This document shows, in pieces, positions 1 to 64,000 of a stretch of DNA of 64,000 nt; the first letter of the stretch is position 1, and every line of letters begins with the position of its first letter. Below the pieces are notes generated by a model. It was not told the origin of the DNA. It worked only from the letters and a program-made list of their open reading frames with translations, and did not search any database. This DNA comes from Candidatus Altimarinota bacterium (lineage in GTDB: Bacteria > Patescibacteriota > Gracilibacteria > BD1-5 > UBA6164). The stretch covers positions 1 through 64,000 of the forward strand of contig JAHDHC010000004.1 in assembly GCA_020631485.1 (NCBI GenBank), given 5' to 3'. A program made the position numbers and the translations under genes.

Positions 1-2
1 TG

Positions 3-833
3 TGAAAGAAGCTCTGAGTCCTGACAGATGATCTCAATACTCCGATCCAGGAGATTTCAAGTATCACGAGTGCATGATTTTTAGATATATATAATCTTAC
101 GTCACAGTTTCATGCACATATGTCAGAATCTGAAATCGTTTCATGAACAGGGAATGAGCTTGTTTCATCTCAGCCAAATGCAAGCTGTAAGAGAATTAAG
201 CAAATAAAATGATCGAGTAAAAGTGGTATATATCTCGTAAATCCAGAAGGGAATAGTGAGCGTGAAGTTTACTGTGATATGCTCAATAATGGGGGGTGAT
301 GGATGCTTGTGCTCAAAGCAGATGGAACGGAAACGACATTTGATTATTGATCGAATTATTGGAATAGTGCAAACACCCTTAACGAAACAGATTTTTTATA
401 CGATACAAATGAGTTTAAGAGTTCTTTATACAATACTCACCCTATAGAGGGGATAATGCTTGAGCTAGATACAAACGGAGTCAGAAAGACACTGAGTTTA
501 GATGTATCAGCTTCTTCTCTCTTGAGTGTTGTATCAAATGACACAATATTTACTGACAAGAGAAAAAGTGATTGGCTCGATTTAGTGGTTTGATGAGAAT
601 TACAAAGCAACTGTAATGCCCAATGAATCAATCCTCATTCAGGGAGAGTCAGAATATGAATGACTTCAAATAATGAAACTACTTGTAGTTCAAATGATTC
701 AGCACTATGAATCTGACTTTCTGATTGAGCCTCTATGTCAGTATGAAACTATTGTAACTCAACTCTTTGTAATGGACGAACATCATCCAGTAGTACACAA
801 ATTAGTTCTTTTGGATATCTGTATATTCGTTAA
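3..833 (+). CDS. Fibrinogen-like surface protein, C-terminal part (5' end outside window)
   Basis: Open from the window edge to TAA at 831-833, with UGA read as Gly. The last ~210 residues hold a fibrinogen-like module: SGIYLVNPEG, then EVYCDM, then NNGGGWM, followed by W/N/C-rich sequence with paired cysteines (residues SNCNA, NYCNS, TLCNG). The same signature occurs at the C-termini of the pilin-like proteins at 13574-14962, 28158-32282 and 32284-33915, so this is probably the end of another member of that family, though its N-terminus cannot be seen. The module is known from eukaryotic and some bacterial secreted proteins that bind sugars or acetyl groups; binding here is inference. A terminator follows directly. 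Confidence 0.75.
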
Positions 834-860
834 AAAAAACAAGCCTAGGCTTGTTTTTTT
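833..860. terminator. Bidirectional intrinsic terminator
   Basis: Perfect palindrome centred at 846/847 (AACAAGCC TA GGCTTGTT) flanked by A-run on the left and T-run on the right. It lies between convergent genes, and both use it: the + gene stops at 833, and the minus gene's stop codon (845-847) lies inside the stem. Confidence 0.85.
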
Positions 861-1462
861 CAGAGTATGTTATCTACTCAGAAATTGTCCTTGAGTATGA
901 GATTTCCATCTTGACCAAGTATATCGAGTATGAGCTTATCGTTAAACTCAAGACGTTTATAAAAATCTTCGCGACTCAGTGTCGCATATTTAATCTTTCT
1001 ATCAAAAAATACCTTTGCGAGTTTTTCTCAAAATTCTATTTTATCTATTTCACCAATCAAAAGTATATCTACCACGTTATTAGATCACTCTATGAGTCTA
1101 TTTTGAAGTGACTCATTTATCATAATAAGTTCAAGCTTTTTATGAGACTTAAAGTAGTCTTTGAGTTTTGGAATTGGGTCAAAGTTTTTGACAAATATAT
1201 TTTTGAACTCTTCGAGAAGATAGAAGTTCTTATTGAGATAAAATACTTTTTTCTTGGTAATCAGTTTTGACTTGAGTATTCACATAGCTGCAAGGCTATC
1301 AAGCTCACGTTTTATAGAGTTTATTTGTTCATCAAGCTCACGTGACAATTCTCTCATATAAAAACCATCAGTATTCCCGCTTTCATACTCCAAGAAAAAT
1401 TTTTCAAATATCTTTTTTCTACACTTTGATCAAAAAATCTTTTCAAGATCTATTTTTTTCAT
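845..1462 (-). CDS. Winged-helix transcriptional regulator, possible C-terminal nucleotidyltransferase-like fold
   Basis: A 205-residue protein starting at ATG 1462-1460. Residues ~15-85 look like a winged helix-turn-helix: FYMRELSRELDEQINSIKRE, then LAAMGILKS and a KKKVFYLN wing. The C-terminal half (VVDILLIGEID, a Phe-rich helix, KIKYATLSREDFYKR, DGNLIL) resembles the degenerate nucleotidyltransferase domain fused to ArsR/MarR-type HTH domains in CPR genomes. No catalytic GS..D..D triad was seen, so it may be a ligand-sensing remnant. A perfect inverted repeat 19 bases upstream of the start suggests autoregulation. Function assigned from fold-like pattern only. Confidence 0.6.
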
Positions 1463-1480
1463 TCAGAAATATTACAAGTT

Positions 1481-1500
1481 ATACATACTAAAGTATGTAT
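1481..1500. promoter_or_regulatory. Perfect inverted repeat, candidate operator
   Basis: ATACATACT-aa-AGTATGTAT, 9-bp arms with a 2-base spacer, placed 19 bases upstream of the start of the minus-strand regulator at 845-1462. Size and symmetry fit a dimeric HTH operator. A related half-site sequence, TATGTATAG twice in tandem, is at 52511-52528. Confidence 0.6.
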
Positions 1501-1573
1501 AGAAACGAAAATAGCAAGAAAAAAGAAATATTGTGACTATTTATTTTAGTGTTTTGAGTTTTTCTCCATTTAT

Positions 1574-1602
1574 TTTACAAATATATAAATATATAGTATA
1601 AT
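1574..1602 (+). promoter_or_regulatory. Sigma70-type promoter of the ATP synthase region
   Basis: TTTACA (1574-1579), 17-base spacer, TATAAT (1597-1602), placed 25 bases before the start codon of the first ATP synthase gene. Confidence 0.65.
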
Positions 1603-1627
1603 ATATATATTATATAAAAAAAATAGT

Positions 1628-2446
1628 ATGGATTTACAAATATTTCAAAATATCTATCTCACGCCGACAAGTATTTCAGTGTGGTTAAATATGTTTTTGG
1701 TTCTTGTTTTGTGATGTGTCTTAAAATACGCACATGCATCAAAATTTACAGTTCTATTTGAATTGGGATATGAGAAAATGTATGACTTTTTCAGGGATAT
1801 AATGGGAGACTCTGAAAAACTTTGAGTTGTGACATTTGTGATATCTTTATTTTTTATCATATTGTTTTTCAATATTCAATCAGTGATTTTAGAGTTTATT
1901 GCACCTATATTGTGAATAGATCAAAACGGAAAATTTTATCTTGAGCAACACATACTTCCAGCTTCAAGTGATATAAATTTTAATATCTGAATGGCAATTA
2001 TTTCTATTTTTGTCCTCGTTTGTGTGCAGTTTCAGAGTCTATGAATCACTCATTTTTTTAAAAGCTACTTTCCACTTACAGGAAATGATTATGTAACTGT
2101 AGAAAGATGAGAAAAAAACATATTTCTTTTTATCATATGCTATATCCCAGTAAAAGCTTTTGATATAGCTATATCACTCTTCCTCTGACTCTTAGAGCTT
2201 GTATGACTCGGGGCAAAAATAATTTCTCTTGCCTTTAGGTTATTTGGAAATATGACTTCAGGAGCTGTACTTTTAGGGATGTCTATTGTCGCAATTTCTG
2301 GAATGACACAAGATTGGTTTGGTTTCTCATTTCCAGTAGTTTTACCAGTAATCATTTATATGCAAGAGCTTCTCATCGGCTGAATCCAGGCGCTTGTGTT
2401 TGCTTTGCTTGTTGCGATTTTTATAAAAGTTGCAAGGGTAAGCTAG
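1628..2446 (+). CDS. atpB: ATP synthase Fo subunit a, copy 1
   Basis: 272-residue polytopic membrane protein, the stator channel that carries ions to the c-ring. The diagnostic helix is present: SLAFRLFGNMTSGAVLLG, with the essential Arg between Phe and Leu, followed by a C-terminal helix with QALVFALLVAIF. N-terminal region predicted outside or in the membrane (WLNMFLVLVLG). It is first in the ATP synthase gene run, 62 bases before the four-helix c subunit. A second, clearly different subunit a lies at 5015-5947, so this genome has two stator channels. Confidence 0.9.
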
Positions 2447-2508
2447 TTTTTTGCAATACTGAGCTAAATATACTACAATAGTATATATAATTTATAAAAA
2501 AGGGAACA

Positions 2509-2958
2509 ATGGAAATTTGATATGCAGCAATATGAGCAGGTCTCACTATAGGGTTAGCAGGGTTAGGTGTAGGATATGGACAGAGCCTTGTTGCTAAAAC
2601 ATCTATAGATATATTGTGAAAAAATCCGAGACTCGCAAGCACTTTGAGAATCTATACTCTTCTTGGTATAGCTCTCGTAGAAACAGCTATTATATATGCA
2701 CTTGTTATTGCTTTTCGCCTCATAGGAGATGATACACTCACAACAAGTCAGATAATGTGAGCAGCTATTGCTATGTGAGCAACTGCATTTATCGCTTGAT
2801 TCTGAGAAGGGAAGATGGTCGCTACGGCACTTGATTCTGTAAATAGAAATCCTGACAATAAATCTCAAGTTTTACAGTTTATGATCCTCTTTCTTGCTCT
2901 TATTGAAACAGTTGCAGTGTATGGATTGATTGTTTCATTTCAGATACTTTCTAAATAA
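2509..2958 (+). CDS. atpE: ATP synthase Fo subunit c, four-helix (double-hairpin) form, copy 1
   Basis: 149 residues, two fused c-type hairpins instead of the usual single one (~75-90 residues). Hairpin 1 has GLGVGYGQ (Q25), loop GKNP and LVETAIIY (E58, T59, Y63). Hairpin 2 has GFGEGK (E100), loop NRNP and LIETVAVY (E133, T134, Y138). The spacing of 33 residues between the helix-1 ligand and the helix-2 carboxylate equals Q32-E65 of the sodium-type Ilyobacter ring. Hairpin 1 therefore matches the Na+ signature Q/E/(S/T)/Y, and hairpin 2 matches the two-carboxylate E/E type described in Fusobacterium. Both keep an ion-carrying Glu. Na+ coupling is inference. Four UGA codons fall in conserved glycines. 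Confidence 0.9.
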
Positions 2959-2967
2959 GAAATTTTT

Positions 2968-3444
2968 ATGGAAAATATAGATATCATGATTGTCCTCGCA
3001 CAGATTGTAAATTTCTTGATACTATTTTTATTGTTCAAAAAATTTCTCGCTGATCCTCTTAATTCTGCTCTTCTCAAGAGAAGGGCTTTGCTTGCAAAAC
3101 TTGCACAAGCAGATGAAGAATATGCAGCTATCCTCGAAAAAGCAAAATCTGAACAAAAAGATATTTTGATCCAGGCTCGTCGTGATGCAGAGAAACTCCT
3201 CAGAGATATGGAAGATCTCTCAAAGATCAAAGGGGACGATATTGTTGCTCTTGCCGAGAAAAGAGCGGATAGTATAATAGCCTCAGGAAAAAGGGAAGTA
3301 GAAAAGGAAAAAATATATATGATGTGAGAGATGAAAGAAAAGATCCTCGAGCTTACACTCAAACTCAACGAAAAAATCCTCGACAAAACTGATCCTAAAA
3401 ACAAAGCTTTCATCCAAAAAGAGCTCAATCTCTTGACTTCGTAG
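2968..3444 (+). CDS. atpF: ATP synthase Fo subunit b, copy 1
   Basis: 158 residues. One N-terminal membrane helix (VLAQIVNFLILFLLFKKFL) followed by a long charged coiled coil (residues ~30-150), the usual layout of the peripheral-stalk b subunit (~155-170 residues). It lies 9 bases after the four-helix c gene and so belongs to the same Fo set (a1-c1-b1). Subunit b dimers link subunit a to F1 through delta. No delta gene follows this copy; the next genes are unknowns. Confidence 0.85.
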
Positions 3445-3491
3445 AAATATCCTATATACATTTTCTCAATTTATGATTTGAGAAAAATTTT

Positions 3492-4058
3492 ATGTGTAGT
3501 TATTTTAGTAGTCAAAGGAAACCAGGCCTTCCAAGGAGACCAGACCTTCCAAAACACGAACATTCAGAGGATTTATGATTAAAGAGCTGAGTGATATGAG
3601 CAATATGATTCTTTAAGGATCTTACAAAATGAGCACTTGCTGAAGTATCAGATCTTGCCAGTGTAAAGAGGGAGCAAATAAGAGAGTTGCACAGAGTATT
3701 ATCGTGAGGAGTTCCTGCTCATCTCGAATTTCTCGGGGAGGAACTTTATCATGACCTTGGTATAGTTTTACAAGAATTCCTTGCTCTAACGCATAAAGAA
3801 AAGCATGACAATGTATGACTCCGTAGTTTAGAACTACAAGTAGCTTGCCTCTATCCTCTCAGAGAGAAAGTCTGTGACTTGAGAGACCAAGAAAATCAGA
3901 AGTGAGAAGAAAACAAGGATTTCGAAGTAGATCTATGAGTTTCAATACTGAGAAATACAGATCGTCTGGATCATCTACAATCATTACAGAATAGACTTGA
4001 TGTTCTTATAAGACAACTAGAAGAAAAACGTGATGCAATGTTTTCATGACTCTCTTAA
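3492..4058 (+). CDS. Unknown protein with Pro-rich N-terminus and helical body
   Basis: 188 residues, start ATG at 3492. The first ~20 residues include a repeated proline pattern (RKPGLP, RRPDLP), mirrored by an imperfect DNA repeat. The rest is charged and probably helical, ending in a coiled-coil-like segment (LDHLQSLQNRLDVLIRQLEE). It stands where a delta subunit would be expected after b1, but no delta signature (C-terminal GG..V..D...D.S) is visible. I do not recognise the family. Position alone suggests a link to ATP synthase assembly or to the first Fo set. Confidence 0.6.
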
Positions 4059-4118
4059 AAACATTGACAAAAAAATAAATCACTTTAAAATGCTAGTATT
4101 ATTTACTAGTATTTTTTG

Positions 4119-4718
4119 ATGGCTGTACATTGATCTACATCCGCAATCTTTAATCCAAATTATGGATTTTTTGAAGAAATTGATTTAGATAAGCAGTTTT
4201 CTAATCAACTAACTCCAAGAGGTTATAATTCAGATTTTGTTGTTGACCAAATCGGAAAGCTTTGAAAAATACCCATAACTTTTGATTGAAAGAACTACAA
4301 TTCTACTCCAGAATATTTATGACTCGAAGGTATTCAAATACCGGCAAAAATTTCATGACTTCCAAATAGTCTCTGATACATCAGGTCTGCTGCATATTCT
4401 ATCGCAGAATCTTTTGCGCAATTGCAAAATATGTCTGAAGTTTCAATTACAAATGATCAATTACTTGAGATGATTTTCATAAGAGTAATAGAGCTTTTCC
4501 AAGAAGAAATCCAAAGAATAGAATCATATATGAATCAAGAAAATGTAGTTTTGATGCCTGATCTACTCAAAAAATTTGAAAGTCATTTAAAAGTATTGGA
4601 ATATTATAAAAATGTATTTACAGATACTGTATGATGACTCAAAGCTGAAAATATTCGCCAAGAGGAGAAGTGACAAGTTGAAAGTATTATGGATTGAGAA
4701 CTGAAAAAAGCTGCATAG
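4119..4718 (+). CDS. Unknown protein
   Basis: 199 residues from ATG 4119, reading through nine UGA codons to TAG. The N-terminal half is Gly/Asn/Tyr-rich (YGFFEEIDLD, GYNSDFVVDQ, STPEYLGLEG); the C-terminal half is helical and acidic (LLEMIFIRVIELFQEEI, LLKKFESHLKVLEYYKN). No signal peptide or membrane helix. It is followed by a terminator, so transcription from the first promoter probably ends here and the second Fo set starts its own unit. Family not recognised. Confidence 0.6.
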
Positions 4719-4747
4719 AAATTATTTTTCTTGCAAAAAAAATTTTT

Positions 4748-4787
4748 AAAAATAGTATCTAAAAATGAACATTTAGATACTATTTTT
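4748..4787 (+). terminator. Intrinsic terminator
   Basis: Long stem AAAATAGTATCTAAA / TTTAGATACTATTTT around an 8-base loop, ending in a T-run. It separates the first Fo set and its two following unknown genes from the second Fo set. Confidence 0.8.
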
Positions 4788-4800
4788 TGTTTAAAAAACT

Positions 4801-5025
4801 ATGCAAAAATTCTTTATCAAGTACACATTATTAATTTTTGTAAATTTACTTGCATTTCTCCTTGTTTGACATATACTCGACGTGCTTTTTTGAGGAGGAG
4901 CAAAGTTTAAGATCACTTTTCTGCTCATTTCAATAGTTCCTTTACTTGTAGTTTGAGGAAAAATGATACAAAAAAGTATAAAAAATTTAGAAGAAATTTC
5001 TGTAGCAAAAGACAATGGAAAATAA
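4801..5025 (+). CDS. Small two-helix membrane protein, AtpI-like by position
   Basis: 74 residues with two membrane helices (LLIFVNLLAFLLVGHILDVL and ITFLLISIVPLLVVGG) and a short charged C-terminus. It overlaps the start of subunit a2 by 11 bases, which implies translational coupling. AtpI/AtpZ-type proteins with this size and topology commonly precede atpB and help ion supply or c-ring assembly. There is no sequence motif strong enough to prove that identity. Confidence 0.65.
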
Positions 5026-5947
5026 ACAAATGATCACTACTCGATTAACCAATGACTGAGATGATACTACATCTACAGAAATTATTGAGGTGCAAAATAT
5101 AGAAGCTGAAACAACTGAAATTCCTACAGAAGAAACTCAAGCTCTACAAGCAAATGAAGTGCAAGCTGAAACTTCACATGGTTGACCGCACATTATGCCG
5201 ATCAAGGCAGATTATGTATCTGGACTTCCAATAACCACAACTTGACTCACAACCACACTTTTTCTCTTTTTCGTCTTTATTTTCTGCTACTGTGCGAGAA
5301 AAATTCTCAAAAATGGTGCATGAAAATTTAGAACATGAGTACTAAGCTTTGTTGATTTTACTTATCAATTTCTAATCGACTCGTTTGATGGGGATAGAGA
5401 GTATGCACGTGCGTATTACCCACTCATAATTTGAGTTTTTGTAGTAATATTTTTTGGAAATCTTTTTTGACTTGTAATTGACTGGGTGTGATTTATAGTA
5501 CCAAGTATTCACTATGTTGCAAGACCGATATTTTCAGATCTTGCCTCGACACTCCCTCTTGCACTTTTGACAGTAGGGTATTCTCTCTACATAGCATCAA
5601 AACTTCATGGTCCTGGAAATGTGTTGAAAGGATACGCGTTTAATTGGACTGGTCAGAGTTTCGCTGAAAAGTGTGTAAATGTCTTTGTTGGATGGTTGCA
5701 TATAATCGGGATACCATCTTCAGTTGCCTCTCTTGCCTTGAGATTGTTCTGAAACATATTCGCATGAGTTGTTCTGATAGCCGTACTTGCATATCTGTGA
5801 GATTTTGCAACGCAAGGACTGTGATGAGTATGAGTACTTATGACTCTTCCATTTTGGTTTTTTGAGTTATTTGTAGCATTTGTTCAAGCTGCAGTTTTTA
5901 CGATGCTGATGATTGCTACTTTTAAGCAGGCACACGAACATCACTAG
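5015..5947 (+). CDS. atpB: ATP synthase Fo subunit a, copy 2
   Basis: 310 residues. It has an unusual ~65-residue acidic Thr/Glu-rich N-terminal extension (IIEVQNIEAETTEIPTEE) before the membrane part. The core motif SLALRLFGNIFAGVVLIAVL with the essential Arg is intact, followed by LPFWFFELFVAFVQAAVF, the typical last helix, and a His-rich tail (HEHH). Its core is closer to the standard bacterial subunit a than copy 1. It is followed by the two-helix c2, b2 and delta genes, then alpha, so it is the set physically linked to F1. Confidence 0.92.
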
Positions 5948-6020
5948 ATAAAGTCTAGGTTTGGGATTTATTTGTTATAGTAAATAAGTTCAAAATTTAT
6001 ATTTTATTATAATGTATACA

Positions 6021-6251
6021 ATGGAAACAGAAGGAATGAAAATGTTAGCAATGGCACTTGCTATTGGACTTGGGGCTTTTGGTCCTGGAATCTGAGTAGG
6101 TCTTATAGGGAAATGAGCACTCGAAGCACTTGGGAGAAATCCTGAAGCTGCAGGAAAGGTTCAAGGACTTGCTATACTAACTATTGCATTTGCGGAAGCT
6201 ATAGCTATCTACGCTCTTGTAATCGCTCTTATTATTGGATTTGCAATCTAG
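6021..6251 (+). CDS. atpE: ATP synthase Fo subunit c, two-helix form, copy 2
   Basis: 76 residues, the normal single hairpin: FGPGIGVGLIGKG in helix 1, loop GRNPEAAG, FAEAIAIYALV in helix 2 with the ion-carrying E59. The residue 33 before E59 is V26, not Gln/Glu, and E59 is followed by Ala, not Ser/Thr. The sodium ligands are therefore missing and proton coupling is likely. This contrasts with copy 1 at 2509-2958. An in-frame ATG at 6012 would add three residues; 6021 is preferred because of usual length and because a TATAAT-like element overlaps 6008-6013. Confidence 0.9.
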
Positions 6252-6351
6252 TTTTATAAAACAATAGTCTTACATCTCTACGTCTTGTAGAGCACACTCC
6301 TTGTATGTGTGTATGTAAGTAAATAGAATTATTTAATAATATAGTGAATTT

Positions 6352-6858
6352 ATGGCAAATACTGCCTCTGATACTTGAAACGCTTTTTTATACGTAGATG
6401 CTCTTATATACCAAGCAATTATTCTTTTAATTGTGTTATATGTTTTAAATAAATTTTTATTCAAACCGTATTTGAAGTATCTCGATGATTACCAAAAAAA
6501 GCAAACAAAGATCGAACAAGACTACAAAAATATAGATAAACTGGTTGCTGACGCGCAAGAACAAAAAGAAGAGATTCTCACTGAAGCAAGAAAAAAATGA
6601 GATGAAATTATCTCAGAAGCTGAAACTATTGCTGCAAAAAAGAAAGCAAGCATTTTGGAAAAAGCTGATAAAGAAGCATGAGATCTCCTCAACTCAACAA
6701 AGGCTGATATAGCAAAAGAGAGAGAATCAATGCTCGGACAAGTAAAATGAAAAATGCTTGATCTTGTAGTGAAACTAAACGGGAAACTTTTTGAAGATGA
6801 GAAAGCTTCAAAAGACTTCTTGAAAAAGAGTCTTGATGATTCAGATTTTTCTAAATAA
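6352..6858 (+). CDS. atpF: ATP synthase Fo subunit b, copy 2
   Basis: 168 residues. One N-terminal membrane helix (YQAIILLIVLYVLNKFLF) then a charged coiled coil rich in Lys/Glu/Ala (AQEQKEEILTEARKKGDEII), as in peripheral-stalk b subunits. Sequence differs strongly from copy 1, so the two are old paralogues, not a recent duplication. It sits between c2 and the delta-like gene, 5 bases before the latter. Confidence 0.88.
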
Positions 6859-6863
6859 AAAAA

Positions 6864-7223
6864 ATGAAATCAATAGATATAAAGAAAATGTCAGCAGATG
6901 AGCTTACTCAGCTACTTAAGGATCTTCGTCTGTATAGAACTCTTGAAAAAGAGCTTTGAGAGAGAGGAAAGGAGTTGTACGATAGAATTCAAAATGGAAA
7001 AAACTCTTTTCAAGTAGAGTACTTTAGCTCTGTATCTCCTGATCTTGCATGGATAAGTGCTGAAAAGATTTATAAAACAGTATTTAAAAAAAATCCAGAA
7101 AAATCTGAAGTTCAGTTCTTGAAAAATGAAAATCTAAAATGAGGAATAAAAGTGTATTTAGATGATCAAGTAGTTGACCTGAGTTTTGATAAAATAGAAA
7201 AATCCTTAAAAGGAAATGCCTAA
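6864..7223 (+). CDS. atpH: ATP synthase subunit delta-like protein, N-terminal domain missing
   Basis: 119 residues against ~180 usual. The C-terminal part has the delta/OSCP pattern: LKGGIKVYLDDQVVDLSFD followed by a short helix. That strand-turn-strand normally contacts subunit b. The first ~60 residues (MSADELTQLLKDLRLYRTLE) do not resemble the six-helix F1-binding domain of delta. It lies immediately before alpha, the usual place of atpH. It is either a shortened delta or a functional replacement; no frameshift or second piece was found. Confidence 0.65.
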
Positions 7224-7310
7224 AATAGTTCATAGTTTCTCAAACTTTTTACAAGATGCTATAGAGAGATAGGGAATAGAAAAAATATTTAGTTTTTAAT
7301 TTAATGATTT

Positions 7311-8816
7311 ATGTCAAATGACATATTAAATAACATCATCAGTGAAATCGAGACACAAATCGACTCAACGGACCTCAATCCAGAAGTTGAAAATGTGTGA
7401 GAAGTATTTTACTTGTGAGATGGAGTCGCAAAAGTTTCATGATTGAGAGGGGTTGCCTACAACGAAGTTCTAAACTTTGATTCAGGAGCGAGAGGTGTAG
7501 CACTGAATCTTGAAGAACACTTCGTATGAGTGGTAGTTCTTGAGTGATTCAATCAAATAAAAGAATGAGAAAAAGTAAAAGCTTCAGGAAAAACACTCGA
7601 AGTATGAGTTTGAGAATGACTTATAGGAAGAGTCGTTGATGGGCTTTGAAATCCAGTAGATGGGATGTGAGAGATCAAAGTAACAGAAAAATATCCTGTT
7701 GAGAGAGTTGCATCAGGAGTAATGGATAGAAAATCAGTTCACGAATCTCTTGAAACAGGGATAAAGGCGATTGATGCACTTGTGCCTATTTGAAGAGGAC
7801 AAAGAGAGTTGATTATCTGAGATAGACAAGTGGGGAAGACACAAGTAGCAATCGATACGATTCTTAACCAAAAAGGTCTTGGAGTAACTTGTGTATACGT
7901 CGCAGTATGACAAAAAGAATGAAAAATCGCGAGAATAGTTGAAGAGCTCAAGAAAAGAGGAGCGATGGATTATACGATTATCGTTACAGCAGGTGCATCT
8001 GATCCTGCTGCAAAACAATATCTTGCTCCATATATCGGGTGTTCGATTGCGGAGTATTTTATGTTTAACGGAAAACACTCACTCATCATCTATGATGATC
8101 TCACAAAGCAAGCAACTGCCTACAGAGAAATGTCTCTTCTCCTCAGAAGACCTCCAGGAAGAGAAGCGTATCCATGAGATGTATTTTACCTCCACTCAAG
8201 ACTCCTAGAAAGATCTGCAAAATTGAGCGATGAGCTCGGTGGTGGTTCGATGACAGCACTTCCTATAGTAGAAACTCAAGCAGGTGACGTATCTGCATAT
8301 ATCCCTACAAATGTAATCTCCATTACTGATGGGCAGATTTTCCTAGATTCAGATATCTTTAACTCTGGACAAAAACCAGCGATTCAGGTATGACTTTCTG
8401 TTTCGAGAGTATGAGGGGCAGCGCAGATAAAAGCCATGAAAAAAGTTTCTTGAACATTGAAGCTTGATCTTGCTCAGTACAGAGAACTTGCAGCATTTTC
8501 ACAATTTGCGTCAGATCTTGATGAAGCTACGAAGCTCCAACTTGATAGATGAGAGAGAATGATGGAACTCCTCAAACAAGGAGTTTATGCTCCAGTTCCA
8601 GTTCCAAAACAAGTATGTGTACTCTATGCTGGAGGGAAAGGATATCTTGACCAAGTGCCAGTAGATAAAGTACTCAAGTTTGAAGACAATCTCTATGCTT
8701 CACTTGATGAAGAAAAAACTATACTTGAAAGCATCAGATCAGAAGCTCAAATTACTGATGATACTGAAAAGAAACTGATAAAGCTTATTGAAAAAGTAGC
8801 AGAATTAAATAAATAA
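7311..8816 (+). CDS. atpA: ATP synthase F1 subunit alpha
   Basis: 501 residues, normal length. Beta-barrel N-terminus (GEVFYLGDGVAKVSGL), nucleotide-binding core with GDRQVGKT near residues 170-177, [37 protein letters not shown], and SVSRVGGAAQ with the arginine that reaches the catalytic site in beta. The usual P-loop of alpha is GDRQTGKT; here Thr is replaced by Val, which may alter Mg-nucleotide binding at the non-catalytic site. It is the only alpha gene in the window, so both Fo sets would have to share it. Many UGA codons lie at conserved glycines. Confidence 0.95.
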
Positions 8817-8825
8817 CAATTAAAA

Positions 8826-9062
8826 ATGGTTACAGCAAGCTATGATACACTTCATAGTCAAGCAATGAAGTCTGCAGATGATTACTTTAATAATGCAGTG
8901 AAAACTATTGATGAGTCTTTTGGTGAATGATATGCAAAAGGAAATCCTACTCTCATATATAAATACATGGAGATTGCTTCACGAGAATATACAGAGGCAG
9001 TACAAATGAAATCTATGGAAGAAATGGATGAAAAATATTGAAAAGATTTAAATGAAAAATAA
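8826..9062 (+). CDS. Unknown small protein inserted between alpha and gamma
   Basis: 78 residues (MVTASYDTLHSQAMKSADDY start, EEMDEKYGKDLNEK end), acidic and probably helical, no membrane segment. It starts 9 bases after the alpha stop and is followed by the repeat copy at 9065. Family not recognised; position in the F1 genes suggests cotranscription with them but not necessarily function in the enzyme. Confidence 0.55.
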
Positions 9063-9064
9063 TT

Positions 9065-9140
9065 TTGATATCAATCTAAAAAACGAATTAGAAGTAAGTT
9101 AATGAAAAACAATGGCAAATGCAAAGGAGATCAAGAGAAA
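9065..9140 (+). repeat. Direct repeat, left copy (76 bases)
   Basis: Pairs with 9541-9616; 70 of 76 positions are identical by eye. It contains the 3' end of a DUF2283-type gene (LKNELEVS, stop) and the first 29 bases of an atpG-like start (MANAKEIKRK). The repeat therefore brackets the toxin-antitoxin-like pair. Confidence 0.85.
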
Positions 9141-9381
9141 AGTTATACTTGAGTCTGAGTCTTACAAACTTGTATTTACAAACCATTGAGAGGAGAGAAT
9201 GAAAGAAAGATGAATCTCATTAGATTTAGTTATAGATTCAATAAAAAATTATGATGAAACATACCTAAGAGAAGGGAAACAAGTAGTTGAAAAGAAAAAT
9301 AATTTAGGTACAATACGAACAGTGTTTTATATAAAATCGAATCACATTACATTAATAACTTCTATGATATTATGAAAATAG
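9112..9381 (+). CDS. DUF4258-type toxin-like protein with an atpG-derived N-terminus
   Basis: 89 residues. The core matches the DUF4258 family: FTNHGEERMKERGISLDLV, then a central EKKNNLG turn and a hydrophobic strand (TVFYIKSNHITLIT). The first ten residues (MANAKEIKRK) are the same as the N-terminus of ATP synthase gamma at 9588, and the DNA around them is the left copy of a 76-base repeat. The gene thus appears to use a duplicated gamma start. It overlaps the next gene by 10 bases. DUF4258/DUF2283 pairs are found as toxin-antitoxin-like modules; toxicity is inference. Confidence 0.72.
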
Positions 9382-9578
9382 AATATGATAATATAGCAGA
9401 TGCTATGTATATTCGTTATAGTAGAAATAAAATCATATCTACAAAAGAGTCTGATCAATGAATAGTTGATTACGATAGTAATGGAGATGTTGTTGGTATA
9501 GAAATGTTATGAGTAAAATCTTTATTTGAAAAAAATAACATTGATATCAATCTAAAAAGTGAGTTAGAAGTAAGTTAA
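9372..9578 (+). CDS. DUF2283-type antitoxin-like protein
   Basis: 68 residues matching DUF2283: YDNIADAMYIRYS, GIVDYDSNGDVVGIEML and a short helical tail. It overlaps the DUF4258 gene by 10 bases, the usual coupled toxin-antitoxin arrangement. Its last ~12 codons plus the gap to atpG form the right copy of the direct repeat. The same tail stands alone at 9065, which looks like the end of a second, deleted copy of this gene. Confidence 0.72.
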
Positions 9579-9616
9579 TTAAAAACAATGGCAAACGCAA
9601 AAGAGATCAAGAGAAA
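9541..9616 (+). repeat. Direct repeat, right copy (76 bases)
   Basis: Partner of 9065-9140. It spans the end of the DUF2283 gene, the 9-base gap and the true start of atpG (9588). Confidence 0.85.
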
Positions 9617-10499
9617 GATATGATCGATAAAAAATACTTGAAAGATTACAAAGGCTATGGAGCTTATTTCAACAGTAAAGATGAAAAAAGCTCAGAGTCT
9701 TGCTAATGGGAAAAAGAGCTTTGTAACAGAACTCCTTAAAGTATTTTATAGAATTGAAGATTCTTTTGAATGATCAAAGTTTTTTAAAGATCGTCAGGGT
9801 GATAAAAAGCTTATAATTCTTATTACTTCTAACAAAGGTTTATGTGGAGGGTACAACGTAAACGTGATGAAAGAAGTTAATAAATATATAAAAGAATGAA
9901 GTCTCCAAGAATCGGATCTTGATTTTATTGCACTTGGGAAAAAATGAGCCCAATTTGTAGTAAGAACAGGAAATAACCTTGTTGCTGATTTTTCAAATGA
10001 TTTCACTGATGACGTCAATGATGATTTTATAAAATCTATTTCTGATTTTGTACTCGAGAAATATCTAGGATGAGAATACAATGAGGTAGTGATTTTTTAT
10101 AACTACTTTCAAAATACTATGAGTCAAATCGTAGTAAAAGACTCTTTCCTCCCAATCAAAAAAGAAAATATATTTGAATACTTACTCAAAATCACTGGGA
10201 AGGCGAAAGAAGAGATATTTAATCCATGAGCCTGAGAAGACGAATACGAAATCGAACCATCAGAAGCAGAACTGGTTGATACTGTTATCCCTATGGTTCT
10301 CCGCATGATGATTTATGATAAACTTCTCGAGTCAAAAGCTTCAGAACACTCATCTCGTATGATCGCTATGAAAAACGCAAAAGACAGTTCCAAAAAAATA
10401 GCAGCAAAACTCACGCTTCAGTATAACAAAGCAAGACAAGCAGCTATTACGAGAGAAGTATCTGAGATAGTGTCTTGAGTAGAGTCAATGAAAGACTAA
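9588..10499 (+). CDS. atpG: ATP synthase F1 subunit gamma
   Basis: 303 residues. Canonical N-terminal helix (KRKIGSIKNTGKITKAMELI), the LIILITSNKGLCGGYN strand, and C-terminal helix with ASEHSSRMIAMKNAKDSS and KLTLQYNKARQAAITREV, the rotor shaft inside the alpha/beta ring. Slightly longer than usual (~285), with an acidic insert near residues 205-225 (GAGEDEYEIEPSEAE). The start region is duplicated upstream at 9112. Confidence 0.95.
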
Positions 10500-10559
10500 G
10501 TATTGATTCTCGTAGAAAAAATTGTATTATAGATTTGTTTAGTACCTAATTTTCTTTTT

Positions 10560-10808
10560 ATGCCAGCTGCACTAAAAATTATTTTAAACATATTTTTCTT
10601 CCTGATTTATATAGTAGTGTTTTCACTTCTTGCAGGAATTATATATAACATGATACAGTGAGGAACTGCAGACTTATGAGATGAACAATTCTTTATAAGA
10701 TTTCAAATAATTATGGGATTCATCATTTTGTTTATCACAGTTCTTTTGAAGAAATACTTTTATATTTCCCTTGCTGAAAAAGAAGAGATCATAGTGATAG
10801 AAGATTAA
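10560..10808 (+). CDS. Small two-helix membrane protein
   Basis: 82 residues, with two hydrophobic segments (ILNIFFFLIYIVVFSLLAGI and RFQIIMGFIILFITVLL) and an acidic C-terminus. It lies between gamma and the RNase HI gene. Its topology is like the AtpI-like peptide at 4801, but no motif shows a role. Family not recognised. Confidence 0.55.
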
Positions 10809-10884
10809 AAAAATCTCTGATTGCAGGATATGATTTGGTATGTTTCGATAAAAATATATCAGATCCTATCTTGCAATATATACT

Positions 10885-11292
10885 ATGAAAAAACTACATA
10901 TCTACACTGATGGAGGCTCAAGATGAAATCCATGAGAAGCATGAATAGGGGTTTATATTACTGATACTCATGGGAAAGAGATAGAGAAACGTTATAAATA
11001 TTTGTGACAAAAAACAAATAATGAAGCTGAGTATCTATGAGCCTATTATGGGATTTTGAGAGCTATTGATCTCTGAGTGAAAGAAATACACTTGTATATG
11101 GATTCCAAGCTCGTAATAGAGCAATTGTCTGGAAATTGGAAGATAAAAAAGAAAGAGTTACAAGAGATTTACTGTGATATCCAGAGCTTAATCAAAAAGT
11201 GATGAATAATGATTGAGTATAGCTGGATAGAAAGAGAAAAAAATAAAGAAGCTGATCGACTCAGCAATGTCGCAATGGATACAAAAAATTAA
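10885..11292 (+). CDS. rnhA: Ribonuclease HI-like protein
   Basis: 135 residues. RNase H fold with all acidic residues: YTDGGSRGNPG (Asp), NNEAEYLGA (Glu), MDSKLVIEQLSG (Asp), and EADRLSN (Asp). It cleaves RNA in RNA-DNA hybrids. The GNPG and EAEY motifs place it in the RNase HI/RVT_3 group that lacks the basic protrusion. It is unusual to find it inside an ATP synthase gene run, between gamma and beta; the only evident link is shared transcription. Confidence 0.88.
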
Positions 11293-11316
11293 AAATATTA
11301 TTTATTAAAACTTGGT

Positions 11317-12711
<1,395 letters not shown>

Positions 12712-12714
12712 TAC

Positions 12715-13041
12715 ATGACTCAATTATCTCCAATCCAAGAAGTACACGTCCAACTAGCTCGTGATTATAAAATGATGTTAGAGTGACTACAGGATTGGGA
12801 TACTCAAGTAGAGGCTGTGAAAAGAGAAAATTTAATTGCTTTTTGTCAACTGACTATAGATAGGATTCTCAATTGAGAATTACCAGTTGATAAGATGTGA
12901 AGATGGGTATGATTTGTTCAGTGATCTCTTATAACCCTTTGAATTATAGAAACTGATGAAGAAAGAGATAGAACGAGGCCTATTTTTCACGAAACATATG
13001 AAAGAAGTTGAATTACCCCTCCTAAAACTAAAGAAATTTAA
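12715..13041 (+). CDS. Unknown small soluble protein between beta and epsilon
   Basis: 108 residues. Helical and amphipathic, with conserved-looking Trp and Cys positions (LEGLQDWDTQVEAVKRENLI, LPVDKMGRWVGFVQG, IETDEERDRTRPIFHETYE). No membrane helix. It starts 3 bases after the beta stop and ends 9 bases before epsilon, so it is cotranslated with both. Tight placement suggests a partner of F1, but I do not recognise the family. Confidence 0.6.
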
Positions 13042-13050
13042 ATTAACAAT

Positions 13051-13479
13051 ATGAAACTACAAGTACTATCATTTACTGGAAAGGTATTTGAATCTGAAGA
13101 TGTTACTTCTGTAACGGTAACAACACGTAATGGTGAGATTACGATTCTCAAGGATCATATGCCACTCGTATCAGCTTTGAAGCCGAGTGTTTTGTATATA
13201 AAATATATGGATGAAAACAATGTCTTACAGAGAGAAGACTATGCGATTGGTTGATGAATAGTTGAGATCTGAAAAGATGGCGTAAAAGTCATAGCAGATA
13301 TGCTTATAGACATAGATGAAGTTGATAGGGAACAGGCAGAGGAAGCCAAACAAAGAGCTATGGATCAGATGGCTGAGCTGAGAAAATCTTGAGAAAAAGT
13401 AGACATGGAGAAGTTCATCGAAGCAGAAGATATGCTTCAAAAATCTATTGCACAGTTGAAACTTCACAAACTCAAATAA
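13051..13479 (+). CDS. atpC: ATP synthase F1 subunit epsilon
   Basis: 142 residues. N-terminal beta-sandwich (LQVLSFTGKVFESEDVTSV, RNGEITILKDHMPLVSALKP) and two C-terminal helices (EQAEEAKQRAMDQMAELRKS). It joins the rotor to the c-ring and can inhibit ATP hydrolysis. It is the last ATP synthase gene and is followed by a terminator. Confidence 0.93.
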
Positions 13480-13484
13480 CATAC

Positions 13485-13513
13485 AAAAAACTTCTCAAAA
13501 CGAGAAGTTTTTT
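13485..13513 (+). terminator. Intrinsic terminator after atpC
   Basis: AAAACTTCTC, 5-base loop, GAGAAGTTTT and T-run, six bases after the epsilon stop codon. Confidence 0.85.
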
Positions 13514-13573
13514 TGTGTATTGAATTAGCATAATTTTTGAGTATATTGACTACATGTATATATAAGATTTTTT

Positions 13574-14962
13574 ATGAAATACGGAAAAACATATAAAAAT
13601 TACTCAAAACTTTTTGCATTTTCACTGGTAGAGCTTGTTGTTGTAGCAACAATACTTGCGATACTTTGAACTGTATGATTTGTCTCATATACCTGATATA
13701 TATCGTGAGTAAGAGATAGTAACCGTATCGCACAACTGGAAAAAATCCGTTCAGGTCTTCAGACCTATGCTATCAAATCATCTCTTCCAGAACCTACAGA
13801 CAGTGCTCGAGTGATGAATTGATCTGAACTTTTATGATATCAGTGATACGTCTGACAACAGATACTTGAGAGCATATGACTAGAAAAGTGATGAAAAGAT
13901 CCTGAAAATGATAGTTTCTTTACCTACTATTTACACAAAGGAAAATTGAGCTTTCAGCTCCTCTGATTTTTAGAAGAAGGACTATACTCATCTCATAGAT
14001 GAATATTCCAAGAAACTCTCGCAAATGATTATTTTGATAAATATCCTTTTGTTACGGGGCAGAGTCTCTGAGTACTTACAGGAACTGGAGTATATAAAAA
14101 TATCCCAGCACAAGAGCTTGATACTGTGATTCTCAATGATGATACGATTGATCTATGATCGACAACATCAGAGTTTACATGAATTATCCGTGATGACTTT
14201 ATAGTATCAGGTGATGCGGATGACTTGTCTGTACTTATATCACTCTCAAAGACAAAAGGAAAACTCTGAGTAGATTGTAAGGACTTACTCGTTCGAAATC
14301 CTGGGCTTTTAGGATTAAATGGGGAATACATAATCTCTCCCGATGGAGATTCTACTATTTCTGTAGTATGTGAAATGAGTTACGATGGATGATGATGGAC
14401 CCAATACTCAAAGTATGATAATGGAAATTATCTCCTAAACGATGTATGAGATTTGACGAAAAATTTCAATAAAATGTTTTATGCCTATAAAAGATGAGGA
14501 GATGACATGCATGCATTTGAATTTTTGAGATTTCATACACAACAATGTGGAAATATTTACGGAGATAAAAATGATCTTCGAGTATGAATACGTGACTATA
14601 TAGATCATATAGAAAATGTAAGTTGGGGGAATTGTGGCCGGAATGGAACCTCGGGAGATTCAAATGATATCCAGATAAGAAAAATCACCAATGCAAACTA
14701 TGCTGATGATGCGTGTATAAATGGGACACTTCACAAACAAACTGCCCGGAACTATTCTTGGTGATCTACAAGTACAAGTGATGGGAGAACCGTATGAAGA
14801 CATCAACACCGGATATCAAATACGACTGTTTTGTTTTGACCAACTGGAAACGGTTCAACTCGGTGTGCGGGAGCTAATTCATGACCTTCAGCATCTGAAG
14901 TGTATATATACCTCAGATAAGAGAGGCACTGTGATACACATAAAAATATAGACTTACAGTAA
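13574..14962 (+). CDS. Pilin-like surface protein with C-terminal fibrinogen-like domain
   Basis: 462 residues. N-terminal type IV prepilin signal: short basic leader ending ...LFA, then FSLVELVVVATILAILG, with Glu at mature position 5 (cleavage Ala|Phe). Residues ~40-245 are an unrecognised exposed region. Near residues 250-275 the fibrinogen-like signature begins (GEYIISPDG, VVCEMSYDGGGWTQ), followed by Cys/Trp/Gly-rich sequence to the end. It should be processed by a prepilin peptidase and shown on the surface, membrane-anchored or in a pilus. No pilus assembly gene is in the window. It stands alone between two other strand-opposed gene groups. Confidence 0.8.
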
Positions 14963-14974
14963 GGTCTTTATTTT

Positions 14975-15208
14975 TTATTCACAGATATTTTCGAGCGTCA
15001 TTTCTGTATTGAGATATTCTCCGTTTACGAGCACTTGTATATTTTGATTGGTTTTATTGATACTGAGCTTGTTTCTTTTTATGGATATATTTACAAAATC
15101 TTGCTTGCTTAGGGAGCTTTCCCTGAGATTTTTGTTTTGCTCCTGAGCAAAACTATAGCCAAAGAAAAATGCAAGAACTATAGATATACTTGATATAAGA
15201 AATTTCAT
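14975..15208 (-). CDS. Small secreted protein of unknown function
   Basis: 77 residues with a clear signal peptide (MKFLISSISIVLAFFFGYSFA, cleavage likely after SFA). The mature part is short, basic then acidic, and ends with one Cys (LENICE). Its start codon overlaps the folD stop codon by one base, so it is cotranslated with folD. Family not recognised. Confidence 0.6.
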   Translation of the reverse strand: MKFLISSISIVLAFFFGYSFAQEQNKNLRESSLSKQDFVNISIKRNKLSINKTNQNIQVLVNGEYLNTEMTLENICE

Positions 15209-16044
15209 TATTTTGTGTTAAGATGATATGCTTTGAGTGTGTTTTTCATGAGCATAGCAACAGTCATTGGTCAGACTCATCCTGGAACTGGGGTTATGAG
15301 ATTTCAGTTTTTGTGAAGTGTCTCAAAATCACAATCTCCCGATATACCCGTTTGATCATAGTTAAAACCTACATCTATAATAACTGTTTTATCGTTTTGC
15401 ACATGTTCTTGTGAGATGAGTCATTTTTGCCCCGTTGCAGATATGATAATATCAGCATTTTTTGTATATTTTTTTAAGTCTTTTGTGTGACTATTACAAG
15501 AACTTACTGTTGCTCCTGCATTTATGAGGAGCATAAGCATTGGCTTTCAGACTATATTACTTCTCCCAATTACACAGATATTTTTCCCTGTGAGTTCTAT
15601 CTTTTCTTTTGTGAAAAGCTCCATAATCCCTGCTGGAGTGCATGGGATAAATGCTTTTGTATCACCTATCAGTAAGGCACCTTGATTTTCAGGATGAAAA
15701 CCATCTATATCTTTTTTAGGGGATACTGCACGAAGTATAGTTTCTTTTGATATATGATTAGGAAGAGGGAGTTGTATGATATATCAGGAAATATCTGGGT
15801 TTGTGTTGAGTTCATTTATTTTTTCAAGGAGCTTTTCTTCGATGACAAATTCTTCAAATTGAAATAGTTCGAAGTCTATTCATACCTTTTTTGCGGCTGA
15901 TTTCTTTTGTTCTATGTACTTGAGACTTGCTGGATTATTTCATACTAAAATCACTCCAAGTTTTGGATTAGTATCGAGTCATTGTATCTCTGCCTCTATT
16001 TCATCATAAAGTGTTCATGCGATTTTTTTTCCGTCTAATATCAT
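15208..16044 (-). CDS. folD: Bifunctional methylene-tetrahydrofolate dehydrogenase/cyclohydrolase
   Basis: 278 residues. The active-site Tyr and Lys are visible in KYIEQKKSAAKKVGI, followed by QLPLPNHI, PKKDIDGFHPEN, CTPAGIMEL, VIGRSNIVGKPM (NADP binding) and TPVPGGVGPMTVAML. It interconverts 5,10-methylene-THF and 10-formyl-THF in the cytoplasm and supplies one-carbon units for purines and fMet. It lies 7 bases downstream of rsmI on the same strand. Several of the conserved glycines are UGA. Confidence 0.95.
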
Positions 16045-16051
16045 ATCTGTT

Positions 16052-16714
16052 TTAAAATAAGATTACAAATTCTCACTTGAGTTTTCATGGATTATTACAA
16101 AAATATTCTTGAACTTCTCAGATTGACCCTCTTATGAACTGTTCAAATTTTTTGGTAAGTTCACGCCCAATAACTATTTGATGTTCTTTTCAAAAGTATG
16201 TTTCTAGATCAGAGAGAGTTTTTTCTATTCTATGCACAGACTCATATATCACTACCGTTTCTTTTTTTTCTTCTGATAAGCGAGTAAGTAAGGTCTGCCT
16301 TCACTTTTTTAGAGGGAGAAAGCCAAGATATAAAAAGTGATTGATAGGCAATCCAGAACACGAAAGTGCTGTTATAGCTGCGGTTACTCAGGGAATTGGT
16401 ACTACCTCAAATCATGCTTGAATGGTATCTCTTACTAGTACGTATCATGGATCAGATATTCAAGGTGTTCCAGCATCACTGATAAGAGCTACTTTTTTTC
16501 AATTTTTGAGCATATCTAGGACTTTATCAGTTTTTGCTTTCCCAGAATGAGAGTGAAAACTGATGAGTGATTTTGAGATATCAAAGTGTTTTAGAAGTAC
16601 TCATGATGTACGAGTATCTTCACATGCGATATAATCTACTTCTTTTAATATCCTGAGAGCTCTGAGAGTAATATCCTCGAGATTTCCAATAGGTGTCGAA
16701 ACGATATAGAGCAT
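16052..16714 (-). CDS. rsmI: 16S rRNA cytidine-1402 2'-O-methyltransferase
   Basis: 220 residues. SAM-dependent tetrapyrrole-methylase fold: [15 protein letters not shown] at the N-terminus, [42 protein letters not shown] and FLPLKKGRQ. It methylates C1402 in the decoding centre. Shorter than the E. coli protein (~286) at the C-terminus, as in many small genomes. Followed by folD at 7 bases. Confidence 0.92.
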
Positions 16715-17182
16715 TTAGAGTTCTTTTTTAATTGCTGCTTCAAAATTTGCCATCTTTTCTGTTAGTTGTGTGATTTCAAATTGGAGATTGTTCAGGATTT
16801 TATCAGTTTCCGTTTTATAGACTTTTCTATCTTTTGCTCATTCTTCTTTGTATCAGTTGAGGTTTTCGTCGAAATTCTTTTTTATATTTTCGATCAAGGC
16901 TCACTGTTTATCATATAACTCAGCTTTGAGCTCATGAACTTGGTCTCAAAGTTTTCCTTTTTGTACTCCAGAAAAGAAGTTTGAGAACTTGAATGTAGCC
17001 CAAAGTCCAAGCACATAGATGATAAAATATGCTGATATCAATAAAATAGCAGGCGCTTCACCAGAATATATGAAAGGAACAGTTATATTTTGATTGACTC
17101 ATAACAATCACATATTGAGGATCATTACAATGAAAAATAGTATAATAGGAAGAAAAAATATGATACTTGCAAGAGATTTCAT
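16715..17182 (-). CDS. Membrane-anchored coiled-coil protein, unknown
   Basis: 155 residues. Two hydrophobic segments near the N-terminus (IIFFLPIILFFIVMILNM and AILLISAYFIIYVLGLWATF) and a long charged coiled coil to the C-terminus (QVHELKAELYDKQGALIENI, LNNLQFEITQLTEKMANF). Its TAA overlaps no base of rsmI but the stop (16715-16717) directly abuts the rsmI start (16714). Possibly a cytoskeletal or division-related scaffold; nothing specific supports that. Confidence 0.6.
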
Positions 17183-17195
17183 AATATAATTTTTA

Positions 17196-17714
17196 TTAAG
17201 TAATGGTATAATTTAGTTCAGAATCAGTCAATTGTCAGTCAGCTTTTTGCATCATATACTGCATTGATGCCTTTGGATCTAAAAGTACTGTTTTTATTCA
17301 GCTCACTGCATCAAATACAAATCTTCAAGATGTTTTTACTGACTGCATCAGAGCATTTCATGAATGAGTACTTGGAGATGTATCGTCATTATTTGAAATA
17401 CTTTGTCAGAGTCTTATCCTTTCGCTCATGGCATGAGCAGCTATTTGTTCAGTTATTTTTTGCTTATGCTCGTCAAGTACTTGTCGAACTTCTGAGAATC
17501 TACTAACTATATCTTTTTGTCACTGGGATTGCTCCAGTGTAGTTTGGATTTCATTATCATGTATATCTCAACGAAGTTCTGCGAGTTTTATTGCTGTTTT
17601 TCTCTCAACTCATAGATTCTCAAGCTTTTTAATAGCCTCAGAATTGAGGGAAGCTTCAGTTGTCGGAGATGAAGAATTTTCTCATAGGTCAGGTCATGTT
17701 TTTTGCTCATTCAT
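17196..17714 (-). CDS. Unknown Gln/Ser-rich soluble protein
   Basis: 172 residues from ATG 17714. Low-complexity N-terminus (PDLGENSSSPTTEASLN), central charged helix (EQSQGQKDIVSRFSEVRQVL), and a C-terminal helical region (DAVSGIKTVLLDPKASMQYM). It starts the minus-strand group with the coiled-coil protein, rsmI, folD and the secreted peptide. Family not recognised. Confidence 0.55.
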
Positions 17715-17819
17715 ACCCTATATTTTAATAAGAAAAAGCCTATTTTCAAGCCAAAATATAAAATTGCAAAAGTCGTATTTTTTATTAATATTTTCATGTA
17801 TTATAAATTACTTTAAACC

Positions 17820-18848
17820 GTGAGTGTACTCCAGATATTTTTTATCGTCTCAGGGCTCATTATTTTTATATCTGCTTTTGATATAGCGAAAAGACAAAAA
17901 TTTAACGCTCTGCATTTTTTTGTCTTTCTTATGGTAGGGAGTGGACTTTTGCTCTTTACAATATTTCCAAAGACCCTTGAGATACTCTGATCTATATTTG
18001 GCCTCCAGAGATGAGCTGATGCACTGGTGTATGGTTCTATTATATTTATTTTTTATTTTATACTTCTACTTCTCAGAAAAACTGAAGATAATCTGACTGA
18101 TGTAACCTATCTTGTGAGAGAAATTGCTCTTGAGAATAGAAATATACGATTTTTGAAATCCCGTGAGGTTTTTATAATCCCTTCCTATAATGAATGAGCT
18201 ATACTTATAAAAACTATCGAGTCTATATACAAAAAAGGCTATAAAAACATCATAGTGGTAGACGACGGCTCAAGAGATAATACGCAAGAACTTCTTGCAA
18301 AGTATTCTAAAAAGATAGTCATTCTCAAGCATCTAAAAAATAGATGACAGTGAGCAAGTCTCGAGACAGGGTTTGAATATATCCGTCGTTATAGTACTGT
18401 AGATTATGTGATTAGCTTCGATGCAGATGGCCAACATGATATAGATGACCTCAAAACATTTGAAAAACACCTAAAAACTTATCCTGATATTGATGTATTC
18501 TTAGGATCAAGATTTTTGTGAGATGGTATCTGAAACATACCATTTTCCAGAAAGTGTATCTTAAAACTGGGGATTATGTTTACTTTTTTTCTCAGTAAGA
18601 TACGATTAAGTGATACCCACAACGGTTTTAGAGTGATAAAAAGACCTGTTTTAGATGACTTGCACATAAGTATAGACGGCATGTGACATGCATCTGAGAT
18701 ACTTGATATTATTGCAACAAAGAAAATTGCATTTCGTGAAGTTCCAGTGACAATTAACTATACTGAATATTCAAAAGCAAAATGACAAAGTTCTGGAAAT
18801 GCTCTGAATATTGGTTTGAGGTTTATATGGTCAAAATTTTTTAAATAA
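17820..18848 (+). CDS. DUF2304 membrane domain fused to a family 2 glycosyltransferase
   Basis: 342 residues; GTG start, because TAA at 17814 closes the frame just upstream. The first ~110 residues are three membrane helices of the DUF2304 type (FFIVSGLIIFISAFDIAKRQ). Then a dolichyl-phosphate-mannose-synthase-like GT2: VFIIPSYNEGAILIKTIES, IIVVDDGSRDNT (Asp pair), FDADGQHDIDDL (metal-binding DxD-like), GSRFLGDG and HNGFRVIKR. It probably transfers a sugar to a polyprenyl-phosphate or glycan at the membrane. First gene of the polysaccharide locus. Confidence 0.85.
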
Positions 18849-18913
18849 ATACTGAGACTTTCTTCTAGTGTGCTTCACCGAAAATAGAGAAAAGCTATAA
18901 TAAATATATACAT

Positions 18914-19963
18914 ATGAAAAAAACACTCCTCATAACCTGATGAACATGATACATAGGCTCACATGCAGTAGTTGCATTTGAAGAAGCTGGTTATAAGACA
19001 GTCATTGTTGATAATCTCTCAAACTCAACTATACAGAGCCTGACTGGTATAGAAAAAATCATTTGATACAAACCAGATTTTCATGAATTAGATCTGAGGG
19101 ATTCTCAGGCTTTAGAAACAGTTTTTCAACAATACGATTTTGATGGGGTGATTCACTTTGCGTGACTTAAAGCAGTTTGAGAATCATGTGAGAAAGCAAC
19201 AGAGTATTTTGATAACAATATAGTTTGAAGTCTCAGACTCTTTGAATGTATGGAAAAGCATGCTGTGAAAAACATAGTTTTTTCAAGTAGTGCGACGGTA
19301 TATGATCCTGCAAATTTCTGAAAAGGATGAGGGGTGTGAGAGTCAGCAAGTAGCGGAGAAACAACAAATCCATATGGAACTACAAAATATGTACTTGAAA
19401 GAATGCTCATAGACCTCAGTAAATTTTCAGGATTCCAAGTAATAAACCTCAGGTATTTCAATCCAATTGGAGCTCATAAAAGCTCTTTTATATGAGAATA
19501 TCCAGACCAGTATCCAAATAATCTCCTTCCATATATCATGAAGGTTGCTTGTGGTGAGCTTGAGTATCTCAATGTATTTTGAGATAATTATGATACGATC
19601 GATGGAACCTGAGTACGTGACTATATAGATGTATGTGATCTCATAGATGGTCATCTCAAGGCCTATGAATCTCTAGAAAAATATCCTGAGCAAGAAAAAG
19701 AAGAAAAATGATATTTTGAAAGCTATAATCTATGAGTCTGAAGCTGAGTGTCAGTTTTAGAATTGATACAAATATGTGAAGAAGTAAGCGGAAAAAAGAT
19801 ACAATATAAAATCACTTCAAGACGAAGTGGAGATATAGGAGAAGTGTACTGTGATCCAGGGAAAGCACTCAGGGATCTAGCGTGGAAAGCAAAGACATCA
19901 ATCAGAGAAAGTGTAGAAAATAGCTATAATTTCAACATAAACAGTCTTTGATGAAACAGATAG
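18914..19963 (+). CDS. galE: UDP-glucose 4-epimerase
   Basis: 349 residues. Extended SDR family: NAD-binding ITGGTGYIGSHAVVAFEEAG, VDNLSNST, FAGLKAVGES, catalytic NPYGTTKYVLE (Tyr and Lys), LRYFNPIGAH, GTGVRDYIDVCDL. It interconverts UDP-glucose and UDP-galactose and feeds the glycosyltransferases downstream, whose first gene overlaps its end by 13 bases. Small acidic insert near residue 260 (EQEKEEKG). Confidence 0.94.
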
Positions 19964-21033
19964 ATATCATCCAGTTTAGTCCCTATTATCCTCCTCATAT
20001 CTGAGGAGTTGAAAAAGTAGTATCAGATATCCATACTCATTGGAGATATGGTAAATCTTATGTTTTTTGCTCTGATATAGGAATAGGCGCTGAGCAATTA
20101 TCTGAAAATGTTATCACTTATCCTGCTTTTGAACTCGTTGAGAATTTCCCTATTCCAAAGTTTTGGAAGAAGCATTTTTGGCAAACTCTAGGTAGATTAA
20201 AGTCATATGATTCTGAAGATCTCAGAATAGTGACTCATACGCGTTTTTTTCTTTCGACTTTTTTATGAGGGCTTTTTGCAAAAAAAAATAACTACAGATG
20301 GATACACATAGAACATGGTTCGTGATATCTACAAAGTGGGAAGTTTTTTGTAGATTTGTGTGCAAAAATATATGATAGAACGCTCTGAAAATGGAGTATA
20401 AGAAATGCTGATCTTGTACTATGAATCAGTAGTGCATCAGCTCAATATATGAAACAGGAGATCTCCTGATGAGATTCTCAGATATGGTACAGGGGACTTG
20501 ATATGCCTGTGAAAACACAAGAAAAAACAGGAGCTATAGTCTTTGTATATATAGGACGACTCGTAAAACTCAAACAAGTCCATGATTTTATCTCAGCGTA
20601 CATAAAGGGAAAATTTACACAAAGATGTGTGATTATATGATCTGGAGCAGAATATAAGAATCTAAAAGACTTAGCAAAATGATCAAATATAGAATTTTTA
20701 GGAGAGAAGTCTCATACAGAAATTGTTGATTTTCTCCAGAAAAACAGATGTATCCTTGTAAATCCTAGTTCCCAGGAATGACTCCCTACTACGGCTATTG
20801 AGTGACTTATGACAAAAAATATAGTGATTGCCACAGATGTATGAGGAACATCAGAGATCACAGATCAGAGTGACCTCATGCTCTATAATCCATGAGATAT
20901 CTGAACACTCAGGGAGAATATGATACGAGGTATGCGAGAGTATGAGAGGCTTGCTTGAAAGAGCTATTTAGAAATACATGAAAAATTCTCTCTTGAAAAA
21001 AGTCTTGAGAATCTCTATAATTTTTTGAAATAA
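19951..21033 (+). CDS. Glycosyltransferase family 4, first copy
   Basis: 360 residues, GT-B fold. N-terminal FSPYYPPHIGGVEKVVSDI, the acceptor-side signature; C-terminal domain with VFVYIGRLVKLKQVHDFI, CVIIGSGAEYKNL, EFLGEKSHTEI and SSQEGLPTTAIEGL (E-x7-E donor motif). Cytoplasmic or membrane-peripheral, adds a sugar to a lipid-linked glycan; substrate unknown. Coupled to galE (13-base overlap) and to the next gene (1-base overlap). Confidence 0.88.
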
Positions 21034-22124
21034 TGAAGAAAGTACTACTCATGAACCTGACTCCAAGGTGAGGAATGTTGCACTATGCATCACAGTTTTC
21101 AAATGCTCTAGAAAAGCGAAATGATATACAACAGATGGTCGCAATTGCATCATATGACAATTGAGAATTATATCACACAAAGAACTTTATACAGATTCGC
21201 ACAAATCCGAACTTTTGGAGTTGTATTATTGATACACTCAATGTTTTGTATCATATAGTTTTTTTATACAAGATATTGCGCTTTCGACCAGATATTGTTC
21301 ATTTTTTAGACAATCATCCTTGGTACATTGTCTACTGACGATTATTGAGATTGCTCGGATATACGATTTATACCACGCAACATGACCCGACTCTTCATAG
21401 TGGCGATAATGTCTGACTCCAATGAAAACTTGCAGGATATACAAACCATATCTTGAGACAGGTATCACATAAGATCATGGTACATGGTGATGTACTTGCA
21501 AAGCAGATGCTTGAAATATATGACATACCAAAAGAAAAAGTTCTTTCTATCAGACACTGAGCCTATACCTTTTTCAATAGCTGGAAACAAGATTTAGAGA
21601 TTAAAAAAGATAATTTTTTGTTTTTTTGAAGAGTCTTAGATTATAAATGACTTGATGTACTCTTACAGAGTCTTGAAAAAGTAGGAGAAGAATTCCCCGA
21701 GTTTACGCTCACTATAGCATGACCATGAGATCTCTCTCCCTATAAGAAAATGCTTGATAAACATTCAACAAATGTAGAGATATATAACACTGAGATAGAA
21801 GCGCAGGATGTATATAAATATTTTGAAAAAGCAGAGTTTATAGTACTTCCATACAGAGATGCAACGGGAAGTTGAGTTGTCCCAATTGCCTATTGTTTTT
21901 CAAAACCTGTTATCGTCACAGATGTATGAGAACTTCCATCAGTTGTCAGAGATGGAGAAACTTGATATGTCATAAAACCATGAGACTGTGAAGCCCTAGG
22001 AGCTACAATAATCCAATTATTGGAGGACAAAAATAAAACTAAAAAAATGTGAGAAAAAGCTTTTAAATTCTCAGAAAAGGAACTATGATGGGCTGATATT
22101 ATTGATCAGATTTATGAAAAATAA
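21033..22124 (+). CDS. Glycosyltransferase family 4, second copy
   Basis: 363 residues, GT-B fold. MNLTPRGGMLHYASQFSNAL at the N-terminus; FFGRVLDYKGLDVLLQSLEK, LTIAGPGDLSPY, and VLPYRDATGSGVVPIAYCF then TDVGELPSVVRDGETGYV in the donor domain. Probably transfers a hexose in the same pathway as its neighbours. Overlaps the next gene by 11 bases. Confidence 0.86.
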
Positions 22125-23172
22125 GAAATTCATATCCATCATATGGTGATACCACAAGCAGATTTTTTCTTTTAAAAAAGAGCAAAATTATCATATGCTT
22201 CCTCTAGAAATTATGAAGGCAGAGTGATATAGCTGTGAGATATTTTCTCTGACTAATACAGTAAAGATAGAAGATGATCCTAACTTTGTCCCAGGGACAA
22301 AGTTAGTGTATTATAGCAATTTTCTGAACTATCTTTTCTATCTCTTTAAAAATAGAGATGCAGTCATGTACTCAAATTCTCTGGTTCTCAGAAGTCTTAT
22401 AGTATGAATTATCTGAAAGAAAACATTTTTTTATTCACATGCATATCTCTTTTGATCAACCAAACTTAAAAAAGCAGTCATAGGGTTTTTTTATAGATAT
22501 TTTACAAAGGTTCGCTGCAATAACTGAGAAGAAAAACGCCTGCTTGATAGCATAAAACCAGGATTATGATTTGTGGCACCTTTAGCACTTAGCGATTTTT
22601 TCTATGAAAAAAAATTTTCAGGAGCTAAAAATTCTGGTATTTTTATAGGAAATCTCACAGATATAAAAAATCCTCGATATCTCCTCGAAGCTCTCAAGAT
22701 CTTGAAAGGACAACATATAGCATGTACTATACATATCGTATGAGAAGATCGATCAAATTTCCAAGAAACAGTTCAGGCTCTGTGATTAGGTGATATGCTT
22801 GTACTTCATGGAGCTCAAACTCCGAGTCAGATAACTGAGATCTTTCAACAGACAAGTTTCTATATAAATACTTCACACTCAGAGTGACAGTGTCTTGCAG
22901 CATACGAAGCTGCACTTGCATGAAAAATCCTCATACTTCCACAAGGCAATATCTCATTTTTCCCAGTTTTTTGAGAAAATGCATATTATCATAACTCAGC
23001 TGAAGAGCTTGCAAATATTATGATAAATATTATTCTGAAACAAGACTGAGAAAAAGAAAAACTCCTAAAAAATCAACAAATGATATTGGAAGATTATAGT
23101 TTTTCTCAAGTATCACTTTTATTAAAAAAATTATTAGTAACCGTTACAGATGATTCTCCTAGAGATATATAA
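22114..23172 (+). CDS. Glycosyltransferase family 4-like, divergent
   Basis: 352 residues. N-terminal half weakly conserved (SIIWGYHKQIFSFKKEQNYH). The donor domain is recognisable: SGIFIGNLTDIKNPRYLLEA, ACTIHIVGEDRSNFQE, LVLHGAQTPSQITEIF, NTSHSEGQCLAAYEAALAGK. No sure donor specificity. Overlaps the acetyltransferase start by 23 bases, a strong sign of coupled translation. Confidence 0.75.
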
Positions 23173-23683
23173 AAAAATAGAGTTTTTCATACTGAGAAAA
23201 CTCTGATATATAAGATTCTGAAGTATTGGAAAATGATCAATTATAAAATATTGACTGTATGGTGATGCAAAACATATAGACATTTGAGAATATGTGTATG
23301 TATGAGAAAATGCATCTATATGGTGACTTTGATGAGTAACTATCTGAAGTGGGACGATTATCTGACCAAATGTTACTATTAGAAGTTCAAATCATGATTA
23401 TAAGAAAGCTGATTTTATACCATATGGTCCTTGAGTCGAGAAAAAAACTGTTAGTATTGGAGAAAATTGTTGGATATGAGATAATGTAAACATCGTCCCA
23501 GGTGCTCAGATTGGAGAATGATCGATTGTGTGAATGTGATCAGTTGTGTCTTGAACAATAGAAAACTATTCTATTGTCGTATGAAATCCTGCAAAAATAG
23601 CCTGAAAGCGTGACATAGAAAAATACTGCACTGCAAAAAATAATTCTCAGATATATCTAAAGTATAAACAACAATGAAAATAA
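23150..23683 (+). CDS. Left-handed beta-helix (hexapeptide) acyltransferase
   Basis: 177 residues. Hexapeptide repeats ([LIV]-G-x4) run from residue ~40 on: YVYVGENASIWG, VTIGSGTIIGPNVTIRSSNH, VSIGENCWIGDNVNIVPG, QIGEGSIVGMGSVVSG, ending in IVVGNPAKIAGKRD. The NHD pattern near residue 85 fits the catalytic His of sugar O-acetyltransferases (WbbJ/Maa group). Probably O-acetylates the surface polysaccharide. The ATG at 23150 lies inside the preceding gene; no other in-frame start covers the first repeats. Confidence 0.85.
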
Positions 23684-24720
23684 CGATTCTTTGATGGTTT
23701 GGATGTTGAAATCTGTGAGATGATAGCATCTTAAGATGTGAAATAGATATTCTTAGAGGACTCTACCCTCATGCAGAAATACATGTTTTTTGATGAAATG
23801 AACTCAGTAAATTTTCCAGACAATATAATATTACAAACTCTAATCTTCCTCCTATATCTTTTTATAGATTCTATAGATTTTTCAATATTTTCTATTTTTT
23901 CAAGACCTTTCACATTCTAAAACATACAGATTTATGTGTATTGGGAGGAGGATGATTTTTTTCAGATAGACAAAGATATGTCATTGCATGATGGCTTAGG
24001 TATTGTCAATATGCTCAAAAACACTGAGCAAAAGTGATATGATTTTGTATATGAGCGGGCCCCTTTTCTTATAAATCTAATAAAAAGCGTATTAAAAAAG
24101 CATCAAACATCTTTGATCATATCTTTGTGAGAGATAAAAAATCATATCAAGCGTTTATAGATTGCGGATTTGATGCTCAAAAGCTGAGTATCAATATTGA
24201 TCCAGTATTTCATCTCCCAAGTATCTCTCAAGAAAAAGACAAGTCTATTTGAATTGTCCTTCATTCCCATGAAGAGTATTTTGTAAATCAGATATACAAT
24301 ATATCTAAAAATACTGACTATTATATAAAATTGATCATTACAGATTCTCTTGATTGAGATATCAATCAGAAAATACAAGAAAAACTTCAAGAGAAAAAAT
24401 GTAGAGTAATAGTGCATGCATCAAGTCAAGATCTCGTAAAAGAAATTGCAAAGTGTGATTTTGTGATTTCACAAAGACTTCATGGAAGTATTATAGCGTA
24501 TTCACAAAATATCCCATTTCTGAATATCTACTATCATCATAAGTGAGAAGAGTTGTGAAAGATACTTGAATTGTGAGACTTCTCTATTTCTACAGATATG
24601 ATTTTAAAAAAAGATCTCTCGGAGTTTCTTGAGAATAAAGAGAGCTTTCGTGCAAATATGATAGATACAAAGAAGTACAGAGACATACTTGAAGATGTTT
24701 TGACTCGAGTTATCTCTTAG
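23674..24720 (+). CDS. Polysaccharide pyruvyl transferase (CsaB-like)
   Basis: 348 residues. N-terminal GWFGCGNLGDDSIL and VLGGGGFFSD, middle KVIGFCIGAGPFS, C-terminal CDFVISQRLHGSIIAYSQNI then PFLNIYYHHKGEEL, the family signature. It transfers pyruvate from PEP to a sugar of a cell-wall polysaccharide, giving a ketal that in Gram-positive bacteria anchors S-layer (SLH) proteins. No SLH protein is in the window. Last gene of the plus-strand glycan operon, converging on the flippase with a 4-base overlap. Confidence 0.85.
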
Positions 24721-26234
24721 CCTCTTCTAATCTTTTTGATTTCTGCGATGAACAAAGCAGATTCTTTTTTATTTATGAAAAGAAAAGTTCAAAACCATAT
24801 GAGGCTTATGATTCACATGATTCAAAATGCAATAAGTCTGGAAGCATCGAGAGATATGAAAGGCTTGAGAAAAAAGAGGAGTGTTCAAAAAAGTGAGAAG
24901 AAAAGTATGTTTTTAAGCATAATGCTATAATCAAAAGGGATCTTGTACTTTGTTCAGAGTATTTTTTCGCTTAAAAACCAGATAAGAATCCATCCAAATG
25001 CAGTTGCAAGTGCAGCACCATAAACTCAGATATGTTGTATCAAAAAGTAGTTTCAAATAGTATTGAAAATAATTGCTGTAAGTACTATTTTTACTTTTTC
25101 TTTTATTTTCCCGATTCCAGCAAGGATATTGAAGTTGATTTGAAGCAAGAAGTTAAAACACAAGAAGAGGACTGAATATTGGAGAATAGTTCCAGAATTG
25201 ATAAACTTTTCTCAAAATAAAACAAAGGCAATAGTTTCGGCAAACACAAAGAAAAGGATATTGAAAGCTATTCAGAGGATTAAGAGATTTTTTTGAAACA
25301 GTTCTTTGATCTTTCGAATAGAAACGAGATCTTTTTTTGCGTGGAGTTCTGAAAAAACTGGGAGCAAAAATCAGAAAGTAAAAGGTCAGATGATCATAAA
25401 GGGGATACCTATAATACTCAGATAATTTGTATAGTATCAGGCGTCAGTCGTGCCAAGCATGAATATAACCATTTGCATATCTATTTGGCTCAAAATAGTT
25501 CCAGCAGATGCTCAGAGGAATACAAAACTTGCATATCAAAATATAGTTTTTAAAAATTGCTTTTCTATACATATTTTTACGCCTGATAGGTATGATGTAT
25601 AGTATCTCTTATAAAAGTAATAGAGAGATATAAGTATTCATATATAGAGAGATATAAGCCAAGTGAGACTATAGTTGAGGAGACTTGAAAGGTCTGTAAA
25701 AAACATAAAAATTACACAACACATCGTAAACAGTGTACGAATAAAATCCGTAAATTTGTGCAGAAAAGTATCCTGTACTGCTATGAAAAAATTATTGAAT
25801 GTCTGAAAGATATTGATCCCAATAAAGAAAAATGCAAATACTTTCAGAGCATCATTTGCTGCACTATTTTTAAAATAATTATCTGCCAGATATTCAGCTC
25901 CAAAATAAAAGAGTGCAGCAATAGCAAGAGCGCTCAGAGTTTGTATGACAAAAGCTATAAAAAGAAGCGATTTTACTTTGCTGTAGTCTTTTTTACTTAC
26001 ATAATTTGGAATAAAATATTTTAAACTCTCAGCAACTCAGAGATCATTGTAGGAAGTTAGGAGAGTTATAAGACTTATAATTCCGTACAAAATACCCACC
26101 TCACTGACACTGAGTTCTCAAGAAATAATGATTTTTGTAATATATGCTATGGGTGCCATTATGAGACTAAACATATAGAGCCAGAAACCTTTCTTGAGGA
26201 ATTTCTCGGTAAGTGATCAATATTCTTGTATCAT
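24717..26234 (-). CDS. Polysaccharide flippase (Wzx/MATE type)
   Basis: 505 residues with about 12-14 hydrophobic helices (LYMFSLIMAPIAYITKIIIS, ALAIAALFYFGAEYL, FGYASFVFLGASAGTIL, AGYYTNYLSIIGIPFMIIGP). The SLTEKFLKKGFWLY start and the TDAGYYTNYLSI motif fit the oligosaccharyl-lipid flippase group. It should move the lipid-linked glycan made by the convergent operon across the membrane. Coupled to elp3 upstream on the same strand (one base between the start and the elp3 stop). Confidence 0.85.
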
Positions 26235-26235
26235 G

Positions 26236-28026
26236 TTATGAAAGGGTTTTAATCATATATTCTCACACAAGTTCGTATCACCTTTTCTCATAATACTCAC
26301 GGACTCATGTCCCTGCAATAACTGCCATTTTTTTAAATCATGCTTCAAAAGCTATTTTTTCCGCGTGAGCAATCAGGCGTTTCCCAAAACCTACATGCTG
26401 GCCAAACTCTCCTCATTTTTCTCAGAGTGAGAGCTGATCTCAGAAAGTATGGATCTCACGTATCAGAGCACATCCCTCTAGTTCTGGTAGAACTGAGAGG
26501 ATCCCCTCTCAATCTGCATTCATTGTGGGAGAAGAAATTCAAGGCTGAGGGTTTTTGGGAGAGATTGAGTGAGAGCTCAGATCTGGTAATCTCAACCTCA
26601 ATAAGCTAAAAATTGTTCTATCCTCAGCATCTTCAAAAGTGAGAAAGTGTTCTTTTCATCAGGAAGCTTCATAAGGAAAGTCATGTAACACTGCCTTTGA
26701 AGGATCATTTTTTTTGTTTTTGAGTTCTCTGTGACGGATGTCTTGGAGTACGATTCCACGATCTTCAAGTCTTTGTTCGACTATTTGTCTAAGGTTTGCG
26801 ATGATGGATCATTCAAGAATCTCACTTGCAGGGATATCTCTGTATGTTCTATTGAGTCGTACGTATTCTGGGATCATAGCTTCAAGATCAGCTGTGAGTT
26901 CTATAAGTGTCTCATCATCATATGCTTTGAATCATCCATCTTTCCAGATTTGCGTGAGTTCTGACATATCTGTCACCATCATTGGATAGATTTTGAGTTC
27001 ATCTGGACGAAAGTCAGGATTATCAAAAATCTCCTGCATAGATTTTCTGTCCCCATCTGGAGTGGATCATAAGAGATTTGGCATCATATGCGCAACAACT
27101 TTAAAACCTGCATCTTTCAACATCTTTGTTGCTGCAATGCTTTCTGCATTTCCATGTCATCTTTTATTGAGTTTGTTGATCGCATCGTCTGTTGTTTGGT
27201 ATCAGATCTCAACACGTGTGATCCCATATCTTCTCAGACTGAGTATTTCTTTAGGATTCAGCCAGTCAGGGCGAGTTTCTATAGCCATACCAATAACTCT
27301 CAGACGTGATCTTTCATTGAGCTTTTTTGCTTCTTCAAGTGTCGTAGATTTTTTTGCTTCGTATCACTTTTTTATTTTAAAAGCTGCAAATCTGTCAGAT
27401 GAGAGATCAGTTTTTTCTATGTGTTGTTTCATCTCATCGTAGCTATTAAAGGCATCATAGATCTCCTTTATAAACTTATCTCTATACTTTTTCGGGTAGA
27501 CAGACCAGGTTCCTCAAATGATTCTGACATCATTTTTTTCGATCTTGTGACCTGTCACTTCGAGAGCTCTCAGCCTATTGTGTATTTGCATTATTGGATC
27601 AAACTTGTTGAGTTCTGCTCGCATAACTGCTGGCTCATTTGGGATATAACTCTTTGGAAGTCACTCAAAGGTAGGACAATATACACATTCTCCTGGACAC
27701 CAAAATTGTTCTGTGAGTAGTGATATAACGGTCACTCCAGAAAGGCTTCTGACTCATCTCTTTCTCAGTATCTTTTTAAAAACGAGATTTTCCTCAAGTG
27801 CTCATTCGGCTATGAGTTCGTTGTATCTCTCGATGAGTTCGATACTTTGAAAAGGTTTTGCAATCTTGTGCTTTCAAAAAATCTTATTTTTTATCTTGTG
27901 AAAATCTTCTTTTCAAAAATTAGGATTATTTTCTAGTTCATTAAGTCACGCAAAAATAAGCTCGTCTATGATAGCCTGCTTTCCCTCAAAGAGTGTTTTT
28001 TTGTCTATAATTTTTCCGTTTCCCAT
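26236..28026 (-). CDS. elp3: Elp3-like radical SAM / GNAT enzyme
   Basis: 596 residues. Radical SAM iron-sulfur motif QFWCPGECVYCPTFEGLP (Cys-x3-Cys-x2-Cys) in the first third; IETRPDWL and RVEIGYQTTDDAINKLNKRG in the SAM barrel; HMMPNLLGSTPDGD, DELKIYPMMVT; the C-terminal GNAT domain has GFGKRLIAHAEKIAFEAGF. Archaeal/eukaryotic Elp3 adds a carboxymethyl group to tRNA wobble uridine using acetyl-CoA. It is rare in bacteria except in CPR and a few others, so its presence fits the lineage. Confidence 0.92.
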
Positions 28027-28094
28027 TGTTGTTGTTTTATATGAGCAAAATATAAAGCAAAAAAAATATTATTCAACAATATGCACTAGATTTT

Positions 28095-28124
28095 TTGCAT
28101 TTTTATGCGAATATGTGCTAAAAT
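28095..28124 (+). promoter_or_regulatory. Promoter of the adhesin gene pair
   Basis: TTGCAT (28095-28100), 18-base spacer, TAAAAT (28119-28124). The 10 element lies just before an in-frame ATG at 28128, which supports the later ATG (28158) as the true start. Confidence 0.55.
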
Positions 28125-28157
28125 ATTATGGAAATAAACTATTTTTTTGAAGTTTAC

Positions 28158-31100
28158 ATGCAAAATACAAAAAAAAGGAGCTGATTTACGCTTATAGAGA
28201 TACTTATTGTTGTATCGATACTTGCGGTTTTGTGGGCTATATGATTCCTTGCATTTTCCCACTATAGCGCGAGTGCAAGAGACACGACAAGAAAAACTGA
28301 CGCAGCAAATATAAACAAGATACTGGAGTTGTATAGAGTATGAAAGGGGAAATACGCCTATCCAAGTGATTCACACAAGGTAGTAGTAGGAAGTACTCCT
28401 ATATGGACTCAAGGGGTTTTTGGAACTGGAAGTCAAAAAGAAATAGGGAAATTACTGTGAGAACTCAAAGATCCAAGATTTGAAAACTTTTATGCCTACT
28501 CTACTACAAACTCCCAAACTGAGTATCAACTCTGAGTAATATATGAAAAAGAGTGAATCTCAGAAGATATTCCAAATCTCACTTTTTGAGCACCTTCCCG
28601 TGCTTATGCAGCCTGAATCGCTCCGATTCCAAACCCAGCAAACCCTGATATATCTTTTTGGTACGATGGACAAGATATGGATAATGATGGGAAAAACGAT
28701 GCTAATGATTCTGTTATTGCAAATGTATGACTTTCTAAGAATGTTGTCCCAACAGAGTTTAATCCTTTTTATTTTAACAGAGTAATCTGGCTTGATGGAC
28801 AAGATGTTGATGGAAATCTTCAGCCAGATACTTTTGATGATGGAGAAGAAATAACAAGCTGGGTCAATAAAACTTGAGCTTGATTTAATGGTTTTGTTCC
28901 ACAAACAGGAAACAATCACTCAAATCCGTCTGCTTCAAGTCCTCCTAATTATCAAGCAAACGCTTTTGGTTCTGGAAAAAATGGAGTGTATTTTAATGGG
29001 GTCTCAAAGTGAGATAGAATCGTTATCGATAGAGGAACTCAGCCAAAATGAGCACCGTTTTCACTCGCATATACTTTCAAGATAAATGATGCAAATGGAA
29101 ACTCAGCTGAAGATGTATGAACAAATCATGCAACGATCATATCAGTATGACCTTCATGAGGATGAGAGTATTATAGAAAAGCATGAGGATGGCAACTCTC
29201 TCGTGATGGAAGAGCAAATAACTTTATTTTTCGTATAAACGGAAATATCCCAGAAGCAAACAAAACCTATTTTAACGGAGCAAATTGTTTGAAAAATAAC
29301 GGGAATAATACCTGTGGAACTTCCTGAAGTAATGCAGAGATAGCATTTTGAGACTGGTCTGAAGTAAACGATAATCAAGATCATACGGTAATCGTCACAT
29401 TTGATGGGACGAAAATAACGGGCTATCTTGATGGAACCAAGAGATTTGAAGCGATTATGGAAGACGGAACAGATCCATATGGAGAATATTTTCGTTTTTT
29501 CTGAAACAGAGCTGGGACAGCATACCTCGAAGGAGTTTTGTGAGAAGTATTTATTGCAGATGAAAAAATATCTTTTCAAGACATAGAAAAAATCGAATGG
29601 TATTTTGCAAATAAGTGGGGGTATTCACTCTCTCCTTCCCATCCATATAGTGGAGTGCCGCTTGTTGAGATGTGAGAATCCTCAGAAATAGAATACACTC
29701 GTTATGAAGGAACCGGTGAAGCTTATACAAGCTTTGATCTTGAGACTTTTTTATCACAAAATCCTGCAATACTTGATTCAGACGAAGTCCGTTATCCTGG
29801 TTCAATGAATGCGGTAAATATACGTGAAAACAATAAAACGCACATATGGAAATGAATCATGAAAGTGAGTGAAACCGGAAGCTATACTTTTGAAACAGCA
29901 TCTGATGATTATTCGTTTGTACAAATCGCAGATGCTGAAGACCCAAGTTCCAATTTCCAAACAATTGTTGATAATGGTTGAGCTCATTCTGTAGTTACAA
30001 GAAATGGTTCACTGAACTTGATAAAAGATCGAGCCTATGAGTTTATGTTGATTTACGGTCAGATTTGAGGAAATGCATCACTTGATTTCCGTGTTGATGG
30101 TCCAGGAGTTGTGTCCTACAGGAAACATGTAGCCCCAAGTTGGTATGATAAATCTAGTGGATCATCTGTGAAAAATCTAGAACAAACAGATAACCAGAGA
30201 GTTCCATCGTATAACCCCCTCAACTATAGTATGAATTTTGAAAATGATACCTACTACCAATTCCCATCAGCTTCAGCTCCATTTGCAGCATCAGATAACT
30301 GACAAGTATTTGCGGTTGTTGAGATCTCAGATAGTAGTGAAGAGGGAGTTGGATGATATATTTTTGAAAATGATTCTTCAACAGAGCAGTGAACACTTGC
30401 ATTTTGAACTCGTGGGATACAAGCTGGATCTACATGATTTACGTGAAATGATATTACAGGAAAACAATTTCAGGTGGTTTCATATGAGTTTAATCAAGTA
30501 TGAGATACGCAAAAGTATTTTATAGGATGACAAATGTTTCTCAATGAATCAAGTGATCTTTCTGGGATAAACGGAGAATTTTATCTCTGATGAAAAGAAC
30601 TCTGATTTACGGGAGAGTTAAGAGAAATTATGTGATACACGACTATACTAACAGATGAACAACGAGAGGAAGTAGAGTGATACCTCTCACAAAAATGGGG
30701 ACTTGCCCATAAACTTAGAATAGATCATCCATACTATGAACCACGTGATACCTGAGAAGAAATATATGTAGAAGTCACAGGGAACTATAACGGAATATTT
30801 ACACATGGAAATGTAGCAGATAATCACCTTGTTGTTGCGAGTCCTTCTATACTTTCTTCTCAATATGCCGAGGAGTGAACTACTGTTGCGTTTTCTTCTC
30901 TGGTAGGAGAAAACAGACTCGTATATAATGGATACAGAAATATCCCATGACCCTATCTATGAGTGGATGAAGTATCAGAAAAACTCACAGAAAAAGATGG
31001 ATTTTTCTTTAACTACAACAATACAACGGTTTTTGAAGGATCAAAAGAAGAACTTGCGAGTTATAGATGAATCTCTGAGATAGATGATCATCTCCGTTTG

Positions 31101-32282
31101 ATATATACAAACTCATATCTGCATGAGTATGTATCTGATAAGTTTGAAAAAAATAATGTAAACTATGTCAAAGAAATACTCCAAAATATCATTGGGATTA
31201 ATCCAATTGTTCCATTTTACTGTAAAGATATACTCGATAGTTCACGTTGAATAAATGTCGCACTCTCAGCAACACTCGATGGGAATGCCTGAACCCTTCT
31301 TTCAAAAGGATTAGCAACAGTCAATGATGGAGTTATTACTCCTGATGGACAAGATTACTCCTATCTTACAAATCCTGATTCTCCAACGGACAAATCAGTT
31401 TCATTGTCTTGGGCTTCATGAATCGAACAAGTAAGTCTTATAAAGATCCACAATGCTTTTGGAGAATATTCTAAAAACCTACGATACGGAAACCTCAAAA
31501 TCATAAATGAATATGGCCAGGTAGTATATACGCATGTATTTTGAGATACCAATGACGAATCGATTATCAAAATAGAACCAATAATCACCGTTGCAGGAAA
31601 GATACAAGAAATCATTTTGACTCCACTTGAATATGATCAAGTATGACTCAGAGAGATAGAGGTATTTTCTGGGAAAAAGGCTGAGAGTGGAACCTATAAG
31701 GTTGATGATGATGGAGTTTGATGAAAGAGTTCGTATGAAGTGTACTGTGATATGCTGACAGATGGTGGAGGATGGACAAAGGTCGGAAATAACTACGTAT
31801 ATAATGGTACTTTTGCTGATGGACAGCATGCTCTTAACTGGGCTTGAACCTATAGTGCTCAGTCAAGTATACTCAACACTAATAATCCTGGTTCAAGTAA
31901 CTTTGTATTGAGACAGTCTTCGAGTTCGGGAAATAATTCCTCAATCGAGTATAAAATCGATGTAGAAAATACAGAAGCAATGAAAGCAGGAAGAGAACTG
32001 AGATTCAGGGCTTGGATGCGCTACGATGGATGAAATATACATTCAGCTAATCCTTTTAACTATTCTATTGTATACGAATGAGGATGAGTAGGGAATACTT
32101 GAGAGATAAAAACACTCAAAACAGAAGTTATTGCATGAGATGTATGGAAACAAAAAGAGATGAGGCTGATACTAGAAAAAGATGTAAGTAGCTTTTCTTG
32201 GAGAGTGGGAAGAGATATAGAAAAAAGCCCTTCTAAGAGTCTCTATTTGGCAGATCTGGAATTAGAAATATATTTTCAATAG
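28158..32282 (+). CDS. Giant pilin-anchored mosaic adhesin (LamG-like, PA14-like, fibrinogen-like)
   Basis: 1374 residues. Prepilin signal MQNTKKRSG|FTLIEILIVVSILAVL with Glu at mature position 5. Then a pilin-like stalk region (to ~residue 195), a concanavalin/LamG-like lectin region (~205-495; HTVIVTFDGTKITGYLDG), a PA14-like domain (~545-650; KVSETGSYTFETASDDYSF), a second LamG-like region (~655-850), further beta-rich modules, and a fibrinogen-like end from ~1175 (GTYKVDDDG, EVYCDMLTDGGGWTK). These domains bind carbohydrates in other proteins; ligand here unknown. Start ATG 28158 chosen over 28128 for the usual short leader. No UAA/UAG inside the frame. It runs 1 base into the next pilin gene. 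Confidence 0.8.
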
Positions 32283-32283
32283 T

Positions 32284-33915
32284 ATGAAACAACAATACCC
32301 ACAATATCTATACTGAGAGTATCTAAGAAACAATACACGTTTTGCCTTTACTTTGGTGGAGTTACTCGTGGTCATGACGATAGTAGCTATCCTTGCGACA
32401 GTTTCTGCTATTTATGTCTTTTGAAACTTTGCAGACTCAAGAGACGCTGTAAGACTCACAGATTTTTGAAATATCCAAACTTCTATGGATACATATTATA
32501 GTAGTAAGTGAAGATATCCAGATCCAGACAATGCTATAGACGTGATATATAGCTGATCCACTGTCTGGACTCAATGAGTATTTTGAAAAGAGGTAGCAAA
32601 AGCACTGAAGACATTTTGAACCATTACTCCAACAGATCCTAAGTTTGAAAACTTTTACTCCTATTCTATTACAAATAAGGCAAGTGAATATCAAATCGGA
32701 GGAGTATTAGAGTGAGATGAAAATGAAGAAGGATTATGAGAACTCACTTCAATATTTATAGATCAAGCACATGCAGATGTTATGCGAGCACTTGTATCAG
32801 GAAAATACAATAATTTTGTTGTTCGCACGAGTACATGAGGGATAGACTATTATATAGCGACTCCATCTATTATATCATCAGAGCTCTATGTATGAATCGA
32901 TGTAGTAGATGTGATTACTTCTCAGAGACTTGTGTATAACGACTTTTTTAATCTTCCTGCGAGTTATTCAGAGCAAATCGATACACTCTGATGATTTAAC
33001 TTCAATGTCAGTGATCCGATAGTTTTTTCGGGTACAAGTTCTGAACTCAAAACACAAGAGTGACTTCAAGATTTTTGAAATAATCTCAAATACACCTATG
33101 CAACAACTCCAACAGAGAGTTTTGATATATTTCGAAGAATACTTGACTCTGAAAATACCACAACGGTTCTCAAAAACTTTTTAGGGAAGCATTTTAAAAT
33201 CCGATTTAGAAGTGCCTTTGATTGTCGTGATATATATGACAGTTGAGAACTACAAAGTGGAAGCTACAAAATAGATCCAGATGGAGATGGACCAAAATCA
33301 GAAGAGACAGTATACTGTGATATGGATACGTGAGGAGGATGATGGACCAAGAAAAACATACAAGACTTTTCAAACTGAGATTTTGTAGGAGGGAACCATA
33401 TCTCAAGTCTCGCAGAAAACATAGGTTCAAGTGTAGTAAATCTCTGAACTACAAATACTCCTATCACTTCAGGATACGCACTGAGGCAAAATACTGCAAG
33501 CTCCTACTACAAGATCTGACTCCAAAATCAACTCGAACAGATTGCAGATCTTGAGATATGAGACGAACTACGTCTCAGTCTCTGGCTTAGAGATGATGCT
33601 GATGCAAGTGCGAATTCATGGAGTTCGTGTACCAGTACTATTTGTAGCTCAAACCCTAGTGCCTGATACGCTTTTTCAAATGTACTTTACGGAAACGATG
33701 GCCTCAACTCCGTAAATGGCTTTGCCCAAACGACCGATACTATGACGACAGCAGACGGAAATACCTGGAGGAAACAGGTCCTCAGGAAGAAAATAACACG
33801 TCAAATTGATGATTTTGAATGGTTCATAGGAAGAGGTTTCTGAGCCACAAAAGATATCTACATCACTGGAGTAGAGATAGAAGTCTACTACTGAGGGTAT
33901 GAAAGTTTCGACTAA
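32284..33915 (+). CDS. Pilin-like protein with C-terminal fibrinogen-like domain
   Basis: 543 residues. Prepilin signal ends NNTRFA|FTLVELLVVMTIVAIL. Residues ~60-140 resemble those of the preceding adhesin (DPKFENFYSYSITN versus DPRFENFYAYSTTN), so the pair share the pilin head as well as the tail. The fibrinogen-like end starts near residue 325 (GSYKIDPDG, ETVYCDMDTGGGWTK) and finishes with CSSNPSAGYAF and a Tyr-rich strand. Starts one base after the giant adhesin's stop, so one operon. A terminator follows. Confidence 0.8.
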
Positions 33916-33948
33916 AAAATAATTGGACCTTGGTCCAATTATTTTTTT
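33914..33948. terminator. Bidirectional intrinsic terminator
   Basis: Stem ATAATTGGACC TT GGTCCAATTAT with an A-run left and T-run right, between convergent genes ending at 33915 (+) and 33939 (-). Confidence 0.85.
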
Positions 33949-34436
33949 AGTTTTAATTTGTTTGTTATAGATTCTATGAGTGCTCTCATTTCTGTTTCTC
34001 TTTGGTCTTCAATTTTCTGAACTTGTTTTGTATTTAACTCATGAGAATTGTGAGATGGTTTAGTTTGATTCTTATTATATCGAAAATTTTTCATAGCCTC
34101 TATACTACAATCTCAATCATGTGTATACTCTTGAACACAATGAAAACTAGCTTCTCATGCAGCTGTAATAGGATATCACTTATTAGCATTTTTTGCTCAT
34201 ATTCCGTCAGGATTTATTTTTTCTACGCTATAGAAATCTGCTTCTTGAGCGCGTGTTATAGGAACGCCAGTTTTACTGTAATCTCATCCTAGAGTTCTTG
34301 GTCAAGAGAAGCTACATCAGGCAGTAGTTAGTGCAAGGGCTGCAGCTACAGCTATTGAAGTTTTTCTGTCTCTTCAAACTGAAAAATTTTCAATTATTTC
34401 TACACTATCTCAAAGGTTTGTTATTGTATCTTTCAT
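33939..34436 (-). CDS. Putative lipoprotein of unknown function
   Basis: 165 residues. After ~25 charged residues comes a hydrophobic stretch ending LALTTAGCS, a lipobox-like sequence, although the leader is longer than usual. The mature part has two Cys (SFHCVQEY, GDCSIEAM) and a basic C-terminus (EMRALIESITNKLKLKK). Third gene of a minus-strand group with the two unknowns upstream. Function not recognised. Confidence 0.55.
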
Positions 34437-34445
34437 AAGTGTTTA

Positions 34446-35186
34446 TTAGATAGTATGTATTATTTTTCTCTGGTCTTCAAGTGTTAATTCATGTCATTTA
34501 TCATAGCGGAACCAGTTAGATGCTTGTCATCACTCAGTTACTAAACGTATATGTTTTCTATCACTATTTCTATATCAAAAAGTAAATTTTCAATATACTT
34601 CTCCATCTATTTCTAGAAGTTCTGAACAGTGGGTTACTTTAGAATTAGCTCATCTTGTCTGATGCACTTCTCCATCAAGGGTAAAGATATTATCTCCCTT
34701 TTTTGTGGATTGCTCTCAAAATTCTCTTCTTTTGAGAGTAGACTGTGTTAAAAGTTCTCAGAATCATCTTGAAATTAAATCAATCGATTGATCAAAATTT
34801 TTTTGTTTATTGTTTCTTTGTATGTGGGCTTCCTCCAGAGAAGCTTTTCATAGATTTTCATCTGCATACAACATAGGCGGATATCACAAAACAGCAGATA
34901 TCTCTCTGACTTTTCTATTCATATCCATTACTCACTCATCAGAACGGTCAATAATTCTATTTGAGATTGCAAATATAGCTCATATTGCTTGTGAGACTTT
35001 TCTTTGTACATCTTCAGCCTTAGAATCTAAGAGTGTAATTCATGTGTATTTATATTCCAGACACTTTATAGCTAAATTGTTATAAAACTTCATATTTTCT
35101 TCTATTCAGAGAATCTCAAATGAATCATTGATTTGCTCCATGAGTGTAATGATAGCTCCAGGCTTAAAATCGTGGTTATTAGTCAT
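34446..35186 (-). CDS. Unknown protein
   Basis: 246 residues. N-terminal helical part (LMEQINDSFEILGIEENMKF, AIGAIFAISNRIIDRSDE), C-terminal part with beta strands (DNIFTLDGEVHQTRG, GKFTFGYRNSDRKHIRLV) ending LEDQRKIIHTI. The lipoprotein downstream also has an EDQR sequence near its end. No signal peptide or membrane helix. Family not recognised. It is 9 bases upstream of the lipoprotein gene. Confidence 0.55.
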
Positions 35187-35333
35187 ATCTTAATTGAAAT
35201 AATGTATTTTGTAGTAGCTTTGAAATGTAGCTGGTGAATAATCAGTTATATAAAGAATTTTTGTTGTGCTGAGTATGATTTTTATCTCAGATATTTATAT
35301 TGAGGTCCCTAAATGATCTTTGTTACCTTTTTT

Positions 35334-37655
35334 CTAATTCATAAATGGTGCATCAGGATTTTTAACTGCATGTTGGTTTGACCAATTAAACATTTTTCTT
35401 CCGAGTTTACGCATCATACCCATTGGTCTTTCTCCAAAAGATCATTTTGGTGTTTTCACTTTTCATTCATCATCGTATTTCTTAACTATTTTTTTAAGGC
35501 TTCTTTTAGTTTTTATTGGCATTTTACTCTTATAGCTTCACAAGTGGTTATTTTGCTTATCATATATCGAGTATTTTTGTATTCTTGGAGTTACTACTGT
35601 AGCAAAACTTCACCATGTGATTTCAGCGATTCAGAATATGGTATGTAATCCTCACTCTACTACATGTACTAGTGGATTTCTTGATTGATTATATATTCTT
35701 GCATTATTGTAACTTGGCAAATGAATTACAGTTCTGAATGCCCTAGCAGCCTTCGTAAGTGTATAAATACCATTACCTATATCCTTTGAGGGCTTAAAGT
35801 CTCTTCTCACAACGTAATCTCATATTTCTACTCTAGACCCTGGAAAACTGAGAGAAAATCTACTTGTTTCAACATCTTCTAATTCATCATCATTGTTGTT
35901 TGTGAGTGATTCTTGTGCTCTTTCACTTTCATTATCTTTTGAAAGATCACCAGGAGTAGTATTTGTTTCATTATCGTCACTCTCAATAAAACTATTCATA
36001 GTTTCATTTGTGTCTATGTAAGCCCCGCTTATTATTTTGTATTCAATATCTGCTAAAGCATTATCTATAGCTGTTTTTAAAGATTTAGCTATGTCATTTT
36101 CTCTTCTCAACAGTCACCTTTTGGTTTTGAAACTATATACTTCTGAGACAGTGAATGGGAAATCTTTTGCTTGTAATGCAAAGTGTATATGACTATCAGA
36201 TATGTGTGAGAATGAAACATATTCTTTTTTTCCTCTTCTAATAGTTCATATTTGATGATCTTTTCTGAGAATTATATCATTTCAATATGTGTCCACGTGT
36301 GACAGTTGTTTTTTTGTGCCATTACTCGCAGCTATATCAAAAGGTGCTTCAGTAGCATTTTTTTCTTGCTCTTGTTTTATTAAATAATTGTGTAGAGCTT
36401 CAAAATACGCATGCATAAATTCGCCTTCTTTCAATTCATGTCATGTCACATAGAGTAGTTCATCTTTTTTTTGTTTTGAAGCCAAGCCTTTACTTATTGC
36501 TTCTTCTCAATGCTTCTTCAGCATTTGTTCAAAGAACGTATTAATTCATTCTTTTTCTATTCCTTGCATGATCTTTTTTCTCTTTACTTCAAGTTCTGGA
36601 TTTTTTAGTTCTGACGTTGTTGAGTTACTTCCTACTGATGAAACTTTAGTGTGTGGGATTTGTGTTAACTCATTTTCTTCAGAGTTATTGCCTTCGTGAT
36701 ATTTTTCTGTAGTTTCATCATCCCATCAAATATCAACTTGTTTCACATTCCCTTTTTCTACAACTTTAGTGAGTGTTTGTAGTTCGCCTTTATTTTTTTC
36801 AGTTTCATCTGCGCTTTGAGTGTCATCAGTACTTCTGGACTGATCCTCTGAAGTCTCTTCCACTATCTGAGGAAATGGCAACACTACTGAATCATCTGGT
36901 GATTCGCTCGATGTTTCTTGAGTATCAGTGTTTGATCATGTGTATTGAGGAGCTTCATTTTTTTCTGTTCAGAGTTTTTCAAGCTCTTCATATATTATGT
37001 TCATTCAATTAGGATTTATCTTTTGCTCAAGATTATCTAAAAGTTTTCCTGTCTTTTTTTCTCAATTTTTTCTGTGAAAATCTAATATTCTTTCTTTTAA
37101 GTATTGTAAAGTAAAAGAATATATTACTTCTGTAGTGATTGATTCTCAGTAAACTTCTTTTAATATATCAGAGGTTTCTGGAATGTTTGAGTCTGTTATT
37201 TCGTCAAATAAGCTTACAGCATTTTTAAGTATCTTTTTTCTAGATTCTGTGCTAAGAATCGGTTTTTTTGTTGCGCTATTAGCTTGATTATTCTCTATAG
37301 CATCTTTTTGGGTGATGGCTTCCATGATACTTTTGACAGATTGTTTTTCGGCTAAGTAGGTTTTGAAACCTTTAGAATTTATTGATTCTATTTCAGCGTT
37401 GAGGTCGAGTAATTTTTCTCAGGCAAGGAATTCGAGTATTTGATATCACTCGATTCAGAGAGTTTCAAGGATTGCCTTTTTCTCAAGCTCATTTGCATAT
37501 TGAAACTTGTAGATAAACTGCTCAAGGATTTTTGCGCTTGAAAAAATGTGCTCGATTGCAAGTACTTCTTGTTGTTTTCTTTCTAATGCTTCATTGAGAC
37601 TTAGTCATTCTAAATTGCTTTGGATATCTGCGAGAGGGATTTGTGGGTTATTCAT
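35334..37655 (-). CDS. Large acidic protein of unknown function
   Basis: 773 residues. Helical N-terminal ~260 residues (LNEALERKQQEVLAIEHIFS), a Glu/Ser/Thr-rich linker (~270-400; TQETSSESPDDS), a middle region with HELKEGEFMHAYFEALHNYL and VSFSHISDSHIHFALQAK, another acidic linker, and a basic C-terminus (RPMGMMRKLGRKMFNWSN). No membrane helix or signal. The alternation of ordered blocks and acidic linkers suggests a multi-domain scaffold or effector. First gene of a three-gene minus group; a 147-base gap separates it from the next. Confidence 0.6.
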
Positions 37656-37814
37656 TTTCTTAAAATAAAAAATAATGATTATTTTATTTATTAAAAATAT
37701 TAAATGTCAAATATATTTAACATGTTTTTCTAATATGTGGAAGAGCATCTTACAAATAAAATAAAAATTGCAAGTATGTTTGGTATAACTTTTCCAACTT
37801 TTCTTACAATTCTC

Positions 37815-37841
37815 TTGCAATCTTGTGATACACTGTATAAT
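37815..37841 (+). promoter_or_regulatory. Candidate promoter of the AbrB-RND operon
   Basis: TTGCAA (37815-37820) and TATAAT (37836-37841), spacer 15. It lies in the 260-base gap 37656-37915 between divergent transcription units, in which nothing else was recognised. Confidence 0.45.
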
Positions 37842-37915
37842 TATGTAATAGCTTTTTACTATAGTGACGATAGTTGAGAGAAAACAAGTTATGTATATTT
37901 TTTTAAATATTGGCT

Positions 37916-38134
37916 ATGGATAAATGCGATATAAAACTCTGTGGTGTTGTGACTATTGGTCCAAAGGGGCAAGTAGTTATCCCGAAGGAAGTTCGTGACA
38001 CTATTGGTATAGATACTGGTGACAGTATGGCTATTTTGGTGAGAGATAATAAGTTCATCTGACTTGTAAAAAATGAAGATGTTTCAGAACTGATGGAATA
38101 TATTAATAATACAAAAACAACATGAAATGGGTAG
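37916..38134 (+). CDS. AbrB/SpoVT-type DNA-binding protein
   Basis: 72 residues. Swapped-hairpin fold: VVTIGPKGQVVIPKEVRDTI, GIDTGDSMAILVRDNKFI, then a short helix. Such proteins are transition-state regulators or antitoxins (MazE). No toxin follows; the next genes are the membrane-fusion protein and RND transporter, so it probably controls them. Not far downstream are two RNA hairpins (38159-38198). Confidence 0.85.
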
Positions 38135-38158
38135 ATGATAAATGATGAAACCTACTTG

Positions 38159-38198
38159 TCTCTCCTTCTGGAAGGAGAGATCCTGCACTTGTTGCAGG
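38159..38198 (+). other. Two adjacent RNA hairpins before the membrane-fusion protein
   Basis: TCTCTCCTTC TG GAAGGAGAGA (38159-38180, 10-bp perfect stem) then CCTGCA-cttgt-TGCAGG (38182-38198). No T-run follows, so this is not an intrinsic terminator. The second ends 7 bases before the ATG at 38206 and could hide its ribosome binding site (GGAGAG); could set the ratio of regulator to transporter. Confidence 0.5.
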
Positions 38199-38205
38199 AG
38201 AGTGG

Positions 38206-40254
38206 ATGAGAAAAAGCGTGATAATAGGGTTCCTCACATTTTTTTTAGTTTCTTGTGGAGCAGATAGTGACCAAGAATCTGGAACATGAGCTGTAGAAAA
38301 ACAAGACTTTTTTATAGAGACAAGTTTCTTGTGAGACTTTCCAAAAGCATATACTATAAATAAGACAGGGAGACTGAACTCTACTCAAAACGTGCAGCTC
38401 AGTGCAAATGCTGCGGGGAGAGTACAGAACATCAAGGTAAAGGAAGGGCAGAAAGTTTCTAAAGGTCAACTTCTTGCGACACTGAGTGACAATATATGAA
38501 ACTACAATATTAATGTTGAAAAGGCATCAAATGCAATATCACGTGCTAAGCTCAACTACGATAGCCAAAAAATCCTTCTTGATAAACAAATAGCAGATGC
38601 TGAGCTCAATATAGCTCGACTTTCAGAGAATCTGATAAATCTCGAAAAAACAAATGCACAAAATATTCAGAGAAATGAAAATGATCAAACCAATATAAAT
38701 GCTGCAGAATCACTCGCTCGTATTGATCTCAACATCGAAAAGATAAATCAAAATATAGAAAAGATAAATCAAAATGTTACAAAACTCGAATTTGACGCAA
38801 CAAATCAAGAAATTGCAAACGATGAAACGCTCAACGGCTTTAAAACGAGGATTCAAAATGAGCAAAACTCCCTCAGGCTCTCACTGGATGATATTATAGA
38901 GTTTTCAGATGAGATCCTCTGAATCACAGAAAAAAATAGAAATGAAAATGATGATTTTGAAAGATATCTCTGAGCGAGAGATAAAGTACAGCTTACAGAG
39001 TCAGAAAATTCACTCAGGGCGCTCATAGCGTTTCGTAATGGTGAGTTTGAGTCTTTCGTGCCAGATGATCTACTCTCTATGACTGAAGATCAGATGAGAC
39101 AGGCAATCAGTACAGGAGAGAGGTGATACGCTCTTGTAAAACAGCTTCTTGCTGATCTTGAAACAACTTTTCAAAATTCGCTTGTGAGTTCAAGGAATCT
39201 TTCAGAACAACAAATAGATGCATATATTGGGACGATAAATGGATATCAAGCAAGTACACAAGGCTCATATACCTGATTTATATCACTCAAAAATCAGATA
39301 GAGAGTTTCCTCAAAACCTATGAAAATACCGAAGACTCGACAAGAAAACAGATAGCACTATTGAAAACAGATATAGACATACTTAAAAAAGAGAGAGAAA
39401 TCGCTATAAATGATAGGCTTATCCAAGAAAAAAATCTCAACAACGCGGAAAAAAATCTCGAACTGTGACTCGAGTCTACTATAACTCAGGGAAGTGATGC
39501 GATCACAAATCTCAAAAATCAACTTGCTTCAGCTGAGCTCAACTATAAGAATGCAAAAGACAATAGATCAGTGACCCTTAAAACATTGAATAATCAGATT
39601 CAAGAAGCAAACATCAACTACAATCAAGCTATCAGAGAAAGAGCGAAACTCTCGATCTATGCACCTATCTCAGGAACTATTTCTTCTGTTGACGTAGACC
39701 TATGACAAGAAGTGGGAAATGGCTGACAATTATTTCAGATACAAAATACCTCAAACTCTGAGATATCGATCTGACTGAGCGATGATGAGCTCGAGCTTGT
39801 AAAAGTCTGAACAAAACTCGCAGTTGAATACGATGGAAAGGCCGAAAAAGCTGAGATATTTTCCATCTCAGATGTTGCTGATGATAACTTGAACTACAAG
39901 GCTATTATTAAACTGAGTGGTGATGGAATAAAACTCTGAGAAATAGTTCGTGTATATATACCTGTAAAATCACAATATACACTCATCCCTCTCAATATAG
40001 TGAAGGTAAGTAATGATGGAACAAATGGTCAGATATCCCTCTACGATGGTGAAAATGATACTTTTAAAACACTCAGAGTAGAGCTTGGTAATAGCTACGC
40101 TGAGCAGATTCAAGTACGTAGTTGTGAGAACCTCAATACTGATGTTATACAGCAAGAATTTATTCCATGTGAAGCTATGAAAAACTCTGAAGTAGTTACA
40201 TCAAATATCTCAAATTTTGATGAAAATAAATTTACAATAGTAAGAAAAAAATAA
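38206..40254 (+). CDS. Membrane-fusion lipoprotein of an RND-type exporter
   Basis: 682 residues. Lipoprotein signal (FLTFFLVSCGAD, Cys17). Split biotinyl-lipoyl domain: QLSANAAGRVQNIKVKEGQK and VSKGQLLATL before, IYAPISGTISSVDVDLGQEV after a very long coiled coil (~residues 105-500; repeated IEKINQN). C-terminal beta-barrel and distal part (VYIPVKSQYTLIPLNIVKV). The coiled coil is about twice that of AcrA-type proteins. It abuts the RND gene (3-base gap). There is no TolC-type gene, and Absconditabacteria are thought to have one membrane, so what the hairpin reaches is unclear. Confidence 0.85.
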
Positions 40255-40257
40255 GAT

Positions 40258-43200
40258 ATGGTACACTCGTTTTTTAGTTTTTGGGTTCGTAACCTCAGAG
40301 TTACATTTCTTGCTATATTTCTCATAATTGCAGCTTGAGTATTTTCTCTTTATAGTATCCCGAAAGAATCAAGTCCAGATATAGAGTTTGGGATACTTTC
40401 GGTTAACACTATTTACCCATGAGTAAATCCTGTAGATATTGACTCAATCATCACAGACAAGATAGAAGCGGAGATACAGGATCTGGAGTGAGTAAAAAAG
40501 ATCACTTCGAGCTCATCAGTTGGTATATCCAGTATTACACTCGAGCTTGAGCCAGACGCGATAACTAGAGATGTACTTACAGATGTAAAAGACAAGATTG
40601 ATAGTTTACAGTTCCCAGAAGATGTTGAAGATCCTGTGGTAACTGAGCTTTCTACTTCAAATACTCTTGTGTTTGAGTTGCTGCTTTATGGAGACGAAGA
40701 TAAGTTTGATCAGTTTTTACTCAAGCAAAAGGCACAGATTATAAAAGCAAAACTTGAGTGAAAAAATGGAATAGCCACCATAAATCTTGCCTGAGCCGAT
40801 ATCCAATGATTTGGCTGAGGAGGATCAGGCTCTGACTACAAGATAAAAGTCCTTTTAGACAAAGATAAAGTAGAGCTTCTCTGACTTTCACTCAACAATA
40901 TAAGTTCGATTATACGTGCTTTCAATTCAAATACTTCGATTTGAAACTATCAAGTATGAGATCTCAAGTACGATTTCCGTTTTGAAGGAGAGCTTGAAAA
41001 CATACAGGAGCTCAAAGAACTTATTATCCGTGATAATGGGAACTCACAAGTTCGCTTGCAAGACATAGCGACGTTCAAAAAAGAATACGATGATACGAGT
41101 ATCAAAAAACTCTGACTCTATCAAGACACTGGATACAACTATACTTCACTTTCATTCAATAAATGAGAGTGAAGCAATATATTTAGTGTGTCAGCTAAGA
41201 CAAAAGAATCGATAGAGAAACTTCTCTGAGAAAAAGAGTTTGAAGGTCTCAACTACTCTTTTACAAACGATCTTTCAGAGGTAATTATAGAGGACTATAA
41301 GAATCTCTCTGAAACTGCTGTAGTTACACTTGTACTCGTATTTATCACTATACTTTTATTTGTATGATTTCGTGAGTCAGTTGTTGCGACTCTTTTGCTC
41401 CCACTTGCCTTTATGATAACTTTTATCGTACTTGATGCACTTGGACTGAGCCTCAACTTTCTCACGAATTTTTCTCTTATACTTACACTTTGAATTGCGA
41501 TTGATACAGTGATCGTAATTATCGAGTGAGCAAGTGAGAAAACTAAGCTCTGATACACGAGAGTTTCAGCGATCTTGCTTGCCATAAGAGATTTTAAATC
41601 CCCACTTATCAGTGGGACACTGACGACACTGAGTGCATTTCTTCCTATGATCTTTCTTCCTTGAGTGATAGGGAAGTTTCTCGCCTACATCCCAATCACT
41701 GTTTTTACGACGCTTCTTGCCGCACTCGCTCTCTCGCTTACATTGTCCTCAGGACTTTTTGTGAAACTGATCCGTCAAAAACCCTACTATATACCTGAAC
41801 CATCTCTGGAAGCAAATCTCTCAAAAGAAGATACCCTCCTCCTTGAAATAGAGAGGAAATGAAGAGAAGAAAAGAGCGAAGAAAAGCTCTGAATCCGTGA
41901 ATCTGTTCTTGGACGTTTATGAAACATATACACCGCGATACTTTGAAAAATCCTTCATTCATTTGTTCTTTCCTTTTTTGTCACAATTGTCCCAGTGATA
42001 TTGATGATCCTTACCTTTATCTTTATATCCCCAAAGATAGGATTTACCCTTTTCCCTGCAACTGATGAAGGAGTTCTCAACATAAATATAAGCGCGAGAG
42101 AATGAACAGATAAAGAGTATTTTCTGCCGTATCTCTCGGATATAGATAGTGTCATCTCTCAGTATGAAGAAGTAAAAGTGTACTATACGACTTTGAGTGA
42201 CAACAATCTCTCACTTGCAGTAAACCTGTATGAAGCAGCAGAAAGACAAGAAAAATGACAAAAAAACATATTTGAACTCGAAGAACTCATCATACAAGGT
42301 CTAGAACCTCTCGAGTCACAATGACTTGAGGTCAATGTCTCTAAACAAGCAAATGGTCCACCTACCTGAGATCCAGTTGGTATCAAGCTCATAGCTGATT
42401 CAAATAAGGACTTTGATACACTCAGAACTGTGTCATCTGACTTTGAGAACTATCTTCGTACATTAGAAGGTACCAGATCAGTAGGTTCAAGCTCTACAGA
42501 AACTCCATGACAGTTTATATTTGAGTTTGATAATGAGAAGCTCAGTAATATCTGACTCACGCCTGATGATCTCCTTCGAGAATTGTATTTTTACACAAAT
42601 GGACTGACTGTTGGGAGTATCAAATCAACCTACGAAGACAACGATATAGTTCTCAGTTTTGCCCAGTTTGAGGATAAACTCAATCCTAAAGATATAACTG
42701 ATATCGTTATAAATACGCAAAAGTGAGATATCCGTATAGGGGACTTTGCAGAGTACAATTTTAAAAAATCAGTTTCATCTATAGGGAGGGAAGATGGAAA
42801 AATAACGATATCGGTATGATCTAAACTCGAGAATTGATTTCTCCCAACTGACTTACAGCCGAAACTTGAAGAGTTTGCACAGAAGTATAACTACCCTGAA
42901 GGGATCAGCTTCATCGCCTGATGAGAGCAGTCAGAAAACAGTGAACTTATTATCTCTACCTTCCGTTCGCTCTTTATCTCTTTGTTTTTGATATTTTCAA
43001 TTCTGGTATTTCAGTTTAACTCATTTCGTCAGCCTGTTATTGTCCTATACTCAGTTATTCTCGCACTCCTCTGAGTAAATGTAGGACTCTATCTCACGGG
43101 AAATCCATATAGTATGACTTTTTGAATCTGATTTATAGCCCTAACAGGTATCGTGGTAAATGACGCGATTATCTTGATTGATAAGATCAATGCTACTCTC

Positions 43201-43527
43201 TGAAGAAAACAATCAGAGAATCTAGATCATATTCACTACGAAGAAAAAATAGAGAAAATTGTGATAGCTTCAAAGTCACGTCTCCAACCAGTTATAGTTA
43301 CCACACTCACAACAGTATTCTGACTTCTCCCACTCGCACTTCAAGACGAGTTCTGGGCAGGGCTCTGATACACTGTAGTATTCTGACTCATAGTAGGTTC
43401 CACCATGACCCTCTTTGCTATCCCAGTACTCTACAAGGCACTGGTACTCAAAAGACAAAAAAAATACTACATCAAAAGATTCTTTTGATCAGTACTTTGA
43501 TTATTTAGAAGAAAGAAAAGAGTGTAA
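40258..43527 (+). CDS. RND-superfamily transporter (HAE/AcrB-like)
   Basis: 1089 residues with the usual two halves: helix 1 (RVTFLAIFLIIAAGVFSLYS), PKESSPDIEF, a large porter domain (YPGVNPVDID, LEGVKKI), helices 2-6 (ETAVVTLVLVFITILLF, GIAIDTVIVIIEGASE), helix 7 on, and the second porter/helix half (STFRSLFISLFLIFSILV, GIVVNDAIILIDKI). Helix 4 has GIAIDTVIVIIEG with the Asp used for proton relay; AcrB has Asp-Asp (VDDAIV) there, and a second Asp was not obvious. Exports hydrophobic or large substrates by proton exchange. Coupled to the membrane-fusion lipoprotein. Confidence 0.9.
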
Positions 43528-43560
43528 GATTATCCAAATAATACGCTTGTAAATCGAAAT

Positions 43561-43597
43561 AAAAAAGTCTAATCATTAATTTGGTTAGATTTTTTTA
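43561..43597 (+). terminator. Intrinsic terminator after the RND gene
   Basis: AAAAAAGTCTAA, 9-11-base loop, TTAGATTTTTT with one G-T pair. Confidence 0.7.
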
Positions 43598-43607
43598 TTT
43601 CGAATAT

Positions 43608-44150
43608 TTAGCTAAAGTATCTCACTAACACAGCAACACTTCGATCTTCTTTCATCTTTCAGGATTTGATGAGAGCAAAAATTTCTACTTCATCGAGGAA
43701 GGATATTTCAATACCGTGTTCATGTTCATGCCCGGTGAGCTTTTGTTCTCAAATTTTCTGAATCTGTCCAGAAAGATAATACAGATCCCATTCTACTGTT
43801 GCTCATGCCTTTGAAACATGTACAATTTCTAAATCTGAAAGTTCATCGATCCCTGCTTCTTCTTTTGCCTCAAGTCGTGCTGTATCATAAACAGTTGTAT
43901 TGAGCTTATCTTCATCATTTCGAACTTCTAAATATGGAACAAGCTCATCAAAGACCTTTCAACCAGGAATTCTATAGTCAAAGGTATCATACTCGAATCT
44001 ATGTTCTTTAATTATGAGAATTTTGTTCTCATGATTTTTAAGAATGAGTCGAACTCATGGAGGACGTACTACTCTTTCAAATCATTTTTCTTGATGTCTC
44101 TCAACTGTAAATAGCTCTCAAGTAAATATATTTTTCCGAGGACTCTGCAT
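43608..44150 (-). CDS. NUDIX hydrolase, ADP-ribose pyrophosphatase-like
   Basis: 180 residues. NUDIX box split by an insertion: GGKVFDE then ~20 residues then ARLEAKEEAGID (consensus GGx5Ex7REUxEExGU with Leu-Glu in place of Arg-Glu). N-terminal strands FERVVRPPGVRLILKN and HRFEYDTFDYRIPG. Family members hydrolyse nucleoside diphosphates linked to another moiety, such as ADP-ribose. Its ATG overlaps the stop of ppa (TAATG), so both are coupled; both enzymes handle pyrophosphate bonds. Confidence 0.8.
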
Positions 44151-44740
44151 TAATCTTGAAATTTTGGGAGATATTCAGTTTTGTATCTCTCTTCACATTC
44201 GCGGATAGTTTTCAGAGCTTCTTCAACCCCATAAAAACCTCCAACTTCACAAGTTCCTGGTTTTTTGAGATGCTTGTAGTATTCAAGATAGTGTTGCGTT
44301 TCTTTTTTCCAGTATTCTCCAAGTTGATCTATATCTGTAACATGATCTTGTCTCTTGTCATCATGTACAACTGCTACGATTTTGTCGTCAACTTCTCCAC
44401 CATCTACAAATTTGATCACTCCGATGACTCTGAGTTTTACGAGAGATCCTGGCACAAATTGTTCTGTGACATTCACGATCACGGTATCAAGCATATCATC
44501 ATCTTCGTCCCAAGTGCAGGGAATCGCTCCATATGAAAATGGATAAGCAAGCGATGAATATCCAACTCTATCGAGCTGAAGAGTTCCAGTTTCAGTAATA
44601 AACTCATATTTATTAATAGTTCCAGCGTTGATTTCAACAAGACTGTTAATGACATTCTCATCTTCGCCTTCTGCAAATGCAGGAAGTACATGGAGCAGGT
44701 TGAGCATATATTTGCTTGGTGGGTGGTTGATATTTGCCAT
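44150..44740 (-). CDS. ppa: Inorganic pyrophosphatase, family I
   Basis: 196 residues, close to the usual ~175-200. Motifs: DRVGYSSLAYPFSYGAIPCT, then WDEDDDMLDTVIVN (Asp cluster holding Mg, equivalent to DGDPLD), and DKIVAVVHDDKRQDHV. It hydrolyses PPi from biosynthesis. The gene contains no UGA codon although it has 14 glycines, unlike most neighbours. Coupled to the NUDIX gene. Confidence 0.93.
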   Translation of the reverse strand: MANINHPPSKYMLNLLHVLPAFAEGEDENVINSLVEINAGTINKYEFITETGTLQLDRVGYSSLAYPFSYGAIPCTWDEDDDMLDTVIVNVTEQFVPGSLVKLRVIGVIKFVDGGEVDDKIVAVVHDDKRQDHVTDIDQLGEYWKKETQHYLEYYKHLKKPGTCEVGGFYGVEEALKTIRECEERYKTEYLPKFQD

Positions 44741-44833
44741 AATTCATTGGTTAATTTTACAATGCTAAAATTATAAATAATTTTGGAGAAAATCAATATT
44801 TATAAATAGAAACAAAACATTTAGTTCAATTAT

Positions 44834-44862
44834 TTGACAGTAATAAATTTATATGTTTTAAT
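44834..44862 (+). promoter_or_regulatory. Strong sigma70-type promoter
   Basis: Consensus TTGACA (44834-44839), 17-base spacer, TTTAAT (44857-44862). It precedes a 53-residue gene and a terminator, so it defines a short separate transcript. Confidence 0.65.
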
Positions 44863-44894
44863 ATATATACTTTATTATTAATTTGTTTTCTATT

Positions 44895-45056
44895 ATGACA
44901 CAACAAATAAAAAGTGCTGCACAAAAGGTAAAAGCTTTTGATGAGAAAAATACTAATTTTTCAGGTTTTACATATTGGATGCTCTTCGTAACAGCATGTG
45001 CTGTATGGATGAATTCTTTTAACCAAGCTGCAGCGAGTCTCTACTCTATTATATAG
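44895..45056 (+). CDS. Small single-helix membrane protein
   Basis: 53 residues. Polar N-terminus (KSAAQKVKAFDEKNTNFSG) and one hydrophobic helix (YWMLFVTACAVWMNSF) followed by Ala-rich end. It has its own strong promoter and terminator (45077-45110), so probably highly expressed. No UGA codon. Family not recognised. Confidence 0.55.
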   Translation: MTQQIKSAAQKVKAFDEKNTNFSGFTYWMLFVTACAVWMNSFNQAAASLYSII

Positions 45057-45076
45057 AATATAGATTCAAAAAAATA

Positions 45077-45110
45077 AAAGCCCTACACCGTATTGGTGTA
45101 GGGCTTTTTT
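45077..45110 (+). terminator. Intrinsic terminator
   Basis: AAAGCCCTACACC, 5-base loop, GGTGTAGGGCTTT and T-run. Confidence 0.9.
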
Positions 45111-45195
45111 AATCTCCAGCATCTCGCCAGCTTCGGAAATAGTTCCAGCATAACATGAGACAAGCCGAATAGAAGAGATATTCTACAAAAAGCAT
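45109..45195 (-). CDS. Possible very short peptide gene
   Basis: 28 residues (MLFVEYLFYSACLMLCWNYF start), hydrophobic with two Cys and aromatic residues, preceded by a good ribosome binding site (TAGGAGT) 10 bases upstream. It ends at the convergent terminator. Short length makes this uncertain; only the RBS and the aromatic content argue for it. Confidence 0.35.
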   Translation of the reverse strand: MLFVEYLFYSACLMLCWNYFRSWRDAGD

Positions 45196-45299
45196 AGTGT
45201 ATACTCCTAAAAATATCTATATACTAGAATACAAAAATATTTTATAAATACAAAAAAAAGAATCTCAATAACTAAAGATTCTCTTGATTTTCGTCTTAA

Positions 45300-45653
45300 T
45301 TATGCAGACATTTCTTGAATTGCGATATCAACAGTGTCAACCGTTGGGATGATCGTTGTTATCCCCACAAGTTCAAGTACATCTTTTACCCCTTCATCAC
45401 AATTAGAGATATACATTTGCCCGTCGTTATCTTCTACGTTTGAGAATACATCAGCTATATATCCAATAGACTTAGAGTTGAGATATTTGAGACCGTGTAG
45501 GTTAAAAATAATTTTTTTATCTGTAAAGTCTCAGATCTCACTGTAGAGATTTGTAAATGTTTTATCTGCATTTGTTTCATCGAGTTCACCACTGAACTCA
45601 AATATAGTAATTCCACTCTCTTCTTTTTTGTTTATTTCGATAAGTGTCTCCAT
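45300..45653 (-). CDS. STAS-domain protein, anti-anti-sigma-factor-like
   Basis: 117 residues. STAS pattern: SGITIFEFSGELDETNADKT, KKIIFNLHGLKYLNSKSIGY (the Ser that is phosphorylated in SpoIIAA-type proteins is in NSKSIG), DNDGQMYISNCDE, VGITTIIPTVDT. Usually the target of a serine kinase anti-sigma factor, which is not in this window. One UGA only. Single gene. Confidence 0.82.
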
Positions 45654-45784
45654 TTTTGAAATCAATTAATTTTATAATACTTAAATATTTTAGCCTACTT
45701 CTCACACAAAATCAAATAATTTCCCTATTTTTCTCTCGACAAGGAGTATTTTTTGTTTTTTTACTAGAAAAGCCAGGATGCATA

Positions 45785-45812
45785 TTGATTTTTTTGTGTA
45801 TTTTGCTAAAAT
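45785..45812 (+). promoter_or_regulatory. Promoter of the superoxide dismutase gene
   Basis: TTGATT (45785-45790), 16-base spacer, TAAAAT (45807-45812), 32 bases before the ATG. The extended 10 region GCTAAAAT is the same as at the adhesin promoter (28117-28124). Confidence 0.55.
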
Positions 45813-45843
45813 AATCATAGTTAATTCCTAAAATTTCTCTCCT

Positions 45844-46425
45844 ATGAAGCATGAACTCCAAGCACTCGATTATGATATGTGAGCACTCTCACCTCTTATG
45901 TCTGAAGAAACTCTCCAGTTTCACTATGCAAAACATCACCAAACCTACGTAGATAACCTCAACAGTCTCATACCAGGAACAAAGTTTGCAGATATGACAC
46001 TCTACGAGATCGTGAGATACAGTGATGGAGCAATTTTTAACAATGCTGCACAAAACCAAAATCATAATCTTTTTTGGAAAATTCTCGGACCAAAGAGTGG
46101 AACAGAGCCAAGTCCGGCACTTCAAAAAGCTATCGAAGATACTTTTGGATCATTTGAGGAGATGAAAAGTCAATTTGCAGATGCTGCTGTGAAAACTTTT
46201 GGTTCTGGTTGGGCATGGCTTATCAGAAACGATGATGGAAGTTTAAGTATTAGTTCAACTTCCAATGCTGATACTCCATGTCGTGAAGGGAAGACTCCAA
46301 TCCTCAATATAGACGTATGGGAACATGCCTACTACATAGATCATCGTAATGCTCGCCCAAAATACCTTGAGGCATTCTGGGAACTCGTAAATTGGGATTA
46401 TGTCAGTGAATTGTACGAGAGATAA
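45844..46425 (+). CDS. sodB: Superoxide dismutase, Fe/Mn family
   Basis: 193 residues. Metal ligands visible: LQFHYAKHHQTYVDNL (His), NNAAQNQNHNLFW (His), DVWEHAYYIDHRNARPKYLE (Asp, His). The Gln in AAQNQNH is the position typical of Fe-type enzymes; Mn types usually have a Gly/His arrangement. It converts superoxide to peroxide and oxygen. Only one UGA codon, near the N-terminus. It is unexpected but not rare for a fermentative host-associated organism. Own promoter and terminator. Confidence 0.94.
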
Positions 46426-46481
46426 GCTTTTCAAATTAATTATTTATTTTGCTCCCTTTTTTCAAGATCTATACAAATACC

Positions 46482-46507
46482 AAAGACGCCCCTTGGGGCG
46501 TCTTTTT
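46482..46507 (+). terminator. Intrinsic terminator after sod
   Basis: AAAGACGCCCC TT GGGGCGTCTTT then TT; GC-rich 11-bp stem. Confidence 0.88.
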
Positions 46508-46541
46508 AATATTTGCACTTTCGATATACGAAAGAGCTTCA

Positions 46542-46640
46542 CTAGTTCAGCGTGGCTAAACAGTCCTGACAGAACTGAGTGTAGCCATAGGCTAGAAATA
46601 AAACTGCTACTAATCCAAGTATTCCAAGTATTCGCTTCAT
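46542..46640 (-). CDS. Possible small membrane peptide
   Basis: 32 residues with one hydrophobic helix (ILGILGLVAVLFLAYGYTQF) and a Cys pair (FCQDC). Start 46640, preceded by GGGAGAAAC 3-11 bases upstream, a plausible ribosome binding site. Too short for certainty. Confidence 0.4.
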   Translation of the reverse strand: MKRILGILGLVAVLFLAYGYTQFCQDCLATLN

Positions 46641-46689
46641 TAGATGTTTCTCCCTTTTTGTGATATTACAATTGCTGTGTTTTACAATA

Positions 46690-47343
46690 CTAACTTATCC
46701 TATATCAGTATCCTTTGATAGTTTTTATGAGATCTTTTCAGAGTTTGGTACGGAGGTTTGAGATATAGACATCGAGTTTTCCGTCGGATGTGAAGAGTCC
46801 TTCTTCTCCCCAGATCTCTTCGATGATCTGAGTTCTTGAGATACTGACTCATTTGTTTTTTAGGAGGATTTCCATGATCTGGAACTCTTTCCCTGTGATA
46901 TTTACTTCTTCACCTGCAAGGAAAAAAGTCCTATTTTTGAGATGGATCTCAAGTGTCCCAAACTGAAATATGTCTCAGAGTATATTTTTTCCTCTTTTAT
47001 ACACAGACTGTATTCTCGCATCAAGCTCACGAAGATCAAAGGGTTTTACGATATAGTCATCCGCTCCAGATGAAAAACCTATAAGTTTCTCATCTATAGA
47101 ATCTTTTGCGGTGATCATGAGGATAGGAGTTTGTTTCTTTTGTTTGATCTTTTTTGCTATCGTGATCCCATCTATCTTTGGGAGCATGAGATCAAGAAGT
47201 ATGATATCGTAATTTTGAGCAATTGCTGTATCAAGACCGCATTCGCCATCACTACAGGTTGTGACCTTGTAGTCTTCCATTTCAAGATACTGTTGTATGT
47301 TTTCTCTGATTTCTTTGTTGTCTTCTATGAGGAGTATATGCAT
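46690..47343 (-). CDS. OmpR-family response regulator
   Basis: 217 residues. Receiver domain: LIEDNKEIRENIQQYLEMED (acidic pair), DIILLDLMLPKIDG (phosphorylated Asp), ILMITAKDS, DDYIVKPFDLRELDARI (Lys). The OmpR winged helix ends with VYISNLRTKLGKDLIKTIKG then YGYR. It works with the histidine kinase upstream on the same strand (one base between genes). Target genes not known. Confidence 0.93.
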
Positions 47344-47344
47344 G

Positions 47345-48700
47345 TTATTCTGATGTATTAAATAATATATGAAATTCTGTGTATTCTCATTTTTTGCTTT
47401 CTATTTTTATCTGCCATTTGTAGAGTTTGACCATTCGTTGTACGAGATAGAGTCCTATCCCAAAACCCTCTATGTTTGTGTCAAGTCTGTAAAACTTCTC
47501 AAGCACTTTCTCTTGTTCATCTGGAGTCATTCCTTTTCCATTATCTCGTATACTAAAACCATTTTTACCAAGTTTTACTGATATCTTTATTGGTTCTGTT
47601 GAGAACTTTATCGCATTTGAGATGAGATTTTCGATGATGATATTGAAACTCGTTTCTTCTATATTTTTAAAAATTCATTTTTTTATATCAAAATCTAGCT
47701 CTATCTTTTTCTCTGTGTGGTTTTTGACTTGTTCACTCACAAGTCTTTCAAGAACTTTTCAGATATCACGGTTTGAAAACTGTATCTTTGCGATGTTTTC
47801 TTCCATACGCGTAAGTAAAAAGAGTGTTTCTATAAGTTTATTGAGTTTTGCTGTTTTTGTACGGACATTTTTTAAAAATACAGCATCCGCATCTGCTTCG
47901 AGTTTTCACTTCTCTTTTTTCTTTTCATAGAGATCAATATCTGAGTTGATAATCATGAGTGGAGTTTTGAACTCGTGACTGACATCGGTGATGAACTGCT
48001 TGAGTGACTCTGTTTGTTTTTCAATTTTTCAAAAGGCTGTATTGAGGGTATTTGCTAGTATCTTGATCTCGTCTTCGTCGCTTCCATCGATTTTAAGGGG
48101 AGTGTATTTTTTATCCAGATCTATACTTTGAGCCTTTTTTGAGATGTATTTGAGATTTTTGAGTGTAAAACGAGAAATTATTTTCCCTCAAAAGAGATAT
48201 ATAAAAAACCACAAGATAATGAGTGCTATACTCACTTTTATGATAATGATTTGGGATTTTATATATTCTGTTGTATCGAAAAATATTCGTACTTCTCATA
48301 TACCCTTATAATAACGCGAGAATATAAAATAGATAGTTTCTCCATCTTTATAAAACAAAGAGTCTTTTACTTTTTCCAAAAGCTTCATGTCATTGTGAAG
48401 TTTTTCTGAAACTCCCTCAGAACAGGTGAGTCATTCATCTCAAGAATCAGAAATGATGATGGTATCTTTTTGGAGGATGTATTCTCGAAATGCATCTTTA
48501 TTGTTTTGAAATGCATCTCAGACAAGTGAGCTGTAGTTTGTATTCATATCATATAGACTTTCTTCTTTTTGCTCGTTGTACCATATAAAAAAGTAGGTGA
48601 TGTTCACGCAAACTAAAAGGACGATCAATGATATAAAATTGAAAAGGGAAAAATACAAAGTGATTGTATCCGATGTCTTCAAATTTTTTAGAAATCTCAA
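47345..48700 (-). CDS. Sensor histidine kinase
   Basis: 451 residues. TTG start; no ATG gives the full first helix. Two membrane helices (LYFSLFNFISLIVLLVCVNI and IIIIKVSIALIILWFFIYLF) enclose a ~130-residue extracellular sensor domain with one Cys (GLTCSEG). HAMP-like linker, H-box FITDVSHEFKTPL, N-box NLISNAIKFS, G1 IRDNGKGMTPDEQ, G2 GFGIGLYLVQRMV. Phosphorylates the regulator gene directly downstream. Confidence 0.92.
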
Positions 48701-48786
48701 ATTATGGGCTTTTAATAATATATATGTGCAGATATTGTAATCACAATAACATAAAAACTTAAATTTTTCTTAAGGTAAATATTTTT

Positions 48787-48814
48787 TTGACAAACAACTT
48801 ATTTTTATTATAAA
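48787..48814 (+). promoter_or_regulatory. Promoter of ppk2
   Basis: TTGACA (48787-48792), 16-base spacer, TATAAA (48809-48814), 52 bases before the ppk2 ATG. Confidence 0.6.
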
Positions 48815-48865
48815 TTATTTCAAATAATTTACGTAATTTAGATATGGGGAATCAATTCAGTCTAT

Positions 48866-49813
48866 ATGAATAGCACAAAAAAATTATCAAATGAGGAAAT
48901 TGCTGAGAACTATTTAAATTCAATTTGATTCACAATACAAGAAGCAAAAATAGCTATTCAAGAGAAAGCAAATGAAGCACTCCTCGATAAATACAGAGAT
49001 GCCTTATCGCTATGGGAAGAACATACGAGAGATACGAATAGTAAAGTGATTATTACTCTCGATTGAAGAGATACAGCCTGAAAATGAAGTAACATAACAA
49101 GAGTGACAAAAGATCTCAAAACCTCTAGATTTAAATCGGTTGCTTTCCCATGAGTACCATCAGATGAAGAAAAATATAGATACAATTGGTTCAAAAGGTA
49201 TTTAAATGAGTTTCCTGATGATAGTGAAATAATATTTTTTGATAGATCGTGGTATAATAGGGCTTTTGTAGAAGCTGCAATGTGATTTTGTACAGAAGAT
49301 GAATATACCTGGTTTATGAATTATGTAAATCAATTTGAAAAAGAGAATATATTTGATCAATGAATAGACCACATAAAAGTATATCTTTCGATTACAAAAG
49401 AAATACAAAAGAAAAGACTCAAATTGAGAGAAAGACAAAGAAAAAAATGGAAATCATCTCCAATAGATGCTCAAGCTCAAGAAAAGTGGAGATATTATAC
49501 TTTAGCAAAATTAAAAGCACTACAACTTACAGATACTGCTCATGCACCATGGCAAGTAATAAATTCTCAAGAAAGGTTTTTGTCAGCTATTGAGATCATG
49601 AAGCTTATGATATGAACGAAACCAGAAGTACGAAAATATGTTGAAAATGACTTAGGTATTGATCTTAAGCCAGATTCAAACATTACAAAAACTGCACAAC
49701 AAGAACTCAAAAGAATGGAGAAAGTAGGAGATTTAGAAAATATTCCAAGTGCATTTAATTTTCATTCCGAGCCGCGTGACTATCCACGTCAATTTGAATT
49801 AGTATTTGATTAA
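48866..49813 (+). CDS. ppk2: Polyphosphate kinase 2 family protein
   Basis: 315 residues. PPK2 Walker A: ITLDGRDTAGKGSNITRV; lid/Walker B part: FFDRSWYNRAFVEAAM; C-terminal SITKEIQKKRLKLRERQR and DAPWQ-like AHAPWQVINSQERF. PPK2 enzymes use polyphosphate to phosphorylate nucleotides (ADP or GDP to triphosphates, or the reverse). Useful for a parasite with little ATP synthesis of its own. First of a run of genes with dapB, lysC-like and lysA. Confidence 0.92.
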
Positions 49814-49819
49814 GAAACT

Positions 49820-50752
49820 ATGGAAAATATAAAAGAAACTACACTGCTTGTTCCCGGAGGAAGAGGGAAGTTATGAAGTGACATCATACAGGCAGTATGA
49901 TGAGAATTTGCAAATGTTATCGTGGGATATCATGGGAAAAAGCCAGAATCTTGAGAGAGCTACCAGATATGAAAGCTTGATGAGCTTGATTTGCCAGGCA
50001 ATGTCCTTGCGCTTGTAACGACTACAGCCTTATGAGTTGAAAAATCCTTGAAAGAGATGTCATGAATCCCAACTATTGTGGCAAGTACAGGATATGATCC
50101 AGATATCCTCAAAAATTATCTAGATAGATCCCTGCTCGTAGCATCAAATCTGTCTCCAACTATTTTTGAAATACCCTCTCTCTTGAGACAGATACAGTCA
50201 TGTGAGTGAATTAAGATAGAAGTGAAAGAATCTCATCATTCTGGGAAAAAAGACTATAGTGGAACAGCCAAAGAAGTATGATCTATCATAGTTGAAAAAT
50301 GATGACAGTTCGAAGTAGATGAATCACAATACAATGCTGAGAAATGAATCAGTGATTTATGATCTGTTAAGACCTACAGAGGCAAAGATTCACAGGAGTA
50401 TTTTGCTATAGCAGACCAATACATGAGATGACATGCATATCACAGATATAGTGTATCACTCGATCTCAGCTGAGTAAAAGATAAAGAGAAGGCCGTAAGG
50501 AATTTCTATATACTCCAAAGACACATTGCAGAATGGAATGCGCAGCACCAAGTACATAATTCTGTACATTTATCTGTATGATTTGATAATACTTACAGTG
50601 ACAGATTTGACTTTTGGCACTATGTCAATGGGAGACAAGTATATGCTGATTGACTTCTCGAAGTAGCTCCATGGTTTCTGAGTCAAGAAACATGACAGTT
50701 TTCTATGACTGACTATATAAAACACAGAAAAACTCTTTGACAAGATTCTTAA
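49820..50752 (+). CDS. dapB: 4-hydroxy-tetrahydrodipicolinate reductase (DapB-like)
   Basis: 310 residues. N-terminal Rossmann motif VPGGRGKLGSDIIQAV; VTTTALGVEKSLKEMSGIP; catalytic ESHHSGKKDYSGTAKEV (His-His, Lys; equivalent to HHxxKxDxPSGTA, with Tyr for Pro); the C-terminus HISVGFD... is replaced by a longer region (LDLSGVKDKEKAVRNFYILQ) unlike typical DapB (~250-270). It reduces an intermediate of lysine/DAP synthesis with NAD(P)H. Only 6 bases after ppk2. Confidence 0.78.
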
Positions 50753-50893
50753 AATCTATATATTCACCACAGACACATATTTCTAAATGCAAAAGATGAG
50801 TCAACATTCTACCATTATTATCAAAACCATTAAACATTTGCGTATAAGTAAAATGGTTTTGTTTAGCGTGTAGGAAAAAAGAAGTCGAACCTC

Positions 50894-50929
50894 GCTCAAG
50901 CTGTTTTACAAAACAGCTTGAGCTTTTTT
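50894..50929 (+). terminator. Intrinsic terminator after dapB
   Basis: GCTCAAGCTGTTTT / AAAACAGCTTGAGC and T-run. A weaker hairpin (AAAACCAT...ATGGTTTT, about 50823-50860) lies just upstream. Confidence 0.85.
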
Positions 50930-50947
50930 ATATATTAATGATAGATT

Positions 50948-52456
50948 ATGGATAGTATTTTAAAAGCTGAAAAGATATGATGATGAGTGAGTAGATATTT
51001 GCAAGAGAATAACAACATCACAAAAATAAATATTCGTGAGAGATGATTTTCGGCACAAGTATATTCTGCAATACGTGATGATGATTTTAATACTACAAAT
51101 CATTTGATTAAATTAGCAGAGCTTGTAAATTCGTGAGAGCATGAAAAAGCTCTTGATAAAATCCAATATATTGAGTGAGAAATATACAGAATAATAGGAG
51201 AAAATTATATTGGTTTTGAGAATGATCAATGACTGCAAAAAATTCTTGTTCAAGAATTTGCTCAGTTGACATGTGAGATCTCTTCATATGATAAAAGTGC
51301 AGAACTTCAAAATTGAAATGATTACTCTATAGGATCCTTCTCTATTATGGGTTTCTGAGAAGATATGACAACCAAAATATATCGTTATCTTCTCGAAAAA
51401 GAATGAAACAAAGTGGTGTATTTATCAACAGATTGACTTAAAGAAAATTGAGAGAAAATTCAAGATTTATGAGAACTTTTAGAACTTTTAAAAAGTCGTG
51501 TAAAATATATACTAGGTGATACATGATTATCATGAAAAGTCCTCATCAGTTCAGGTTTTATTTCAAACTTATTGTGAGGAATAAATTGAATGATATGAAG
51601 GGGTTTTACAGATGCTGTTACTTGATTAGTAGCATTAGCATTATTAGATACAGATGAATTTGAGCATGTAGTTTTCGAAATACAAAAAGATGTTGCAGGT
51701 ATATTCTCTACAAATCCAAATGATTTGAATAACCCTGAGCGTGTTTTGTTAATAGAAAAAATATCTATAGAATTTGCAGTTCGTCTCTTCTGAGAAAAGT
51801 GAGCAAATCTATGATTATTGAACAAAACAACTATAAATGAATTTGTTATTGACGCTCTAAGAAATGATCCTCGATTCACAGTTGAATTAAAAAAATCTGG
51901 TGAGATATGAGGAGAAAAGACAACTATTCAAAAGTCTCTAGATACTATTGATATCGGAGTAAAAAATATAGCATCGCGTAATGATGTTCCAGAAAAACAC
52001 AGATATTGACTAGGTTCACAATGAGCCAGTAGCTTATATTTGTTATGAGAGAAATTAGGACTATTTGAAGATGGCTTTTTAGAAAAAGTATCTGACATTT
52101 TAGTACAACATGAAATAAATTGAGCAAATTTTTCAATTAAATCAGGTCTTGAAGAAACATTGATAGTACATTTTTCTGATGACTATGATCCAAAAAAAGA
52201 TAAAGAAAAAAGATTAAAAGCATTGCTCAATCAAAAAGAAGATTATTTAAAAAAGTGAAATGATACGTGAGTACAGAATGTTGAAATGAAAATACAAAAA
52301 CTAGATGAAGAATTTCGATTAAAGCTTGAAAACTTTGAAATATCTGAAAAAATCCCTCAATCTGCAGAGGTAAAGCGAAATTTAGCACTTGATGTGTTAC
52401 ACAGAGAATTAATAGAGAATAGAAAAACTCTACAACAAGTTGCAGATGTGGCATAA
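50948..52456 (+). CDS. Divergent aspartokinase-like protein
   Basis: 502 residues. The N-terminus has AEKIGGGVSRY where aspartokinases have KFGGTS. The amino-acid-kinase core is visible: LISSGFISNLLGGINGMIGR, GFTDAVTGLVALALLD (compare GRGGSDTSA), FEIQKDVAGIFSTNPNDLNN (compare TDVDGVYTADP), and LIEKISIEFAVRLFGEKGAN (compare KISYEEMLELASLGAKV). The C-terminus (~400-502) is helical. No clear ACT domain. Likely phosphorylates aspartate in the lysine/threonine path; it may also be a related amino-acid kinase. Its own unit after a terminator; dapB and lysA flank it. Confidence 0.7.
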
Positions 52457-52510
52457 TGATGTACATCTTTCTAACATAATTTTGATAATGTCTCGCTTTT
52501 TATAAATTTG

Positions 52511-52528
52511 TATGTATAGTATGTATAG
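52511..52528 (+). repeat. Tandem TATGTATAG repeat
   Basis: TATGTATAG twice without a gap, 39 bases before the gene at 52567. The unit matches the half-site of the palindrome at 1481-1500 (AGTATGTATAG), so it may be a second site of the regulator at 845-1462. Confidence 0.45.
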
Positions 52529-52566
52529 AAAAATTGTAATTCTTTATTTTGTAAACAGTTTTAAGA

Positions 52567-52917
52567 ATGAGAAATTTTTTATCAAGAATTGGAAATATGC
52601 TTCTTCCTCAAAGCGACACTGAAAAAAAAGAAGCACTCGAAAAAGAAAGGCAAATACTTAAACAAAGGCATATTGTTGAGTCGCAACAGAGAAATGACAT
52701 CATGGAGTGCTTGCAATTGAGAAAAACTTGGGATGAAATTCATCTGACAAGCCAAGATGTAAGACTATTCATTCAAGATATGAGTGATGCTGTCACTAAA
52801 AGAATACTCAAGTGAAATATTGGAGAACAAGAAATTGATGAGATGAGATCTGCTCAAAAAAAATTAGAACTAATTGTTTTAGATAGATTAGAACGACAAA
52901 AACAAGTTCTTCACTAA
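52567..52917 (+). CDS. Unknown small helical protein
   Basis: 116 residues, very rich in Lys/Glu/Gln, predicted helical throughout (KKEALEKERQILKQRHIVES, QQRNDIMECLQLRKTWDEI, RSAQKKLELIVLDRLERQK). One UGA. No membrane segment. Sits between the aspartokinase-like gene and lysA. Family not recognised. Confidence 0.6.
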
Positions 52918-52991
52918 GCCAGAATCATACAATTATGTAAAGATGTACACTTTTTATAAATACATATTACACATTTTTTTAACTATTTTTT

Positions 52992-54230
52992 ATGAACTTT
53001 TTAACAATAGATCAAGTAGACGATATTATTTCAGCATATGAGACTCCTCTCTATGTTTATAGTGAGCAAAAACTCCGAGAAAGTGCTGAGAAGTTTTGTC
53101 GCTTTCCTTCTGCTTTTGGACATACAGTGAGATACGCGATGAAGGCAAATGCAAATATAAATATACTCAATATATTTAGAAAAAAGTGACTCAAAGTAGA
53201 TTGTAGTAGTGAGTATGAGGTATATAGAGCACTTAATGCCTGATACGAGTGAGAAGATATCCAGATTTCAGGCCAAGAAACTCCAAAAAGTCTCAGAGAT
53301 CTTGTGGAAAAATGAGTATTTTTTGTAGCTACGAGTTTTAGGCAGATTGAGGCAGTATGAAAAATAGCACCATGAGCAAATATCGGAGTAAGAATAAATC
53401 CTTGATCTTCGTCTGGAGCTTTTGCTGCTATCTCGACTGGATGAAAAGTATCGGCCTTTTGAATCTGGCACGAGAAAATTCCTGAGATTTTGGATCTGGC
53501 AAATAGCTATGATCTCAAAATCACAAAAATCCACTTCCATATCGGAAGTGAGAATACGCCCGAAGCTTGGACTCAGTCGGCAGACACAGGCTTTGAGATG
53601 ATTCGTCACTTCCCGGATGTAGAAATCTTTGATATGTGAGGAGGTTTTAAAGAAGCGATTATGCCGTATGAGCAGTCAGCTGATCTTGAAAATATAGGGA
53701 AAAGCGTTGCTTGAAGTTTCAAGAGATTTGAAAAAGAAACAGGGAGGAAGATCCATCTAGAGATAGAGCCAGGAAAAGCTCTTGTCATAAATAGCTGTAG
53801 TCTGATTGCAAAAGTAGACGATATAGTAGATACTGGAGATTGAGGTTATAGTTTTATAAGAACTAACACTGGTATGACAGAGATGCCCAGACCAAGTATG
53901 TATGGAGTCCAGCAGCCAATCAGCATACTCAACCAAAGTAGTGAAAAACAAAAATACGTTGTTGTCTGACATTGCTGTGAATCATGAGATCTTCTGACTC
54001 CAAAGCTCTATGAAAATGAAACTATAGAAGAAGTTCTCCTCCCAAAAGCTCAAATAGCTGATCCAATAGTGTTTGATGGGGTAGGAGCATATAGTTCTGC
54101 CATGAGTGTGAAAAACTATAACTCCTTTCCTGAAGCTGCAGAAGTTATGATTCTCGAGAACTGAGAAATACAATGCATAAGAACCAGGCAAGATCCAAAA
54201 GAAATATGGAAAAATGAAATCTTATTGTAA
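52992..54230 (+). CDS. lysA: Diaminopimelate decarboxylase
   Basis: 412 residues. PLP lysine in VRYAMKANANINIL; HFHIGSEN; DMGGGFKEA; IEPGKALV; and the second-subunit motif GHCCESGDLL, which supplies the catalytic Cys. It converts meso-DAP to lysine. The dapB and aspartokinase-like genes nearby support a lysine role; a PLP decarboxylase for another substrate (for example carboxynorspermidine) is an alternative. The next gene starts 5 bases on. Confidence 0.88.
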
Positions 54231-54235
54231 ATATT

Positions 54236-54829
54236 ATGAAAGAAATAATACCAAACAATAGTCGATATGTTCCTCTGACTCAACAAGCTTATTGCTGTGT
54301 ACCTACATGTATACAGATTATCATGCTCAGGCATTGTATACCGTTGCAATCAGCTGAAATCATGGCTTCACTTATGAAAGTAGTTGTATCTGAAGATAAA
54401 AAAGATCTTTTTTGGAATCTCCCATATCTCAAACAAAGACCTAAATCTGGTTTTTGAACCAGTGTTTCAGAAAACAAAACAATCAACAAAATGTTTGCAA
54501 AACTTGATATTCCTCTCCATGCTCAAATCAATTTTATAGATAATTTTCCTTCTGAACAATCACTATTTGACTACTTACAAGAAGCAGTGGAACAAGATGA
54601 CGATATTATTTTATGCTATGATTTTGGTTACTTGTTTGATACAGGAAAACATAGTTGACACGCTTCAGTATTGGATAGAGTAGATGAAGAAAATAAAAAA
54701 GTACGATTTATCGATCCAGAAAGTACTTCTCCAAAATGGCAAATTGTAGACATCTGAAAATTATACCAATCTATGAAACATCACGGTTCAAGATATATGG
54801 CATGATGCTGGGATATAAAAAGGATCTAA
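54236..54829 (+). CDS. Papain-like C39-family peptidase domain protein
   Basis: 197 residues. Catalytic Cys in PLTQQAYCCVPTCIQIIM, His in TGKHSGHASVLDRVD, Asp in VRFIDPESTSPKW, the order and spacing of C39-like peptidases. No signal peptide or membrane helix, so it probably acts in the cytoplasm or is a stand-alone domain; no bacteriocin or ABC partner adjoins. Five bases after lysA, likely the same transcript. Confidence 0.7.
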
Positions 54830-54928
54830 AATCTTTATGTATCATTTTAGTATAACAGACAAATTACTTTACTTATATAAAATATTATTTATATTATATG
54901 ATAATATTTTTTATATTGCAATAGAGAT

Positions 54929-55864
54929 ATGGAACATTGAGAAAGATCCAGTGCCCAAGAATGATTAGACCACTTTGAAAATAATTTTCAGAATAGAATA
55001 GATGCTCTAAAGAGTATTCCAGAAGCAAACCATACTCAGTATATGTATGAGTTTGAGGAGTTTATCTCAGAGATGCAGGCTCTTTGATATCATATGGATT
55101 ATAAAAAGAGTAGAAAATTTATAGCGCTCTTGAAAAGAATACAAACTGTAAGTGAATTTGAAAGATACATAGATACTCCTGTTATCCAAAAGGGAGGATG
55201 GCATATTGGAATGGTTGCCTATTGTATGAAAAGATGTGTTGAGGATTTTAGAGACAATGAACTCGCATGAAAACTCCTTCGAATCAACAATGTCCAAAGA
55301 GCAATACAACCTCAGATACGAAAAGCCTTTTCTGGCACTCAGGTATATCCTGCAAATTTTTATAATCTCCTTAAGAAGTATTTTCCAAGTCTTTTTGTGA
55401 GACTCACAACGGTAGAACAGGTTATGAACTTGATTGCGAGTGAAGATACTGACTGGAACTGAGCTTCGTCTTCAAAAACCTCTCAAGATCAAACAATCGT
55501 ATATGCTCTTGATGAAAATGGAAAACCATATAAACCACAAGTTACAAAGACGAAGAAACTCACACCCAAAAAAGTCTCTCGAGTGCTGTCACAAAATAAA
55601 AGAACCGAGAAACAACAAGCAAGCCCAAGAAACAACATCTCAGAGCAAATAGAGCAGTTTCTGAGCTTGATAGAACATCAAGATTTTCTTGATATACAAA
55701 TAGGGAGTTTAGGGCAAAACGCTGGAGATATATTGTTTGATGTGATGAAAAACCTTGTGATCAATGAAGATGGTGTGGCAGAATCACAGAAAATAGTTTT
55801 GCATATAAATAGTCTCCGAGATAAAAAATCATTTATCGCATATATGCAAGACCTCATATCTTAG
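54929..55864 (+). CDS. Unknown soluble protein
   Basis: 311 residues from ATG 54929. Helical N-terminal half (SRKFIALLKRIQTVSEFERY, GMVAYCMKRCVEDFRDNE), a Lys/Gln/Ser-rich linker (~180-230; TKTKKLTPKKVSRVL), and a compact C-terminal helical domain. No motif recognised. Followed by a terminator. Confidence 0.6.
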
Positions 55865-55872
55865 TATCTCGT

Positions 55873-55911
55873 AAAAACTGATGAAATATACTATGTTTCA
55901 TCAGTTTTTTT
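55873..55911 (+). terminator. Intrinsic terminator
   Basis: AAAAACTGATGAAA, loop, TTTCATCAGTTTTTTT; serves the gene ending at 55864 and, in reverse, the convergent ApbE gene ending at 55919. Confidence 0.85.
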
Positions 55912-55918
55912 GTATTTC

Positions 55919-56755
55919 TTAGATGTAGAGCTTCACTTTAAATCATTTTGATTTGTAGATTTCTCCCTCTTCTGAGATAATCAGCGCTTCGAGATTCTTT
56001 GTGTTTTCCAGTATTTTGATACTCTTTTCTAGTGGGCTTACAAAAAGTGTAGTTGCAAATCAATCTGCAAATATTCACTGTGGATGAATCGTAAAGACTG
56101 TTTTTTTAGTATCTATTTTTTCCTTGTGCTGTATGAGATGAGATCATTTCTTGGTTTTTCTTTTTTCTGGATTCGAGCATGCAAGAGCCTGGTTTTTGAG
56201 ATGTATTTCTCAGAGTATTTTTGTGTCATCCAGAGGATCTTCGAGATAGATTTTTTTCTCTCACTTGATTCGTATATCTCCTCAAAAATTGAGGGTAAAT
56301 TCTGAGTATCTTTTATCAAGCGTATTATAGGCTAGATCAAGTGCGTAGCCTTTCCCGATACTTCCAATCTCGACCTGTATATCGTCATGTAAAGTGACAT
56401 AATTATCGGCTCATATTTCTATGCGTGTATATCCGTATACTTCTTTTTGTTTTTCAGATGCGATTCCATAATCTATATTTTCCAAAAATGGGAGGACTGT
56501 CATATCAAAATAGCCATCGCTGAGATGTGAGAGAGTGTTTCAGACTTTGAGTATAGAAATAAACTCATCTGGCATGTGTAAGCATTTCTCAGTGTTGAGT
56601 CTATGCAGGAGATTGCCAGCTATGAAACGAGAATACTTTTTTTCAAATATATCAATCTCAGAAAAAATAGCGTCAATACTCTGAGTATCTACGCTATCAT
56701 CGTATATATGTATGATGAGTTTTGTCCCAAGTGCGGTATGAGAAAAACTAGGCAT
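55919..56755 (-). CDS. apbE: FAD:protein FMN transferase
   Basis: 278 residues. ApbE motifs: NTLSHLSDGYFDMTVLP, IGSIGKGYALDLA, LNFGGDIRIKGEK, and IFADGFATTLFV. It joins FMN from FAD to a Thr/Ser of a target protein by a phosphoester bond. The target is very likely the lipoprotein encoded 4 bases upstream, which carries the matching motif. No lipobox at the ApbE N-terminus (MPSFSHTALGTKLIIHIYDD), so no export signal is visible. Confidence 0.92.
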
Positions 56756-56759
56756 ATAT

Positions 56760-57407
56760 CTATGATCAAATAATTGCCTTTTTTATTGCAGGAACTGTAA
56801 GAGACCCACCACTGATATATGTATCTTCTACTTCATCTATCGATTTCCCAACAAGCACGTTGAGGTCTCAGAGATTTCTCGATACATCATATCCGTTTGT
56901 ATCAGTTATTTCGATACTCCCGATTTTACCATCAGAATCTAGAGTATATTCTATATCTAGGACTACATCCTGTCTTGAGTTGTTATAGAGAGCTTGTACT
57001 TTTGTAACTTTTGCTTCTGCTTCTTGCGCTACTTCATCTTCGTCTTCTACTGATTCTATTTCAGCTGTTCATGTTACTGTTACTCAATCTTTGTTAATAG
57101 TTACAGATCAGTCATCATTTACGACACTGACATCATCTCCATTTACTTCTACCCTTGTATCGCCATCTACTACTTTTATGCTATCTTCTGTTACTTCTAC
57201 ATTTGCTTCTGTTATAGGATCTGCCTCCTCTTCACTCACTGATGGTTTTGCTTCACCCGTTTCTAGCTCTGCGAGTTCTTCATCTATATCTCTGATAGTT
57301 TGTTCTGTTGCGTTAGCTGGAGCTTCTGTTTTAGGTTCTTCTACAAGCTCTGTTCCACAGGAACTGAGTACTGTGAGGAGAATACATAGACTAATAAATT
57401 GTTTCAT
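56760..57407 (-). CDS. Acidic lipoprotein with FMN-binding-like domain
   Basis: 215 residues. Lipoprotein signal (ILLTVLSSCGTE, Cys17). An acidic Glu/Asp/Val-rich region (~20-140) with repeats such as TINKDGVTVTGTAE follows, and then a C-terminal domain (DVVLDIEYTLDSDGKIGSIE, SRNLRDLNVLVG). Its end EDTYISGGSLTVPAIKKAI fits the ApbE flavinylation pattern D-x3-(S/T)-G-A-(S/T)-x-T with Gly for Ala; the last Thr would take FMN. Likely an extracytoplasmic electron carrier made by ApbE. The partner reductase is not in the window. Confidence 0.75.
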
Positions 57408-57632
57408 AGGTCAATATTGTTTTTTAATAATATCTTTATTATAAAGAACTTATTCATTATACAAGTAATTATTAAGAAAAGCGTAATAATATTATTGCAA
57501 TTTAGAATAATGATATATAATAAAGTATATATTTTGTATATATTTTAATTTCTAAACTATAGAGGGATGGATTAGAAGATAAGAGATTTTCATGACTGGA
57601 GATAGATTAGAAGATTTGTTAATATATATTTT

Positions 57633-58844
57633 ATGAGATTTAGAACGAGTAAGAAGGTATTTATCCATGTTGATTGTGATAGTTTTTTTGCAAGTTGTGA
57701 AATACTTGCAAACCCAAAACTCCAGGGGAAGTATGTATGTGTATGATGAGAGATAGTTGTCGCTGCGACCTATAATGCAAAAAATAAGTGAATCAGGGTT
57801 GGGACTCCTGTGTGGCAAGCGCGTGATATCTTGTGAAAAAATGCTGTATTTTTATGAGTCAACTTTGAGCTTTATGGAGAGATATCGAGGAAGCTTCTAT
57901 CCTATCTGCGTCAACATACACTCAGTGTAGAAAAATTTTCTATTGATGAAGCGTTTTGCGAGATTAGCGGACTTCCAGAGCTTTATAAACTCTCACACTA
58001 TGACTATGCACAAAAACTGCAAAAGGATATAAAAAAACATATTGGTATACCTGTGAGTATAGGACTTGCAAATACTCGTATAAAGGCAAAGATATTTTCA
58101 GATCTCAATAAACCCTATGGGATTTATGTGGGGAACCATACAGAGCCTGAAAGATCAAGATTTCAAAATATAGATTTTGGGAAGATCCCATTTGCTGGGA
58201 AAAAGACACAAAAGCGTTTTCAATACAGGTGTGATACGATACATGATTTTTTATCTCTTTGATTTTGGCAACTCAGAACTGAGTGTGGGAAAAATATGAC
58301 AACACTTTGGCTGGAGCTCAATGGAGTAAATGCTTTTCGTATAGATAATGATAAGCCAGCAAAATCTATCTCAAGAAGTCGAAGCTTCAATAAAAAAAAG
58401 ACAGCAAATAGGGATTTTCTGATGACTCAGATCCTTGCTCATTTTGAGACAGTGTATACTTGGATTACTGAAAAAAGTGTCGAGATATCAGAGATAGGAG
58501 TTATGCTTAGAGATGATGATTTTAGGACTCATAGGAAAAGCTATAGTTTCCCAGAGCATACAAATGATCGCAGGAAGATGCTTCAACATGTATATAAACT
58601 TTTTGATGATATCTATACTCCTCACACTCTGTATCGTAGTACAGGAGTGAATTTTTACGGACTTCGTTCCTACCTTCCAAGACAGATGAATCTTTTTGAA
58701 AAAGAGTTCCAAAAAAAGGATAATTCCTACGAATTGTCCCGTGCCATCAGCAGACTTAATCATAAGTACTGAAAACAAAAGCTCACCTTCTGATCTGAAC
58801 TCCTCGACCAAAAAATCTCTGAAAGAGTAAAGATTGTGGGTTAA
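57633..58844 (+). CDS. dinB: Y-family (translesion) DNA polymerase
   Basis: 403 residues. HVDCDSFFASCEILANP (first catalytic Asp), GKYVCVGGEIVVAATYNAKN, KFSIDEAFCEISG (Asp-Glu), IPVSIGLANTRIKAKIFSDL, then FAGKKTQKRF helix-hairpin, and little finger ending. UmuC/DinB group. It copies past damaged bases. Convergent to the small minus-strand genes. A TTGCAA-15-TATAAT element at 57495-57521 may be its promoter. DinB or UmuC cannot be separated by eye. Confidence 0.88.
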
Positions 58845-58853
58845 GCTGCTTTT

Positions 58854-59033
58854 TTATAACTCTTGTATTGCACTAATTATATCTTTCACCTTTTCAGGAG
58901 TTCTAGGTTTCTTTTTGTCATCGATGTTCGTTTTATGTGTATCATTTTGTACACTTTCAGGATCTACATTCCTTACAAGTAGATCTACTATCGATACAGG
59001 TTTAGGATATTTACTTTTATTATTTGTTTTCAT
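58854..59033 (-). CDS. Unknown small charged protein
   Basis: 59 residues, Lys/Asp-rich with a short hydrophobic start (VSIVDLLVRNVDPES). The ATG at 59033 is used; a TTG at 59054 in frame would overlap the larger gene upstream. Ends 10 bases from the polymerase stop. Family not recognised. Confidence 0.45.
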   Translation of the reverse strand: MKTNNKSKYPKPVSIVDLLVRNVDPESVQNDTHKTNIDDKKKPRTPEKVKDIISAIQEL

Positions 59034-59043
59034 ATTTTTATTA

Positions 59044-59808
59044 TTATGCTGCAAGGAGTTCTTCCACTACTGTTTTTAAAGAGTTTTGTGTGGATCATAC
59101 ATGTTTTTGTGAAACATTTTGTATATGCTTTTTTGCAAGTTCATAAACACTATCTATGCTACCACTAATATCTTTTCACTGGCTTATACATTTTATGTAA
59201 TAGTTAAATACTATACTTATCACTTGAGGATTAAAGTCTTTTATAATCCTTTTCATTGTAATGTCTTCTCATATATGATGTGAAAATTCGTGAGGGTTTG
59301 TGTATTCTACTTCTTTTTTTTCATTTATATATTTTTGGTTTGTAGTTACGCAGAAGTCTACTCCAAGATACGAAGGATCATTTCAATTGTCAATCTTTAT
59401 TATAGCATCGATTCATGATTTTATATCATCGTATTCTGAAGCTAAGAAAACTTGAGCAGATTCTCATACACTTTTTCTTATATGTGCAGCCAGTATGTCT
59501 TTGAGCATTATTTCTAAGGCTTTTTTTAATCCTGTATATTCGCAGTTTTCTATTTCTTGTATTATTGCATGATCTCTCTGGTTTCTATATATAAATTTTC
59601 GTTTATTTTTTGGTCTTCATGGGTATCATCTTTGTTGAGATTTGTACCAGTTTACTATATTTTGTTCATGTTGATTAAGTTCTTCTCAGTTGCTGTCTTT
59701 TTCTAAACTTCTTTCAAACATATTTCACTGCTCAATTAAGTCTTTATTTTCTCTCAATAATCCTAAAAAAAGAGCATGATTCCCATCTAAATGTTCTATA
59801 TTTTTCAT
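59044..59808 (-). CDS. Unknown protein with possible nuclease-like core
   Basis: 254 residues. N-terminal charged part (GNHALFLGLLRENKDLIEQG, YPGRPKNKRKFIYRN). A middle block, EYDDIKSGIDAIIKI followed by YLGVDFCVTTNQKYINEKK, has D...D.....VD spacing loosely like PD-(D/E)xK enzymes. The C-terminus is helical. The resemblance is weak; no family was recognised. A 10-base gap separates it from the small gene at 58854-59033. Confidence 0.5.
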
Positions 59809-59853
59809 TTTATATTTGTTTTTATTTATTCTATCATATAAATCACAAATAAA

Positions 59854-59876
59854 AAAATACCTGGACTAGGTATTTT
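59854..59876. terminator. Intrinsic terminator between divergent and convergent units
   Basis: AAAATACCT GGACT AGGTATTTT flanked by A and T runs; lies just downstream of the ABC permease stop (59898), which reads toward it on the minus strand. Confidence 0.6.
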
Positions 59877-59897
59877 AAAAATTATTACGTGTTTGTC

Positions 59898-60677
59898 TTA
59901 ACTCTTTATATTTTTTCCAGTTTTGAGAAGGAAATGGACCATGGTGTAGAGGACTATGGTGAAGAGGATGAGTATGACGATGGCGATAGATACATCTACA
60001 TCAGATACTCAGAGAAAAGAGTATCTGAGTCCGTTGATCATGTAGAGGATAGGATTAAACTGACTGACAGTAGCCCAAAAGTCAGGGAGCATATTTACTG
60101 AGTAAAATACTCATCAGAGATATATGAGTGGAGTGATGATGAAACTGGGGATGATATTTACATCATCAAAGCTTTTTGCATATATGGCATTGAGCAGTCA
60201 GGCAAGCGAGAAGACGAGGGAAGTGAGAAGAATAAAAACTATGAGGAGAAAAGGGTTATGCACCTGTATATCGATCATAAAACTTGCAGCGATACATACA
60301 AGAAATCATACGATACATCCTCTTGCAAGTCAGGCTATTGAGTATCAGAGAATGATTTTTGTATTGCTGATTGGTGAGATAAGTAGCTCTTCGAGGCTGT
60401 GAAACATCTTTGCCGTAAAAAATCAAAAAGAAGTCAAAGCGTAGCTTCCCATAATAACGGCCATCATAAGCAGTCATGGAAAAATAAACTCTATATATGT
60501 TATTTGCTGTGACACATTATAGATACTTGTATAATCTATATCTATCTTTTCCCCTATGATTTTCCCAAAAATGGCAAAATACAAGATGATCGTTATGACA
60601 CTTGGTACAAGTGTCTGTTTCCAGAGTCTGAGAAAGTTTATTATTTCTTTTTTGCTCAGAGTTATGAGATCTGTCAT
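59898..60677 (-). CDS. ABC-2 type exporter, permease
   Basis: 259 residues, six membrane helices (TLVPSVITIILYFAIFGKII, YIEFIFPGLLMMAVIMGSYA, FLLIVFILLTSLVFSLAGLL, IPSFIITPLIYLGGVFYSV) with the ABC-2 pattern ending NPILYMINGLRYSFLG. It forms the membrane part of an exporter for a glycan, drug or lipid. Partner ATPase lies directly upstream (one base between genes). Confidence 0.88.
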
Positions 60678-60678
60678 A

Positions 60679-61587
60679 TTATTTTGTTAGTTCTATAAAG
60701 AGTTGTTCTATTCTATTACTTTTGTTGCGAATAGACTGTATGTATATGTCGTGCTTTGTAAGGTCTTCAAAAACCGTATTTATGTATACTTCTTTGCCGA
60801 TAGTGATCTCTATATCTCCATCTTTTCTCACAAATGCTTCATAGGTTTTCTCAAGCGATTGGGGAAGCTCTTGTATCTCAGTTTGAGGACTTATGACAAA
60901 AACTTCTTTATCAAGTTTTCAAATCAGCTGTTTTGTACTCGTGTTTTCGATTATTTTTCCTTTAGAAATTATAGCTACTTTGTTACAGAGTGCTTCTACT
61001 TCTTCGAGATAATGGGTCGTTAGGAGGATAGTTGTTCCATTCTCAGAAAGTTCTTTTATAAAATCCCACATACTACTACGCAATTCTACGTCAACTCCTG
61101 CTGTTGGTTCATCGAGTATGAGGAACTTTGGTTCATGGACAAGTGCGCGGACGATCATGAGGCGACGTTTCATTCATCCTGAGAGCTGGAGTGCTTGATT
61201 GTCTTTTTTATCCCAGAGCTCGAGGCGCTTGAGGAGTTCTTCTGTTTTTTTGACTGCTTGTTCTTTTGGGACTCAGTAATACCCCGCTTGTAATACCGGG
61301 ATATCCTTTACCTTCGTCCACATATTGAAGTTAAACTCTTGTGGAACTACTCCGATAAGCTTTTTTGCAGCTGCAAAATCTTTGTCTATATCTATACCAA
61401 AGAGTTTTATCTTTCCAGATGTTTTTCTCACGAGATCTGTCAGGATATTGATAGTAGTTGTTTTTCCTGCTCCATTATGTCACAAAAGGGCGAAAAAATC
61501 TCACTCTTCTATCTCTAGATCTATTCATTTTAGGACTTCATTTTCTCAGTATTTTTTCTGAAGATTCTCTATTTCAAGTGCTTTCAT
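60679..61587 (-). CDS. ABC-2 type exporter, ATPase
   Basis: 302 residues. Walker [18 protein letters not shown]-loop VVPQEFNFN, signature [20 protein letters not shown], Walker [15 protein letters not shown]-loop LLTTHYLEE. DrrA/CcmA-type with a short C-terminal extension ([20 protein letters not shown]). Energises the permease next to it. Confidence 0.93.
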
Positions 61588-61710
61588 GTGTTGTTGTTAT
61601 TATAAATCACAGATATATTAAACTGAAAAGTATATTAGGCAAGAGGAAAATATTGACAAACTATATTTTTAATTATTATAGAAAAGTATGAATTCCTAAA
61701 AATTTGAAAT

Positions 61711-62022
61711 ATGTCAGTAGAAAATTTGTGATGAACTGGACACTCTTCTATGATTATGTCTGTCCATGAAAATGAAAGATGAGCAATGCATGTTTTAGTG
61801 AGAAATATTATTGAAGAGACGGGGATAAACCATCCTTCAACAAGAGTTGATAAGGTTATTGAAAGATACAGACAAGGATTGCTGAGAGCAACTGATACTC
61901 AAGCTTACAGGTATTTTGATAGGTGAGCTGAGAGATATCAGAAAATACAAGCAACAATCCAAAGAGTAAGAAAGGCTGTATATGCGTTTGATACAGATAA
62001 AGATACAATATGACAAATATAG
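61711..62022 (+). CDS. Unknown small basic protein
   Basis: 103 residues (GGTGHSSMIMSVHENERGAM near the start, YQKIQATIQRVRKAVYAFDT near the end), helical and basic; no membrane segment. Its end overlaps the next gene by 13 bases, so the two are coupled. Overlap and small size resemble toxin-antitoxin-type or regulator pairs, but no family was recognised. Confidence 0.5.
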
Positions 62023-62273
62023 TCGATCATGTTTTATGATCAGATCCTAATAGGGATAGTGAAAATGAAATAAAATGTTTTAGAAATCTACTATCAGCGA
62101 AACAAATCGAAAGTTTGAGTGGTAAAGATATTGTAATTTTTCGTGAAAGATATAATTGTTTATCGGACGATGCGCAAAAGGATGTCGAAGAAGAAATTCG
62201 CGCTAATCAAGATATAACCTTACACGGTATTCAAAAAATCTTTGATGCTGTTGATAAGCCGAGATATGCCTAA
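62010..62273 (+). CDS. Unknown small protein
   Basis: 87 residues, acidic with helices (SENEIKCFRNLLSAKQIESL, KDVEEEIRANQDITLHGIQK). Coupled to the preceding gene by a 13-base overlap. Followed by a terminator. Function not recognised. Confidence 0.5.
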
Positions 62274-62304
62274 TCTTGTTTGTTGAGAAATCTTTTTGGG
62301 TTAC

Positions 62305-62334
62305 TAAAAAATCAGCTTTTAGGCTGATTTTTTT
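62305..62334. terminator. Bidirectional intrinsic terminator
   Basis: AAATCAGC TTTTAG GCTGATTT with A- and T-runs on both sides; serves the plus gene ending at 62273 and the minus gene ending at 62319. Confidence 0.85.
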
Positions 62335-62798
62335 GTTGAGATTTTTTTCTGTTTCTTGAGTTTACAGGTTTCAAGATACTTGAGCTGGTCATATATTGCG
62401 TACGCAATCAGGAAGATTCAGAGGATTTTTAGCTCGAGTCCGTGATAGGGGAGTGATCCTATGAGTCCTGCGAGACCTATGTAGTAAGCAAGAGTTATAC
62501 TACAACTTGGACAGCCAGAGACGATTGCTACAAAGGCCCCTCCAAGAGCTCATTCTACTCATCTTTTTGGGGAGAAGTACTGAACCTTGTACATGATACT
62601 CGCAAGAAAAAATCAAAAAAGTACGGCTGAGATAGCTGTTAGGATAATTTCTGCGTGGACAAACCACGCTCAGATATTTCCAGTCACAAGATCGATATCG
62701 AGAAAAAAATATGTCGGTGCGACAATAAGGCTCGCTCATATGAGGAAGTAGACGAAAAAGAGTTTTTGTGAAAAGACTTTTTTTATATTTTTGATCAT
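62319..62798 (-). CDS. Multi-helix membrane protein with a GCPSC motif
   Basis: 159 residues, four hydrophobic helices (KLFFVYFLMGASLIVAPTYF, GAWFVHAEIILTAISAVLFG, GALGGAFVAIVSGCPSCSIT, LAYYIGLAGLIGSLP). The motif SGCPSCS sits at the start of a helix and could bind a metal or form a disulfide. Similar small membrane proteins occur in archaea and CPR with no known role. Single gene. Confidence 0.6.
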
Positions 62799-62878
62799 AT
62801 TTTTATTAAAACAAACTATGTTTGTAGTATAGCATATAAATCGATCTTATAAAAAGCTTAATAGTTGACTTTTATTAA

Positions 62879-63601
62879 TTACATCACTTGATAGAATTGT
62901 ATGTCTTCGTCTTTGAATCTGTAGAGCTTTGCTGGTCTGTTGGTAGTTCTATCAAGCTCGCCAGTTTCTTCGAGGAGTCCGAGTTTTATGATCCTTTTTT
63001 GGAAATTTCTCTTGTCAAAGGTCTTGTTTGGGAAAATGATCTCGTAGAGATCCTGGAGCTGGCTCATACGGAAACTCTCGTCGAGGATTCATTTTGCGAC
63101 ATTGGTGTATTCAAACTTCCATATAAGCCTCTGTTTTGCATAGCGAGTGATGTCTAAGTGATCTCCTCAAACATTCTCTTTACGAAAACCAGTATTATTC
63201 TCATTGAGATCATTGTATTTTACGATAGCAACACGAGTGAGATCAGCTTGTTTGAGAATGACTTCAGATCGTACAATCGCAATATATGAGAGTGAGAGAG
63301 TATGTCACCTCTTGTCTCTGTTGGGTTCTCAAAAAGTGTAGAGTTGCTCTTTGTATACTCAGCTAATTCCTGTTTTTCTCTTTAGAATATTATCAAAGTT
63401 TTCCTCAAGGTTAAATCATGCTGAGATGATTCACCCAGGAAGTATGTAGGAGTTTTTCCCGTCAAGCTCATGTTTGAGGAGTACAACACAGAGCTCTCAC
63501 ATGTAGACGGTAAATATGACTATATCCATGGCAGGGATAGGAATAGAGAGTTTCTCTGACCAGATATCAGTCTGTGCAGCGTTATTGATAAGAAATGACA
63601 T
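62879..63601 (-). CDS. nrtR: NrtR-like transcriptional regulator of NAD metabolism
   Basis: 240 residues. N-terminal NUDIX-like domain (MDIVIFTVYMGELCVVLLK, LPGGIISAGFNLEENFDNIL) in which the catalytic REx2EE is degenerate (KRKTGIS), as in NrtR. C-terminal winged helix (QLQDLYEIIFPNKTFDKRNF then KLGLLEETGE). NrtR senses ADP-ribose and represses NAD synthesis/recycling genes. The adjacent upstream gene is NadD-like, which supports the assignment. Confidence 0.75.
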
Positions 63602-63629
63602 AGATTATGTATTTGTATTATATACACTT

Positions 63630-63659
63630 ATATTACTTGTTTTAGAGAGTGATGTCAAT
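63630..63659 (-). promoter_or_regulatory. Candidate promoter of nrtR
   Basis: On the minus strand TTGACA (63659-63654), 18-base spacer, TAATAT (63635-63630), 29 bases before the ATG. It lies just after the NadD-like stop codon, so nrtR may be transcribed separately. Confidence 0.5.
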
Positions 63660-63683
63660 TTTTCTCCTTTAAAAATAGACTTT

Positions 63684-64000
63684 TTATGTATACAATCAAT
63701 GTGATTGTATTATGTTTGCTATATTGTGACTTAAAATTCATTCTACACTCTTTGCATTTTTCACTTGTTCTTTTGCAAGTGTACTTGATATATCTGGAAG
63801 GTCTGGGATTTCAATAAAACGATAGTTTTTCATATCATAATCTGCAGGATCTACATGATCGTATCAGGGTCTTTGTACAAAAACTTTAGGAAGCACATGT
63901 TCTATATATTTTTGAGTATTTCCAAGCCATCAAGACATTGTCGAAATTACGTCGGAGCCATAAATGAACTCAGGATCTATTCAACGACATTCTGTGAAAT
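63684..64000 (-). CDS. nadD: NadD-like nucleotidyltransferase, C-terminal part (5' end outside window)
   Basis: At least 105 residues; the N-terminus with the HxGH motif is off the edge. FIYGSDVISTMSGWLGN resembles the nucleotide-binding loop of NadD (GsDxl...W), then HVLPKVFVQRPGYDHVD, and the typical end IPDLPDISSTLAKEQVKNAK, where ISST is the family motif. It should adenylate nicotinate (or nicotinamide) mononucleotide to make the dinucleotide. Next to the NrtR-like regulator. The identity stays probable rather than sure because the active site is not visible. Confidence 0.7.

What the first reader, a model, noticed from the sequence alone, without database searches (positions are those of the whole stretch)
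2509..2958. Four-helix c subunit with two different ion sites in one chain
Hairpin 1 uses Q25, as in classic Na+ rings; hairpin 2 uses E100, as in the two-carboxylate ring of Fusobacterium. Both keep the helix-2 Glu and its Thr and Tyr neighbours at identical spacing (33 residues). Fused F-type c hairpins are uncommon, and one with alternating site chemistry would give a ring with two kinds of site.
Basis: partly seen in the sequence, partly recalled or inferred. Interest (0 to 1): 0.75.

Follow-up and report, generated by a model that had tools for sequence, protein, structure and literature searches.

The report
Fused rotor subunit, twin ATP-synthase motors
This tiny uncultured bacterium makes an ATP-synthase rotor subunit of two joined copies that look built for sodium, and places it beside a second, proton-type membrane motor although its genome shows only one catalytic head; some close relatives fuse the whole 12-part rotor ring into one protein.

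Summary
Read with UGA=Gly, 2509-2958 is one 149-aa F-type c subunit with two hairpins: Q25/E58/T59/Y63 and E100/E133/T134/Y138, spacing 33 in both. Relatives show an ancient A-B hairpin pair, strictly alternating in every complete fused c. Gln at this site is almost confined to A hairpins, and B hairpins nearly always carry Glu. Gln and Glu are both known Na+ ligands, so "two kinds of site" is a modest, drifting difference; Q/E is common in the window's family (12 of 17 two-hairpin proteins) but rare in the next one.

(1) The gene belongs to an extra membrane cassette, a1-cc-b1, just upstream of a complete ordinary ATP synthase whose own single-hairpin c lacks the Na+ ligands. The genome shows one F1. 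Twelve family members carry both c types, and each a-c-b cassette also occurs alone with F1 in other members. Best reading: a predicted Na+ Fo and a predicted H+ Fo share one F1. (2) In the same family the A-B unit is repeated to 4, 6, 10 and 12 hairpins in one reading frame, a natural counterpart of the engineered single-chain F-type c ring.

No function was measured; ion specificity and F1 sharing are inferred.

The parts
1628..2446 (+). a1: stator subunit a of the first Fo cassette; essential Arg kept (SLAFRLFGN)
   Evidence: PF00119 99 bits; Arg in 54/54 a1 proteins; a1 clade separate from a2, 99/93
2509..2958 (+). cc: fused two-hairpin c subunit, A hairpin Q25/E58/T59/Y63, B hairpin E100/E133/T134/Y138
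2968..3444 (+). b1: peripheral stalk subunit b of the first cassette, C-terminal segment kept
   Evidence: PF00430 54.8 bits; C-terminal alignment
4801..5025 (+). u3: 74-aa membrane protein, AtpI-like by position only; precedes a2 in nearly all loci with the second cassette
   Evidence: no family hit
5015..5947 (+). a2: stator subunit a of the second Fo cassette
   Evidence: PF00119 113.7 bits; a2 clade; Arg 26/26
6012..6251 (+). c: ordinary single-hairpin c, ligand positions V-F-E-A-I-Y (no Gln/Glu32, no Ser/Thr66), predicted H+ type
   Evidence: PF00137 61 bits; motif table, 25/25 f1 single c are I/V-EA
6352..6858 (+). b2: peripheral stalk subunit b of the second cassette
   Evidence: PF00430 62 bits
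6864..7223 (+). delta-position subunit; no library hit, named by position and by recurrence in relatives
7311..8816 (+). alpha subunit of F1
   Evidence: 20 TGA codons facing mostly Gly
9588..10499 (+). gamma subunit of F1
11317..12711 (+). beta subunit of F1, the only one found in the genome
13051..13479 (+). epsilon subunit of F1

Best explanation
The ORF is the rotor subunit of a compact extra Fo, a1-cc-b1. Shown: one chain carries an A and a B hairpin, each with its own ion-carrying Glu; the cassette sits directly upstream of u3-a2-c-b2-delta-alpha-gamma-beta-epsilon; the genome shows one F1. Inferred: several cc chains close into a ring in which A and B sites alternate, most likely six chains (12 hairpins); the cc ring carries Na+ and the ring of the ordinary c carries H+; the two Fo motors take turns on, or compete for, the single F1 through b1 or b2, the shared delta, and gamma/epsilon. 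The cell could then link ATP to either gradient and, through the ATP pool, exchange one gradient for the other. The Q25/E100 difference is a real mark of the A/B pair but probably only tunes affinity or pKa; both sites should bind the same ion.
For: Ligand set in both hairpins: Q/E32, E65, T66, Y70 against none of 32/66 in the ordinary c (25/25 f1 single c are I/V-EA). One beta in the own genome and none with two complete beta genes among the 45 of 48 family genomes with a hit (G107's two hits are fragments on two contigs). cc plus single c in 12 genomes of 4 genera. Each cassette occurs alone with a full F1 operon in other members: cassette 1 in 20 f1 genomes, cassette 2 in 12. The a subunits form two separate clades (99/93) matching the cassettes, so this is no recent duplication. 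In G084 (99% complete) cassette 1 lies about 170 kb from the F1 genes, and in G082 on another contig, yet it is kept. Essential Arg of a kept in all; b1 C-terminus kept in two-cassette genomes. Strict A/B alternation in all complete fused c proteins, and four loci with B-A order, i.e. a circular permutation expected if AB repeats around a ring. 12 hairpins: proteins of 2, 4, 6 and 12 hairpins all divide 12, and 12 in one chain recurs in 6 genomes of 5 genera.
Against: Position 67 is non-polar (A60, V135), whereas predicted Na+ rings have a polar residue there (PMC2359735). A published analysis of a related organism's c (Vampirococcus) favoured protons (PMC8080830). Ring size is indirect: G102 has 10 hairpins in one chain, G114 two 4-hairpin genes, G085 a 12- and a 2-hairpin gene. 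No ring, complex or transport has been observed. The own genome is 93% complete, so a second F1 is unlikely but not excluded.
Confidence: 0.6

Rival explanations
1. Mixed ring: cc and the single-hairpin c assemble together in one rotor, as c1 with c2/c3 in Acetobacterium woodii, and the spare a and b are redundant.
For: Both genes lie in one operon in the window; closest solved relative of cc is A. woodii c1 from a mixed ring.
Against: In A. woodii there is one a (own knowledge); here a and b are duplicated with the c and the a proteins form separate clades. Each cassette works with F1 alone in other species. The two c types differ in ligand set, and in G084 and G082 the cassettes are unlinked.
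Confidence: 0.15
2. Cassette 1 is not coupled to F1: a leftover or a membrane ion pathway without ATP chemistry.
For: In G084 and G082 the cassette sits away from F1 genes; in the window's genome the a1 and cc branches are long.
Against: All ion-carrying Glu, the a-subunit Arg and the b C-terminus are kept, and the same cassette is the only Fo beside F1 in 20 family genomes.
Confidence: 0.12
3. Both cassettes carry the same ion (H+) and differ only in ion/ATP ratio or conditions of expression.
For: Non-polar residue at position 67; H+ reading of a related c in PMC8080830; a single-hairpin c can have another ring size than cc.
Against: Consistent split: fused c with Q/E32 and mostly S/T66, single c in f1 and f5 with I/V/L32 and A66.
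Confidence: 0.25
4. The two hairpins are made as separate proteins by internal start or processing at M83.
For: An in-frame ATG lies at M83.
Against: No stop between the hairpins; fusion recurs in dozens of relatives, most with other residues there; up to 12 hairpins in one frame.
Confidence: 0.03

Closest known systems
Acetobacterium woodii c1 (two-hairpin c of an F-type Na+ ATP synthase, PDB 4bem chain J)
   Same: F-type, two hairpins in one chain, Na+ ligand set in hairpin 1; best sequence and fold match
   Different: c1's second hairpin has Gln at the Glu65 position in the printed alignment (AQTTGIY), so one site per chain; it shares a ring with single-hairpin c2/c3. Here both hairpins keep Glu and the ordinary c has its own a and b
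Fusobacterium nucleatum two-carboxylate c ring (PMC3692424, PDB 3zk1)
   Same: E100 plus E133 of hairpin 2 reproduce the Glu32/Glu65 pair
   Different: Single hairpin, identical sites all round the ring, Thr67 present; here the pair is in one hairpin of two and position 67 is Val
Methanopyrus kandleri 13-hairpin K subunit (FEBS Lett 2003 543:47, cited in PMC2359735)
   Same: Whole rotor predicted from one chain, every hairpin with a carboxylate; compares with the 12-hairpin relatives
   Different: Archaeal A-type; here bacterial F-type, built of alternating A/B units; the window's own protein has only two hairpins
Engineered single-chain c10 of Bacillus PS3 (Mitome 2004, described in PMC8809890)
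   Same: F-type c hairpins fused into one active ring
   Different: Laboratory construct of identical hairpins; the relatives here are natural and their hairpins differ
V-type two-hairpin c such as Enterococcus hirae NtpK (PDB 2bl2)
   Same: Four-helix fold
   Different: One carboxylate per two hairpins there; two here

Membership tests
F-type ATP synthase subunit c | ATP-synt_C hairpin(s) with helix-2 carboxylate | tested here: met
   PF00137 102 bits, cut-off 24; TIGR01260 48.1 vs 43.95; E58 and E133 present
F-type ATP synthase subunit c | Lies in an atp operon between subunits a and b | tested here: met
   a1-cc-b1 order
Na+-specific c ring | Gln/Glu32, Glu65, Ser/Thr66 and Tyr70 | tested here: met
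   Q25/E58/T59/Y63 and E100/E133/T134/Y138
Na+-specific c ring | Polar residue at position 67 that holds a water ligand | tested here: not met
   A60 and V135; requirement from PMC2359735 and PMC3692424
Na+-specific c ring | Na+ binding or transport measured | not testable with these tools
   needs biochemistry
Two-carboxylate Na+ c ring (F. nucleatum type) | Glu32 and Glu65 in every site of the ring | tested here: not met
   only hairpin 2 has the pair; hairpin 1 has Gln
A. woodii c1 type | Second hairpin without carboxylate, co-assembles with single-hairpin c | tested here: not met
   E133 present; co-assembly itself not testable here
V-type two-hairpin c | One carboxylate per two hairpins | tested here: not met
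   both hairpins have Glu
N-ATPase (alternate F1F0) | Subunit c over TIGR03322 cut-off and own F1 genes | tested here: not met
   58.8 vs 130.85 bits; one F1 only
Single-chain c ring | All hairpins of the ring in one chain | tested here: not met
   two hairpins in the window; relatives have up to 12

The most novel reading that the evidence does not exclude
One F1 served by two different Fo motors, one Na+ and one H+, in a cell with few other known gradient-coupled enzymes: the pair acts as an ATP-linked Na+/H+ exchanger. In sister species the Na+ rotor has become a single 12-hairpin chain with fixed, non-identical sites, some with Arg or Met at the ligand position, giving a ring with a built-in pattern and possibly fewer ions than hairpins.
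Probability: 0.4. Interest if true: 0.92.

Novelty: new variant of a known kind. Interest (0 to 1): 0.78.

Why it matters
F-type c subunits are normally single hairpins assembled as identical copies. Here is a bacterial lineage in which the hairpin was doubled into an A-B unit and then repeated to 4, 6, 10 and 12 hairpins in one frame, a natural series that bears on how ring size is set and how rotor symmetry can be broken. The window shows a second oddity: two membrane motors of predicted different ion type beside one catalytic head. If true it would show how a reduced, probably host-attached cell without a known respiratory chain may live off either gradient, an open question raised in PMC8080830 and PMC6851277.

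Tried and rejected
Standard-code reading: rejected, 7 in-frame TGA and Gly conservation. Two separate proteins: rejected (and multi-hairpin frames). Q/E as chance: rejected for f1, but not conserved in f5. Recent duplication of one Fo: rejected by the a-subunit tree. Assembly artefact for the 12-hairpin genes: unlikely, same count in 6 genomes of 5 genera, with A-to-A and B-to-B units only 59-69% alike in most of G085 (a few values near 30-39 are coordinate offsets). The 10-hairpin gene of G102 and the truncated G106 gene may be collapsed repeats. Fused c in the rest of the phylum: none among 380 sampled genomes, only single-hairpin matches. Na+ source: no membrane pyrophosphatase or NhaC-type antiporter in the family; no PF00999 exchanger in the own genome, but its absence does not track with two cassettes. 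Literature searches found no report of either feature in the papers held.

Full report
What is there. The window uses UGA as glycine. With code 25, 2509-2958 is a single 149-residue protein. Window TGA codons in alpha, beta, gamma, cc and c face Gly in 302 aligned residues of TGA-poor relatives, the next residue being Ala with 32. The protein has two c-type hairpins: Q25, E58, T59, Y63 and E100, E133, T134, Y138, with 33 residues from the helix-1 to the helix-2 ligand in both. Pfam PF00137 matches both halves. AlphaFold gives four helices that break at the two loops (pLDDT 89.4, pTM 0.81). Foldseek puts A. woodii c1 first over the full length, TM 0.84; it is also the best PDB sequence match.

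Surroundings. The gene lies between an a and a b subunit (a1, b1). After two unknown ORFs and a small membrane protein comes a second a (a2), an ordinary single-hairpin c, a second b and all of F1. A whole-genome search finds two c genes, both here, and one beta; the other hit is alpha. So there are two a-c-b sets and one F1. All lie on one 93-kb contig.

Relatives. In 48 genomes of the family (f1), 45 have a beta hit and none shows two complete beta genes. Sorting by c type: 12 have both the fused c and the single c (G000, G080-G084, G086, G091, G092, G094-G096), and a 13th (G093) has b1 at a contig end beside the second set. Twenty have only the fused type, 12 only the single type, and 3 show none. 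Each cassette therefore functions as the sole Fo in many relatives. In G084 and G082 the a1-cc-b1 cassette is unlinked from F1. The a proteins fall into two clades that match the cassettes (99/93). The essential Arg is present in 54/54 a1 and 26/26 a2, and the C-terminal segment of b1 is kept in two-cassette genomes.

Ion ligands. By the published Na+ set (Gln/Glu32, Glu65, Ser/Thr66; PMC2359735), both hairpins of cc qualify and the ordinary c does not (V-F-E-A-I-Y). This split is consistent: 25 of 25 single c proteins in f1 are I/V-EA. The fused ones have Q/E at 32 (R, M, N or H in 15 of 226 hairpins typed), Glu at 65 in every hairpin with a letter there (225), and S/T at 66 except in part of the B hairpins, where f1 has 35 Val and 3 Ala. 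One Na+ feature fails: position 67 is Ala/Val. Hence Na+ for cassette 1 and H+ for cassette 2 is a prediction, not a result.

The Q25/E100 pair. Two hairpin types, A and B, predate the split of families f1 and f5 (65 columns, so weakly resolved). Profile typing shows strict A-B alternation in every complete fused c; the truncated G106 gene is the one exception. Four f5 loci have the order B-A, a circular permutation that makes sense if the units alternate around a ring. Gln at position 32 occurs in 42 of 92 A hairpins and 1 of 92 B hairpins in f1 (Fisher 3e-14, kinship not corrected). So the asymmetry is not random. It is not fixed either: in f5 most pairs are E/E. In F. nucleatum the extra Glu stays protonated and only Na+ is moved (PMC3692424), so a ring with Q and E sites need not carry two ions.

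The fused series. In family f1 the AB unit is repeated: 2 hairpins (window and many others), 4 (G107, G111, G114), 6 (G117, and 6+6 in two genes in G101, G104, G105), 10 (G102), and 12 in one frame in G085, G103, G109, G115, G116 and G118, which fall in five genera. The numbers 2, 4, 6 and 12 all divide 12, which suggests a ring of 12 hairpins; G102, G114 and G085 (12 plus 2) do not fit neatly. AlphaFold of the 900-aa UBA6164 protein is confident overall (pLDDT 82.6, pTM 0.86), but ring closure could not be measured. Among 380 genomes sampled across the phylum no other fused c was found. Named records include Gracilibacteria 28_42_T64 (CP042461, 4-hairpin) and SR1 RAAC1 (CP006913, 2-hairpin); the passages on the ATP synthase in the 28_42_T64 paper do not mention the fusion.

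Mechanism. Most likely six cc chains close a ring with alternating A and B sites against a1, and b1 with delta tethers the shared F1; the ordinary c with a2 and b2 forms the other Fo. Which Fo holds F1 would depend on expression or on the gradients. Shown: gene content, residues, distribution, phylogeny. Inferred: ring size, ion, sharing of F1. Rivals are a mixed ring, an uncoupled cassette, and two H+ motors of different gear ratio.

Comparison. It works like a Na+-type F-ATP synthase rotor. It is an F-type c by the tests run. It is not an A. woodii c1, V-type c or N-ATPase c, since a defining feature of each was tested and not met. The 12-hairpin relatives resemble the M. kandleri rotor (A-type) and the engineered PS3 c10 (PMC8809890), but are natural and F-type.

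Noticed in passing
L056, L060-L063, L052 (7928-10636): Six relatives encode 12 c hairpins in one ~900-aa reading frame (code 25), the first hairpin always with Gln, the last always with Val at position 66.
   Followed up: yes
L060, L061, L064-L069: A hairpins, usually the next to last, carry Arg (9 cases) or Met (4) at the Gln/Glu32 position: possibly sites that cannot take an ion.
   Followed up: partly
L041-L044: Fused c with hairpin order B-A instead of A-B: a circularly permuted unit.
   Followed up: yes
L056, L060-L063: In 12-hairpin proteins the polar-loop R/K-N-P motif is best kept at hairpins 10-11 and mostly lost in A hairpins 3-9, as if the central stalk had a fixed seat.
   Followed up: partly
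L052, L057, L058, L066: Some relatives have a second multi-hairpin c gene upstream of a (12, 6, 6 and 4 hairpins).
   Followed up: partly
9112-9381 and 9588-9620: A small ORF between alpha and gamma starts with the same ten residues as gamma (MANAKEIKRK), a partial duplication.
   Followed up: no
3492-4058 and 4116-4718: Two ORFs between the cassettes without a family hit and not found at this place in relatives.
   Followed up: no
120-833 and 13574-14920: ORFs flanking the operon; the first has a fibrinogen-like C-terminal domain hit, the second looks similar by eye and has a pilin-like start.
   Followed up: no
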